DNA from: Clostridia bacterium
GTDB taxonomy: Bacteria; Bacillota; DULZ01
Assembly: GCA_012840125.1 (NCBI GenBank)
Contig: DULZ01000009.1
Span: 1 to 47,434, forward strand
Reading direction: 5' to 3'
DNA length: 47,434 bases
Below the pieces are notes generated by a model, which worked only from the letters and a program-made list of their open reading frames with translations, had not been told where the DNA came from and ran no database searches. Below, piece by piece: positions 1-47,434 of the stretch (position 1 is its first letter; each line of letters starts with the position of its first letter). Made by a program: the position numbers and the translations under genes.

Positions 1-127
1 CGGCGATAACGTGAAGATGTACATTGAGCTGATTACACCTATCGCCATGGAAGAAGGACTGCGCTTTGCTATTCGTGAAGGCGGTCGTACCGTCGGTGCC
101 GGTGTTGTAAGTGCAATCCACGAATAG
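1..127 (+). CDS. tuf: Elongation factor Tu, C-terminal end (partial)
   Basis: The reading frame begins at base 2 and gives 41 residues ending at the TAG stop at 125-127. They include the EF-Tu domain 3 signatures [19 protein letters not shown] and end in SAIHE. EF-Tu is the GTPase that delivers aminoacyl-tRNA to the ribosomal A site. The rest of the gene lies upstream of the window. Its position just before rpsJ is the usual junction of the str and S10 operons in Firmicutes. Identification rests on this well-conserved tail only. Confidence 0.95.
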
Positions 128-316
128 AAACTTTGGGCCAGCGGCCGCTGATGCAAGTAGTGCGGTCGCTGGCACCTGGATTCCATTCGTAAGATTCAAA
201 TTGTCTGAAGCAATCAGGCGATGACGTGAGAGGTTGCCCGGTATCACGCCGGTACCGGGGGAATTTTCACCGAGAATGTCCGCTTTAAATCGGGCGCAGA
301 GGAGGAAAATAGAAGT
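128..316 (+). promoter_or_regulatory. tuf-rpsJ spacer with two hairpins
   Basis: This 189-base spacer holds no gene. Two inverted repeats are visible. One pairs 137-148 with 162-173 (12 positions, one G-U) around a 13-base loop. The other pairs 237-243 with 253-259 (CCCGGTA/TACCGGG). Neither is followed by a convincing T-run, so they are not clear terminators. The rpsJ Shine-Dalgarno GAGGAGG sits at about 299-305. S10 operons of several bacteria carry regulatory leaders, so a role in control of the S10 cluster is an inference. I see no good promoter by eye. Confidence 0.4.
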
Positions 317-625
317 ATGGCTAAGCAGAAAATCCGTATTAGATTGAAAGCCTTTGATCACAGACTGCTGGATCAGTCCGCGCAGAAAATCGTTGAGACT
401 GCCAAAAGAACAGGGGCTGATGTATCGGGGCCAGTTCCTTTACCCACCGAGAAAAACATCTTCACCATTTTACGTTCACCCCACGTTAACAAAGACTCCC
501 GGGAACAATTTGAGATGCGCACCCACAAGCGCCTGATCGACATTTTGGACCCAACCCCCAAAACGGTGGATGCTTTGATGCGTTTGGATTTACCTGCAGG
601 GGTGGACATCGAGATCAAACTGTAG
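317..625 (+). CDS. rpsJ: 30S ribosomal protein S10 (uS10)
   Basis: The 102-residue product starts [20 protein letters not shown], the classic S10 beginning, and contains the loop segment [20 protein letters not shown]. Length matches the family. S10 sits in the head of the small subunit and, as NusE, also partners NusB in transcription antitermination. The ATG at 317 follows a strong GAGGAGG site. It is the first gene of the S10 cluster, 24 bases ahead of rplC. Confidence 0.98.
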
Positions 626-649
626 TAAAGCATTATGGAGGTGCCAAGG

Positions 650-1279
650 ATGAAAGGAATACTGGGCAAAAAACTGGGCATGACCCAGGTCTTTAACGAT
701 GAAGGCATGGTCATCCCGGTGACCGTCATCGAAGCCGGTCCCTGTGTGGTAGTACAGAAAAAGACTGTGGAAAATGACGGTTATACTGCCGTTCAATTAG
801 GTTTTGAAGCCAGGTCTGAAAGAAGAGTGAATAAGCCCTTGAAAGGGCATTTTGCCAAAGCGGGTGTGAAGCCTTTCCATTACCTCAGGGAATTCAAAGT
901 GGAAAATGCCGATGATTACCAAGTAGGGCAGGAAATAAAGGTTGACGTCTTTGCCGCCGGGGACAAGGTGGATGTGAAAGGTATTTCCAAAGGTAAAGGC
1001 TTTGCCGGCGGTGTTAAGCGTCATGGCTTTGGCCGCGGTCCTATGGCCCATGGTTCCAAATATCACCGGCGTCCCGGTTCCTTGGGTGCGAAAGGTCCGG
1101 CCCGGGTATTTAAAGGACGGAAATTACCCGGTCACATGGGTCACCGGACAGTGACGGTGCAAAACCTGGAAGTGGTGAAAACCATTCCGGAACGGAATCT
1201 ATTACTGGTGAAGGGTGCCGTGCCCGGACCTCGCAAGGGCCTTTTGGTGATCACCCAATCCAAGAAGGCCAAAGCCTAG
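650..1279 (+). CDS. rplC: 50S ribosomal protein L3 (uL3)
   Basis: The product is 209 residues, starting [15 protein letters not shown]. An upstream in-frame ATG at 635 would add five residues, but the GGAGG at 637-641 lies between it and 650, which makes 650 the natural start. The conserved central loop region [14 protein letters not shown] and the following [13 protein letters not shown] are present. L3 is a primary 23S rRNA binder that reaches towards the peptidyl transferase centre. Downstream rplD starts 25 bases later. Confidence 0.98.
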
Positions 1280-1303
1280 GTGCGATGGAAAGGAGGAAGG
1301 AAC

Positions 1304-1927
1304 ATGCCGAAGGTAGCTGTTTATAATATGCAAGGTGAAGTGGTAGGAGAAATGGAGTTGAATGACCGGGTTTTCGGATGCCAGGTCAATGAAGCGGTGC
1401 TCCACAGCGCGGTGGTGATGCAGCTGGCCAGCCGGAGGCTGGGAACGGCTTCCACCAAAACCCGGGCCGAAGTAGCCGGCGGCGGCCGGAAACCTTGGCG
1501 GCAAAAAGGCACGGGCCGGGCCAGAGTCGGCAGCATTCGTTCACCCCTGTGGCGTAAAGGTGGTATCGTTTTCGGACCGAGGCCCCGGAAATACGGCTAC
1601 AGCTTGCCGAAGAAAGTACGCCGCCTGGCACTGCGTTCAGCCCTCTCCGCTAAAGTACAGGAAGGAAACCTGGTGGTAGTGGAGGATTTAAGTTTGCCGG
1701 AAATTAAAACTAAGGAAATGGTGAAGGTCTTAAAAGCCCTGAAGGCGGAACCGAAAGCCTTAGTAGTCACGGCAGGCTATGACGAGAAAGTGGAAAAGTC
1801 TGCCCGCAACATTCCCGGCGTCTTACCCTTGGAAGCAAAGGGTTTAAATGTTTACGACATCTTGTATCATGACAAGTTAGTGATGACCAAAGAGGCTGTG
1901 GCTCAAGTCGAGGAGGTGCTGGCGTAG
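1304..1927 (+). CDS. rplD: 50S ribosomal protein L4 (uL4)
   Basis: The 207-residue product starts [19 protein letters not shown] and carries the tunnel-loop motif [19 protein letters not shown] at about residues 62-80. L4 lines the constriction of the nascent-chain exit tunnel. A GTG at 1280 opens the same frame eight codons earlier, but the AAGGAGGAAGG site at about 1290-1300 favours the ATG at 1304. The stop overlaps the rplW start by one base, suggesting translational coupling. In enteric bacteria L4 is also the autogenous repressor of this operon. Nothing here shows whether that holds. Confidence 0.98.
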
Positions 1928-2214
1928 TGCGGAGACCTCAGGATATCATTATTCGCCCGGTGATTTCGGAGAAATCCATGGGCTTGATGGAAGACAATAA
2001 ATACACTTTTATTGTTGACCCGAAGGCCAATAAGATCGAAATCAAGCACGCCATTCAAGAGCTCTTCAACGTCAAGGTGGAGAAAGTTTACACCATGATG
2101 GTGCGAGGCAAGAAAAGGCGTCAAGGCCGTTTTGAAGGAAAAACCCCGGATCGGAAGAAGGCAATCGTTAAACTGAGACCAGGAGATAAGATCGAGATTT
2201 TCGAAGGGCTGTAA
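1927..2214 (+). CDS. rplW: 50S ribosomal protein L23 (uL23)
   Basis: The 95-residue product begins at a GTG that shares its first base with the rplD stop codon. The N-terminal [17 protein letters not shown] and the later [13 protein letters not shown] are characteristic of L23. The protein lies at the tunnel exit and is the docking site for trigger factor and the signal recognition particle. The Shine-Dalgarno GAGGAGGTG is inside the end of rplD. Length fits the family. Confidence 0.97.
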
Positions 2215-2240
2215 ACCGGTCGTCTAGAGGAGGGAATAGC

Positions 2241-3065
2241 ATGGCGATTAAAAAATTCAAACCAACCTCGCCGGGCCTCAGGCAGATGTCCGTTAACACC
2301 TTTGAGGAGATTACGACCGATCAACCTTATAAGCCATTAACGGCGCCCCTTAAAAAGAAGGCAGGTCGTAACAGTCAAGGGACCATCACTGTCAGGCACC
2401 AGGGCGGGGGACATAAGAGAAAGTATCGCATCATTGATTTCAAGAGGGATAAAGACAACATCCCGGCTAAAGTAGCCACCATTGAATACGATCCGAACCG
2501 TTCGGCTTACATCGCGCTGTTGAATTACGCTGACGGTGAAAAGAGATATATTATTGCACCCCATGGGATTAAGGTCGGCGACGTGCTGTATTCAGGTCCC
2601 GAAGCTGATATCGTTACGGGTAATGCCCTTCCTTTGAGAAACATTCCCGTGGGTACCGTCATCCATAACATTGAACTAAAGCCCGGGAAAGGCGGCCAGC
2701 TGGTTCGTTCCGCAGGCAGCTCAGCGCAGCTGATGGCCAAGGAAGGCGATTACGCCCATGTGCGGTTGGGCTCCGGTGAAGTGCGCTTGATCCACCTTAA
2801 CTGCCGGGCCACTGTCGGTCAAGTGAGCAATATTGAACATGAGAACATTACCATCGGGAAAGCAGGGCGTTCCCGCTGGATGAACAAGCGGCCTTCAGTC
2901 CGCGGTGTCGTGATGAACCCGGTGGATCACCCCCACGGCGGTGGTGAAGGTAAGACCGGTGCCGGTCGTAACCCGGTTACACCATGGGGCCATCCGGCAT
3001 TGGGCAGGAAGACCAGGAAGAAGAACAAGGCATCAGATCGCCTGATCGTGAAACGCAGGAAATAG
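2241..3065 (+). CDS. rplB: 50S ribosomal protein L2 (uL2)
   Basis: The 274-residue product starts [18 protein letters not shown]. It includes the N-terminal rRNA-binding OB-like region ([15 protein letters not shown]) and the C-terminal motif [15 protein letters not shown] at about residues 229-243, whose histidines are near the peptidyl transferase centre and needed for its assembly in studied ribosomes. The ATG at 2241 follows GAGGAGGG. Family length is about 275, so it is complete. Confidence 0.98.
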
Positions 3066-3083
3066 GAAAGGAGGTCACACTCT

Positions 3084-3368
3084 GTGGGAAGATCCTTAAA
3101 GAAAGGGCCATACTGTGATCCCAAGCTGTTGGCGAAAATTCAAAAGATGAATGAAACCGGTGAAAAGAGAGTCATTAAGACCTGGTCGAGACGTTCCACC
3201 ATTTTCCCGGAAATGGTTGGGCATACGCTGGCAGTGCACGATGGCAAGAAGCACGTACCCATCTACATCACCGAGGATATGGTGGGGCACAAGCTGGGAG
3301 AATTCGCTCCTACCAGGGTTTTCAAAGGACACGGAGATCATACGGAACGGTCAACGGCCTTGAAATAA
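3084..3368 (+). CDS. rpsS: 30S ribosomal protein S19 (uS19)
   Basis: The 94-residue product starts at [19 protein letters not shown], with AAAGGAGGT about eight bases upstream. The conserved [20 protein letters not shown] and the C-terminal [18 protein letters not shown] are present. S19 forms a head complex with S13 and contacts the A-site finger and bridge B1a. It lies between rplB and rplV, the invariant order of the S10 cluster. Confidence 0.98.
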
Positions 3369-3403
3369 TTTGTTGATGACGGCTTTTAGGAAGGAGGGTC
3401 TAT

Positions 3404-3742
3404 ATGGAGGCCAAGGCAGTAGCAAAGTATATTAGGATCTCCCCGAATAAGGTGCGGCAGGTCGTCGATCTTATTCGCGGCAAGGATGTGGCTGAGGCAC
3501 TGGCCATTTTGCGATTTGTGCCCAAAAGAGCGGCGACCCCGGTGGCGAAGTGTTTGAAATCAGCCATTGCGAACGCTGAGCATAATTACAACATGGATGT
3601 TGACAATCTCTATGTGGCGAAAATTTGTGTGGATCAAGGACCCACTTTGAAGAGATACAAACCTCGGGCTTTTGGAAGGGCTGACATGATTAGAAGACGG
3701 ACCAGCCATATTACCGTGGTGGTTAAGGAAAAGGAGGTTTAG
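3404..3742 (+). CDS. rplV: 50S ribosomal protein L22 (uL22)
   Basis: The 112-residue product starts [20 protein letters not shown], the hallmark L22 N-terminus, and ends with the beta-hairpin region ([20 protein letters not shown]) that extends into the exit tunnel next to L4. The start codon follows GGAGGG closely. The gene is three bases upstream of rpsC, so the two are likely translated together. Confidence 0.98.
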
Positions 3743-3745
3743 TTA

Positions 3746-4405
3746 GTGGGGCAAAAGGTTCATCCTAAAGGATTGCGGATCGGGATCATTAAGGATTGGG
3801 ACGCCAGGTGGTTTGCAGATAAGGATTACACCGAACTCTTGCATGAAGATATTAAAATCCGCCGTTATTTGAAGCAAACCCTGTACAGCGCCGGCATCCC
3901 GAAAATTGAAATAGAGCGGGCGGCCAACAGCATGCGGATTTACCTGCATACAGCGAAGCCCGGTATCGTGATCGGTCGCGGCGGCAGCGAAGTGGAGAAG
4001 CTGCGTCACCAGCTGGAACACATGACCGGCAAACGGGTCAGCATCAATATCGTTGAAGTTAAGAAACCTGAGCTGGAAGCTCAATTAGTGGCGGAGAACG
4101 TAGCCGCCCAGTTGGAAAAACGGGTATCCTTCAGGCGTGCCATGAAGCAAGCCGTGAGCCGCACCATGCGCATGGGAGCGGAGGGGATCAGGATTGCTAT
4201 CTCCGGCCGCCTGGGAGGAGCGGAAATTGCTAGAACGGAATGGTACAGCGAAGGCAAAGTGCCTCTTCATACCTTAAGGGCTGATATTGACTACGGGTTT
4301 GCCGAAGCCATGACTACTTACGGTAAACTGGGGGTCAAAGTCTGGATCTACAAGGGAGAAGTCCTTCCAGAGGCTAAAGAGGCGGTACAGGAAGGGGGCA
4401 AATAA
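3746..4405 (+). CDS. rpsC: 30S ribosomal protein S3 (uS3)
   Basis: The 219-residue product starts at [23 protein letters not shown], after AAGGAGG inside the end of rplV. It has the KH-type RNA-binding segment with the GXXG-like [14 protein letters not shown] at about residues 74-87, and the C-terminal domain with [21 protein letters not shown]3 lies at the mRNA entry channel and contributes to helicase action. It is complete, and rplP follows after two bases. Confidence 0.98.
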
Positions 4406-4407
4406 AC

Positions 4408-4845
4408 ATGTTGATGCCAAAAAGGGTTAAATGGCGTAGACCTCATAAACCGAGAAACTTAAGCGGTCGTGCGCAAAAAGGGAATGAGATCGCCTATGGT
4501 GAATACGGATTGCAAGCATTGGAACCCGGTTGGATTACCAGTCGGCAAATTGAAGCGGCTCGTATTGCCATGACCCGTTATATTCGCCGCGGCGGTAAAG
4601 TTTGGATTAAGATTTTCCCCGATCGCCCCATTACTTATAAACCGGCGGAAACCCGGATGGGTAGCGGAAAAGGTACGCCGGAGTACTGGGTAGCAGCGAT
4701 TAAACCTGGTAGAGTATTATTTGAGCTGGCGGGTGTTTCGGAAGAGATAGCCCGGGAGGCTATGCGGCTTGCAGCCCATAAGCTGCCGGTCAAAACGAAA
4801 TTCATCACGCGAGCAGAATTGGGTGGTGAAGCCAATGAAAGCTAA
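4408..4845 (+). CDS. rplP: 50S ribosomal protein L16 (uL16)
   Basis: The 145-residue product starts [14 protein letters not shown] and includes the conserved [20 protein letters not shown] and [14 protein letters not shown] segments. L16 helps shape the A-site region of the large subunit and is added late in assembly. A GAAGGGGG site lies nine or so bases before the ATG. The 3' end overlaps the rpmC start by 11 bases. Confidence 0.98.
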
Positions 4846-5041
4846 AGAAGTGAGAGACTTGACCACAAAAGAACTGCAAAAAAAGGTGGAGGATCTCAAG
4901 CAGGAACTGTTCAACCTGCGGTTTCAGTTGGCTACCGGGCAATTAGATAATCCCATGCGGATTAGGGACGTGCGCCGGAATATTGCCCGCGTCAAGACAG
5001 TTCTCCGCGAGCGGGAATTAAAAGAGACAAAGGTGAAATAA
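4835..5041 (+). CDS. rpmC: 50S ribosomal protein L29 (uL29)
   Basis: The 68-residue product starts [20 protein letters not shown] and has the [19 protein letters not shown] motif typical of L29, a helical hairpin near the tunnel exit. An upstream in-frame ATG at 4769 would add 22 residues coded inside rplP. It is rejected because L29 proteins start with this MKAKE-type sequence, and GGTGG precedes the ATG at 4835. The overlap with rplP suggests coupling. Confidence 0.96.
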
Positions 5042-5053
5042 GGAGGGATTTCC

Positions 5054-5317
5054 TTGACCGAGAGAGGTAGACGTAAAGTCCGGATCGGGCGCGTTGTCAG
5101 TGATAAGATGGACAAAACCATCGTAGTTGCCGTAGAAACTTTGAAAAGGCATCCTCTCTATGGCAAAAGAGTGAAGACCAGTAAGAAGTTCAAAGTCCAT
5201 GACGAGAACAACGAATGCCGCGTGGGAGACCTGGTCAAAATCATGGAAACTCGTCCGCTGAGCAAAGAAAAAAGATGGCGCTTGGTGGAGATTGTTGAGA
5301 AAGCACAACAGATTTAA
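5054..5317 (+). CDS. rpsQ: 30S ribosomal protein S17 (uS17)
   Basis: The 87-residue product starts at [23 protein letters not shown], with AGGAGGG about seven bases upstream. The [20 protein letters not shown] segment is diagnostic for S17, an OB-fold protein that binds 16S rRNA early in assembly of the body. It sits between rpmC and rplN as in other Firmicutes. Confidence 0.97.
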
Positions 5318-5358
5318 TCATAGAGGCAGGCAATTACCGAGAAAAGGGGGGTAGTCCT

Positions 5359-5727
5359 GTGATTCAACAAGAAAGCAGGCTCAAAGTCGGTGACAACAGT
5401 GGGGCGAAAGAGATTCTGTGCATCCGCGTTTTAGGCGGTACCGGGAAAAAGTATGCCACCGTCGGCGATGTGATTATCGCTTCCGTTAAAGAAGCAACAC
5501 CAGGAGGCGTTGTTAAAAAAGGTGACGTGGTAAAGGCCGTGGTGGTGCGGGTTAACCGGCCCATCAAGAGACCTGACGGTTCCTATATCAAGTTTGACGA
5601 GAATGCGGCGGTGATTATTAACGATCAGGGAAACCCGCGGGGCACCCGTATTTTTGGCCCTGTAGCCCGGGAACTGCGGGAAAAGGATTTCATGAAAATC
5701 ATTTCCCTGGCGCCGGAAGTGCTGTAA
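5359..5727 (+). CDS. rplN: 50S ribosomal protein L14 (uL14)
   Basis: The 122-residue product starts at [22 protein letters not shown], preceded by AAAGGGGGG. The sequence includes [20 protein letters not shown] and [14 protein letters not shown], both invariant in L14. The protein contacts L19 and 16S rRNA helix 14 and is the binding surface for the silencing factor RsfS. The length of 122 is exactly the usual one. Confidence 0.98.
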
Positions 5728-5760
5728 TCGGCATGATACTCATGGATGGAGGTGAAGATC

Positions 5761-6084
5761 TTGGCCTCGAAAGTTCACGTTAAGAAAGGTGACACAGTAG
5801 TCGTTATTACCGGGAAAGACGCAGGGCACAAAGGGAAAGTGCTGGCGGTATTTCCCAAAAACCAAAGGGTAGTTGTAGAGAAAGCCAATATTGTGAAGCG
5901 GCATACCAGGCCTACCAGGACCATGCCTCAAGGCGGTATTATTGAGAAAGAAGCGCCGATTCACAGCTCCAATGTGATGTTGGTTTGTCCTAAGTGCGAC
6001 AAAGCCACCAGGATTGGGAAAAAAGTCTTGGCCGACGGGAGTAAGGTCAGGACATGCAAGAAGTGCGGTGAAGTAATCGATTAG
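5761..6084 (+). CDS. rplX: 50S ribosomal protein L24 (uL24), zinc-ribbon form
   Basis: The TTG at 5761 gives a 107-residue product starting [20 protein letters not shown], the standard L24 beginning with its KOW motif. An ATG at 5746 in the same frame overlaps the Shine-Dalgarno GGAGGTG and is rejected. The C-terminus carries two CxxC pairs, C76/C79 (CPKC) and C99/C102 (CKKC), so it probably binds one zinc ion, unlike the Bacillus protein that lacks them. L24 initiates large-subunit assembly. Confidence 0.96.
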
Positions 6085-6107
6085 CTGCAGGAAAGGGGGT
6101 TTGCCAA

Positions 6108-6650
6108 ATGGGCTCACTGAAGGAGAAGTATCTGAATGAAGTCGTTCCTGCCATGCAGGAAAAGTTCGGCTATAAAAACATGATGGCCATTCCCAAACTG
6201 TCGAAAGTGGTCATCAACATGGGGGTGGGCGAAGCCACCCAGAATCCTAAAGCACTGGACGGAGCGGTCGAAGACTTAATGGCTATATCCGGGCAAAAAC
6301 CGGTTATCACCAGGGCGAAGAAATCCATTGCCGCCTTTAAGCTGCGGGAAGGAATGCCGATCGGGGTGAAAGTTACCCTGCGGGGAGAACGGATGTATGC
6401 CTTTGTCAATAAACTGTTGAGTGCAGTCCTGCCCAGGGTGCGTGACTTTAGAGGAGTTAATCCCCACGGCTTTGACGGGAGAGGCAATTATACGCTGGGC
6501 TTAAGAGAACAAATCATTTTCCCGGAAATCGATTATGACAAGGTAGATAAAGTGCGGGGCATGAACATTTCCTTTATCACCACCGCCAAGACCGACGAAG
6601 AAGCCTATGAATTGTTGAAGTTGTTGGGTATGTCCTTCAGGGAAAGGTAA
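6108..6650 (+). CDS. rplE: 50S ribosomal protein L5 (uL5)
   Basis: The 180-residue product starts [20 protein letters not shown] and contains [19 protein letters not shown] and [19 protein letters not shown], both strongly conserved in L5. The protein binds 5S rRNA together with L18 in the central protuberance. AAAGGGGG precedes the ATG. The length is the family norm. Confidence 0.98.
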
Positions 6651-6690
6651 TTCACTGGAAGCCAGACTACACTAAGGAGGGAAAACAAAG

Positions 6691-6876
6691 TTGGCGAAAA
6701 AATCCATGATCGCCAGGCAGAAGCGCCCGGTTAAGTTCAAAGTAAGATACCATAACCGTTGCAAGCTTTGCGGACGCCCGCATGCCTATATGAGGAAATT
6801 CGGCATGTGCCGGATTTGTTTCAGAGAACTGGCTTACAAGGGTGAGATTCCAGGCGTAACCAAGAGCAGCTGGTAA
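6691..6876 (+). CDS. rpsN: 30S ribosomal protein S14 type Z (zinc-binding uS14)
   Basis: The 61-residue product starts at TTG after AAGGAGGG. Four cysteines, C24/C27 and C40/C43, form the zinc site of the short C+ type S14 (CKLCGRPH and [16 protein letters not shown]). S14 is in the small-subunit head beside S3 and S10. The short zinc-dependent form is the main S14 in most Firmicutes. Some species also carry a longer zinc-free paralog elsewhere, which cannot be judged from this window. Confidence 0.97.
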
Positions 6877-6900
6877 CAATAGGGGAAGGAGGTTTTGTCC

Positions 6901-7299
6901 ATGACCATGACCGATCCGATTGCGGATTTCTTGACCAGGATCCGCAATGCAAATTTGGTATACAAGGAAACCGTTGAAGTGCCGTCTTCAAAGATGAAAC
7001 TGGCCATGACCCAAATCATGAAGGATGAGGGTTTCATCAAGGATTTTGAGCACATTGAAGACGGCAAACAGGGCATCATCAGGATTTACCTGAAATACGG
7101 TCCCAACCGGGAAAAGGTAATCACCGGTTTGAAAAGGATTTCCAAACCGGGCCTCAGGGTTTATGCGAAGAAAGATGCAGTGCCCAAAGTATTGAATGGT
7201 TTAGGTATTGCCGTGCTTTCCACCTCAAAGGGATTGATGACCGATAAGCAGGCTCGTCGGGAAGGTATAGGCGGAGAAGTGATCTGTTACATCTGGTAA
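6901..7299 (+). CDS. rpsH: 30S ribosomal protein S8 (uS8)
   Basis: The product from the ATG at 6901 is 132 residues and starts [22 protein letters not shown] at 6895 would add two residues, but the spacing from GGAGG at about 6888-6892 favours 6901. The C-terminal [27 protein letters not shown] is typical. S8 binds the central domain of 16S rRNA and in E. coli is the translational repressor of the spc operon. Confidence 0.97.
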
Positions 7300-7337
7300 G
7301 AGGAAGGATATCCCAGTTACTGCAGGAGGTGTGATAC

Positions 7338-7880
7338 ATGTCCAGAATTGGTCGAGCACCGATCACCATACCCTCCGGGGTTGAGGTAAACCTGGACGGT
7401 AATAGGATCCGGGTCAAAGGACCGAAAGGACAGCTTGAGAGAACCTTGCACCCGGATATGCAGGTGGCCATCGAAGGTAATCAGATCGTCGTTACCAGGC
7501 CCTCCGAAGAGAAAAAACACAAGGCGCTTCATGGTTTGACCAGAACCCTTGTTAACAATATGGTTGAAGGTGTCACCAAAGGTTTCAGCAAAAACTTGGA
7601 ACTGGTCGGTGTGGGTTACCGGGCAGCCAAGCAGGGCAATAAGCTGGTCCTGACCGTCGGTTATTCCCAGCCCGTGGAAATCGTCCCCGAAGCGGGTATC
7701 GAAATCGAAGTACCGGCTCAGAACAAAATCGTGGTAAAAGGTATCGATAAAGAACGGGTAGGGGCCCTGGCGGCATACATCAGAGGCATTAGGCCCCCGG
7801 AACCCTATAAAGGCAAGGGCATTAAATACGAGAATGAAGTCATCCGCCGTAAGGTCGGTAAGACAGGTGCTAAGAAATAG
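7338..7880 (+). CDS. rplF: 50S ribosomal protein L6 (uL6)
   Basis: The 180-residue product starts [19 protein letters not shown] and has the two tandem L6 domains, the second ending with the conserved [20 protein letters not shown] and [10 protein letters not shown]6 lies near the sarcin-ricin loop and GTPase centre. The start follows GGAGGTG with a seven-base spacer. It is complete and in the usual place between rpsH and rplR. Confidence 0.98.
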
Positions 7881-7915
7881 GTAACGCCTAGCGCTGGTAG
7901 AGGGGAGTGATATGA

Positions 7916-8284
7916 TTGTTTAAGCTGGTAGATAAGAACGCCGTCCGCAAGAAGAAGCATTACCGGATCAGGAAAAAGATCTCCGGGACACCCCAGCGTC
8001 CCAGGCTTTGCGTGTACCGGAGCAACAAGCATATTTATGCCCAGATTATTGACGATGTAAACGGCACCACTTTAGTGGCTGCTTCCACCTTGGAAGCCCC
8101 CCTGCGGGATGAGTTAACCAGCAAGTGCAATAAAGAAGCGGCAAAAAGAGTTGGTCAACTCATTGGGGAGAAAGCTTTGGCGAAAGGCATCAAATCTGTT
8201 GTGTTTGATCGAAGCGGGTATATCTATCACGGCCGGGTAGCCGCTCTGGCGGATGGAGCCAGGGAAGCCGGTTTGGACTTCTAG
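7916..8284 (+). CDS. rplR: 50S ribosomal protein L18 (uL18)
   Basis: The 122-residue product starts at [23 protein letters not shown], and includes [20 protein letters not shown] and the C-terminal [21 protein letters not shown]18 bridges 5S and 23S rRNA with L5. The site AGGGGAGTG is about eight bases upstream. An ATG four bases before the TTG opens only a three-codon frame (ATG ATT GTT TAA), so it is not the start. Confidence 0.96.
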
Positions 8285-8303
8285 GAAAAGGAGGGAAGGT
8301 TTA

Positions 8304-8801
8304 GTGCAGATCGATCCAAAAGATATGGAATTGGTCGAAAAGGTTGTATCCATCAACCGGGTTGCCAAAGTAGTGAAAGGTGGCCGGAGATTCAGTTTCA
8401 GCGCTCTGGTCGTTGTGGGCGATAAGAACGGTCATGTAGGAGCAGGTTTAGGGAAGGCGGCGGAAGTACCGGAAGCCATCCGGAAAGGCATAGAAAACGC
8501 TAAGAAAAACTTGATTAAAGTACCCATCGTCGGAACCACCATTCCCCATCAGGTGATTGGTCAGTTCGGTGCCGGCAGCGTCTTGTTAAAACCTGCCGCC
8601 CCCGGTACAGGCGTGATCGCCGGTGGTCCGGTGCGGGCGGTCCTTGAACTGGCCGGGGTAAAAGATATCCTGACCAAGTCCCTGGGTTCTTCCAACGCTA
8701 ACAATATGGTATATGCCACATTGGAAGGATTGCAATCACTGAAGACAGTCGAGCAGGTGGCTAGACTCCGGGGCAAATCAGTCGAGGAACTGTTGGGCTA
8801 G
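8304..8801 (+). CDS. rpsE: 30S ribosomal protein S5 (uS5)
   Basis: The GTG at 8304, preceded by AAAGGAGGGAAGG, gives a 165-residue product starting [21 protein letters not shown] longer frame from 8253 runs back over rplR and is rejected. The S5 double-stranded RNA-binding segment ([20 protein letters not shown]) and the C-terminal domain with [20 protein letters not shown] are present. S5 acts in decoding accuracy and mRNA unwinding with S3 and S4. Confidence 0.97.
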
Positions 8802-8812
8802 GAGGGATCTAA

Positions 8813-9001
8813 GTGGCCAAGAAATTGAAAATAACTCTGGTACGCAGTCTCATTGGCAGGTCTGAGCGCCAGCGGCGTACTGCCTATTCCCTGGGCCTCA
8901 GCAAGCTCAATGGGAGCGTTATCCAAAACGATACCCCCGATATTCGCGGTAAGATCAAAAAACTAGAGCATCTGTTGGCCGTTGAGGAAATAGAGGCTTA
9001 A
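8813..9001 (+). CDS. rpmD: 50S ribosomal protein L30 (uL30)
   Basis: The 62-residue product starts at [23 protein letters not shown], with the conserved [15 protein letters not shown] and [20 protein letters not shown]. It is the short bacterial L30. The gene lies 11 bases after rpsE with AGGAGGG between them. It is a small peripheral protein of the large subunit. Confidence 0.97.
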
Positions 9002-9014
9002 GGAGGTGTTGACG

Positions 9015-9455
9015 TTGAAGCTCCACGAATTAAAGCCAGCAAAGGGTTCTCGCTTTAAAGCTCACCGGGTAGGCCGCGGCATTGGCTCAGGTTCCGGCAA
9101 AACCTCCGGCAGAGGGCACAAAGGACAAAAAGCTCGTTCCGGCGGCGGAGTGCGCCCTGGCTTTGAGGGCGGTCAAATGCCTCTTTACCGCAGATTGCCG
9201 AAAAGAGGCTTTACCAATGTCTTTAAGAAAGAGATCGTTGCCGTAAACGTGGAAACCCTGAATCGTTTCGAAGCAGGCACTGAGGTCACCCCGGCTCTCT
9301 TGGTGGAAAGCGGTGTGATCAAGAGTGTGAAAGACGGGGTTAAGATCTTAGGCAACGGCAGTTTGGAAAAGGCACTTACCGTCAAAGCACACAGCTTCAG
9401 CCAGTCGGCCCGGGAGAAAATCGAGGCGGCCGGCGGAAGAGCAGAGGTGATTTAA
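9015..9455 (+). CDS. rplO: 50S ribosomal protein L15 (uL15)
   Basis: The TTG at 9015 gives 146 residues starting [24 protein letters not shown] at 9006 overlaps the Shine-Dalgarno AGGAGGT at 9001-9007 and is rejected. The glycine/arginine-rich N-terminal extension ([20 protein letters not shown]) that threads through 23S rRNA is evident. L15 is a late-assembly protein. secY starts two bases after the stop. Confidence 0.96.
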
Positions 9456-9456
9456 G

Positions 9457-10710
9457 GTGCTGCAAACACTGTCCAGTGCCATGAAGCTGCCGGACCTAAG
9501 GAAGAGAATAGGCTTTACGCTGCTCATGTTTCTCATCTTCAGGTTAGGAGCTCACGTCCCGGTACCCTTTATCAACCGTGAGATCCTGGCTCAGATGATG
9601 CAGCACAATATCTTCGGCTTTTTCGACATCATTTCCGGGGGAGCTTTTAAGACTTTTACCGTCTTTGCCATGGGGATTATGCCTTACATTAACGCCTCCA
9701 TTATCATGCAGCTGTTGACGGTGGTCATTCCCCAATTGGAGCGCCTGGCGAAAGAGGGAGAAGAAGGGCGGAAGAAAATCGTCCAGTATACCCGTTACGG
9801 CACTGTGGTTTTAGGTACGATTCAGGCCATCGGCATGACCTTCTATCTCCGTACGGCCCTGGTGAATCCATCCTTCTTAACTTACACAGTCATCGTTATT
9901 ACCCTGACTGCAGGTACCGCTTTCCTGATGTGGTTAGGTGAACTGATCACGGAAAAAGGTATCGGCAACGGTATTTCCCTGATCATTTTCGCCGGGATAG
10001 TGTCTCGTTTGCCCATGGGCACATACAATGTCATCCAGGAAGTCCTGGCCGGTGAAGTGAGCATTTTCGGTGTCATCGCCTTCTGCATCATCGCCGTGCT
10101 GGTCATCGCCGGCGTGGTGGCTATCCAGGAAGGACAAAGACGTATTCCCGTCCAGTACGCCAAGCGGGTAGTTGGCCGGCGGGTTTACGGCGGGCAAAGC
10201 ACTCACATTCCCTTGAAAGTGAACCAGGCAGGGGTTATTCCGGTTATTTTCGCCATGTCAATTCTCATGTTTCCGTCGACCATCGCCAGCTGGTTCCCGG
10301 AAAACGGCGTGGCTCAATTTGTGCTGCGGCATTTTAATTTCAACGCACCACTATATATGATCTTTTATGCGTTGCTGATCGTCTTCTTTACCTATTTCTA
10401 TACGGCAGTTACTTTTAACCCGGCGGATGTGGCCGAAAACATCAAAAAGTACGGCGGCTTCATACCGGGTATTCGCCCGGGCAAGCCTACGGCCGAGTAT
10501 ATTGAAAGAGTACTAAGCCGGATCACTTTAGCTGGGGCCGTGTTCCTGGCAGCAATTGCATTGCTCCCCAACATTATCATGTCGCTGACCGGACTCAATA
10601 TCTATTTTGGCGGCACAAGTCTGTTGATTGTGGTAGGTGTAGCATTGGATACCATGAAGCAGATGGAATCCCACTTGCTGATGCGGCACTATCAGGGCTT
10701 TATGAAGTAG
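9457..10710 (+). CDS. secY: Protein translocase subunit SecY
   Basis: The 417-residue membrane protein starts at GTG. It has about ten hydrophobic segments and the SecY signatures GIMPYINASIIMQLL (TM2 region), GITEKGIGNGISLIIFAG-like sequence (here ITEKGIGNGISLIIFAGI), and the cytosolic loop YGGFIPGIRPGKPTAEYI. SecY is the channel of the SecYEG translocon. The length is slightly under the usual 420-430. Its position after rplO and before adk is the standard spc operon end. The start lies inside the coupling distance of rplO with GAGGTGA upstream. Confidence 0.98.
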   Translation: MLQTLSSAMKLPDLRKRIGFTLLMFLIFRLGAHVPVPFINREILAQMMQHNIFGFFDIISGGAFKTFTVFAMGIMPYINASIIMQLLTVVIPQLERLAKEGEEGRKKIVQYTRYGTVVLGTIQAIGMTFYLRTALVNPSFLTYTVIVITLTAGTAFLMWLGELITEKGIGNGISLIIFAGIVSRLPMGTYNVIQEVLAGEVSIFGVIAFCIIAVLVIAGVVAIQEGQRRIPVQYAKRVVGRRVYGGQSTHIPLKVNQAGVIPVIFAMSILMFPSTIASWFPENGVAQFVLRHFNFNAPLYMIFYALLIVFFTYFYTAVTFNPADVAENIKKYGGFIPGIRPGKPTAEYIERVLSRITLAGAVFLAAIALLPNIIMSLTGLNIYFGGTSLLIVVGVALDTMKQMESHLLMRHYQGFMK

Positions 10711-10762
10711 CAGAGGTACGGCTGAACTTTACCGGTAACTGTAAAATAATTTAAGGAGGTAA

Positions 10763-12165
<1,403 letters not shown>

Positions 12166-12181
12166 CCCGGGGGGTGTTTGG

Positions 12182-12484
12182 GTGACGTTAGAGCCTGAAT
12201 TAGAACCCGGACAGCTGGTGATTTCCGTTGCCGGCCGGGATAGGGGTCGAGCCTATTTGGTGGCCGGGTATGACAACGCCAAGTACGGCACTTTCGTGTA
12301 TGTGGTTGACGGCAAATATCGTCCTGTCCAACGTCCGAAACGTAAAAATATTAAACACTTGAAAGCAACTCAACTGAAAGCGGAGGAAATAGGCAGTCGC
12401 TTGGAGACCGGAAACCCTGTTTCTAATGTGGAGATACGTAAAAAGCTGGCGGATTTGCTTGCCATTTACCGGGAAGACTCTTAA
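12182..12484 (+). CDS. KOW-domain RNA-binding protein (L14e-like)
   Basis: The 100-residue product starts at GTG after GGGGGTG. Residues about 9-45 (GQLVISVAGRDRGRAYLVAG) match the KOW/SH3-like RNA-binding fold seen in archaeal and eukaryotic L14e/L27e proteins. A charged tail follows, rich in Lys and Glu. Small KOW proteins occupy this map-infA interval in many Clostridia. A ribosome or rRNA-linked role is inferred from fold and position. The exact function is unknown to me. Confidence 0.8.
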   Translation: MTLEPELEPGQLVISVAGRDRGRAYLVAGYDNAKYGTFVYVVDGKYRPVQRPKRKNIKHLKATQLKAEEIGSRLETGNPVSNVEIRKKLADLLAIYREDS

Positions 12485-12505
12485 GCCTAAAAGGGGGTTA
12501 GATGA

Positions 12506-12724
12506 GTGGCGAAGGAAGACTTAATCGAATTTCAAGGTAGGGTAATTGAGCCTTTACCAAATGCCATGTTTAGGGTAGAATTAGAAAATGGTCATAAAGT
12601 GCTCGCCCATGTTTCCGGAAAGATTCGCATGAATTTCATTCGTATCTTGCCGGGGGACCGGGTGACGGTGGAATTATCCCCTTATGATCTTTCCCGCGGG
12701 CGGATAGTATACAGGTACAAGTAA
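12506..12724 (+). CDS. infA: Translation initiation factor IF-1
   Basis: The 72-residue OB-fold protein starts at [23 protein letters not shown], and includes [20 protein letters not shown] and RGRIVYRYK, which are nearly invariant. IF-1 binds the 30S A site during initiation. AAGGGGG lies upstream. An ATG four bases before the GTG is in another frame and is not used. Confidence 0.98.
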
Positions 12725-12763
12725 CATTGGTGGCAGGCTACTCATGGTAAAGGAGTGTTAACA

Positions 12764-12877
12764 ATGAAGGTAAAGCCATCAGTAAAGCCAATCTGTGAAA
12801 AGTGCAAGATTATCAAGAGAAAAGGCAGAGTTATGGTCATCTGCGAAAATCCCAAGCACAAGCAAAGACAAGGTTAA
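12764..12877 (+). CDS. rpmJ: 50S ribosomal protein L36 (bL36), zinc form
   Basis: A 37-residue frame starts [20 protein letters not shown] after AAAGGAGTG. The zinc ligands C11, C14, C27 and H32 are all present, the C+ form of L36. It is too short for many gene callers but unmistakable by sequence and by position between infA and rpsM. Confidence 0.98.
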
Positions 12878-12880
12878 TTA

Positions 12881-13050
12881 GCACCAGTGGACTTGTCCTA
12901 AAGGTGCGGCTGCCCCGGAAGTGGGACTTTTAGGACAAACCCCGGAATTCTCAGGAGCGACTTTTAGCCGGTCGCACACCCCTTCTTGAGTGATTCCTCC
13001 ACTGCTGGTTTGATTGTAGATTTAAGTCTGTTATTTGGAGGTGCAACTTA
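12881..13050 (+). promoter_or_regulatory. Structured leader of rpsM, candidate ribosomal-protein switch
   Basis: This gap between rpmJ and rpsM folds on paper into three stems. P1 pairs CAGTGGA at 12885-12891 with TCCACTG at 12998-13004. P2 pairs TTGTCCTAAA at 12893-12902 with TTTAGGACAA at 12929-12938. P3 pairs 12950-12957 with about 12982-12990 (with wobbles) around an inner GCGAC/GTCGC. CCTCCA at 12996-13001 overlaps the 3' side of P1 and is exactly complementary to TGGAGG at 13036-13041, the rpsM Shine-Dalgarno. The two pairings exclude each other. E. coli S4 represses its alpha operon through a leader at this place. S4 as the ligand here is inference. Confidence 0.6.
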
Positions 13051-13422
13051 ATGGCAAGGATTGCCGGAGTAGACTTACCCCGGGATAAGCGAGTGGAAAT
13101 AGCCTTGACTTACATTTACGGCATCGGCCGTTCCAGATCCAAGGAAATCTTAGCCAAGGCCAATGTCAATCCGGATACGCGGGTGCGGGACCTCACTGAA
13201 GATGAAGTGAGCAGGCTGAGAGAAATCATCGATAAAGAATACACCGTCGAAGGCGATTTGAGAAGAGAAGTCTCTCTCAACATCAAGCGGTTAATGGAAA
13301 TCGGTTGCTACCGGGGCATTAGGCACCGGAGAGGCTTACCCGTCAGGGGTCAGCGGACCAAGACCAACGCTCGTACCCGGAAAGGCCCCAGGAGAACTGT
13401 GGGCGTCAAGCGGAAGAAGTAA
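13051..13422 (+). CDS. rpsM: 30S ribosomal protein S13 (uS13)
   Basis: The 123-residue product starts [20 protein letters not shown] and has the basic C-terminal tail with [20 protein letters not shown] and a final lysine-rich end that reaches the P-site tRNA. S13 forms intersubunit bridges B1a and B1b. The ATG follows TTGGAGGTG with a seven-base spacer. That site can pair with an upstream CCTCCA element. Confidence 0.98.
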
Positions 13423-13440
13423 GGAAAGGGGGAACATTGG

Positions 13441-13830
13441 ATGGCGAAAAGGCCTACGCGTACAAGACGGCGTGACCGGAAAAACGTTGAATACGGCGTA
13501 GCTCACGTCAAGTCGACTTTTAACAATACAATTGTGACCATTACTGATAAAGCCGGTAACACCATTTCCTGGGCCAGTGCCGGTACCATCGGTTTTAAAG
13601 GATCGAGAAAGAGTACTCCTTACGCTGCCCAAATGGCCGCCGAGGCTGCCGCCAAGGCCGCTATGGAGCACGGCATGAAGGAAGTAGAATGTTATGTGAA
13701 AGGCCCCGGGGCCGGCCGGGAAGCAGCGATTCGTTCCCTGCAGGCGGCAGGTTTAGAGGTCAGCATGATCAAGGACGTAACTCCTATTCCCCACAACGGC
13801 TGCCGGCCGCCGAAACGCAGAAGAGTATAA
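13441..13830 (+). CDS. rpsK: 30S ribosomal protein S11 (uS11)
   Basis: The 129-residue product starts [20 protein letters not shown]. It contains [40 protein letters not shown] and the end [18 protein letters not shown], all diagnostic of S11, a platform protein next to the E-site and the anti-Shine-Dalgarno helix. It is 18 bases after rpsM and 15 before rpsD. Confidence 0.98.
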
Positions 13831-13845
13831 GGAGGTGCACGGACT

Positions 13846-14472
13846 TTGGCAAGATATACTGGAGCAGTATGCCGCCTTTGCCGGCGCGAAGGTGTCAAAT
13901 TATATCTGAAAGGGGACCGGTGCTACTCCGACAAGTGTTCTGTGGATCGGAAAGGATATGCACCGGGACAGCATGGACAGCAGCGAGCCAAACATTCTGA
14001 ATACGGGCTGCAGCTCAGGGAAAAACAAAAGGCAAAACGTATTTACGGCGTGATGGAAAGACAGTTCCGCGGTTACTTTGTAAAAGCCGAACGGCAAAAA
14101 GGTATCACCGGGGAAAACCTGCTGCGACTGCTGGAAAGAAGATTGGACAACGTGGTTTACCGTCTAGGTTTAGCCAGTTCCCGGGTGGAAGCCAGGCAGC
14201 TGGTGCGCCATGGACATTTCACCGTGAACGGGCGCAGGGTCAATATTCCTTCTTACTTGGTGGAAATCGGCGACGTCATCAAAGTAGCGGAAAAGAGCAT
14301 GAAGTCGCCCAAGTTTAAAGAACTGGCTGAAGCAGCCGTTCATAAAACCCCGCCTGCTTGGCTGGAACGCAATATGGAAGCCTTAGAAGGCAGGGTAGCG
14401 GCATTTCCTTCCCGTGAAGAAATCGATACAGGCATCCAGGAGCATCTCATCGTGGAATTGTACTCCAAGTAA
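13846..14472 (+). CDS. rpsD: 30S ribosomal protein S4 (uS4), zinc-binding form
   Basis: The 208-residue product starts at [23 protein letters not shown], after AAGGAGGTG. Cysteines C9, C12, C26 and C31 form the N-terminal zinc knuckle (C+ form). The S4 RNA-binding fold is at about 98-160 ([20 protein letters not shown]). S4 nucleates 16S 5' domain assembly and represses its own operon in studied bacteria. Its place inside the alpha operon, rather than alone as in Bacillus, would allow feedback on the rpsM leader. Confidence 0.98.
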
Positions 14473-14511
14473 CCTCGGAAGGAAGGCGAAAGCTATCGAA
14501 GGAGGGTAAGA

Positions 14512-15459
14512 ATGTTAGAGATTGAAAAACCTAAGATCGAGTGCGTTGAGCGCAGCGATGACAATCGTTATGGTAAGTTCGTGGTTGAGCCCTTGGAAAG
14601 GGGTTACGGCATCACACTAGGCAATTCCCTCCGGAGGATTCTGCTTTCTTCTCTGCCTGGTGCAGCAGTTACTTCCGTCAAAATCGACGGTGTACTGCAC
14701 GAGTTTTCCACGATTCCCGGTGTGCTGGAAGATGTAACCGATATCATTCTCAATTTGAAGAGTCTTTCCGTTAAACTCCATTGCGATGAGCCGAAAACAG
14801 TGCGCATCGATGCTGCGGGAGAGGGAGTCATCACAGCGGGAGATATCATTCATGATGCCGATGTGGAGATTCTTAATCCTGATCTCAAAGTCGCGACGCT
14901 GGAAGCGGACGGCAAGTTAAGGGCGGAGATGGTCGTGGAGAAAGGCCGGGGCTATCGCCCGGCTGAAAAAAACAAGAAAGACGGGCATGTCATTGGGGTC
15001 ATACCCATTGATTCCTTGTTTTCTCCCGTGCTGAAAGTCAACTATACCATTGAAGACACCCGGGTGGGCCACAGCATGGATTATGACCGCTTGACCCTGG
15101 AAGTTTGGACGGACGGCAGTATCGCCCCGGATGAGGCCATCAGCTCCTCGGCCAAGATCCTGAGCGATCATCTAAAACTCTTTATCGGGTTGACCGAAAA
15201 GATCAGCGATGAGGTCACGATGGTGGAGAAAGAAGAAGAGAAAAAGGACAAGGTCCTGGAAATGACCATCGAAGAACTGGATCTGTCCGTTCGCTCCTAC
15301 AACTGCCTGAAGCGGGCGGGGATCAATACGGTGGAAGAACTAATCCAGCGTACGGAAGAAGATATGATGAAAGTAAGAAATCTAGGGAAGAAGTCCCTGG
15401 AGGAGGTAATTTCAAAACTTGCAGAATTGGGATTGTCTTTGCGCAAGCCCGATGAGTAA
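14512..15459 (+). CDS. rpoA: RNA polymerase subunit alpha
   Basis: The 315-residue product has the N-terminal assembly domain ([20 protein letters not shown] at about 29-48) and the C-terminal DNA- and activator-binding domain at about 245-315 ([20 protein letters not shown] and the helix-hairpin-helix [20 protein letters not shown]). A Lys/Glu-rich linker separates them. Alpha dimerises to seed RNA polymerase assembly. A GAAGGAGGG site lies eight bases before the ATG. Confidence 0.98.
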
Positions 15460-15474
15460 AGGAGGTAGAGGGAC

Positions 15475-15813
15475 ATGGCCACTCGCAAACTAGGCATGAA
15501 AACCGATCACCGCAAAGCCATGCTCAGAAACATGGTCACTTCCTTATTAAAAGAAGGCCGCATTGAAACTACGGAGCCAAGAGCCAAAGAGTTAAGGCGG
15601 GTAGCTGAAAAAATGATCACTCTGGGCAAAAAGGGTGACCTTCACGCCCGGCGTCAAGCTCTTGCTTATATACGGGAAGAAGATGTGGTTAGAAAACTGT
15701 TTGCAGAAATTGCTCCACGTTATGCCGACAGGCAGGGTGGTTATACCCGGATTATCAAAAAAGGCTATCGGCGTGGCGATGCTGCAGAAATGGTACTGAT
15801 AGAGTTGGCATAG
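15475..15813 (+). CDS. rplQ: 50S ribosomal protein L17 (bL17)
   Basis: The 112-residue product starts [20 protein letters not shown] and includes [20 protein letters not shown] and the end [21 protein letters not shown]17 lies at the tunnel exit side of the large subunit. It is the last gene of the alpha operon, and a terminator-like hairpin follows 36 bases later. Confidence 0.98.
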
Positions 15814-15848
15814 CCAGAGATAAAGCAGAGTCAGGAGGTGCGGCGGGG

Positions 15849-15877
15849 CAGGCCGATATTTCCTGGCTTGTTTTTTT
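15849..15877 (+). terminator. Probable intrinsic terminator after rplQ
   Basis: CAGGCC at 15849-15854 can pair with GGCTTG at 15865-15870 (one G-U) around a ten-base loop. Seven T residues follow at 15871-15877. The stem is short, so termination may be partial and let some transcripts run into ecfA1, which starts only 24 bases later and has no promoter I can see. Confidence 0.5.
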
Positions 15878-15900
15878 AGGCACAGAAGGCAGGTGGGTCT

Positions 15901-16725
15901 ATGATCGAGGTAATCGACTTGGAGCACAGCTATACCTCCAGAGATGGGGGAGAAGTACAAGCAGTGGCCGGGGTTAGTCTTACCGTGGCCAAAGGGGAAT
16001 TTGTAGTAATCATTGGGCACAACGGTTCCGGTAAATCCACTTTGGCCAAGCATCTAAACGGCCTCCTATTGCCCACCAAAGGCCGCGTGCTCGTGGATGG
16101 GTTGGATACCCGGCAAGTGGAAAACATGTGGGAAATCCGGCGCCGGGTAGGCATGGTCTTTCAAAACCCGGATAACCAGTTGGTGGCCACATCCGTGGAA
16201 GAAGATGTGGCTTTCGGGCCGGAGAATCTGGGTATTCCTTCGGCGGAAATCCGCCAGCGGGTGGATGAAGCCCTGGAGCTGGTGCGGATGAGCGAATTCA
16301 AATTGAAGGAGCCTCATTTGCTGTCCGGAGGTCAAAAGCAGAGAGTGGCCATTGCCGGGGTGATTGCCATGCGGCCCGATTACCTGGTATTGGATGAGCC
16401 TACCGCGATGCTGGATCCCCAGGGCAGGCAGGAAGTTATGTCAACTGTGATGCGGTTGAATAAAGAAGAAGGCCTTGGCGTGATTCATATTACCCACTAT
16501 ATGGATGAAGCAGTTCATGCGGACCGGGTCATTGTCATGGAACACGGGAGAATTGAGCTGACCGGCACCCCGCGGGAAGTATTCGCCCATGTGGAAAAGC
16601 TCAAGCAACTGCGCATGGATGTGCCCCAGATGACAGAACTAGCAAGTCTGCTGCGTCAAGGAGGGATGGATATTCCTCCCGACGTACTGACGGTGGAAGA
16701 AATGGTGAAGTGCTTATGCGGATAG
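15901..16725 (+). CDS. ecfA1: ECF transporter ATPase EcfA1
   Basis: The 274-residue ABC ATPase has Walker [10 protein letters not shown] at residues 39-47, Q-loop [20 protein letters not shown], signature [13 protein letters not shown] and Walker [13 protein letters not shown]. The Q-loop text after VFQNPDNQ is typical of the CbiO/EcfA group. With EcfA2 and EcfT it forms the energising module shared by several vitamin-specific S subunits (group II ECF). No S subunit is coded nearby, as usual for this arrangement. The ATG lies after GGCAGGTGGG. Confidence 0.95.
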
Positions 16726-17579
16726 TGGTGGACGGGGTATCCCATGTGTATAAATCTGGTACCCCTTTTGAAACAAAGGCATTAGACAATATTAATTTAA
16801 CGATCGAGCCGGGAGAGTTTATCGGGCTCATCGGTCATACCGGTTCAGGCAAATCCACCCTGGTGCAGCACCTCAACGGGCTGTTACTGCCTACGGAAGG
16901 GAACATCTGGGTAGGGGATTTGGACGTCCTCTCCAATAAGGCTAACCTCATCAAAATCAGGCAAAGGGTGGGGTTGGTTTTCCAGTACCCGGAACACCAG
17001 CTGTTTGAAGAAACGGTGTACGATGATGTGGCTTTCGGACCGAGAAACCTGCAGCTATCCCCGGAAGAAGTAGACCGCCGGGTGCGCAAGGCGTTAACAA
17101 CCGTGGGTCTGGATTTTGCAGCGGTGAAAGACCGTTCTCCCTTTGCTTTAAGCGGGGGGCAGATGCGCCGGGTGGCCATTGCCGGGGTGTTGGCCATGGA
17201 ACCACAGGTGTTGATCCTGGATGAGCCGACGGCCGGCTTGGACCCCAAGGGCCGGGATGAAATCTTGGAGCAAATTGCCGCCATGCATCGCTCCTTGGGG
17301 ATCACCGTCATCCTGGTTTCCCACAACATGGAAGATGTGGCGCGCTATGCTCGCCGCGTCATCGTCATGCACAAGGGCAAAGTGATTATGGATGGACCGC
17401 CCAGGCAGGTCTTTTCCCGGGTGAAGGAATTACAGTCTTTAGGCTTGGGAGTACCTTTAGTGGGCATTCTCATGGAACGGCTCAACAGCATGGGTTACCG
17501 GGTGAGAACCGACGTGCTGACGGTGGAGGAGGCCAGCCAAGAAATCTTAAGTTGGTGGAGAGAGAGGAAACATGCTTAA
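16716..17579 (+). CDS. ecfA2: ECF transporter ATPase EcfA2
   Basis: The ATG at 16716 gives 287 residues starting [20 protein letters not shown]. Walker [10 protein letters not shown] is at 40-48, followed by [33 protein letters not shown] and [12 protein letters not shown]. It pairs with EcfA1 as the second ATPase. A GTG two codons upstream is an alternative start. The gene overlaps ecfA1 by ten bases and ecfT by eight, so the three are probably coupled. Confidence 0.95.
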
Positions 17580-18369
17580 GGATATCACCATTGGACAATA
17601 TATACCGGGGGATTCTCCGGTGCACCACCTGGATCCCAGGACCAAGATCCTGAGTGCGGTCATCTTCATGGTGGCCCTGTTTTCCGTCAAGACCGCTTTG
17701 GGCTATATTTCCATGGGAGCATTCACCCTGCTGGCCATCCTCCTGTCCCAGATCCCGTTTCGCTATTTACTAAAAGGCTTGAAACCGGTCCTGATCATTA
17801 TTGTCTTTACCGTCACCTTACACCTGTTTTTGACTCCGGGTACAGAGATCTTCCGGTGGGGGATTTTCAAGATTACCTGGGAAGGAGTGCGCCAGGGGGT
17901 TTTTATGGGATTAAGGCTCATCTTCCTGGTCTTTATTACCTCCCTGCTGACCCTGACCACTTCCCCGATCCGCCTGACCGACGGTCTTGAATATCTCTTG
18001 AGTCCCGGGCGCAAGGTTGGCATTCCCGCCCACGAACTGGCCATGATGATGAGCATAGCCCTGCGGTTCATCCCAACCCTATTGGAAGAAACGGAAAAAA
18101 TCATGAAGGCCCAGTTGGCCCGGGGAGCGGATTTTGAAAGCGGCAACTTGTGGCGCCGGGCCAAGAACATGATTCCCTTGCTGGTACCCCTCTTCGTCAA
18201 TGCCTTCAAGCGGGCCGATGACCTGGCCATGGCCATGGAAGCCAGGTGCTACCGCGGCGGTACCGGCCGTACCAGGTTAAAGGAACTGGTAATGGGCACC
18301 GGGGATTACGTGACCCTGGTCCTTATGGCCTTGTTTCTGGTTTTTGCCGTGTTGACCAGGTATGTTTAG
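17572..18369 (+). CDS. ecfT: ECF transporter transmembrane protein EcfT
   Basis: The 265-residue membrane protein starts [20 protein letters not shown] and has HLDPRTKILSAVIFMVALF, typical of EcfT/CbiQ, with several hydrophobic segments. Towards the C-terminus are the coupling-helix motifs with Ala-Arg-Gly (AQLARGADF) and AMEARCYRGG, which contact the two ATPases. It completes the ecfA1-ecfA2-ecfT unit ahead of truA, a conserved order in Firmicutes. Confidence 0.95.
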   Translation: MLKDITIGQYIPGDSPVHHLDPRTKILSAVIFMVALFSVKTALGYISMGAFTLLAILLSQIPFRYLLKGLKPVLIIIVFTVTLHLFLTPGTEIFRWGIFKITWEGVRQGVFMGLRLIFLVFITSLLTLTTSPIRLTDGLEYLLSPGRKVGIPAHELAMMMSIALRFIPTLLEETEKIMKAQLARGADFESGNLWRRAKNMIPLLVPLFVNAFKRADDLAMAMEARCYRGGTGRTRLKELVMGTGDYVTLVLMALFLVFAVLTRYV

Positions 18370-18384
18370 TCCGGAAGTGATGGT

Positions 18385-19134
18385 ATGAGGCGCAGAATTA
18401 AGATGTGCTTGGCTTATGACGGTACGGCTTATGCCGGCTGGCAGGTGCAAACCAAACAGCCCTGGGTGAAAACGGTGCAGGGCACAGTAGAACACGCTTT
18501 GCGCAAGATCACGAAAGAACACGATCTTACGGTGACCGGGGCGGGACGCACCGATGCCGGTGTCCATGCCCGGGGGCAGGTGATTCACTTCGATACGGAA
18601 AGCAGGATTCCCACGGACCGCTTTCCGCTAGCGGTAAACAGTGTCTTGCCGGCAGATATCCGGTGCCTGCAGGCCGAGGAAGTATCGCAGGACTTTCATG
18701 CCCAGTACGGCGCCAGGGCTAAGCATTATTCTTATACTATCGACCGGGGGTTGGTACCGGATGTTTTTTTGCGCAACTATGCTTATCATTTTCCCCATAA
18801 TTTGGATTTAGGGGCCATGGCCGAGGCCGGAGCCCGGCTTTTGGGCACCCATGATTTTCGCAGTTTCTGTGCCAGCGGCAGTTCCGTGAAGAATTATGTA
18901 CGTACCGTATTTGAGTTCAATATCCAAGAATCCGGTTCTCTTGTTTATGTAAACATAGTTGGCGATGGTTTCCTGTACAACATGGTGCGCATTATCGTGG
19001 GCACTTTGCTGGAGATCGGACAGGGTAAAATGGAACCATCAGCTATAGATGATATCATCAAAGCGCAGGACCGGGATTGTGCCGGTCCTACCGTGCCGGC
19101 GAAAGGGTTGTGTTTGGAGAAAGTCATGTATTAG
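18385..19134 (+). CDS. truA: tRNA pseudouridine(38-40) synthase
   Basis: The 249-residue product has the catalytic motif GAGRTDAGVHARGQV with the nucleophile D57, and the N-terminal CLAYDGTAYAGWQVQ. TruA isomerises uridines 38-40 in the anticodon stem-loop of many tRNAs. The length fits the family. It starts 15 bases after ecfT. In most Firmicutes rplM comes next, but here about 6 kb of other genes intervene. Confidence 0.97.
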   Translation: MRRRIKMCLAYDGTAYAGWQVQTKQPWVKTVQGTVEHALRKITKEHDLTVTGAGRTDAGVHARGQVIHFDTESRIPTDRFPLAVNSVLPADIRCLQAEEVSQDFHAQYGARAKHYSYTIDRGLVPDVFLRNYAYHFPHNLDLGAMAEAGARLLGTHDFRSFCASGSSVKNYVRTVFEFNIQESGSLVYVNIVGDGFLYNMVRIIVGTLLEIGQGKMEPSAIDDIIKAQDRDCAGPTVPAKGLCLEKVMY

Positions 19135-19162
19135 AATGGCTGCAGGAGGGAAATGGGCTCCA

Positions 19163-20473
19163 ATGAGTAAGGAGATTCTAGTGATCGGTCACCAACGACC
19201 CGATACGGATTCCATCGCCTCTGCCATTGGTTATGCTTGTTTGAAAAACGAACTGCACCAAGGGGGCTATAAGCCGGGACGGTGCGGGGGCCTCAACCGG
19301 GAAACGGAATTTGTGCTTAAGTACTTTGACATTCCCGCTCCTGAATTGGTGGAAAGTGTACATACGCGAGCGCGGGACATGCTGGACGGGGGACTATTGT
19401 ATATCCATCCCGATGCGACCGTGCGCCAGGCCGGCGTGTTTATGCGGCAGCATGGGGCCAAGACCCTGGCCGTAGTGGGAGAAAACGGGGTGCTGCTTGG
19501 GTTGTTCACTATGGGTGACCTGGCGCAGTTTTTTTTGGACTCCTGGGACAGCGGCAGTGCAGCACTGGAGGTACCGCTCCATAGAGTAATGAAGCGGGAT
19601 CATTTAGTGGTCTTCTATGAGGACGATTTGCTGGCCGACGTTCGCCGGACCATGCTGGAAACCAGGTACCGGAATTACCCGGTGGTGGATGAACAATTCC
19701 GGCTGCTGGGCCTTATTGCCAGGTATCACTTGCTCTCCACCAGGGGCCGCAAGGTCATTTTAGTGGACCACAATGAACAGAGCCAAGCGGTACCGGGTAT
19801 TGAAGAAGCGGAGATTTGCGAAATTATTGACCATCACCGCCTGGCCGATATCGAAACAGGGGAACCCATCGTGGTGCGCAACGAGCCCGTCGGGAGCACC
19901 GCCACCATTGTTGCTAAGATATTTAAAGAGCAAGAGGTTACACCGCCTGCTGATATTGCCGGGCTGCTGTGTGCCGCTATCCTGTCCGATACCCTCATTT
20001 TCAAGTCTCCCACGGCCACCCTGCAGGACCGGAAACAAGCGGAATGGCTGGCGAGCATTGCCGGAATTGATGTTATGGCCTTTGGCCGTGAAATGTTTAA
20101 AGCCGCATCCTTCATGGCCGGCAGGACAGCGAGGGAAATTATCCTGGAGGACTTCAAGAGCTTTGTCCTCAACGGGTGCAAGGTCGGCATCGGTCAGATC
20201 GAGATCCTGGATCCCGATTCCCTGCCGGTGAGCCGGGAAGAACTGCAAGAGGAGTTGGACAGGATCAGGCAGGAACGGGATTATGATTTGAGCATTCTCA
20301 TTGTCACTGATTTATTGCGGGATGGGTCCGAGCTTCACTTTGCAGGGTCCATCAACAGGGGGGTGGAAATGGCTTTTAATATTCCTCCCGGCGAAAGAAG
20401 CATCTTTCTTCCCGGTGTCATGTCCCGCAAAAAACAAGTGGTGCCGCCGTTACAACGCTGGCTGCAGAAGTGA
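19163..20473 (+). CDS. ppaC: Manganese-dependent inorganic pyrophosphatase with CBS domains
   Basis: The 436-residue product from the ATG at 19163 starts MSKEILVIGHQRPDTDSIAS, motif I of family II pyrophosphatases. A CBS pair occupies roughly residues 70-180 (RQAGVFMRQHGAKTLAVVGE and the second repeat FRLLGLIARYHLLS). The DHH core continues with VDHNEQSQ, IIDHHRL and LLCAAILSDTL, and the DHHA2 end carries SRKKQVVPPL. CBS pyrophosphatases are regulated by adenine nucleotides. This one lacks the DRTGG domain of the longest members. An upstream ATG at 19136 is possible but less conserved. The Shine-Dalgarno AGGAGGG lies 12 bases before the chosen start. Confidence 0.93.
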   Translation: MSKEILVIGHQRPDTDSIASAIGYACLKNELHQGGYKPGRCGGLNRETEFVLKYFDIPAPELVESVHTRARDMLDGGLLYIHPDATVRQAGVFMRQHGAKTLAVVGENGVLLGLFTMGDLAQFFLDSWDSGSAALEVPLHRVMKRDHLVVFYEDDLLADVRRTMLETRYRNYPVVDEQFRLLGLIARYHLLSTRGRKVILVDHNEQSQAVPGIEEAEICEIIDHHRLADIETGEPIVVRNEPVGSTATIVAKIFKEQEVTPPADIAGLLCAAILSDTLIFKSPTATLQDRKQAEWLASIAGIDVMAFGREMFKAASFMAGRTAREIILEDFKSFVLNGCKVGIGQIEILDPDSLPVSREELQEELDRIRQERDYDLSILIVTDLLRDGSELHFAGSINRGVEMAFNIPPGERSIFLPGVMSRKKQVVPPLQRWLQK

Positions 20474-20510
20474 ATGGGTATCTATTCTATAAAAAGGAGT
20501 TGGCTGCACG

Positions 20511-21374
20511 ATGGGTGAACTGGCTTTTGTTAACGGCAATTTTGTCCCCCTCGATCAGGCCTACGTTCATGTAGAGGATCGCGGGTACCAGTTCGGTGAC
20601 GGAGTCTATGAGGTTGTTTATGCTTTTAATGGGGTTCCTTTCGGTTTGCAGGAACATGTCGACCGTTTTTTCAGCAGCATGAAACTGATCAGGATTGAGC
20701 CACTTTATACCAAGGAAGAAGTGACCCGACTGGTGCATGAAGCAGTGGGAAAGTCCGGTTTCGCTCATGCCCAGGTCTATTTCCATATTACACGGGGTGT
20801 CAGCAAGAGAAGCCATCCTTTCCCGGTTCCCCCTACCCCGCCCGGTTTTGTCATCACGGTGCGGGAAGCCGCCCCTTTACCGGAGGAAAAAAAGGAACAC
20901 GGGGTAGCTGTCTATTTGACGGAGGATCTCCGGTGGGCCCGCTGCAATATCAAGAGTCTCAACCTGCTGCCCAACGTCTTGGCGAAGCAGGCTGCTTTGG
21001 ATCACGGCGCCTTTGAAGCAGTTTTGTATAAAGAAGGGTACGTCACAGAGGGATCCGTATCCAACGCTTTTATTGTCTCCCAGGGGCAAGTCCGCACCGC
21101 ACCGGCGGATCATAGAATACTGCCGGGTATTACCAGGCAGCAGGTGATTGACCTGTGCGGGCAGTTAGGCATAGCAGTGCGGGAAACGCCTTTTACACCA
21201 GAAGAATTAATGAACGCTGATGAAGCCTTCTTGACGGGCTCAGGGATTGAGGTGCTGCCGGTGGTCAAGGCAAATGACACCCTTATCAACGGGGGTAAGG
21301 TTGGTCCCGTGACCAGACAACTACAGCAAGCCTTTAAAGAATTAATAATTAAGCAATGCGGTAAATATTCATAA
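20511..21374 (+). CDS. dat: D-amino acid aminotransferase (class IV)
   Basis: The 287-residue PLP enzyme of fold type IV has the Schiff-base lysine K148 (CNIKSLNLLPNVLAKQAA) and the PLP-interacting glutamate E180 (EGYVTEGSVSNAF), with YQFGDGVYEVVYAFNG near the N-terminus as in D-alanine transaminases. The likely reaction is D-alanine plus 2-oxoglutarate to pyruvate plus D-glutamate, supplying peptidoglycan. A branched-chain or aminodeoxychorismate lyase role cannot be fully excluded from sequence. ATG follows AAAAGGAG. Confidence 0.88.
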   Translation: MGELAFVNGNFVPLDQAYVHVEDRGYQFGDGVYEVVYAFNGVPFGLQEHVDRFFSSMKLIRIEPLYTKEEVTRLVHEAVGKSGFAHAQVYFHITRGVSKRSHPFPVPPTPPGFVITVREAAPLPEEKKEHGVAVYLTEDLRWARCNIKSLNLLPNVLAKQAALDHGAFEAVLYKEGYVTEGSVSNAFIVSQGQVRTAPADHRILPGITRQQVIDLCGQLGIAVRETPFTPEELMNADEAFLTGSGIEVLPVVKANDTLINGGKVGPVTRQLQQAFKELIIKQCGKYS

Positions 21375-21389
21375 AGCAATTAGTTTACA

Positions 21390-21418
21390 TTGACGAACAT
21401 TATTGGATATGCTACCAT
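21390..21418 (+). promoter_or_regulatory. Candidate sigma-A promoter for the TAXI-TRAP operon
   Basis: TTGACG at 21390-21395 and TACCAT at 21413-21418 are separated by 17 bases. The -35 is close to consensus and the -10 only fair. It lies about 125 bases before the TAXI lipoprotein start, in the only sizeable gap between dat and that gene. Confidence 0.45.
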
Positions 21419-21542
21419 TTAGGAGTGACATTTAATTGCAATCGATCCTGAGCTAAACCGGTAAAGGAAAGGAGGGGCTTGGCGCAGGTAACAAATGCAT
21501 AAAATTTCATGGGAAATAATCCTAGGGGAGGGGTTAGCTAGT

Positions 21543-22532
21543 ATGTTCCTGAGAAAGAAATTAGTAGCTGTTGTCCTGCTGTTGATGATGCTGGTGGCGG
21601 CCGCCGGGTGCGGCGGACAAGGGTCCTCCGACCAGCAAAGCCAAGGAGATACCAAAACTACCACTCAGTTCATTAACATTGCTACCGGCGGTACTTCAGG
21701 TACCTATTACCCGTTAGGCGGTGCCATGGCGGATATTTTTAACCGGAATATTGAGGGAGTAAATGCCAGTGCCCAGAGCACCGGGGCGTCCGTAGCCAAC
21801 ATTAACTTGCTGAAAGATAATGAAGCCCAAATTGCTTTCGTGCAGAATGACATCGCTTATTATGCCGCTAACGGCGTGGAAATGTTTGAAGGCAACCGGT
21901 TCGACGGTTTAAAGGGCGTGGCTACTCTGTATCCGGAAACGGTCCAGATCATCACGCTGGCAGACAGCAACATCAATTCCGTCGCGGATCTAAAAGGTAA
22001 AAGAGTAGCCGTTGGAGCCGCCGGCAGCGGTACGGAAGCTAATGCCCGGCAGATTTTAGGGGCGGCCGGTATTACTTACGATGACATTACCGTCCAGTAC
22101 CTGTCCTTTGGTGAGGCCGCCAATAATTTGAAGGACGGCAACGTGGATGCGGCCTTTGTCACCGCCGGTTTTCCCACGGCAGCCGTGCAAGATATTGCCG
22201 CTTCCCGGGGTGTGAAACTGATTTCCCTGACCGATGATATCATCGCCGCTTTAATTGCCGAATACCCGTTCTATGTGGAAACCGTCATTCCCAGTGGCAC
22301 CTACCCGAACCAGAGTGCAGACGTCAAAGCCGTGTCCGTCCTCGCCATGCTGGCCACCAATGCCGAATTGGATGAGGAACTGGTGTACAACATGTTAGAT
22401 GCTCTCTACAGCTACACCGATCGGTTGGTGGCAGCTCACCCGGTAGGAGCACAAATCAAGAAAGAAACCGCTACTGAGGGAATGTCCATTGAGCTTCATC
22501 CAGGGGCCCAAAAGTTTTTTGAAGGTGAATAA
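21543..22532 (+). CDS. TAXI-family TRAP transporter solute-binding lipoprotein
   Basis: The 329-residue product from the ATG at 21543 has a lipoprotein signal peptide with C23 as the modified cysteine (lipobox AAAGC). The mature part begins with NIATGGTSGTYYPLGGAMAD, the hallmark of TAXI binding proteins, and has GAAGSGTEANARQIL near the middle. It would capture a carboxylate or amino acid outside the membrane for the TRAP permease two genes downstream. The substrate is not deducible. A longer frame from 21495 is rejected because it would bury the signal peptide. Shine-Dalgarno GGGGAGGGG precedes the start. Confidence 0.93.
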   Translation: MFLRKKLVAVVLLLMMLVAAAGCGGQGSSDQQSQGDTKTTTQFINIATGGTSGTYYPLGGAMADIFNRNIEGVNASAQSTGASVANINLLKDNEAQIAFVQNDIAYYAANGVEMFEGNRFDGLKGVATLYPETVQIITLADSNINSVADLKGKRVAVGAAGSGTEANARQILGAAGITYDDITVQYLSFGEAANNLKDGNVDAAFVTAGFPTAAVQDIAASRGVKLISLTDDIIAALIAEYPFYVETVIPSGTYPNQSADVKAVSVLAMLATNAELDEELVYNMLDALYSYTDRLVAAHPVGAQIKKETATEGMSIELHPGAQKFFEGE

Positions 22533-22535
22533 ACC

Positions 22536-23105
22536 TTGCTAAAAGACTTGCTCTTACCAAGGGCCGGATACTTGCCAGTGTCCGGCCCAAAGTGTATCCG
22601 TCCTGTGCTGCTTGGCATAATTGTGATTCTTTTCCTCCTCGGTCTTTCCCTATCTCCTTCCTATTACCTGGTCGTCGCCGGCGAACCTGGTGAAGAACTG
22701 ATGTCGCTTCCCTTGGCAAAAGGGGAAAGCTTCAAGCTGTATTATGAGCATTCCGTCCACCGTACCCCGGTCATAGAGATTTTCCAAGTTGGTCCCCAGG
22801 GAGAATTGCGGCTGGTGGCTTCGGAGTTTAGTGCTTTTGGTGTGGGGACTCCCTTTTTGCCGGAGGAAGGAGAACTGCGGGAGGTAAATGGGAGATTTGT
22901 GCTGGAAGGATTGGAACGGGTCTTTCCCGAGGTCCGGATCCGGCCCCTTGCATTAACCAACAACCAGTTGTGGTACCGGGAGCAAGTATACCCTTTGTTT
23001 GATTTGAGTAGCGACGGCTCCGTAATTATCTTGAGAGTATGTCCCGGTAAGTTGACAAAGCTGTGGCAGTATATCGATAAAGGGGGAATGGTAGATGAGC
23101 CGTGA
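22536..23105 (+). CDS. DUF1850 protein
   Basis: The 189-residue product starts at TTG three bases after the TAXI gene. One hydrophobic segment at about 23-48 anchors it, followed by an exported domain with YEHSVHRTPVIEIFQV and EFSAFGVGTPFLPEEGE, features of the DUF1850 family. These genes are regularly found between TAXI binding proteins and fused TRAP permeases, which suggests a part in the same transport process. The biochemical role is unknown. Its end overlaps the permease start by 11 bases. Confidence 0.85.
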   Translation: MLKDLLLPRAGYLPVSGPKCIRPVLLGIIVILFLLGLSLSPSYYLVVAGEPGEELMSLPLAKGESFKLYYEHSVHRTPVIEIFQVGPQGELRLVASEFSAFGVGTPFLPEEGELREVNGRFVLEGLERVFPEVRIRPLALTNNQLWYREQVYPLFDLSSDGSVIILRVCPGKLTKLWQYIDKGGMVDEP

Positions 23106-25041
23106 ACACGTCGTTGACAACCAGGTTGAGGCAGAAAAGATACTGGCTGAGATAGATCCGGAATCCGGTTACCGGCGTCTAGGCGGCTTTGCTGCCAGGA
23201 TTATTGCCGCCGTTGCTATCACTTTTTCCTTATTCCAACTCTATACCGCGGCTTTTGGGGTTCTGGATGCTCATTTGCAGCGTTCCGTTCACCTGGCCTT
23301 TGGTCTCTGCCTGGTGTTTTTGCTTTATCCTGCGCGGAAAAGCTGGCCGAAAGACAGGCTGCACCCGTTGGACTTACTGCTGGCTTTACTGGGTGCCGCC
23401 GCGCCCCTCTACATTGTTTTCAATTATGACGCTTTAGTCCTGCGGGCAGGCACGGTCACCACCACGGATTTGATCATTGGTAGCCTGGGTATTTTGCTGG
23501 TGATTGAGGCCGCCCGCCGGGTGGTAGGCTGGCCCATTGTGATCGTAGCATTTGCCTTCGTGGCTTACGCTTTCCTCGGCCCTTATATTCCCGGTGCATT
23601 TGCCCACAAGGGCGCCACTATAAAACGTTTGGTGGGTCATTTGTTTTACACTACGGAAGGCGTTATGGGGATACCCCTGGGCGTGTCCTCGACCTTCATC
23701 TTCCTATTCATTCTATTCGGAGCTTACCTGGAGAGGACCGGTCTAGGACAATTCTTTATTGACCTGGCTAATGCCATTGCCGGTTGGGCCGTGGGAGGAC
23801 CGGCTAAGGTGGCTGTGTTGTCCAGCGGTCTCATGGGCACTGTATCCGGCAGCTCCGTAGCTAATGTGGCGGGCACGGGCAGTTTCACCATACCGATGAT
23901 GAAAAGGTTAGGATACAGACCGGAATTTGCCGGCGCGGTGGAGGCAGCGGCCTCAACCGGCGGCCAATTGATGCCCCCGATCATGGGAGCGGCTGCCTTT
24001 TTGATGGCGGAATTTGTGGGGATACCTTATATTGAAGTGGCTAAAGCAGCCGTTATTCCCGCCATCCTTTATTTCACCGGGATTTGGATCGGGGTCCACC
24101 TGGAGGCCAAGAAAACCGGGCTCAAAGGCATGAACCGGGAAGAACTGCCCAAAATTAAGAACATCTTGCTGGAGCGAGGACACTTGATCATACCGCTGGT
24201 GGCGATTGTGGTGCTGCTGGTGAAACAATATACTCCCATGCGGGCAGCTTTAGTAGGTATTGTGCTGGCCATCGGTGCCTCCCTGCTGCGCTCCTCCACG
24301 CGCATCAGCTGGCGGGGGGTACTGGAAGGATTGGAAGCAGGTGCCAGATCAGCCTTAGGCGTGCTGGTGGCTTGCGCCTGTGCCGGTATCATCGTCGGGG
24401 TAGTTACCCTGACCGGTTTGGGATTGAAGCTGGCTACGGTGCTGGTGGATTTGGCCCAAGGGCTGCTGCTGCCGACGCTGGCCCTGGCCATGCTGGCTTC
24501 CTTGTTGCTGGGGATGGGCATTCCTACCACGGCCAATTACGTGATTACCTCCACCATCGCTGCTCCTACTCTCATGCTGCTGGGTGTCCCGCCCTTGCCG
24601 GCTCACATGTTTTGTTTCTACTTTGGTGTGATTGCCGACGTGACGCCGCCTGTGGCCCTGGCCGCCTATGCCGGTTCAGGGATTGCGAAAGGTAATCCCA
24701 TGGTTACCGGTGTGAATGCTTTTAAGCTGGCCATTGCCGCTTTCATCGTGCCGTACATTTTCGTCCTGTCGCCTTCCATGCTGCTAATTGATACTAGTGC
24801 TGCGGAAATAGTACGGATTATTTTCACCGCTCTATTCGGCATGGTGGGTTTAGGTTCTGCCATGGCCGGTTATTTGTTGGTGCAGGCGTCATTAATTGAA
24901 CGGCTGCTCCTTCTAGTCGGCGGTTTAATGATGATCCACCCGGGTCTGCAAACAGACTTGATTGGACTGGCCGTTTTGGCAGCGGCGGTGGCCTGCCAGT
25001 ACTTGAAGCGACGCCACCTGGCCATCACTCAGGAAGCTTAA
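23095..25041 (+). CDS. TRAP transporter fused permease (DctQ-DctM, 4TM/12TM)
   Basis: The 648-residue protein is strongly hydrophobic. The first part (about 30-140) corresponds to the small DctQ-like subunit and the rest to the DctM-like channel, with GLMGTVSGSSVANVAGTGSF, AASTGGQLMPPIMGAAAFLM and LLGMGIPTTANYVITSTIA. These are hallmarks of TAXI-type fused permeases. It drives uptake of the ligand of the upstream TAXI protein, probably with a sodium gradient. The ATG follows AAAGGGGG within the DUF1850 gene. Confidence 0.94.
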   Translation: MSREHVVDNQVEAEKILAEIDPESGYRRLGGFAARIIAAVAITFSLFQLYTAAFGVLDAHLQRSVHLAFGLCLVFLLYPARKSWPKDRLHPLDLLLALLGAAAPLYIVFNYDALVLRAGTVTTTDLIIGSLGILLVIEAARRVVGWPIVIVAFAFVAYAFLGPYIPGAFAHKGATIKRLVGHLFYTTEGVMGIPLGVSSTFIFLFILFGAYLERTGLGQFFIDLANAIAGWAVGGPAKVAVLSSGLMGTVSGSSVANVAGTGSFTIPMMKRLGYRPEFAGAVEAAASTGGQLMPPIMGAAAFLMAEFVGIPYIEVAKAAVIPAILYFTGIWIGVHLEAKKTGLKGMNREELPKIKNILLERGHLIIPLVAIVVLLVKQYTPMRAALVGIVLAIGASLLRSSTRISWRGVLEGLEAGARSALGVLVACACAGIIVGVVTLTGLGLKLATVLVDLAQGLLLPTLALAMLASLLLGMGIPTTANYVITSTIAAPTLMLLGVPPLPAHMFCFYFGVIADVTPPVALAAYAGSGIAKGNPMVTGVNAFKLAIAAFIVPYIFVLSPSMLLIDTSAAEIVRIIFTALFGMVGLGSAMAGYLLVQASLIERLLLLVGGLMMIHPGLQTDLIGLAVLAAAVACQYLKRRHLAITQEA

Positions 25042-25053
25042 TTCCTTGGATGC

Positions 25054-25082
25054 TTGACATTGCATAGCCTGTGGATTAAAAT
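25054..25082 (+). promoter_or_regulatory. Strong sigma-A type promoter for rplM-rpsI
   Basis: TTGACA at 25054-25059 is a perfect -35, and TAAAAT at 25077-25082 a near-perfect -10, with a 17-base spacer. It starts 12 bases after the TRAP permease stop. It explains how rplM-rpsI can be transcribed apart from the upstream transporter genes. Confidence 0.8.
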
Positions 25083-25089
25083 ATCTATT

Positions 25090-25182
25090 GTGGTTTTTTG
25101 TATACATTTTTCTCCAAGCCACGAGAGCCCCGTTAGCTTGAGATAATGTTGCAGCCACGTCAGATGTTAAGGAGGGACGATT
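25090..25182 (+). promoter_or_regulatory. rplM leader with hairpins
   Basis: The expected transcript has roughly 90 untranslated bases. One hairpin pairs CAAGC at 25115-25119 with GCTTG at 25136-25140, extended inside by ACG/CGT. An alternative pairing joins GTGGTTT near 25090 with AAGCCAC at 25116-25122. The second uses the same AAGC as the first, so they exclude each other. L13 leaders are known in Firmicutes as autoregulatory sites. Whether this belongs to that family cannot be settled by eye. Confidence 0.4.
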
Positions 25183-25620
25183 GTGACTACTACCTTTATG
25201 GCAAAACCCCGGGAGGTAGAGAGAAAATGGTATATCATAGATGCGACCGATAAGCCGTTAGGACGCCTCGCTTCGGAAGTAGCCTCCATTCTCAGGGGAA
25301 AACACAAGCCGATCTTTACGCCGCATGTAGATACCGGGGATTTTGTCATTGTGATCAATGCCGAGAAAGTAGTGTTAACCGGTAAGAAATTAACCCAGAA
25401 GAAATGGATCAGGCATTCCGGTCATCCCGGCGGTTTGAAATCTACCGATTATCAAACCCTGTTGGCAACCAAGCCGGAAAAGGCCGTGGAGCTGGCCGTG
25501 AAAGGCATGCTGCCTCACAATTCCTTGGGGCGTAAAATGTTTAAGAAACTGAAGGTTTATCGCGGAGACAGCCATCCTCATCAAGCCCAGAAGCCGGAAA
25601 AATGGGAATTGAGAGGTTAA
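25183..25620 (+). CDS. rplM: 50S ribosomal protein L13 (uL13)
   Basis: The 145-residue product starts at [23 protein letters not shown], then [20 protein letters not shown] and [19 protein letters not shown], all L13 signatures. L13 is an early large-subunit assembly protein and the known translational repressor of the rplM-rpsI operon in E. coli. AAGGAGGG precedes the start. Confidence 0.98.
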
Positions 25621-25638
25621 CGGAAGGGAGGATTTAGT

Positions 25639-26031
25639 TTGGCACAGGTGCAGTATTACGGTACAGGGCGCCGGAAACACGCAGTGGCCAGGGTACGACT
25701 GGTGCCCGGGGACGGCAACTTCATCATCAATGATCGGCCCCTGAATGAATATTTTCATGCGAAGACTTTGGAAATGATCGTCAAGCAGCCTTTGGAACTG
25801 ACCGGAACTATTGATCGTTTTGATGTGCTGGTTAACGTACACGGCGGTGGCACCACCGGACAAGCCGGCGCTATTCGTCACGGCATTGCCCGGGCCCTTC
25901 TCCAAGCTGACGGAGAACTCCGTCCCGTGCTGAAGAAGGCCGGTTTCCTCACCCGGGATCCGAGAATGAAGGAAAGAAAGAAATACGGCCTAAAGAAAGC
26001 CCGGAAAGCGCCTCAATTCTCCAAGCGTTAA
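25639..26031 (+). CDS. rpsI: 30S ribosomal protein S9 (uS9)
   Basis: The 130-residue product starts at [23 protein letters not shown], and ends FSKR, the C-terminal tail that contacts the P-site tRNA anticodon. The [20 protein letters not shown] segment is diagnostic. It lies 18 bases after rplM with GGGAGG between, and is followed by a strong terminator. Confidence 0.98.
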
Positions 26032-26050
26032 TGACGGTCTGGCAGTGTTA

Positions 26051-26089
26051 CGACAAAAGGTTTTTATGCCTTTTGTCGTTTTTATTTTT
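26051..26089 (+). terminator. Intrinsic terminator of rplM-rpsI
   Basis: CGACAAAAGG at 26051-26060 pairs perfectly with CCTTTTGTCG at 26069-26078 around an eight-base loop. A T-rich tail (TTTTTATTTTT) follows. It ends the ribosomal protein transcript. Confidence 0.92.
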
Positions 26090-26234
26090 CCCGGTTTTGC
26101 CGGCAACAAAAGGAAAGGCAGACCGGCAGTGGGCGACCGTTTGACGGCCGACTGGATTTTTCTTTTAGGGGAGAGTTCTAGGAATGGTGCCGGCCACATA
26201 GGAATGATTAGCATGGAATGAGGAGTGAAGGCGG

Positions 26235-26972
26235 TTGCGGGTAGTGTTTCTGGTACTGCACCGGCGGGCGCTATGTTTGATCATTCTGAGCCTGTTAGGC
26301 CTAACTCTTTCCGCCCTGTTTGTGTTTTATGTAAACTATGGTACTGCCGACCGGGAGGCAGCCGGTCAAGAGACCTTCAACTGGGTTTTAGGAGGAAAGA
26401 CCATCGCCCTGGACCCGGGCCATGGAGGCTACGACCCGGGCGCCAAAGGCCCGGGCGGCAGCCTGGAAAAAGATATCAACCTGGCCATTGCCCTTCAGTT
26501 ACAGCAAGTGCTGGAACAAGCCGGCGTTAACGTAGTGCTGACCCGGGACCGGGATGTGGACCTGCTTACCCCCGGTGAGGGAACCAAGAAATACCGGGAT
26601 TTGAGCAACCGGTTGAAACTGATCCGTGAGCAAGGGGCGGAACTGCTGGTCAGTATTCACCTGAACAGCTCCGGCAGCCGGTGGCGCGGTGCCCAGGTCT
26701 TTTACCACCCGAAGGACCCTCGCAACAAGGAACTGGCGGTAGCTATCCAGGCTGAAATCCGTAACCGGTTACAAAACACCACCCGCCAGGCACTGCCCTT
26801 GACCACGGCTTACCTGCTGAAGGAAATTGACATCCCCGCCGTGATTGTCGAAGCAGGCTTTATCAGTAATCCGGAAGAGGAAAGACTCCTCAACCGGGTT
26901 GATTACCAAGAAAAGATGGCGCAAGCCATTGCCGGGGGCATCCTTAAATATTTGTCATGTGTTGACGAATAA
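26235..26972 (+). CDS. cwlD: N-acetylmuramoyl-L-alanine amidase CwlD
   Basis: The 245-residue product starts at TTG. A hydrophobic anchor spans about residues 10-33. The Amidase_3 domain carries IALDPGHGGYDPGAKGPGG, SIHLNS and VEAGFISNPEEERLL, which supply the zinc ligands and the catalytic glutamate. CwlD, with PdaA, makes muramic-delta-lactam in spore cortex peptidoglycan. cwlD near rpsI is a common order in spore formers, which supports the assignment. A vegetative amidase is the alternative. It lies 200 bases after the rpsI terminator. Confidence 0.88.
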   Translation: MRVVFLVLHRRALCLIILSLLGLTLSALFVFYVNYGTADREAAGQETFNWVLGGKTIALDPGHGGYDPGAKGPGGSLEKDINLAIALQLQQVLEQAGVNVVLTRDRDVDLLTPGEGTKKYRDLSNRLKLIREQGAELLVSIHLNSSGSRWRGAQVFYHPKDPRNKELAVAIQAEIRNRLQNTTRQALPLTTAYLLKEIDIPAVIVEAGFISNPEEERLLNRVDYQEKMAQAIAGGILKYLSCVDE

Positions 26973-27055
26973 AGACGAGGGATTTGGCCCTTCCTGTCAA
27001 ATCCTTTATGCGACAGGTAGTCCAGGGATGCATTTAATCAACGGGGAGGATGGAT

Positions 27056-27559
27056 ATGTTCTATTCTATTTGGCAGATGTCCTGGGGTTGGATGGGAGCT
27101 ATGGGCGATGAGGGCGGCCTAGCCTATTTGACACTGCCCAGGGATGACCGGGAACTGGTCTACCGTGAATTGCGAGACCATGCCGCCGGGGAGTTGGCGG
27201 ACAACCCTGCCTGGTTCACCGGATTACGTCAACTACTGGACCGGTATTTCCAAGGTGAGTACGTTGATTTCCGGGAGATTTCCCTGCAATGGGACCTGGT
27301 CACCCCATACCGGCGACGGGTGCTGGCGAAAGCACAGGAGATTCCTTACGGGGAAACCAGAACCTATAAATGGCTCGCCGAGGCCGTGGGTAACCCGAAA
27401 GGTGCCCGTTCCGTGGGACAAGCCATGGCCCACAACCCCTGGCCCCTGATTGTCCCCTGCCACCGCGTGATTGGCACCAACGGCAGGCTGACCGGCTTTG
27501 GCGGCGGTTTGTCGATGAAAGAGAGGCTCCTGGCGTTGGAAAGCAAGGGAAGGAAATAG
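27056..27559 (+). CDS. ogt: Methylated-DNA-protein cysteine methyltransferase
   Basis: The 167-residue product from the ATG at 27056 has the active-site motif PCHRV at 134-138 with acceptor C135, and IPYGETRTYKWLAEAVGNPK ahead of it. It repairs O6-alkylguanine by transferring the alkyl group to itself. An ATG two codons earlier directly abuts the Shine-Dalgarno GGGGAGG, so 27056 with a six-base spacer is preferred. The N-terminal part is the short, variable domain usual in Ogt/AGT proteins. Confidence 0.93.
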   Translation: MFYSIWQMSWGWMGAMGDEGGLAYLTLPRDDRELVYRELRDHAAGELADNPAWFTGLRQLLDRYFQGEYVDFREISLQWDLVTPYRRRVLAKAQEIPYGETRTYKWLAEAVGNPKGARSVGQAMAHNPWPLIVPCHRVIGTNGRLTGFGGGLSMKERLLALESKGRK

Positions 27560-27638
27560 CCGGCAGGGCACCTTTTCCCCTGGTGCCACATAAAATGCAG
27601 TAGCAATACTAAAATTTGTAAAAAGGAGTCTGGTACCA

Positions 27639-27995
27639 ATGCGCAGGGATTATGTAGACGACTGGTCATCCTATGGCTACGGCGATCCCTATTACATTGA
27701 CAGTGCCTACGGGGCGGGATACGGGTACAATAACAACTATAACCACCCCAATTACTACGGGCCTAACTGGTCCTGCCCCGGGGGAGGTTACGGCCCCGGC
27801 ATGGGGTGCGGCGGTTATGACAACTGGCATTATGGCAACAATTGGCAAGGGTGTCCCGGCGGCTCCATGACACCCAATGAATTGGCGGAATTGATGCAAC
27901 TGGTGCGGGATACGAACCAGTGCTGCCGGCAGATGCTGCAGATGATGCAGCAAATGCACCCACCGGGCCACCAGAATACTTCTGCGGCGGAGTAA
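27639..27995 (+). CDS. Gly/Tyr/Asn-rich small protein of unknown function
   Basis: The 118-residue product starts MRRDYVDDWSSYGYGDPYYI after AAAAAGGAG. Residues about 10-75 are low complexity, rich in Gly, Tyr, Asn and Pro with a few Cys. The C-terminal third is a different, helical-looking stretch (TPNELAELMQLVRDTNQCCR) with Met/Gln runs. No transmembrane segment or signal peptide is seen. Composition recalls spore coat or exosporium proteins, and cwlD is close, but this is only suggestive. It is followed by its own terminator, which supports it as a real gene. Confidence 0.7.
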   Translation: MRRDYVDDWSSYGYGDPYYIDSAYGAGYGYNNNYNHPNYYGPNWSCPGGGYGPGMGCGGYDNWHYGNNWQGCPGGSMTPNELAELMQLVRDTNQCCRQMLQMMQQMHPPGHQNTSAAE

Positions 27996-28008
27996 ACCGG
28001 CTGCGCAA

Positions 28009-28040
28009 AAAAGGGCATCCAATCAATGCCCTTTTACTCT
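28009..28040. terminator. Intrinsic terminator, probably bidirectional
   Basis: AAAAGGGCAT at 28009-28018 pairs with ATGCCCTTTT at 28025-28034 around a six-base loop. On the plus strand T residues end the stem, closing the Gly/Tyr-rich gene. On the minus strand the arm continues into TTTT, so it could also end the TtcA-like transcript, whose stop is 80 bases away. Confidence 0.85.
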
Positions 28041-28113
28041 TTGAGGAATTATCTAGTGTTCAGCTGTGGCTGCCGGGAGGCACATTTCGGGGGACAGCTC
28101 CACAACGGTTCTT

Positions 28114-28872
28114 TTATTCTTGCCATAAAGTTTCTCCGGGAAGGCGGTGCTGTTTCCACAAGTTGCTGAAATCGATGTTGTGGAAAGCCGTTAAGAATTT
28201 TTGCTTGACGTCCGGGTATTCCCCGGCCAACTGCCTCACCAGTTCCCGCATGCTGTCCCGCCGGGTATGGCCCGAGGCGGGACAAGGGTTATGGATTTCC
28301 GGCAAGTAAAAATGGCGCCCGACGGAAACAACCGTTTCCTGGGGTAGGTAAATCAAGGGACGGATCAGGGTCAAGCCTGTCCGGTCCAAGAAGGTGGACG
28401 GCTTAAAGGTGCCCAGCTGCCCGGTGAAGATAATATTCAACAGAAAAGTTTCGATGGCATCATCCAGGTGATGCCCCAGGGCCACCTTGTTGCATCCCAG
28501 CCGCAACGCCACCTGGTTTAGGGTACCGTGGCGCAATTTGGAACAAAGGGAGCAAGGATTGGTTTCCTTGCGTATATCGAAAAGAATACGGCCGATTTGA
28601 GTCGGTTCGATATGAAAGGGTATGTTTTCCCTGGCACAAAAGTCTGCTAAAGGGCTGAAATCGGTTCCCAATCCCATGTCCAGGGTAATAGCCTGCAATT
28701 CAAAATTGAGATGGGAGTGCTTCTTTAACAGGGACAGGATGTATAATAAGGCCGTGCTGTCCTTGCCCCCGGAGGCGCCTACCGCCACTTTATCCCCGTC
28801 CTGAATCATTTCGTAATCGCGGATTGCCCTTTTTACTCGGGTCAAAAACCATTTACTGTATGCCTTTTTCAT
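28114..28872 (-). CDS. TtcA-like tRNA 2-thiocytidine biosynthesis protein
   Basis: The 252-residue product starts at the ATG at 28870-28872 (MKKAYSKWFLTRVKRAIRDY), preceded by GAGGTG. A frame six codons longer lacks that spacing. It has the PP-loop SGGKDS at 34-39 and cysteines C107/C110 (NPCSLC) plus C197 (NPCPAS), matching the three ligands of the TtcA 4Fe-4S cluster. Such enzymes adenylate and thiolate a tRNA base, C32 in the case of TtcA. A TtuA-type U54 activity is possible but would need other zinc-finger motifs that I do not see. Confidence 0.85.
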   Translation of the reverse strand: MKKAYSKWFLTRVKRAIRDYEMIQDGDKVAVGASGGKDSTALLYILSLLKKHSHLNFELQAITLDMGLGTDFSPLADFCARENIPFHIEPTQIGRILFDIRKETNPCSLCSKLRHGTLNQVALRLGCNKVALGHHLDDAIETFLLNIIFTGQLGTFKPSTFLDRTGLTLIRPLIYLPQETVVSVGRHFYLPEIHNPCPASGHTRRDSMRELVRQLAGEYPDVKQKFLTAFHNIDFSNLWKQHRLPGETLWQE

Positions 28873-28910
28873 AGCCCACCTCTGCCGCAAGTTGTTTCAT
28901 GACAGTGTAT

Positions 28911-28916
28911 ATTATA
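28911..28916 (-). promoter_or_regulatory. Candidate -10 element for the TtcA-like gene
   Basis: On the minus strand the sequence reads TATAAT, a perfect -10, about 38 bases before the start codon. The hexamer 17 bases upstream (TTAGCT) is a poor -35, so the promoter is only tentative. Confidence 0.4.
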
Positions 28917-29029
28917 ACGGATAGCCGCGAAAAAGCTAAAGATTATTTTGCGAATTTGTTATTAATTACCGGTGGCGGCAGGTTTTAGGCCGGGGAAGAC
29001 ATCATCCATCGCTGCCCGCCCGGTCCGGC

Positions 29030-29055
29030 GGCGCCAGGTTTTTATCCTGGGCGCC
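29030..29055 (+). other. GC-rich hairpin ahead of the flavoprotein gene
   Basis: GGCGCCAGG at 29030-29038 pairs with CCTGGGCGCC at 29046-29055, with one bulged G, around a T-rich loop. There is no T-run after it on the plus strand. It lies 43 bases ahead of a short frame and 80 bases ahead of the flavoprotein gene. It may be a leader structure. No known riboswitch is recognised. Confidence 0.4.
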
Positions 29056-29097
29056 TGCGAAAAAGAAGGAAATTCATCTAACTAGGGAGAAGTGATC

Positions 29098-29154
29098 ATG
29101 ACCGGCAACACCAGGACAGCGGGAGTGAAATTGCATGAAGATTCTTGCTATTAA
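29098..29154 (+). CDS. Possible 18-codon leader peptide
   Basis: ATG at 29098 is preceded by AGGGAGAAGTGATC, a good ribosome site, and opens an 18-codon frame (MTGNTRTAGVKLHEDSCY). It ends at TAA 29152-29154, 17 bases inside the flavoprotein gene that starts at 29135 in another frame. Such an overlap can couple translation of a downstream gene. It may equally be chance. Confidence 0.3.
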   Translation: MTGNTRTAGVKLHEDSCY

Positions 29155-29779
29155 CGGGAGTCCCAGGAAGGGCAAAAACACTGCCATCATGCTCAAAACC
29201 GCCCTTGAGGCGGCGCAAGAACTGGGGGCGGCCACGGAGTTATTGGAATTATCGGATTATAATTTGCGTTTCTGTACCGGCTGCAATACTTGTTTGCGGC
29301 AGGAGGCTTGTGCCATTACTGATGACGATAACGCCTATCTGCATGCCAAAATGCTTGAAGCGGACGGCATTATTTTGGGTTCTCCCTGCTATTTTGCCAA
29401 TGTCAGCGCTTTGATGAAAAACTTTATGGACCGGACCCGGTGCCTGCACATGGTGAAGCCTGCTTTGAAAGGCAAGGTGGGCGGAGCCGTAACCCACGCC
29501 GGGTTACGGCACGGGGGACAGGAACATACTTTGGCTATCCTGGAGCGCTTTTTGGTCAGCCAGGGGCTGATCCTGGCCGACGGCTTTGAGCCCTTTGACG
29601 GTGGGAAGCGCTTGTTGACCACCACCGGGGTGATGGGCACCATGTTCCGCGGCGTGGAAGAAGGGAAAATCAAGTATTACCGCAGTGTTACGGAGGATGA
29701 GCTGGCCATGGATGCTTGCCGCATCTTGGGTCAAAACATGGTCAAATTGATTGAAAAACTGCAAAAAGCTGTGCCCTAG
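29135..29779 (+). CDS. Iron-sulfur flavoprotein / NAD(P)H-dependent FMN reductase family
   Basis: The 214-residue flavodoxin-fold protein starts MKILAINGSPRKGKNTAIML with the FMN phosphate loop GSPRKGKN at 8-15. Cysteines C47, C50, C53 and C59 (FCTGCNTCLRQEAC) form the compact cluster motif of Isf-type flavoproteins, which pass electrons between a 4Fe-4S cluster and FMN. The electron partner is unknown. GSPCYFANVSALMKNFMDRT is the conserved second FMN segment. GGGAGTG lies before the ATG. Confidence 0.88.
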   Translation: MKILAINGSPRKGKNTAIMLKTALEAAQELGAATELLELSDYNLRFCTGCNTCLRQEACAITDDDNAYLHAKMLEADGIILGSPCYFANVSALMKNFMDRTRCLHMVKPALKGKVGGAVTHAGLRHGGQEHTLAILERFLVSQGLILADGFEPFDGGKRLLTTTGVMGTMFRGVEEGKIKYYRSVTEDELAMDACRILGQNMVKLIEKLQKAVP

Positions 29780-29800
29780 GCCGACCGCCGGCGCCGGGGG

Positions 29801-29831
29801 CCGGGCACCCCTGCTCGTTCCGGGGTGCCGG
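29801..29831 (+). other. Hairpin after the flavoprotein gene
   Basis: CCGGGCACCCC at 29801-29811 pairs with GGGGTGCCGG at 29822-29831 with one bulge. It lies 22 bases past the stop. There is no T-run, so it may protect an mRNA end rather than act as an intrinsic terminator. Confidence 0.4.
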
Positions 29832-29897
29832 CATGGGCAGTATTATCAAAAAATACTGAAAATACAGCGCGAATGGCTGTGGAGAAAGGAGTCAACT

Positions 29898-31037
29898 ATG
29901 GATTTTCAATTTACCGAGGAACAGCTGCTGCTGCAGAAAACCCTTCGGGAGTTTGCCGAAAAGGAAATCGCCCCTCACGTAGCTGATTGGGAAAGACAAG
30001 CCAGGTTTCCCAGGGAGACGGTCAATAGGCTGGCGGAACTGAATCTGATGGGGCTCCCCATTCCGGAAGAATGGGGCGGCGCCGGTGCCGATTTCGTTTC
30101 TTATGTGATTGCCCTGGAGGAAATATCCAGGGCCTGGGCCGCCCTGGCGGTGATCCTGGCGGTCCATACCTCCTTGGGATGCTTTCCCTTGCTCTATTTT
30201 GGCAGCGAAGAGCAGAAAAAGCGTTTCCTGCAGGAGATGGCGGGCGGCCGGAAGCTGGGAGCTTTTGCCCTGACGGAACCGGAAGCGGGCTCTGATGCGG
30301 CCGGGATCAAAACCAGGGCCCGGAAAGTTGGGGATGAGTATGTTTTAAACGGTTCCAAAGTATTTATCTCCAATGCCGGGGAAGCCGATGTTTACCTAAC
30401 CTTCGCCGTCACCGAGCCGGGTAAAGGACCCAGGGGCATTTCGGCCTTCCTGGTGGAAAAGGATACGCCGGGATTTCGCATGGGGCCGCCGGAGCGGAAA
30501 ATGGGGTTACATGCTTCTGCTACGCGACAGCTGTTTTTTGAAGATGCCCGGGTACCGGCGGAGAACCTGCTGGGCCGGGAAGGAGAGGGATTCAAAATTG
30601 CCATGTCCCTACTGGATACCGGCCGGATTGGCGTGGGGGCTCAGGCCCTGGGCATTGCCCGGGCTGCTTTCGAAGCTGCCAGGGATTATGCCAAGGTGCG
30701 GGAACAGTTTGGTCAACCTATCGCCACCTTTCAAGGGATCCAGTTCATGCTGGCGGATATGGCCACCCAGATCGAAGCGGCCAAGCTCTTGGTTTACCAG
30801 GCAGCCTGGTTGAAAGAGCGGGGCTTACCTCATACCAAAGAAGCTTCCATGGCCAAAATGTTTGCCAGCGATGCAGCCATGAGGATCACCACCGACGCAG
30901 TACAGGTATTCGGCGGGTACGGGTATATGGAGGAGTACAAAGTGGAACGGTTGATGCGGGAAGCGAAAGTGACCCAGATTTACGAGGGCACGAACCAGAT
31001 CCAGCGGCTGGTGATCGCGCGGGAGATCTTGCGGTGA
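29898..31037 (+). CDS. Acyl-CoA dehydrogenase
   Basis: The 379-residue product from the ATG at 29898 (after AAAGGAG) starts MDFQFTEEQLLLQKTLREFA. A 428-codon frame from 29751 is rejected. It has the FAD signatures FALTEPEAGSDAAGIKTRAR and IYEGTNQIQRLVIAREILR, where E363 is the probable catalytic base, as in short-chain butyryl-CoA dehydrogenases. It oxidises an acyl-CoA to the 2-enoyl-CoA, or works in reverse. No electron-transfer flavoprotein or thiolase genes are beside it, so chain length and direction stay open. Confidence 0.93.
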   Translation: MDFQFTEEQLLLQKTLREFAEKEIAPHVADWERQARFPRETVNRLAELNLMGLPIPEEWGGAGADFVSYVIALEEISRAWAALAVILAVHTSLGCFPLLYFGSEEQKKRFLQEMAGGRKLGAFALTEPEAGSDAAGIKTRARKVGDEYVLNGSKVFISNAGEADVYLTFAVTEPGKGPRGISAFLVEKDTPGFRMGPPERKMGLHASATRQLFFEDARVPAENLLGREGEGFKIAMSLLDTGRIGVGAQALGIARAAFEAARDYAKVREQFGQPIATFQGIQFMLADMATQIEAAKLLVYQAAWLKERGLPHTKEASMAKMFASDAAMRITTDAVQVFGGYGYMEEYKVERLMREAKVTQIYEGTNQIQRLVIAREILR

Positions 31038-31636
31038 GAGGAGGTGGCTCTTTTTGACGCCATCCGTTTAGGGGGCAGCCCTCACCAACGGGACAGATGC
31101 CTACTTCCGCCCCATTTGAGGAACGGGGCGGGGTGCCGGCTGCCGTCGAACAAGGGTTTTCCCTAGGGAGCTCGCCGGCGGGGGGAAAGAAACTTCGCCG
31201 CCTTAAAACCGCAGTGATCATGAGCCGGTGGCCCCTAAGCCCAGGCAATTAAATGGAAGAGTCAGGGGCAGCGCCCACTTGATATCCCTCATGATGGATT
31301 GGGTCAGAGCATATGCTACACTAGGCGAAGCTGCATCTGTTATGCCAGAGATGTCCGGGCTATACCGGTAGCGGACGGTTTCTTAAAGGAGGAAACCCGG
31401 GCGGCCGGGGGACAGCTCCGCGGGTTCCCGGCGCCACCGGGATTGGAGGAACATAACCGGGACATGAAGGCACTGACCCGGTCACGGGGGGATGCCGGCA
31501 TCCAGAGTCTTTCTGCCGGGATGCACCCCAAACGCCGGAAACCATGATGGCCGCCGTTCAGGAAGATGTGGACGTAACGGGTGAGCAAGGCCGGCCCCCG
31601 GGGCCGGCTTCGGCGACACCGGAAAGGAGGCGAAGC
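31038..31636 (+). other. 600-base gap with no convincing gene; palindromes
   Basis: No frame here has recognisable protein features or good start context. The stretch is GC-rich and has several inverted repeats: CATCT/AGATG near 31336-31355, a GCTA/TAGC hairpin near 31361-31374, AACCCG/CGGGTT near 31396-31430, and the perfect palindrome GGATGCCGGCATCC near 31490. They resemble parts of a structured RNA or the scar of a lost element, but I cannot match a known family. The last 20 bases hold AAAGGAGG, the ribosome site of the next gene. Confidence 0.35.
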
Positions 31637-33553
31637 ATGCCGAAACCGAGTACCAGCTTTTTGAAGAGTATTACCCCCTTTAACACTTTGACGGATAAAG
31701 AAATTGAAGAAGTAGCCGCCCACTTGGAGTATGCCATTTACACGCCGAATACTTACGTTTTCCGCCAGGGAGACCCTTCCCAAAATGTCTTGTTTATCAT
31801 TGAAGAGGGACTGGCCGAGGTGATGGTGTCCGGCGATCATGTTACGGAAACCATTGTCAGTTACCGCAAAGCCGGGGACTTTTTCGGTGAGACGAGTTTA
31901 ATTGTCGGGCAGGAGTACTCCGGTTCCGTCAGGGCGGTGGAAGAACTGCGCTGCTGGCTGCTGCCCAAGGAAATCTTTGAGCAGTTGCTGTATAAACCTG
32001 CCTTCAGCCACTTTTTCACCAGGATTATTACGGAACGAATGAGATCTCTGTATGATGAAATCGGCCGGGAACAAGCCCAATCGGCTTACTTGGTGGAAGC
32101 AGGCACTTTTCGCCGCCGCATTAAAGAGATTATGTCAACTCCCGTGATGACCTGCAGTCCCGAAGATACCGTGGAGGACATTGCGGAAAAAATGGTTAAA
32201 GCCAATGTAAGCTCCCTGGTTATGGTGAACGAAGCCCAGGAGCCCATCGGATTAGTTACGGAGAGGCATTTGGTTACCAGGGTGCTGGCGAGTAAACGAA
32301 CGGCCCGCCTGACCAAAGCCGTCGAGATCGCCGATCCTGTTTCCTCCTCCCTCAGCCCGGATGCCTTTTTCTACCAGGCGCTGCTGACGATGGTGCGGCA
32401 CCGGGTGAAACATTTAACGGTGGTATCTGAACAAAAACTGGCGGGCATTGTCACCATCAGCGACTTGATTAAGACCAGAAGCGTAGGCACCATCAGTATT
32501 CTTCAGGACATCGAAGACCGGCACACCATACCGGAACTGGCTTCCGCCGTCGCCCCCCTCAACAACGTGCTGAAAGCACTGATGGCAGAGAAAACGCCGG
32601 TAAGAGAAATTACCGCCATCATGAATGAATACTATGATCGCCTCACCCGTAAAATCATCTCTATTGCGGAAAGGGAACTGGCGGATGAAGGTTTTGGGTC
32701 TCCCCCTGCCGATTATTGTTTCATCAATATGGGCAGCGGCGGTCGCCGGGAGCAGTCCCTGCGGACGGATTTGGACAACGCCATTATTTTTGCCGAGCCG
32801 GAGGGGTTGACCCGCGAGGAAGCCAGGGCTTACTTCTTGGCTTTAGGCCGCCGGGTGATTGACGGGCTGGTCCTGTGCGGCTTTAAGAGATGCAACGGGG
32901 ACGTGATGGCATCCAACCCTGCCTGGTGCCGTTCCTTAACGGAATGGATGGAGACGGTGCAGGATTGGTTTCAAAATCCCAGTTCCATCAATATTCGCCA
33001 CTTGACGATTTTCCTGGATTTCCGTCCCCTGGCCGGCCAAGCAGAGCTGGCTGAGCGGTTGAGGAACTGGATTTTCGATCTTTTTGTGCAATCTCCCCTG
33101 GCTTCTCACCTATTGGCCGCTGATGAACTCCAGTACCGGCAGCCCCTCTCTTTGACCGGGAGGTTCATTACCAGGAAGGACGGGCCCCATAAAGGGGAGA
33201 TTAACCTGAAAATCTCCGCCTGCGTGCGGGTTGTGGATTGTGTAAGGCTGTTTGCTTTGAGGCACAGGATTGAGGAAACTTCTACCTGGGATAGGCTCGA
33301 TCGCTTGGCTACCCTGCATATTTTAAAGAAGGATGATGTTGAGTTTTTCGGTGCCGCCTATGAAACCCTGATGTTTTTCCGGCTCAGGGAAAATCTAAGA
33401 AAAGTAATCATGGGCAAAGAAGCCGATAATTACATCAATCCCGATCACTTGACGAAAATGGAAAGGTCCCTCTTGAAAGATGCTTTTATCGCCATCGGCA
33501 AACTGCAGAAAATAACCAACAACCATTTCAGTATTTTCTGGTTGGCCAGGTGA
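31637..33553 (+). CDS. cNMP-binding / CBS / DUF294 nucleotidyltransferase-like protein
   Basis: The 638-residue product from the ATG at 31637 has, in order, a cyclic-nucleotide-binding-type domain (about 10-130, with VLFIIEEGLAEVMVSGDH), a CBS pair (about 155-285, STPVMTCSPEDTVEDIAEKM), a DUF294 nucleotidyltransferase core (about 320-470, GSGGRREQSLRTDLDNAIIF, the GS...D.D motif), and a DUF294_C domain to the end. The family is built like GlnD/GlnE-type uridylyl/adenylyltransferases but its target is unknown. No transmembrane part is seen. The 31544 start is rejected in favour of the ATG after AAAGGAGG. Confidence 0.9.
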   Translation: MPKPSTSFLKSITPFNTLTDKEIEEVAAHLEYAIYTPNTYVFRQGDPSQNVLFIIEEGLAEVMVSGDHVTETIVSYRKAGDFFGETSLIVGQEYSGSVRAVEELRCWLLPKEIFEQLLYKPAFSHFFTRIITERMRSLYDEIGREQAQSAYLVEAGTFRRRIKEIMSTPVMTCSPEDTVEDIAEKMVKANVSSLVMVNEAQEPIGLVTERHLVTRVLASKRTARLTKAVEIADPVSSSLSPDAFFYQALLTMVRHRVKHLTVVSEQKLAGIVTISDLIKTRSVGTISILQDIEDRHTIPELASAVAPLNNVLKALMAEKTPVREITAIMNEYYDRLTRKIISIAERELADEGFGSPPADYCFINMGSGGRREQSLRTDLDNAIIFAEPEGLTREEARAYFLALGRRVIDGLVLCGFKRCNGDVMASNPAWCRSLTEWMETVQDWFQNPSSINIRHLTIFLDFRPLAGQAELAERLRNWIFDLFVQSPLASHLLAADELQYRQPLSLTGRFITRKDGPHKGEINLKISACVRVVDCVRLFALRHRIEETSTWDRLDRLATLHILKKDDVEFFGAAYETLMFFRLRENLRKVIMGKEADNYINPDHLTKMERSLLKDAFIAIGKLQKITNNHFSIFWLAR

Positions 33554-33571
33554 GCTTAAGGAGGTGGGCTG

Positions 33572-34315
33572 GTGGAAAGGATTACCCAGTGGTTGAGCCT
33601 CAGGTACGTGAAATGGAACAGGCCCTGCGCGGCCGGCGGCTGGGAAGAGGAAATCAACCAGCGGATCAGCTTGCTGCGCCCGCGGCAACTGCGCGGCGTT
33701 CCCTTAGAAGAAACCCGTTTTGTGGTTTTTGATACGGAAACCACCGGTTTCTATCCGAAAAAAGGTGACGAGCTTCTATCCATTGGCGCAGTGATCCTGG
33801 AACAAGGCCAAATCCAGGAGGAGACTTTTCACCGTTTTATTAACCCGCACCGGCCGGTACCCCAGGTGGTGACGGAACTGACCGGCATTACGCAGGCACA
33901 AGCCGATCAAGGTGAAGAAGCGGCCGTAGTCATCAAGGATTTCCTGGATTTTGCCGGGACCTGTGTGCTGGTAGGTCACTCGGTGGATTTTGATTTATGT
34001 TTCCTTAATCACACCCTGAAGAGGTTGGGCTGCCAGGCCATAAGCCTTCCTGCTCTAGACACTTACTGGCTGGCCAAGGCTGTTCATCCCGGGTACCCGG
34101 ACTTGTCCTTAGACGGATTACTGAAGCTGTATGGGCTGGAACCGGTGGGCCGGCACACGGCCCTGGGAGATGCTCTTCTCACGGCTAAGGTGTTTATCAG
34201 ATTGTTGGAACAGTTGAGCCCGCTCAAGTTCTGCGATTATTTTGACCTGTGCAGCTACATCCAGCGCCGGAACTGGCAGCATGAATTCGTCGGGACCCGT
34301 TCTCCCCGGCTGTAA
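33572..34315 (+). CDS. DEDDh 3'-5' exonuclease (DnaQ-like)
   Basis: The 247-residue product starts at GTG after AAGGAGGTGGG, 18 bases past the DUF294 gene. The exonuclease motifs are intact: FDTETTG with D54 and E56, VGHSVDFD around 134-141, and RHTALGD with H195 and D200. The fold is that of the DNA polymerase epsilon-type proofreading domain, but the 45-residue N-terminal extension is not typical. Genes of this kind recur next to cNMP/CBS/DUF294 genes. A nucleic-acid or nucleotide signal-degrading function is inference. Confidence 0.88.
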   Translation: MERITQWLSLRYVKWNRPCAAGGWEEEINQRISLLRPRQLRGVPLEETRFVVFDTETTGFYPKKGDELLSIGAVILEQGQIQEETFHRFINPHRPVPQVVTELTGITQAQADQGEEAAVVIKDFLDFAGTCVLVGHSVDFDLCFLNHTLKRLGCQAISLPALDTYWLAKAVHPGYPDLSLDGLLKLYGLEPVGRHTALGDALLTAKVFIRLLEQLSPLKFCDYFDLCSYIQRRNWQHEFVGTRSPRL

Positions 34316-34366
34316 TTAAGAGACAGAAAATTCAAAATTGATTAGACAAATATCAAGCGCGGTTGG

Positions 34367-34399
34367 CCCGGTTCATTAAACAAGTGACCGGGTTCTTTT
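34367..34399 (+). terminator. Intrinsic terminator after the exonuclease gene
   Basis: CCCGGT at 34367-34372 pairs with ACCGGG at 34387-34392 around a 14-base loop that can add a few more pairs. TTCTTTT follows. It lies 51 bases past the stop. Confidence 0.65.
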
Positions 34400-34476
34400 A
34401 TGGGCTTGGGATTTTGGTCATAAAAATCACCAAAGGGTTGGCCCGGCAAAAAGGTATTTCAGTTCTCGGGAAAGAA

Positions 34477-34505
34477 TTAGACAATTAAGTGTTATCAAAT
34501 AATTT
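34477..34505 (+). promoter_or_regulatory. Candidate promoter of the malic enzyme gene
   Basis: TTAGAC at 34477-34482 and TAATTT at 34500-34505 lie 17 bases apart. Both hexamers depart from consensus. The element ends 21 bases before the malic enzyme start, leaving a very short leader. Confidence 0.4.
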
Positions 34506-34526
34506 AGAAAATAAGAGGGTGGTCTA

Positions 34527-35747
34527 ATGTCCGTCAGGGAAAGGGCACTGGAGCTGCATGCCAGGCACCGGGGGAAAATCGCCGTAGTCAGCAAAGTTCC
34601 TCTCAGCACGGTCGATGACCTGAGCCTGGCCTACACGCCGGGAGTCGCGGAGCCGTGTAAGGAGATTCACCGGAACAAAGAGTTGGTTTATGACTACACT
34701 GCCAAAGGCAACATGGTAGCGGTGGTGACCGACGGCACCGCCGTGTTGGGACTCGGGAATATTGGGCCGGAAGCGGCCTATCCGGTAATGGAAGGCAAGG
34801 CTTTGCTGTTTAAGAATTTTGCCGGCGTGGACGCTTTTCCCATCTGCCTTGACACTACCGATGTGGACCGGATCGTGGAAACGGTGAAGCTGCTGGCGCC
34901 GACTTTCGGCGGGATCAATTTAGAAGATATTGCCGCACCCAATTGTTTTGAAATAGAAAGGCGATTGAAAGCGGAGCTGGATATTCCCATCTTCCATGAT
35001 GACCAGCACGGCACGGCGGTGGTGGCTGCCGCCGCTTTGGTCAATGCGCTGAAAATTGTGGGCAAAAAGCTCGGCGATATTAAGATTGTGATTAACGGCG
35101 CAGGGGCTGCCGGAATTGCCATCACCAAGCTCTTACTTTCCATGGGTGTAGGGGAAATCATTCTTTGCGATCGCCAAGGGGCTATTTATGAAAGCCGGGA
35201 CGCAGGGATGAACCCGGCTAAGGCAGAGATCGCGAAGCTGACGAATAAGGACCGGCAGCAAGGCACTCTGGCGGATGTCATCAAAGGTGCCGATGTGTTT
35301 ATGGGCGTATCCGGTCCCAACATGGTGACCAAAGAAATGGTGGCCGGTATGAAAGAACCCGTTATCATGGCCATGGCCAACCCGGTACCGGAAATTATGC
35401 CGGCGGATGCGGCGGAAGCCGGGGCCCGGGTCATCTGCACCGGGCGCTCTGATTTTCCTAATCAGGTGAATAACGTCTTGGCTTTCCCGGGGATATTCCG
35501 CGGTGCCTTGGATGTCCGGGCCAGGGATATTAATGACGAAATGAAGCTGGCCGCCGCATACGCCATTGCCGGCCTCATTTCCGAGGCCGATTTGCGGCCG
35601 GATTATGTCATCCCCAGTCCTTTTGATGAAAGGGTAGCCCCGGCGGTGGCCAAGGCGGTAGCCAAAGCCGCCCAGGAGAGCGGCGTGGCCAGGTTGAACA
35701 TCGATCCGGAAGCCATCGCCGAAAGAACCAGGCAACTGCTCCGGTAA
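34527..35747 (+). CDS. NAD-dependent malic enzyme
   Basis: The 406-residue product has the malic enzyme signatures LSLAYTPGVAEPCKEI, TDGTAVLGLGNIGPEAAYPV with the catalytic-site lysine region GKALLFKNFAG, and FHDDQHGTAVVAAAALVNAL, then a Rossmann GAGAAGIA. This short, ca. 400-residue class decarboxylates malate to pyruvate with NAD. It lies alone between a terminator upstream and another downstream. It could balance pyruvate and C4 acids fed by the neighbouring uronate genes, which is inference. Confidence 0.94.
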   Translation: MSVRERALELHARHRGKIAVVSKVPLSTVDDLSLAYTPGVAEPCKEIHRNKELVYDYTAKGNMVAVVTDGTAVLGLGNIGPEAAYPVMEGKALLFKNFAGVDAFPICLDTTDVDRIVETVKLLAPTFGGINLEDIAAPNCFEIERRLKAELDIPIFHDDQHGTAVVAAAALVNALKIVGKKLGDIKIVINGAGAAGIAITKLLLSMGVGEIILCDRQGAIYESRDAGMNPAKAEIAKLTNKDRQQGTLADVIKGADVFMGVSGPNMVTKEMVAGMKEPVIMAMANPVPEIMPADAAEAGARVICTGRSDFPNQVNNVLAFPGIFRGALDVRARDINDEMKLAAAYAIAGLISEADLRPDYVIPSPFDERVAPAVAKAVAKAAQESGVARLNIDPEAIAERTRQLLR

Positions 35748-35806
35748 GGTGGTAGACCGGGTCGCGGGAACTTCATGGCCCTTTAACATGCCGCAGGTAC
35801 AATGGA

Positions 35807-35849
35807 GGGGTGTACAGGCCGGCGCCAACGGTACACCCCCTTTTCTTTT
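35807..35849 (+). terminator. Intrinsic terminator of the malic enzyme gene
   Basis: GGGGTGTAC at 35807-35815 pairs perfectly with GTACACCCC at 35831-35839 around a 15-base loop. CTTTTCTTTTTG follows. It stands 60 bases past the stop. Confidence 0.88.
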
Positions 35850-35893
35850 TGCGAACTATCGCCGTGTCGTACGGTGCTAATGGAAAGCTTATT

Positions 35894-36916
35894 CTATCTT
35901 TGCACGCGCCCGGAGGCGTCACCCTTCATAAGGGCTTCCACTTCCTTTTGCGAGACCAGGTTAAAGTCGCCGGGAATCGTTTGTTTCAAAGCCGAGGCCG
36001 CCACGGCAAACTCCAGGGCGGTTTCGGGCTCCATGCCGGTGACCAGGCCGTATATAAGGCCGGCGGCAAAGGAATCCCCGCCCCCTACCCGGTCCACCAG
36101 GTGGATCTGGTACCGGCGGGAGAAGTGAGCGGTGCTCCCGTCGTACAGCATGGCAGACCAGCCGTTGTCGGAGGCGGACAAGCTTTCCCTGAGGGTGACG
36201 GCCACATATTTGAAACCGAAGCGCTCTTTCAGCTGCCGGGCCACATCCTCATAGGCGGCATGATTGATTTCGCCCTTCTGCACATCTGTGTTCTTGGCTT
36301 TGATGCCGAACACTTTTTCCGCATCCTCTTCATTGCCGATGCAAACGTCCACGTAAGGCATGAGCATGCTCATGGTGGCATTCGCCTCTTCCGGGGTCCA
36401 GAGCTTCCGGCGGTAATTGAGGTCCGCCGAAACCGTCAGTCCTATCTCTTTGGCGGCTTGACAGGCTTCCAGTATGATGGTCCTGCTCTTGGCACTGAGG
36501 GCCGGGGTGATGCCGGTGAAATGGAACCAGCCGGCGCCGGCGAAGATTTCCCGCCAGTTAAAATCACCCGGTTCAGCTTCCGCGATGGATGAATGGGCCC
36601 GGTCGTAAATCACTTTCGAGGGGCGCTGGGCGGCCCCGGTCTCCAGAAAGTAAATACCCAGGCGGCTGCCACCGCGGGCGATGAAGCGGGTATCCACCCC
36701 GTACCGGCGCAAACTATTGACAGCACATTGACCGATTTCATGTTCCGGCACTTTAGTGACGAAAGCGGCTTCCAGCCCGAAGTTGGCCAGTGCCACCGCC
36801 ACGTTGGCCTCCCCGCCGCCGTAGCAGGCGTCAAAACGGTCGGCCTGCACAAACCGTTGATGGCCGGGTGTGGACAGCCTTAACATGATTTCACCGAAAG
36901 TTACTACTCTTGCCAT
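35894..36916 (-). CDS. kdgK: 2-keto-3-deoxygluconate kinase (PfkB family)
   Basis: The 340-residue ribokinase-family protein starts MARVVTFGEIMLRLSTPGHQ and carries DACYGGGEANVAVALANFG and the C-terminal anion-hole motif DRVGGGDSFAAG, with the catalytic base D281. This variant of the usual GAGD motif is normal in KDG kinases. It phosphorylates 2-keto-3-deoxygluconate to KDPG for the aldolase just upstream in the same operon. The minus-strand start follows GAGGAGG, 16 bases downstream of the kdgA stop. Confidence 0.92.
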   Translation of the reverse strand: MARVVTFGEIMLRLSTPGHQRFVQADRFDACYGGGEANVAVALANFGLEAAFVTKVPEHEIGQCAVNSLRRYGVDTRFIARGGSRLGIYFLETGAAQRPSKVIYDRAHSSIAEAEPGDFNWREIFAGAGWFHFTGITPALSAKSRTIILEACQAAKEIGLTVSADLNYRRKLWTPEEANATMSMLMPYVDVCIGNEEDAEKVFGIKAKNTDVQKGEINHAAYEDVARQLKERFGFKYVAVTLRESLSASDNGWSAMLYDGSTAHFSRRYQIHLVDRVGGGDSFAAGLIYGLVTGMEPETALEFAVAASALKQTIPGDFNLVSQKEVEALMKGDASGRVQR

Positions 36917-36932
36917 GGGATGACCGCCTCCT

Positions 36933-37580
36933 CTAAAAATTTCTCGCTTCTCTTACCTTGGCGACAAATTGCTTGGCCGTTTCCGTGACCAGGGCGAAAT
37001 TCCCGGTTTTCGCTCCGGCAGTGAGCTCACTGCCCACTCCTACCGCTACACAACCGCTGGTAATCCATTCCCGGACGTTGTCCAAGCTCACCCCGCCCGT
37101 CGGCATCAAGGGCGCCTGAGGCAAGGGACCTTTGAAAGCTTTCACGATTTTCGGCCCGAATAGGTTCCCCGGGAAAATCTTAATAATGTCCGCCCCGGCT
37201 TCCAAGGCAGCCAGCGCCTCCGTGGGCGTCATGCAGCCCGCCATATAAGGTATCTGGTACCGGTTGCACAGTTTAGCGGCGGCCGGATCAAAATTCGGGC
37301 CCACGATGAACTCCGCTCCGGCCAAGATGGCAATCCGCGCCGTCTCGCTGTCCAGTACCGTGCCGGCGCCCAGGATCAATTCCTCCGGGGAAAACTGTTC
37401 CCGCAGGGCGGCAATGACCTTGTCGGCCTGGGGCACCGTAAAAGTGATCTCGATAGCCGGGATGCCGCCCTCAAGACATGCCCTGGCAATCTTCTCCGCC
37501 ACTTCCGTGTTTTCCGCCCTCACTACTGCCACTACACCCACATCAATAATTCTTTGCAGGGTCTGCAGTTTCTTAATCAA
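36933..37580 (-). CDS. kdgA: KDPG / 4-hydroxy-2-oxoglutarate aldolase
   Basis: The 215-residue product starts at TTG after GGGAGGGA. The Schiff-base lysine is K134 in ADIIKIFPGN, and E44 (AIEITFT) is the conserved acid. MAGCMTPTEALAALEAGADI is typical of the Eda/KdgA class I aldolases. It splits KDPG into pyruvate and glyceraldehyde 3-phosphate. It is first in the kdgA-kdgK minus-strand operon, divergent from uxuB. Confidence 0.94.
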   Translation of the reverse strand: MIKKLQTLQRIIDVGVVAVVRAENTEVAEKIARACLEGGIPAIEITFTVPQADKVIAALREQFSPEELILGAGTVLDSETARIAILAGAEFIVGPNFDPAAAKLCNRYQIPYMAGCMTPTEALAALEAGADIIKIFPGNLFGPKIVKAFKGPLPQAPLMPTGGVSLDNVREWITSGCVAVGVGSELTAGAKTGNFALVTETAKQFVAKVREARNF

Positions 37581-37663
37581 AATGCTCCCTCCCTTGGTTA
37601 GAAAGAAATGAACTTCCCTGATTAAGTACCCAGCAGTTTAGTGCCATTGAGAACAAAAACATA

Positions 37664-37696
37664 TTGCAACTTGTATACTAATATGGTAGCATGTAA
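37664..37696 (+). promoter_or_regulatory. Promoter and putative GntR operator in the kdgA-uxuB gap
   Basis: TTGCAA at 37664-37669 and TAGCAT at 37687-37692 form a candidate promoter with 17-base spacing for uxuB. An imperfect inverted repeat overlaps it: TTGTATACTA at 37671-37680 against TAGCATGTAA at 37687-37696, whose complement TTACATGCTA matches at seven of ten positions, with a six-base centre. A FadR-type GntR regulator is coded at the end of this cluster and is the natural candidate to bind here. This is inference. Confidence 0.45.
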
Positions 37697-37733
37697 GTGA
37701 TCAAATGAAAAGGGCAAGGCCCAAAATAATCGG

Positions 37734-39341
37734 GTGAGCAAGATGAAACTTAACTTGCAAGATTTAAAAAACCGGCAGCCTTGGCTGGACAAGGGTTATG
37801 AGCTGCCTTCCTTCCCCTTGGAACAAGTGCGGGCGGCTACCTTGGCCGAGCCCACCTGGCTTCATTTCGGGGCCGGCAATATTTTCCGGGCTTTCCCGGC
37901 GGTGCTGCAGCAGCAGCTCTTGGAGCAAGGGTTAAGCAGCAAGGGCATTATCGTCTGTGAGGCTTATGATGAAGAGATTATTGAGAAAGCTTTCAGGCCG
38001 TACGATAACCTGACTTTGGCCGTCACTTTGAAGGCGGACGGCAGTCTTCACAAGCAGGTGGTGGCCAGCATTGTGCATGCCGTGACGGCGAGGGGCCATA
38101 TGGCATTCTTGGAAGAAGTATTCACCGCTCCGTCGCTGCAGTTGGTCACTCTTACCATTACCGAAAAGGGTTATTCTCTGACTGATGCTCGCGGTGGGTA
38201 TTATCCACAGGTAGTGCGGGAATTTGAAAGCCCGGCTGAAGAGCCCAAGAGCCTGATGGGCTTGATCGCCCGCCTGTGTTACAAGCGGTATAAGGCCGGG
38301 CGGCTGCCCTTGGCTTTAGTGAGCTTGGATAATTGTTCCCAGAACGGGACCGTGCTGTACCGGGCGGTGAAAACCTTTGCCCAAGAGTGGCACAAACAGG
38401 GACTGGTGGATCCAGGTTTTGTGGATTATCTCGACAACCGGGATCTGGTATCCTTTCCTTGGACCATGATTGATAAAATCACCCCCCGCCCTTCCGAGGA
38501 GGTCAGAAAAGTCCTGGAGCAAGACGGGTATGAAAGTGCGGCAATAGCCTGTACCGGCAAGAATACCTTTGTTTCTTCTTATGTAAACGCGGAAGAGGTC
38601 CAATACCTGGTCATCGAGGATGCTTTCCCCAACGGGCGGCCGCCCTTGGAGCAGGCGGGCGTCATCTTCACCGACAGGGAAACGGTGGACAAGGTGGAGA
38701 AGATGAAAGTGGGTACCTGCCTCAACCCCCTGCATACGGTCCTGGCTGTTTACGGCTGCCTCTTAGGGTACACCTCCGTGGCAGAAGAAATGAAGGACGA
38801 GCATTTAAAGCTGTTTATTGAGAGGCTGGCTTACCGGGAAGGATTGCCGGTGGTGGTGGACCCGGGCATTATCAGGCCGGAGGACTTCCTGCGGGAAGTC
38901 ATTGACAAGCGGCTGCCCAATCCTTTCCTGCCGGATGCGCCCCAGCGCATTGCCTGTGATACTTCCCAGAAAATCCCCATGCGCTTTGGGCAAACCTTGC
39001 AAGCCTATGTGAAGGCCGGTCAGGATATTTCCGGATTAACCTATATACCTTTGTTCATCGCCGGTTGGCTCAGGTACCTGTTGGCAGTGGATGATGAAGG
39101 ACAATCCTTTGTCCCCAGTCCTGATCCCATGTTGGATGTGCTGCAGGATTATCTCCGGGGACTTCATTTAGGATATCAGGGGGATTTAACCGGCTACGTG
39201 AAACCCATCTTGTCCGATGCGAGGATTTTCGGCGTGGATTTGTATCAATACGGCCTGGCGGCCAAAGTAGAGGGCATGTTCCGGGAACTGTTGGCCGGCA
39301 AGGGTGCCGTGAGGCAGACCCTTGATAAATATATACATTAA
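37734..39341 (+). CDS. uxuB: Mannitol dehydrogenase family protein, probable fructuronate reductase
   Basis: The 535-residue protein starts at GTG (MSKMKLNLQDLKNRQPWLDK), though the ATG three codons later is possible because no strong ribosome site is seen. It has WLHFGAGNIFRAFPAVLQQQ for NAD binding at the N-terminus and KMKVGTCLNPLHTVLAVYG with the catalytic lysine region. It belongs to the long-chain polyol/uronate dehydrogenases. Placement with uxuA, kdgK and kdgA indicates reduction of fructuronate to mannonate. Tagaturonate reductase is the alternative. Confidence 0.85.
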   Translation: MSKMKLNLQDLKNRQPWLDKGYELPSFPLEQVRAATLAEPTWLHFGAGNIFRAFPAVLQQQLLEQGLSSKGIIVCEAYDEEIIEKAFRPYDNLTLAVTLKADGSLHKQVVASIVHAVTARGHMAFLEEVFTAPSLQLVTLTITEKGYSLTDARGGYYPQVVREFESPAEEPKSLMGLIARLCYKRYKAGRLPLALVSLDNCSQNGTVLYRAVKTFAQEWHKQGLVDPGFVDYLDNRDLVSFPWTMIDKITPRPSEEVRKVLEQDGYESAAIACTGKNTFVSSYVNAEEVQYLVIEDAFPNGRPPLEQAGVIFTDRETVDKVEKMKVGTCLNPLHTVLAVYGCLLGYTSVAEEMKDEHLKLFIERLAYREGLPVVVDPGIIRPEDFLREVIDKRLPNPFLPDAPQRIACDTSQKIPMRFGQTLQAYVKAGQDISGLTYIPLFIAGWLRYLLAVDDEGQSFVPSPDPMLDVLQDYLRGLHLGYQGDLTGYVKPILSDARIFGVDLYQYGLAAKVEGMFRELLAGKGAVRQTLDKYIH

Positions 39342-39374
39342 GCCAAGCTTATGAAAAAAAGAGGAGGGTATTGC

Positions 39375-40403
39375 ATGAAAAAGGTCTTGTCGCTGTTGGT
39401 AGTGCTGGTGATGACGGTGGGATTGCTGGCCGGGTGCGGCGGCGGCTCATCATCGCCGGATGGCGGCGCAGGTAATGGAGTAGCGGATGACGGTAAAGTC
39501 TATGAACTGAAAATGTCTACCCAGCTGGCTGACACCCATCCCATGGTAACAGGTTTCAAGGAATTGGCCGCCAGGCTGAAGGAAAAATCCGGCGGCAGGT
39601 TAGTTATGGAAGTTTTCCCCAGCGCCCAACTCGGTTCTGATGAAGACGTAATTGAACAGGCTATTCAAGGAGTTAACGTGGCCGTTTTAACTGACGGCGG
39701 CCGGATGGGCAATTACGTGGAAGAAATGGGTATTATTCTGGCTCCCTATTTCGCTGACAACTACGATGAAGTATTAAAAGTCACGGAAAGCGATCTTTTC
39801 AAGCAATGGGAGCAGGAACTGGCGGAGGAACACGGCATCAGGGTGTTGTCCTTCAACTGGTATGATGGCCCGAGGCACTTTTTGACCAATAAACCCGTTA
39901 CCAAACCGGAAGACTTAAAGGGACAAAGGATCAGGACTCCCGGTGCTCCCGTTTGGTCTGAATCAGTGAAGGCCCTGGGCGCTACCCCTGTCTCCATGCC
40001 CTGGACCGAGGTCTACACCGCCGTGCAGCAAAAAGCCATCGACGGGGCGGAGGGGCAGCACACAGCCTCCTATACCTCTCACCTCTATGAAGTGCTGAAA
40101 TATATCGATAAGACTGCCCATTTCCAATTAGTCAACGGCATTATCGTGGGTGAGAAATGGTTCCAAACATTGCCTGAAGACTTGCAGCAGCTGCTCATTG
40201 AAGAGACTAAAGCCGTGGCGGCGGAAAACGCCAGGTATATTGAACAAGTAGCCGACGAATTCGAGCAAAAAATGGTGGAAGCAGGCATGGAAGTGGTTGA
40301 GGTAGACTTGGATGCCTTTAAGGCGGCCGCTGAACAAGCTTATGAAGTCTTAGGATTGAAAGAGCTGCGGGATCAGATTTACGCCGAGATTGGGAAAAAG
40401 TAA
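39375..40403 (+). CDS. TRAP transporter solute-binding lipoprotein (DctP)
   Basis: The 342-residue product from the ATG at 39375 (after GAGGAGGG) has a lipoprotein signal with C21 in LLAGC. A longer frame from 39351 is rejected. The mature domain has LKMSTQLADTHPMVTGFKEL, LKGQRIRTPGAPVWSESVKA with the family's carboxylate-binding arginine, and VYTAVQQKAIDGAEGQ. Context suggests a hexuronate or a related sugar acid as ligand. It is grouped with dctQ and dctM downstream. Confidence 0.93.
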   Translation: MKKVLSLLVVLVMTVGLLAGCGGGSSSPDGGAGNGVADDGKVYELKMSTQLADTHPMVTGFKELAARLKEKSGGRLVMEVFPSAQLGSDEDVIEQAIQGVNVAVLTDGGRMGNYVEEMGIILAPYFADNYDEVLKVTESDLFKQWEQELAEEHGIRVLSFNWYDGPRHFLTNKPVTKPEDLKGQRIRTPGAPVWSESVKALGATPVSMPWTEVYTAVQQKAIDGAEGQHTASYTSHLYEVLKYIDKTAHFQLVNGIIVGEKWFQTLPEDLQQLLIEETKAVAAENARYIEQVADEFEQKMVEAGMEVVEVDLDAFKAAAEQAYEVLGLKELRDQIYAEIGKK

Positions 40404-40424
40404 GCAGGCGGTGAGGCAATCTTT

Positions 40425-40901
40425 ATGAAGGCACTGTACAACGCCTGGTGCAAGTTGGAAGAAACGGTGGTGCAGGTGTTTCTGGTCACGATTACCTTCC
40501 TGGTCTTTGCTTCGGCTATTTTTCGCACCATCGGCAGGCCGCTGAACTGGGCCACGGATGTATCCTTGCTGCTCGTTGCTTGGACGGTATTTCTGGGAGC
40601 CGATATGGCTCTCAGAAATACCGGATTGGTGCGGGTGGACATGATTACGAAGCGGTTCTCCCCCCGGGGGCGGAGAATGATCCAATTAGCCTGGTATCTG
40701 GTTATGCTGGTGTTCCTGGCGGCACTTATCCGGTATGGGGTGCCCCTGGCGATAGAAAGCTCCAAGCGTTTGTTCCAAACATTGCGTATTAGTTATTCCT
40801 GGGCAACCATGAGTGTGCCCGTAGGTTCCTTCTGTATGATGATTACCATTGTGCTGCGAATGTCTAAGCTCTTCAAGAACCAAACCGTTGAGGAGAAATA
40901 A
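40425..40901 (+). CDS. TRAP transporter small permease (DctQ)
   Basis: The 158-residue protein has four hydrophobic segments and the DctQ markers FLVFASAIFRTIGRPLNWAT and TVFLGADMALRNTGLVRVDM. It is the small subunit that stabilises the large permease. It starts 21 bases after dctP and ends four bases before dctM. Confidence 0.9.
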   Translation: MKALYNAWCKLEETVVQVFLVTITFLVFASAIFRTIGRPLNWATDVSLLLVAWTVFLGADMALRNTGLVRVDMITKRFSPRGRRMIQLAWYLVMLVFLAALIRYGVPLAIESSKRLFQTLRISYSWATMSVPVGSFCMMITIVLRMSKLFKNQTVEEK

Positions 40902-40905
40902 GCCT

Positions 40906-42186
40906 ATGCTGGTTGTTTTGATCATCTTTTTGTTCTTGTTGATGTTCGGTATGCCGGTGGCCTTTGCCATCGGGGTTTCCGGTGTGGTCTATTTCCTCAT
41001 GACACCGGAAATCCCCTTTTCCATTGTGGTGCAGCGGGTGGTGGCCTCCACCCAATCATTTACCTTACTGGCCATTCCCCTGTTCGTCTTCGCCGGCAAC
41101 TTGATGAACTATACCGGGATTACCAAAAGGCTGGTGAAACTGGCGGACGTCCTGACCGGGCACATGTACGGCAACCTGGCCCAGGTGAGCTGTGTGCTCA
41201 GTACCCTCATGGGTGGGGTGTCAGGGTCCTCCAATGCCGATGCCGCCATGGAGTGCCGCATCCTCGGCCCTGACATGATTAAGAAAGGTTATGCCAGGGG
41301 TTACGGCGGTGCCATAAACGGTTTGTCTTCCCTCATCGTTTCCACTATTCCTCCGAGTATGGGCCTGATTATTTATGGTTCCGTAGGGGAAGTGTCCATC
41401 GGCCGCTTGTTTGCCGGGGGCTTCATTCCAGGTATTCTGATGGCTATCTTCCTCATGGTGACTGTATCGATCACTTCCCGTAGAAGGGGTTACCTGCCTG
41501 CCAGGGAGAAACCTGCTTCCTTGAAGGAAATTGCGGTGGCCGCAAAAGAGAGTTTTTGGGCTTTGATTTTCCCTATCCTGTTAATTGTAGGAATCAGGTT
41601 TGGCGTGTTTACCCCGTCGGAAGCCGGTGCTTTCGCTTGCGTTTATGCCATGTTCGTGGGGATTGTCATCCACCGGGAAATGACTTGGAAGGATTTCAAG
41701 GAAGCGGTGCGCAGCAGCGTGATGGACATCGGCGCCATCATGGTTATCGTAGCCTATTCGGGCATTATAGGCTACGGGATAGTCTACGACCGGGTGCCGC
41801 AGCACCTGGCGGAGTTTCTCATTGGCGTTACTTCCAATCCGGTCATGCTCTTGTTTATCATCATTATCTTTTTGATTGTCGCCGGCATGTTTGTGGAAAC
41901 CACCGTGGTGGCCTTACTGCTCACTCCTATCTTGCTGCCGGTGGTGACCAAAGTGGGCGTGGACCCGGTGCATTTCGGTTTGATCATGATGCCGATGGTG
42001 ACATTAGGCATTATGACACCTCCGCTGGGTATCGCGCTGTATACCGTGTCGTCCATTATGGAATGCCCGCCGGAAGAAGTGGTGAAAGAAGCCATCCCCT
42101 TCTACCTGGCCGTGATTGCCGTCATCGCTATCGTCGTTTTCTTCCCGGATTTGGTGCTGTGGTTGCCCAATCTCATTTTTGACTAG
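40906..42186 (+). CDS. TRAP transporter large permease (DctM)
   Basis: The 426-residue membrane protein from the ATG at 40906 starts MLVVLIIFLFLLMFGMPVAF. It has about 12 hydrophobic segments and the signatures LMGGVSGSSNADAAMECRIL and NGLSSLIVSTIPPSMGLIIY. A longer frame from 40849 lies within dctQ and is rejected. This is the substrate channel, most likely driven by sodium, of the uronate-type TRAP system. Confidence 0.95.
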   Translation: MLVVLIIFLFLLMFGMPVAFAIGVSGVVYFLMTPEIPFSIVVQRVVASTQSFTLLAIPLFVFAGNLMNYTGITKRLVKLADVLTGHMYGNLAQVSCVLSTLMGGVSGSSNADAAMECRILGPDMIKKGYARGYGGAINGLSSLIVSTIPPSMGLIIYGSVGEVSIGRLFAGGFIPGILMAIFLMVTVSITSRRRGYLPAREKPASLKEIAVAAKESFWALIFPILLIVGIRFGVFTPSEAGAFACVYAMFVGIVIHREMTWKDFKEAVRSSVMDIGAIMVIVAYSGIIGYGIVYDRVPQHLAEFLIGVTSNPVMLLFIIIIFLIVAGMFVETTVVALLLTPILLPVVTKVGVDPVHFGLIMMPMVTLGIMTPPLGIALYTVSSIMECPPEEVVKEAIPFYLAVIAVIAIVVFFPDLVLWLPNLIFD

Positions 42187-42201
42187 TGGAGTGTGATGTG
42201 A

Positions 42202-43278
42202 TTGAAATTAGTTTTTCGCTGGTTTGGTGTAGGATTTGATAAGATAACTTTGGAACAAATCAGGCAGATTCCGGGAATTTCCGGCGTGGTCACCAGTTTG
42301 ATGGATATCCCTGTCGGCGAAGTCTGGCCGTTGGATCGCCTGCAGGCTTTGCAAAAACAAGTGGCGGAGCAGAGCTTGGAATTGGAAGTTATCGAGAGCG
42401 TGAATATTCACGAGGATATTAAACTCGGCGTGCCCTCGAGGGACCGGTATATAGAGGCATATATTCAAACCATGAAAAACCTGGCCCAGATCGGGGTGAA
42501 AGTCATTTGCTACAATTTCATGCCCGTGCTGGACTGGGTGAGGAGCGAACTGGCCCGGCCCCTGCCCGACGGGTCCAATACCATGGCTTACAAGCATGAC
42601 TATGTGATGCGGATTGACCCTCGGAAACTGTCGGAGTCTGTAGGGAAGCAGTCCAACGGCTATGCCTTGCCGGGCTGGGAGCCGGAGCGGCTAAAACTGA
42701 TGTCTGACACCATCGCCAAGTATCAAGATGTTTCCGAGGACCAGTACTGGCGTAATATTAAATACTTTTTGGATGCAGTCATACCTTGGGCTGAGAAATA
42801 TGATGTAAAACTAGCCATTCATCCCGACGACCCGCCCTGGCCCATCTTTGGTTTACCCAGGGTTATCACCGGCCGGGACAATATCCGGCGGTTTTTGGAC
42901 TTAAACCCAAGTCCTTACAATGGAATCACCCTTTGCACAGGATCACTGGGGTCCAACCGGGACAATGACCTGCCGGCCATGATCCGGGAGTTTGCCGGGG
43001 AAGGCAGGATTCATTTCGCCCATATCCGGAACCTGAAATTTGAATCCGATAAAGACTTTTATGAATCAGCCCACTTGTCCTGCTGCGGTTCTTTTGATAT
43101 GTTTGCTATCGTTAAGGCTTTCTATGATGCCGGGTTTAAAGGCTATATCAGGCCGGACCACGGCCGGATGATCTGGGGGGAAACCGGCAGGCCCGGTTAC
43201 GGCCTATATGACCGGGCTCTTGGGGTGACCTATCTTTATGGCTTATGGGAAGCCATTGACAAGATGTCCGCTGATTGA
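42202..43278 (+). CDS. uxuA: Mannonate dehydratase
   Basis: The 358-residue TIM-barrel protein starts at TTG (MKLVFRWFGVGFDKITLEQI) and has CYNFMPVLDWVRSELARPLP, AIHPDDPPWPIFGLPRVIT and YIRPDHGRMIWGE, all UxuA signatures including the metal-site histidines. It dehydrates D-mannonate to 2-keto-3-deoxygluconate. It follows the TRAP genes directly, which ties transport to the pathway. Confidence 0.95.
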   Translation: MKLVFRWFGVGFDKITLEQIRQIPGISGVVTSLMDIPVGEVWPLDRLQALQKQVAEQSLELEVIESVNIHEDIKLGVPSRDRYIEAYIQTMKNLAQIGVKVICYNFMPVLDWVRSELARPLPDGSNTMAYKHDYVMRIDPRKLSESVGKQSNGYALPGWEPERLKLMSDTIAKYQDVSEDQYWRNIKYFLDAVIPWAEKYDVKLAIHPDDPPWPIFGLPRVITGRDNIRRFLDLNPSPYNGITLCTGSLGSNRDNDLPAMIREFAGEGRIHFAHIRNLKFESDKDFYESAHLSCCGSFDMFAIVKAFYDAGFKGYIRPDHGRMIWGETGRPGYGLYDRALGVTYLYGLWEAIDKMSAD

Positions 43279-43347
43279 TTTTCACCGTCGTGCAGGCTAA
43301 TATTTAATTATGTACGGCTGATCAAACAGTGAAAGCGGGTTTTGTGA

Positions 43348-44025
43348 TTGTTGGAAATCTTAGCAAAAACCAGACACGAAACCACAAGAGAATACGTGAT
43401 CCGGGTGCTGCGATATAATATCGAGAATCTCACCCTGAAGCCCGGGCAGCTGGTAAGCGAGAATGAATTGGCCCAGAGCCTCGGGGTAAGTCGTACCCCG
43501 GTCCGGGAAGCGCTGATTGAGCTGTCCCGTACCGGCGTGGTGGAGATTTACCCGCAGAAAGGTACCTTTATTTCCCTGATCGATTTGTCTATTGTGGAAG
43601 AGGCGCGCTTTTTGCGGTGCACCGTGGAAAAGGCCATTGTGCAGCTGGCATGTGAAATGTGTTCTGAAGAAGACTTGGCTGCCCTGGAGGACAACCTGCA
43701 GCTGCAGCGGGCCTGCGTGGAGCGCAATGATTACCGGCGGTTGATGAGCCTGGATAATGAGTTCCACCGGTTGATGTATGCCGCCTGCAATAAGGAAATG
43801 ACTTACAGTCTCATCCAGTCGGTAATGACTCATTTCAATCGAGTGCGGCTGTTGAACCTGGCCGAAATGGATATGCAGCGCACCGTTGACGATCATGAAG
43901 CCATTTTAAAGGCCGTCAAGAGCCGCAATAAAGATGAGGCCGTCGCCGTGGTGGAGCGGCACTTGAGCAGGGTCCTCTTTGACAAGAATTACCTGATGCA
44001 GCTCCACCCGGATTATTTCAAATAA
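43348..44025 (+). CDS. GntR-family regulator, FadR/FCD subclass
   Basis: The 225-residue product starts at one of two adjacent TTG codons. A winged helix-turn-helix occupies about 10-75 (SENELAQSLGVSRTPVREAL). The FCD ligand domain follows, with the histidines of EFHRLMYAACN, DDHEAILKAV and RHLSR that normally hold a metal for sugar-acid binding. It is the presumed local regulator, most likely a repressor released by a uronate intermediate. It is separated from uxuA by 69 bases and ends at a strong terminator. Confidence 0.88.
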   Translation: MLEILAKTRHETTREYVIRVLRYNIENLTLKPGQLVSENELAQSLGVSRTPVREALIELSRTGVVEIYPQKGTFISLIDLSIVEEARFLRCTVEKAIVQLACEMCSEEDLAALEDNLQLQRACVERNDYRRLMSLDNEFHRLMYAACNKEMTYSLIQSVMTHFNRVRLLNLAEMDMQRTVDDHEAILKAVKSRNKDEAVAVVERHLSRVLFDKNYLMQLHPDYFK

Positions 44026-44033
44026 GGGTTTTA

Positions 44034-44078
44034 GAAAGGGTAATCCCGCCGCCGGCGGGGATTACCCTTTCATTATTT
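44034..44078 (+). terminator. Intrinsic terminator after gntR
   Basis: GAAAGGGTAATCCC at 44034-44047 pairs perfectly with GGGATTACCCTTTC at 44058-44071 around a GC-rich loop, then ATTATTT. It closes the uronate operon. Confidence 0.9.
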
Positions 44079-44128
44079 CAGGGGACGCGATTTAGCCCCA
44101 TCCTTATATGTGATAGTTCACATTACCA

Positions 44129-44527
44129 CTAAAGTTTGACCGTGCGGGAGTTCCCGGTCAGGTCGGCAAAGGTGGCTTCTGCCTGGTCGGCGTAAAAAAT
44201 TTCAAAAATGTCGTCGTCTTCGCTGTACATGCTTCTCAGGGAAGGCATGTGGTCCAGGGCCGCTTTTTTCGTTTCCCGGCTGGTGATGAATACGGCTTTG
44301 CCTCTTAAACGCAGCCACTTTGTCCCGTCTGCGCTGGTGGCGCTGATTTCGAGATTGGGATTGACTTGCAGCTGCCGGTATACTTCTTTTTGATTGTTGG
44401 TGCAGAAGCACAGCTTGCCGTCGTAATTCATGACAAAACCGAAAGGCCGCACCCTGGGCAGGCTCCCGTCAACGGTTGCTACATAGAATACCCGGTTCTC
44501 CGTTAAGAATGCCAGTACCTCATCCAT
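44129..44527 (-). CDS. Pyridoxamine 5'-phosphate oxidase-fold flavoprotein
   Basis: The 132-residue protein starts MDEVLAFLTENRVFYVATVD after GAAAGGAG. It has the split-barrel FMN-binding pattern RVRPFGFVMNYDGKLCFCTN common in small PNPOx-like proteins and nitroimidazole-resistance relatives. It probably binds FMN or F420-like flavins. The substrate cannot be told. It is divergent from htrA, sharing the promoter region. Confidence 0.85.
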   Translation of the reverse strand: MDEVLAFLTENRVFYVATVDGSLPRVRPFGFVMNYDGKLCFCTNNQKEVYRQLQVNPNLEISATSADGTKWLRLRGKAVFITSRETKKAALDHMPSLRSMYSEDDDIFEIFYADQAEATFADLTGNSRTVKL

Positions 44528-44559
44528 TGCATTTGACTCCTTTCAATCATTTGCTTGTA

Positions 44560-44587
44560 TTGTCATAATTATTATAATGCATATAAT
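44560..44587 (+). promoter_or_regulatory. Candidate promoter region between PNPOx gene and htrA
   Basis: TTGTCA at 44560-44565 and TATAAT at 44582-44587 are 16 bases apart on the plus strand. A second set, TTGCTT at 44551-44556 and TATAAT at 44573-44578, overlaps it. Either would read towards htrA, whose start lies about 160 bases on. The same AT-rich patch probably also holds the minus-strand promoter. Confidence 0.5.
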
Positions 44588-44744
44588 CTCAATAATCCAA
44601 GCTTTGCTATCCTTTTGGCGGCGACATTATATCTTGATTATCCAGGCAGGGGTTTTTAGAATAAAAGGTACAGGCAAAACGGCGGGAGTTCGATGTACGG
44701 CGTGGGCGCATGCGGCGCAATTAGTTCTCAGGGGAGGGTGGAGT

Positions 44745-45863
44745 ATGAGCGAAAAAACGACGCCAAGCAAGCTGTTCCTGCTGCCGGTGGTGTTGATCAC
44801 CGCTTGTTTATCCGGGTTAGCCGGTTGGGGCGGCGCCTACCTTGCCCTGTCGGGGCAGCCGGTGCCGGCGGTGCAGCAAGAAGCATGGCCCGGCAGCTCT
44901 TATCAAGGGGTATCCACGGCAGCGGCCCGGGATGAAACAGGTGCCCTATCCATTCCGGAAATTGTCCAGCTGGCTGGTCCGTCGGTGGTGGAAATCACCA
45001 CGGAAACGGTAAAGACGGATCTGGTCATGCGGCAGTATATCTCCGGCGGGGCCGGCAGCGGGGTCATTATTGCCCAGGACGGTTACATTGTCACCAACTA
45101 TCATGTCATCGACGGGGCCCGGCGGATTTCCGTGACAACCCATGACGGGCGGAACTTTGAAGCCAAAGTGGTCGGTAAAGATCCACAGACGGATCTGGCG
45201 GTACTGAAGGTGGAGGCCGCGGGGCTGAGGCCGGCGGTTTTTGGTGATTCGGACAAGTTGGTGGTGGGTGAACTGGCCGTAGCCATCGGCAACCCCTTAG
45301 GCGAACTGGGGGGCACGGTCACGGAAGGCATTATTTCCGCCCTCAACCGGGATATCATCATCGACGGCCAGACCATGAACTTGCTGCAGACTTCAGCCGC
45401 CATTAACCCGGGCAATTCGGGAGGAGGCCTTTTTAACAGCAAGGGTGAGCTCATCGGCATCGTCAATGCCAAGTCCAGCGGCCTGGGCATTGAGGGAATC
45501 GGCTTTGCTATTCCGTCCAATACCGTCCAGGACATTGCCTGGCAGCTGGTGGAATACGGCTACGTAAGGGGCCGGGTGGAAGTCGGGGTGACCCTGGTTG
45601 ATATTGCCGACGTGCGGGCAGCCATGCTGTACGGCGTGCCCCGGTTGGGCGTGTACGTGATTAGTGTACTGTATGAAGACACCGGCTTCCAACCGGGCGA
45701 CCGGATTGTGAGCGTGGAGGGGAGAGAGATTAACAGCAGTAAAGAGTTTAAGAACATCATCAGCGGGTACAAAGTAGGGGACAACCTCAAAGTAGTGGTG
45801 CAGCGGGGCAGGAGTTTCATCGAACTACAGGTGACTTTAAGAGAAGCTCAGGGCCGTAGATAA
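44745..45863 (+). CDS. htrA: HtrA/DegP-like serine protease with PDZ domain
   Basis: The 372-residue product from the ATG at 44745 (after GGGGAGGG) has one N-terminal membrane anchor at about 10-35. The trypsin-like domain holds the triad H120 (VTNYHVIDGA), D150 (QTDLAVLK) and S225 (NPGNSGGGLF). A PDZ domain occupies about 280-372 (TGFQPGDRIVSVEGREINSS). It degrades or refolds misfolded exported proteins at the cell surface. A 428-codon frame from 44577 is rejected. On the opposite strand, remnants of a two-component system follow. Confidence 0.95.
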   Translation: MSEKTTPSKLFLLPVVLITACLSGLAGWGGAYLALSGQPVPAVQQEAWPGSSYQGVSTAAARDETGALSIPEIVQLAGPSVVEITTETVKTDLVMRQYISGGAGSGVIIAQDGYIVTNYHVIDGARRISVTTHDGRNFEAKVVGKDPQTDLAVLKVEAAGLRPAVFGDSDKLVVGELAVAIGNPLGELGGTVTEGIISALNRDIIIDGQTMNLLQTSAAINPGNSGGGLFNSKGELIGIVNAKSSGLGIEGIGFAIPSNTVQDIAWQLVEYGYVRGRVEVGVTLVDIADVRAAMLYGVPRLGVYVISVLYEDTGFQPGDRIVSVEGREINSSKEFKNIISGYKVGDNLKVVVQRGRSFIELQVTLREAQGRR

Positions 45864-45898
45864 AGGGTAACTCGTGCATGGGAGTTACCCTTTTCTCT
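45862..45898 (+). terminator. Intrinsic terminator of htrA
   Basis: AAAGGGTAACTC at 45862-45873 pairs with GAGTTACCCTTT at 45882-45893 around an eight-base loop. A T-rich TTCTCTTGG follows. It begins at the htrA stop codon and overlaps the 3' end of the convergent response-regulator remnant. Confidence 0.88.
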
Positions 45899-46205
45899 TG
45901 GTACGCAGGGCGTAAGGGCCATCCACAGGATAAGAATTCGGAACTGTGGGAATCCTGGTAGCCGGATCTTCCTAATTCTGTCGAATTGGGTGGGTGTCAG
46001 CAACACTTCTTGATCATCCACGAAAACCGTGTAACGGAAAGGGTTTAACTTGATTTTTCCCGCGGTCATGACGTCATCTCGTACCAGGCCTTTGGCACGT
46101 TTAATCAAGGCCGTCACTTTGGCATAAAGCTCCGGCAGGGACAAGGGTGTGGATAATCTCAATTAATTCATCATCATCTTCCACCAAGAGAATCCGGTAA
46201 ATCAT
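45885..46205 (-). pseudogene. OmpR-type response regulator, internally deleted
   Basis: The minus strand starts ATG at 46205 with the receiver N-terminus MIYRILLVEDDDELIEII. It then jumps, in another frame, to LSLPELYAKVTALIKRAKG, the end of a receiver (TKPFSLPELxARIxALxRR type), so the middle with the phosphorylation aspartate is missing. The start of an effector domain follows (VDDQEVLLTPTQFD). A third frame gives EDPATRIPTV and DGPYALRTKRKG up to TAA at 45885, the tail of a winged-helix domain. Two deletions or more have killed the gene. GAAGGTG precedes the ATG. Confidence 0.75.
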
Positions 46206-46447
46206 TTTTTCACCTTCAGGGATAGCATAGCATAGATGTGTGTCCTTTCTGTATCTTTGCTATTCGACAGTAAAAAATCAGTTATTTCTTGAAAAGTCTC
46301 ATTGCCTTTGCCCTTGTCCAGTGCAACGAAAGGGACCATTATCCGAATTGCTGACGCAAAACAAGTACGGGTGTAACATAATGAAGGGTTGGACAACTTC
46401 AAAAAGAGATTTCGGAAAATTCGCTGAAGGATAATCATACCCTCATG
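46202..46447 (-). pseudogene. Possible C-terminal remnant of a sensor histidine kinase
   Basis: A minus-strand frame of about 80 codons ends in a TGA that overlaps the response-regulator ATG (ATGA), the usual coupling of a kinase-regulator pair. LQRIFRNLF recalls the histidine-kinase N box, SDNGPF in another frame the G1 box, and the C-terminal THIYAMLSLKVKK the last strand of the kinase domain. No G2 box is left. Each match is weak, and the assignment rests mainly on context. Confidence 0.4.
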
Positions 46448-46637
46448 TCGAATCTAAGGCTTGAGAAAGAAATCATATTCACAAAGTGATCTAAAAAGGC
46501 TGGCTGAGGCAGGACAATGAACAGCCCGCTGGATTCAATTTGCCATCAGCCAATTTCTTGTCAAGGAAGCCGGCGACCGCCGGCAAAGAGAGAATATGGC
46601 AGGAATGAAATGGCATACATTTGTTGCAAAGGAGGAT
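46448..46637. other. Degenerate stretch without a gene
   Basis: No supported gene is seen. A GCCGGC-GACC-GCCGGC hairpin lies at 46569-46584. An AAAGGAGG at 46629-46635 is a good ribosome site without a following start, which suggests remains of a former gene. Confidence 0.3.
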
Positions 46638-46675
46638 AGGGTAACTCGCCAGTGCGAGTTGCCCTGTCTCTTTTC
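46638..46675 (+). terminator. Second AGGGTAACTCG-type terminator
   Basis: AGGGTAACTCG at 46638-46648 pairs with CGAGTTGCCCT at 46655-46665 (one G-T) around a six-base loop, then GTCTCTTTT. The left arm repeats that of the htrA terminator about 775 bases upstream. No intact gene precedes it. Confidence 0.65.
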
Positions 46676-47224
46676 GGCTTAACTGGCACCGGTCAAGGCA
46701 GGGGGCGCTGCGGCAGAACTCAATGTGATTCCTTACCGGAATTGCCAAGTAAAGACATGGTTTAGAATCATTTGATTAATAAATGTTAAATAAGAATATT
46801 ATAAATACCTGTGAAGAGAATTTGAACTATGGTGTAGAAAGATGAAAAGGAATTACCGTTCATATATAATTGCGGTGGAACTTGTACCGGGGCGGGGCAT
46901 GAAGAAGGGTACTCCTGTTATCGAAAACGGATCTCCAGGGCAGGTACGTAGGTAATTAGATGCCCCAGAGCATGATGCATCTCCTAAGAGCTGCAAGACC
47001 AGAAACGGTGATTTCAAAATATTCTGGTTGTGATTTGGCAATCTTTGAGATGTTTATGCGGCATTGGTTTGAGCAAAGCCTACATGGGGCTTACCAAGAA
47101 CAAACTGTCAAGCGGGTTGATGGCAGTGAAAAGACTTCCTGCCGCATAGCGGACTGATGGCAGCGTTGACATGGGATGTGAGACCTTATGTGCAGTTGCA
47201 GCATGTGTGCATAGGGGGTATTCG
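46676..47224. other. AT-rich, probably degenerate intergenic DNA
   Basis: There is no gene I can support. A 37-codon frame at 46842-46955 starts MKRNYRSYIIAVELVPGRGM, and a 65-codon frame runs from 46960. Neither has recognisable features or a clear ribosome site. The stretch 46760-46820 is very AT-rich. I see no tRNA or known RNA family. Confidence 0.3.
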
Positions 47225-47299
47225 ATGCGGTTAAACCAATTTGAATTCTTAGTCGCCCTCAATTCTTACGGTTCCTTTTCTAATGCTTATTCTCGTCAA
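47225..47299 (+). pseudogene. LysR-type regulator, N-terminal fragment
   Basis: ATG at 47225, preceded by AGGGGG with a six-base spacer, reads MRLNQFEFLVALNSYGSFSN, the start of a LysR winged helix-turn-helix. The expected continuation of the type AAKKLxISQPALS is absent. After about 24 codons the frame enters the repeat-bearing sequence and stops at TAA 47318-47320. The break point lies near 47285-47300. Confidence 0.6.
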
Positions 47300-47434
47300 T
47301 TCAGACCTTCGTTCCTATAACATCCGGCCAAGCATTCCTGAAATATCCGGACACCGTTCCTGCGGCATCCGGCCACCATTATCGTATGATTCGGCCAACA
47401 GCCGGCACCTTATGTCTGAAGTTTAACATAGATA
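47297..47434. mobile_element. End of an IS21-like element or its derivative (partial)
   Basis: CAATTCAGAC at 47297-47306 and GTCTGAAGTTTAACA at 47414-47428 form an imperfect inverted pair around an array of direct repeats. Multiple terminal repeats with a GGCCGGAT core (here as ATCCGGCC) are a habit of IS21-family ends. It interrupts the LysR fragment. No transposase is inside the window. It could be the tip of a full element running past the right edge or a short non-autonomous relic. Confidence 0.5.
47312..47400. repeat. Four imperfect 22-23 bp direct repeats
   Basis: Units lie at 47312-47334, 47335-47356, 47357-47378 and 47379-47400. The first three start TTCCT and hold ATCCGGCCA or ATCCGGACA at the same place. 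The fourth is more diverged (TTATCG, ATTCGGCCA). Such arrays serve as transposase binding sites at the ends of IS21-like elements. Confidence 0.75.

What the first reader, a model, noticed from the sequence alone, without database searches (positions are those of the whole stretch)
31637..34315. cNMP/CBS/DUF294 protein paired with a DEDDh exonuclease
One gene joins two ligand-sensing modules to a nucleotidyltransferase core with the GS...D.D motif. The next, 18 bases on, is an exonuclease with all DEDDh residues. A writer with sensors and an eraser for nucleotidyl groups or small RNA ends would fit, but targets are unknown. I recall this pairing in other bacteria, so it is not unique to this window.
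Basis: partly seen in the sequence, partly recalled or inferred. Interest (0 to 1): 0.5.

Follow-up and report, generated by a model that had tools for sequence, protein, structure and literature searches.

The report
Sensor nucleotidyltransferase with partner exonuclease
Two neighbouring bacterial genes, one resembling enzymes that attach AMP to proteins and one resembling a nuclease, travel together so faithfully across bacteria that they probably switch metabolism on and off as a pair, a role that has not yet been shown at the bench.

Summary
Window 31637-33553 encodes a 638-aa cNMP-fold/CBS-CBS/DUF294/DUF294_C protein; 18 bases on, 33572-34315 encodes a 247-aa DEDDh exonuclease. The pairing is not chance: in 398 genomes of the phylum, 48 of 56 with a full DUF294 match also carry this standalone exonuclease, against 1 of 342 without (that one lies at a contig end). 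In plasmids of three phyla, 19 of 20 DUF294 loci examined have it. The pair is in print: an operon in Pseudomonas putida (PMC9927547) and an amtB-DUF294-dnaQ operon in Bacilli (PMC3412718); no source I read gives a biochemical function. The predicted transferase half is closest to three protein AMP-transferases (both GlnE halves and DrrA, Z 25.6-26.6). The cNMP domain lacks the phosphate-binding arginine (Tyr in 54 of 56), so cAMP is a doubtful ligand. PII is ruled out as general target. Best reading: a protein AMP (or NMP) writer whose eraser is the exonuclease, often linked to acetate or ammonium transport. Published knockouts fit (exonuclease mutant slow on pyruvate, transferase mutant not), but fit a rival too; the double mutant decides. 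Writer/eraser chemistry is inferred, not shown.

The parts
31637..33553 (+). cNMP-fold / CBS-CBS / DUF294 / DUF294_C protein, 638 aa (predicted nucleotidyl writer)
31739..31990 (+). cNMP-binding-fold domain (residues 35-118); canonical phosphate-binding Arg replaced by Tyr94
32120..32476 (+). CBS domain pair (about residues 162-280); second CBS keeps the T-x-x-D ribose-type motif (T273, D276), first has His211 where most relatives have Asp
32558..32983 (+). DUF294 nucleotidyltransferase core (GS...D378-x-D380; third Asp D461 follows at 33017-33019)
33107..33529 (+). DUF294_C helical domain (residues 491-631; HEPN-related clan)
   Evidence: clan placement from PMC3710099 (passages)
33572..34315 (+). 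DEDDh 3'-5' exonuclease-type protein, 247 aa (predicted eraser or effector)

Best explanation
A reversible protein-modification switch. The DUF294 protein transfers a nucleotidyl group, most likely AMP, to a Tyr (or Ser/Thr) of a protein of carbon or nitrogen uptake/activation; its CBS pair reads adenylate state and its cNMP-fold domain reads an unknown ligand that is probably not cAMP. The DEDDh protein hydrolyses the resulting NMP diester, releasing 5'-NMP, and so resets the target. The sensor can sit on the writer (here), on the eraser (Cupriavidus, where the exonuclease carries a long N-terminal region and the writer has no sensors), or be absent (Bacilli, next to AmtB). Shown here: the genes, conserved active sites, near-obligate coupling, a predicted fold shared with protein AMP-transferases. 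Inferred: transfer to protein, nature of the nucleotide, the target, the ligands, and removal by the exonuclease.
For: Coupling: 48 of 56 vs 1 of 342 genomes, Fisher p 2.6e-52, not corrected for relatedness; 44 of 61 genes have the exonuclease directly downstream on the same strand; 19 of 20 plasmid loci in Pseudomonadota, Bacillota and Bacteroidota. Fold: best matches over the catalytic half are 1v4a, 3k7d (GlnE halves) and 6yx5 (DrrA), Z 26.6, 25.9, 25.6 over 338, 313 and 301 residues. Catalytic residues kept on both sides. Three genomes of one genus with D380N have no exonuclease of this family. Pair distances correlate, r 0.87 over 41 pairs, permuted maximum 0.32 (not controlled for species descent). 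Genetics in P. putida: delta-pp_0353 (exonuclease) slow on pyruvate, delta-pp_0354 not (PMC9927547, section 8 read), as expected if loss of the eraser locks the mark on. Chemistry precedent: the DnaQ epsilon subunit hydrolyses the p-nitrophenyl ester of TMP (title of Hamdan 2002, seen only in a reference list); RNase Z, a nuclease, is a deAMPylase (PMC12663964, start of abstract and passages).
Against: No biochemical test exists in anything I read. Two genomes (G045, G230) keep an intact transferase without this exonuclease, and several paralogues lack their own. RNase T, a DEDDh exonuclease, did not deAMPylate SelO substrates (PMC12663964). A joint model of both proteins in one chain gave pTM 0.60, below the transferase alone (0.75), so no complex is supported. 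The published phenotype fits the exonuclease acting on RNA equally well. D461 is Ser in 2 of 61. In the window itself the neighbours (acyl-CoA dehydrogenase, malic enzyme) name no target.
Confidence: 0.4

Rival explanations
1. The exonuclease is the effector (an RNA or mRNA trimmer) and is itself the transferase's target: nucleotidylation switches the nuclease off or on, as the MntA transferase does to its partner HepT (recalled, not from a call).
For: One-to-one pairing and matching distances; exonuclease mutant has a phenotype while transferase mutant has none (PMC9927547); the authors of that paper themselves propose mRNA degradation.
Against: Conserved exonuclease residues listed are fold and catalytic ones; no modification site stands out (not a dedicated test). 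The joint model does not dock the two (inconclusive).
Confidence: 0.22
2. The pair acts on RNA: the transferase adds nucleotides to 3' ends of a tRNA or small RNA and the exonuclease trims them.
Against: Closest folds over the catalytic half are protein AMP-transferases, though a shared fold does not prove function and other folds are not excluded.
Confidence: 0.13
3. The transferase makes a small nucleotide signal and the exonuclease, like Orn, degrades it.
For: Pairing and sensors; DEDDh enzymes can degrade dinucleotides (recalled).
Against: No effector gene recurs next to the pair apart from transporters and metabolic enzymes; no match in 50,697 phage records.
Confidence: 0.08
4. The two are only co-regulated with acetate or ammonium genes and do not act on each other's product.
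For: The operon is a target of MxtR/ErdR in Pseudomonas putida (PMC9927547).
Against: The pair holds across contexts whose other genes differ (acetate symporter, AmtB, methylmalonyl-CoA mutase), and order is reversed in Hymenobacter yet still adjacent.
Confidence: 0.12

Closest known systems
P. putida pp_0354/pp_0353 operon and P. fluorescens Pflu5625 (MxtR/ErdR = CrbS/CrbR targets)
   Same: CBS-domain gene (Pflu5625: cAMP-binding, CBS, nucleotidyltransferase); in P. putida directly followed by an RNase_T-family gene in one operon; homologues next to actP/yjcH in P. aeruginosa PAO1 (PMC9927547, PMC5715377)
   Different: There linked to acetate/pyruvate use; in the window no symporter lies directly beside the pair. 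I did not align the Pseudomonas chromosomal proteins; plasmid relatives are mostly 22-31% identical over the transferase
amtB-DUF294-dnaQ operon of Bacilli (PMC3412718, one table footnote seen)
   Same: Same two-enzyme core; found here in 9 of 9 short-DUF294 genomes examined
   Different: Transferase frame of 303-374 aa without cNMP and CBS domains; ammonium transporter upstream
GlnE (glutamine synthetase adenylyltransferase) and DrrA/SidM
   Same: Predicted fold of transferase core plus helical C-terminal domain
   Different: 12-14% identity; GlnE carries its own second transferase domain as eraser, here a DEDDh protein would serve; targets differ
GlnD (PII uridylyltransferase)
   Same: Related nucleotidyltransferase core (established knowledge); writer-eraser logic
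   Different: No HD eraser domain here; GlnD_UR_UTase matched 1 of 20 genomes, weakly and with stops inside; own genome has no PII match
RNase Z as deAMPylase (PMC12663964)
   Same: A nuclease reversing protein AMPylation
   Different: Metallo-hydrolase fold, not DEDDh; writer there is SelO

Membership tests
DUF294 / COG2905-type signal-transduction nucleotidyltransferase | cNMP-fold + CBS pair + DUF294 + DUF294_C in this order | tested here: met
   all above Pfam cut-offs; COG name recalled
Pol-beta-type nucleotidyltransferase | GS motif, D-x-D, third carboxylate | tested here: met
   G366, S367, D378, D380, D461 in the window; 61/61, 61/61, 61/61, 58/61, 59/61 across relatives
Protein AMP-transferase (GlnE/DrrA class) | Same fold over core and helical domain | tested here: met
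   Z 25.6-26.6, rmsd 3.3-3.9, 301-338 aligned, on a predicted model
Protein AMP-transferase (GlnE/DrrA class) | Transfers AMP to a protein | not testable with these tools
   needs an enzyme assay
GlnD (PII uridylyltransferase) | HD domain and PII partner | tested here: not met
   no HD match; no PII in own genome nor in 7 of 9 AmtB-linked genomes
Canonical cyclic-nucleotide-binding domain | Phosphate-binding cassette Glu and Arg | tested here: not met
   Glu85 kept in 52 of 57, Arg replaced by Tyr94 in 54 of 56; in 10 plasmid rows neither is conserved
CBS adenylate-binding pair | T/S-x-x-D ribose motif | tested here: inconclusive
   CBS2 T273/D276 kept (D in 46 of 47), CBS1 has His211 here against Asp in 41 of 47; ligand not testable
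DEDDh exonuclease | Four acids and His | tested here: met
   D54, E56 48/48; D141 47/49 (Glu in 2); H195, D200 49/49
DnaQ proofreading subunit | Serves the replicative polymerase | tested here: inconclusive
   dnaQ_proteo score 108 under cut-off 222.7; PolC exonuclease domains are a separate set of about 1400-aa frames

The most novel reading that the evidence does not exclude
The pair is a widespread split writer/eraser system for protein AMPylation in which the eraser is a DEDDh nuclease-fold enzyme, which would be a new eraser fold for this modification, and in which the sensor modules move between writer and eraser while the catalytic core pair stays fixed.
Probability: 0.3. Interest if true: 0.8.

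Novelty: new variant of a known kind. Interest (0 to 1): 0.55.

Why it matters
DUF294 proteins are found in several phyla and often sit beside acetate/monocarboxylate symporters, acetyl-CoA synthetase or ammonium transporters, yet I found no biochemical function for them in print (searches; the library lacks most subscription journals). If the pair is a reversible AMPylation switch, it would be a general post-translational control of nutrient uptake or activation, and would give DEDDh enzymes a role on protein. One strain construction (the double mutant in P. putida) separates the two leading models.

Tried and rejected
PII as general target: rejected for this window and most AmtB-linked genomes, because PF00543 has no match in G000 nor in 7 of 9 such genomes. 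cAMP as effector: disfavoured by the lost Arg. Phage system: no match in 50,697 phage records. An apparent exonuclease pseudogene in G048, G086, G152 (stops reported): rejected for G086 after reading the frame, where the match only ran past the ends of an intact, PolC-exonuclease-like short gene (my reading by eye); the G048 and G152 frames were not printed. Structure model of both proteins in one chain: pTM 0.60, no usable interface. Terminator between the pair and malic enzyme: terminator-like matches in the region are no commoner than in shuffles (6 against mean 4.2), so the transcript end is open. A swap test with two-pair genomes helped for G299 (0.84 vs 0.38) but not for G111 (0.73 vs 0.71). 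Aravind and Koonin 1999 was not held. Two multi-term literature searches found nothing.

Limits of the counts: 11 of the 67 genomes with a PF03445 match had only weak partial matches (E about 1e-5 to 1e-3) and were left out of the 56. The cut for 'standalone exonuclease' (frame of about 300 aa or less, 209 bits or more) was set after seeing the list; the list stops near 181 bits, so weaker ones are not counted (G309 is one, with an adjacent exonuclease by tblastn). Of the 44 directly downstream cases, three (L048, L059, L080) were entered by hand from tblastn hits, and the one in L059 matches only a fragment. Plasmid survey: 20 of 82 matching records were examined, chosen by me for different genera; some of the 82 match only in the CBS or cNMP part.

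Full report
Gene 1 runs 31637-33553 (638 aa) and gene 2 runs 33572-34315 (247 aa, GTG start), same strand, 18 bases apart. Pfam gives cNMP_binding, two CBS, DUF294 and DUF294_C for the first and RNase_T for the second, all above the curated cut-offs. The assembly has one DUF294 gene.

Is the pair more than chance? I searched 398 genomes of the phylum for DUF294 and fetched the strong places. Clustering of the 60 first regions plus the window gave 61 DUF294 genes in 51 genomes. In 44 of 61 the exonuclease lies directly downstream on the same strand with a gap of -22 to 132 bases (three entered by hand, one of them a fragment). The 17 others: one is the first of two tandem DUF294 genes whose second has it (L063); two have it convergent and adjacent (L072, L078); three have it about 5.4 kb upstream, in the same gene cluster (L083, L085, L089); one ends at a contig edge (L088); five are second copies in genomes that have a pair elsewhere (L069, L075, L079, L086, L096); five genomes have none near (G230, G045, G048, G152, G086). 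On the gene tree the exonuclease-less state needs 8 changes and is scattered, so losses look repeated.

Independently, a profile of 31 partner exonucleases run over the same 398 genomes separates short standalone proteins (209-311 bits) from PolC-type domains in about 1400-aa frames (up to 218 bits). Contingency: both 48, DUF294 only 8, exonuclease only 1, neither 341. The exonuclease-only case (G283, 61% complete) has its gene cut by the contig end, just where DUF294 would stand. Of the eight DUF294-only genomes, G002 and G058 have a partial exonuclease at a contig edge and G309 an adjacent divergent one. The test takes genomes as independent, which they are not; they span many families.

Other phyla: in 20 plasmid loci examined of 82 records with a match, 18 have the exonuclease by tblastn and a nineteenth, Hymenobacter, has it upstream instead of downstream; Skermanella has none within 5 kb. 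In 9 of the 14 loci that carry annotation a sodium:solute or acetate symporter precedes the pair or the DUF294 gene. In Cupriavidus the exonuclease carries a long N-terminal part (775 aa in all) and the transferase has no sensors; I read the N-terminal part as kinase/PAS-like by eye, no call named it. Paracoccus has a 659-aa exonuclease protein with RNase_T at 454-611.

Neighbours in the phylum vary: within five genes, the sodium:solute-symporter cluster in 16 of 51 genomes, an aconitase-like cluster in 9 (named by eye), the cluster that holds acetyl-CoA synthetase in 9; methylmalonyl-CoA mutase lies next to the window's sister loci. All nine genomes with a short DUF294 (303-374 aa frames) have an ammonium transporter upstream and the exonuclease downstream. 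What is constant is the two-enzyme core; sensors and neighbours change.

Active sites. Over 61 DUF294 rows: G366, S367, R370, E372 and D378 61 of 61, D380 58, D461 59. The three D380N rows are from one genus (G048, G152, G086), probably one event, and those genomes lack this exonuclease. Against a strict rule, G045 and G230 keep an intact transferase with no such exonuclease. Exonuclease: D54, E56 48 of 48, D141 47 of 49, H195 and D200 49 of 49. Sensors: the cNMP fold is clear, but the Arg of the phosphate-binding cassette is Tyr in 54 of 56 rows; the Glu is kept in 52 of 57 (alignment register seen; which residues bind the cyclic phosphate and ribose is recalled knowledge). CBS2 keeps T-x-x-D.

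Structure. The AlphaFold2 model of gene 1 has mean pLDDT 87.4, pTM 0.75. The three best VIA-align matches, well above the rest, are GlnE N-terminal (Z 26.6), GlnE C-terminal (25.9) and DrrA (25.6), all protein AMP-transferases or the deadenylylating half of one; then cNMP and CBS domains at about 18-20, among them AcuB with AMP/ADP. A shared fold does not prove function. A read-through chain of both proteins gave pTM 0.60, so no docking is claimed.

Literature seen. PMC9927547 (abstract, passages and section 8): pp_0354/pp_0353 form an operon, ErdR binds the pp_0354 promoter region; neither is needed on acetate; delta-pp_0353 but not delta-pp_0354 is slow on pyruvate; the authors suggest mRNA decay. 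PMC5715377 (passages): Pflu5625 is in the CrbS/R regulon, its mutant had no phenotype, nucleotidylation was predicted. PMC3412718 (one passage): amtB operon with DUF294 and dnaQ. PMC3710099 (passages): DUF294_C in the HEPN-related clan. PMC9765439 (passages): PA3232-PA3235 up on propionate. PMC12663964 (passages): RNase Z removes AMP from proteins; RNase T, a 3' exonuclease (DEDDh by recall), did not. I found no paper that states the writer/eraser reading for this pair.

Mechanism. The writer half is favoured by fold and motif. The eraser half rests on tight coupling, the published asymmetry of the two knockouts, and chemistry: a DEDDh site cuts R-O-P-O-5'-nucleoside to release 5'-NMP, which is the bond of an NMP-modified Tyr. 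The same asymmetry is expected if the exonuclease is the effector and the transferase its modifier, so I give 0.4 against 0.22. The double mutant separates them. PII is not the target in this genome, which has no PII match, and no credible GlnD was found in 20 genomes.

Noticed in passing
window 35894-42186: PfkB-type sugar kinase, KDPG/KHG aldolase, mannitol-dehydrogenase-family protein and DctP/DctM transporter genes: looks like a hexuronate utilisation cluster near the pair. The pair also sits by kduD/kdgR in Vibrio cyclitrophicus and among GH43 genes in Hymenobacter.
   Followed up: no
L124 2465-4792 and 4752-5921: Cupriavidus plasmid: exonuclease domain at the end of a 775-aa protein overlapping a sensor-less DUF294 gene; sensors seem to have moved from writer to eraser.
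   Followed up: partly
L115 2071-2760; L122 1853-2539: An adenylate kinase gene annotated in the same cluster as the symporter, DUF294 and exonuclease.
   Followed up: no
L095 8536-10479 and L097 9005-10897: Two DUF294 proteins with Ser in place of the third Asp but intact D-x-D.
   Followed up: no
L105 6808-7305; L115 6865-7386: A small gene at a conserved position, without Pfam match (only the L105 one tested), between DUF294 and the long exonuclease in Alphaproteobacteria.
   Followed up: no
window 26235-26972: Amidase_3-type cell-wall amidase downstream of a long run of plus-strand genes; the first 25 kb were not examined.
   Followed up: no
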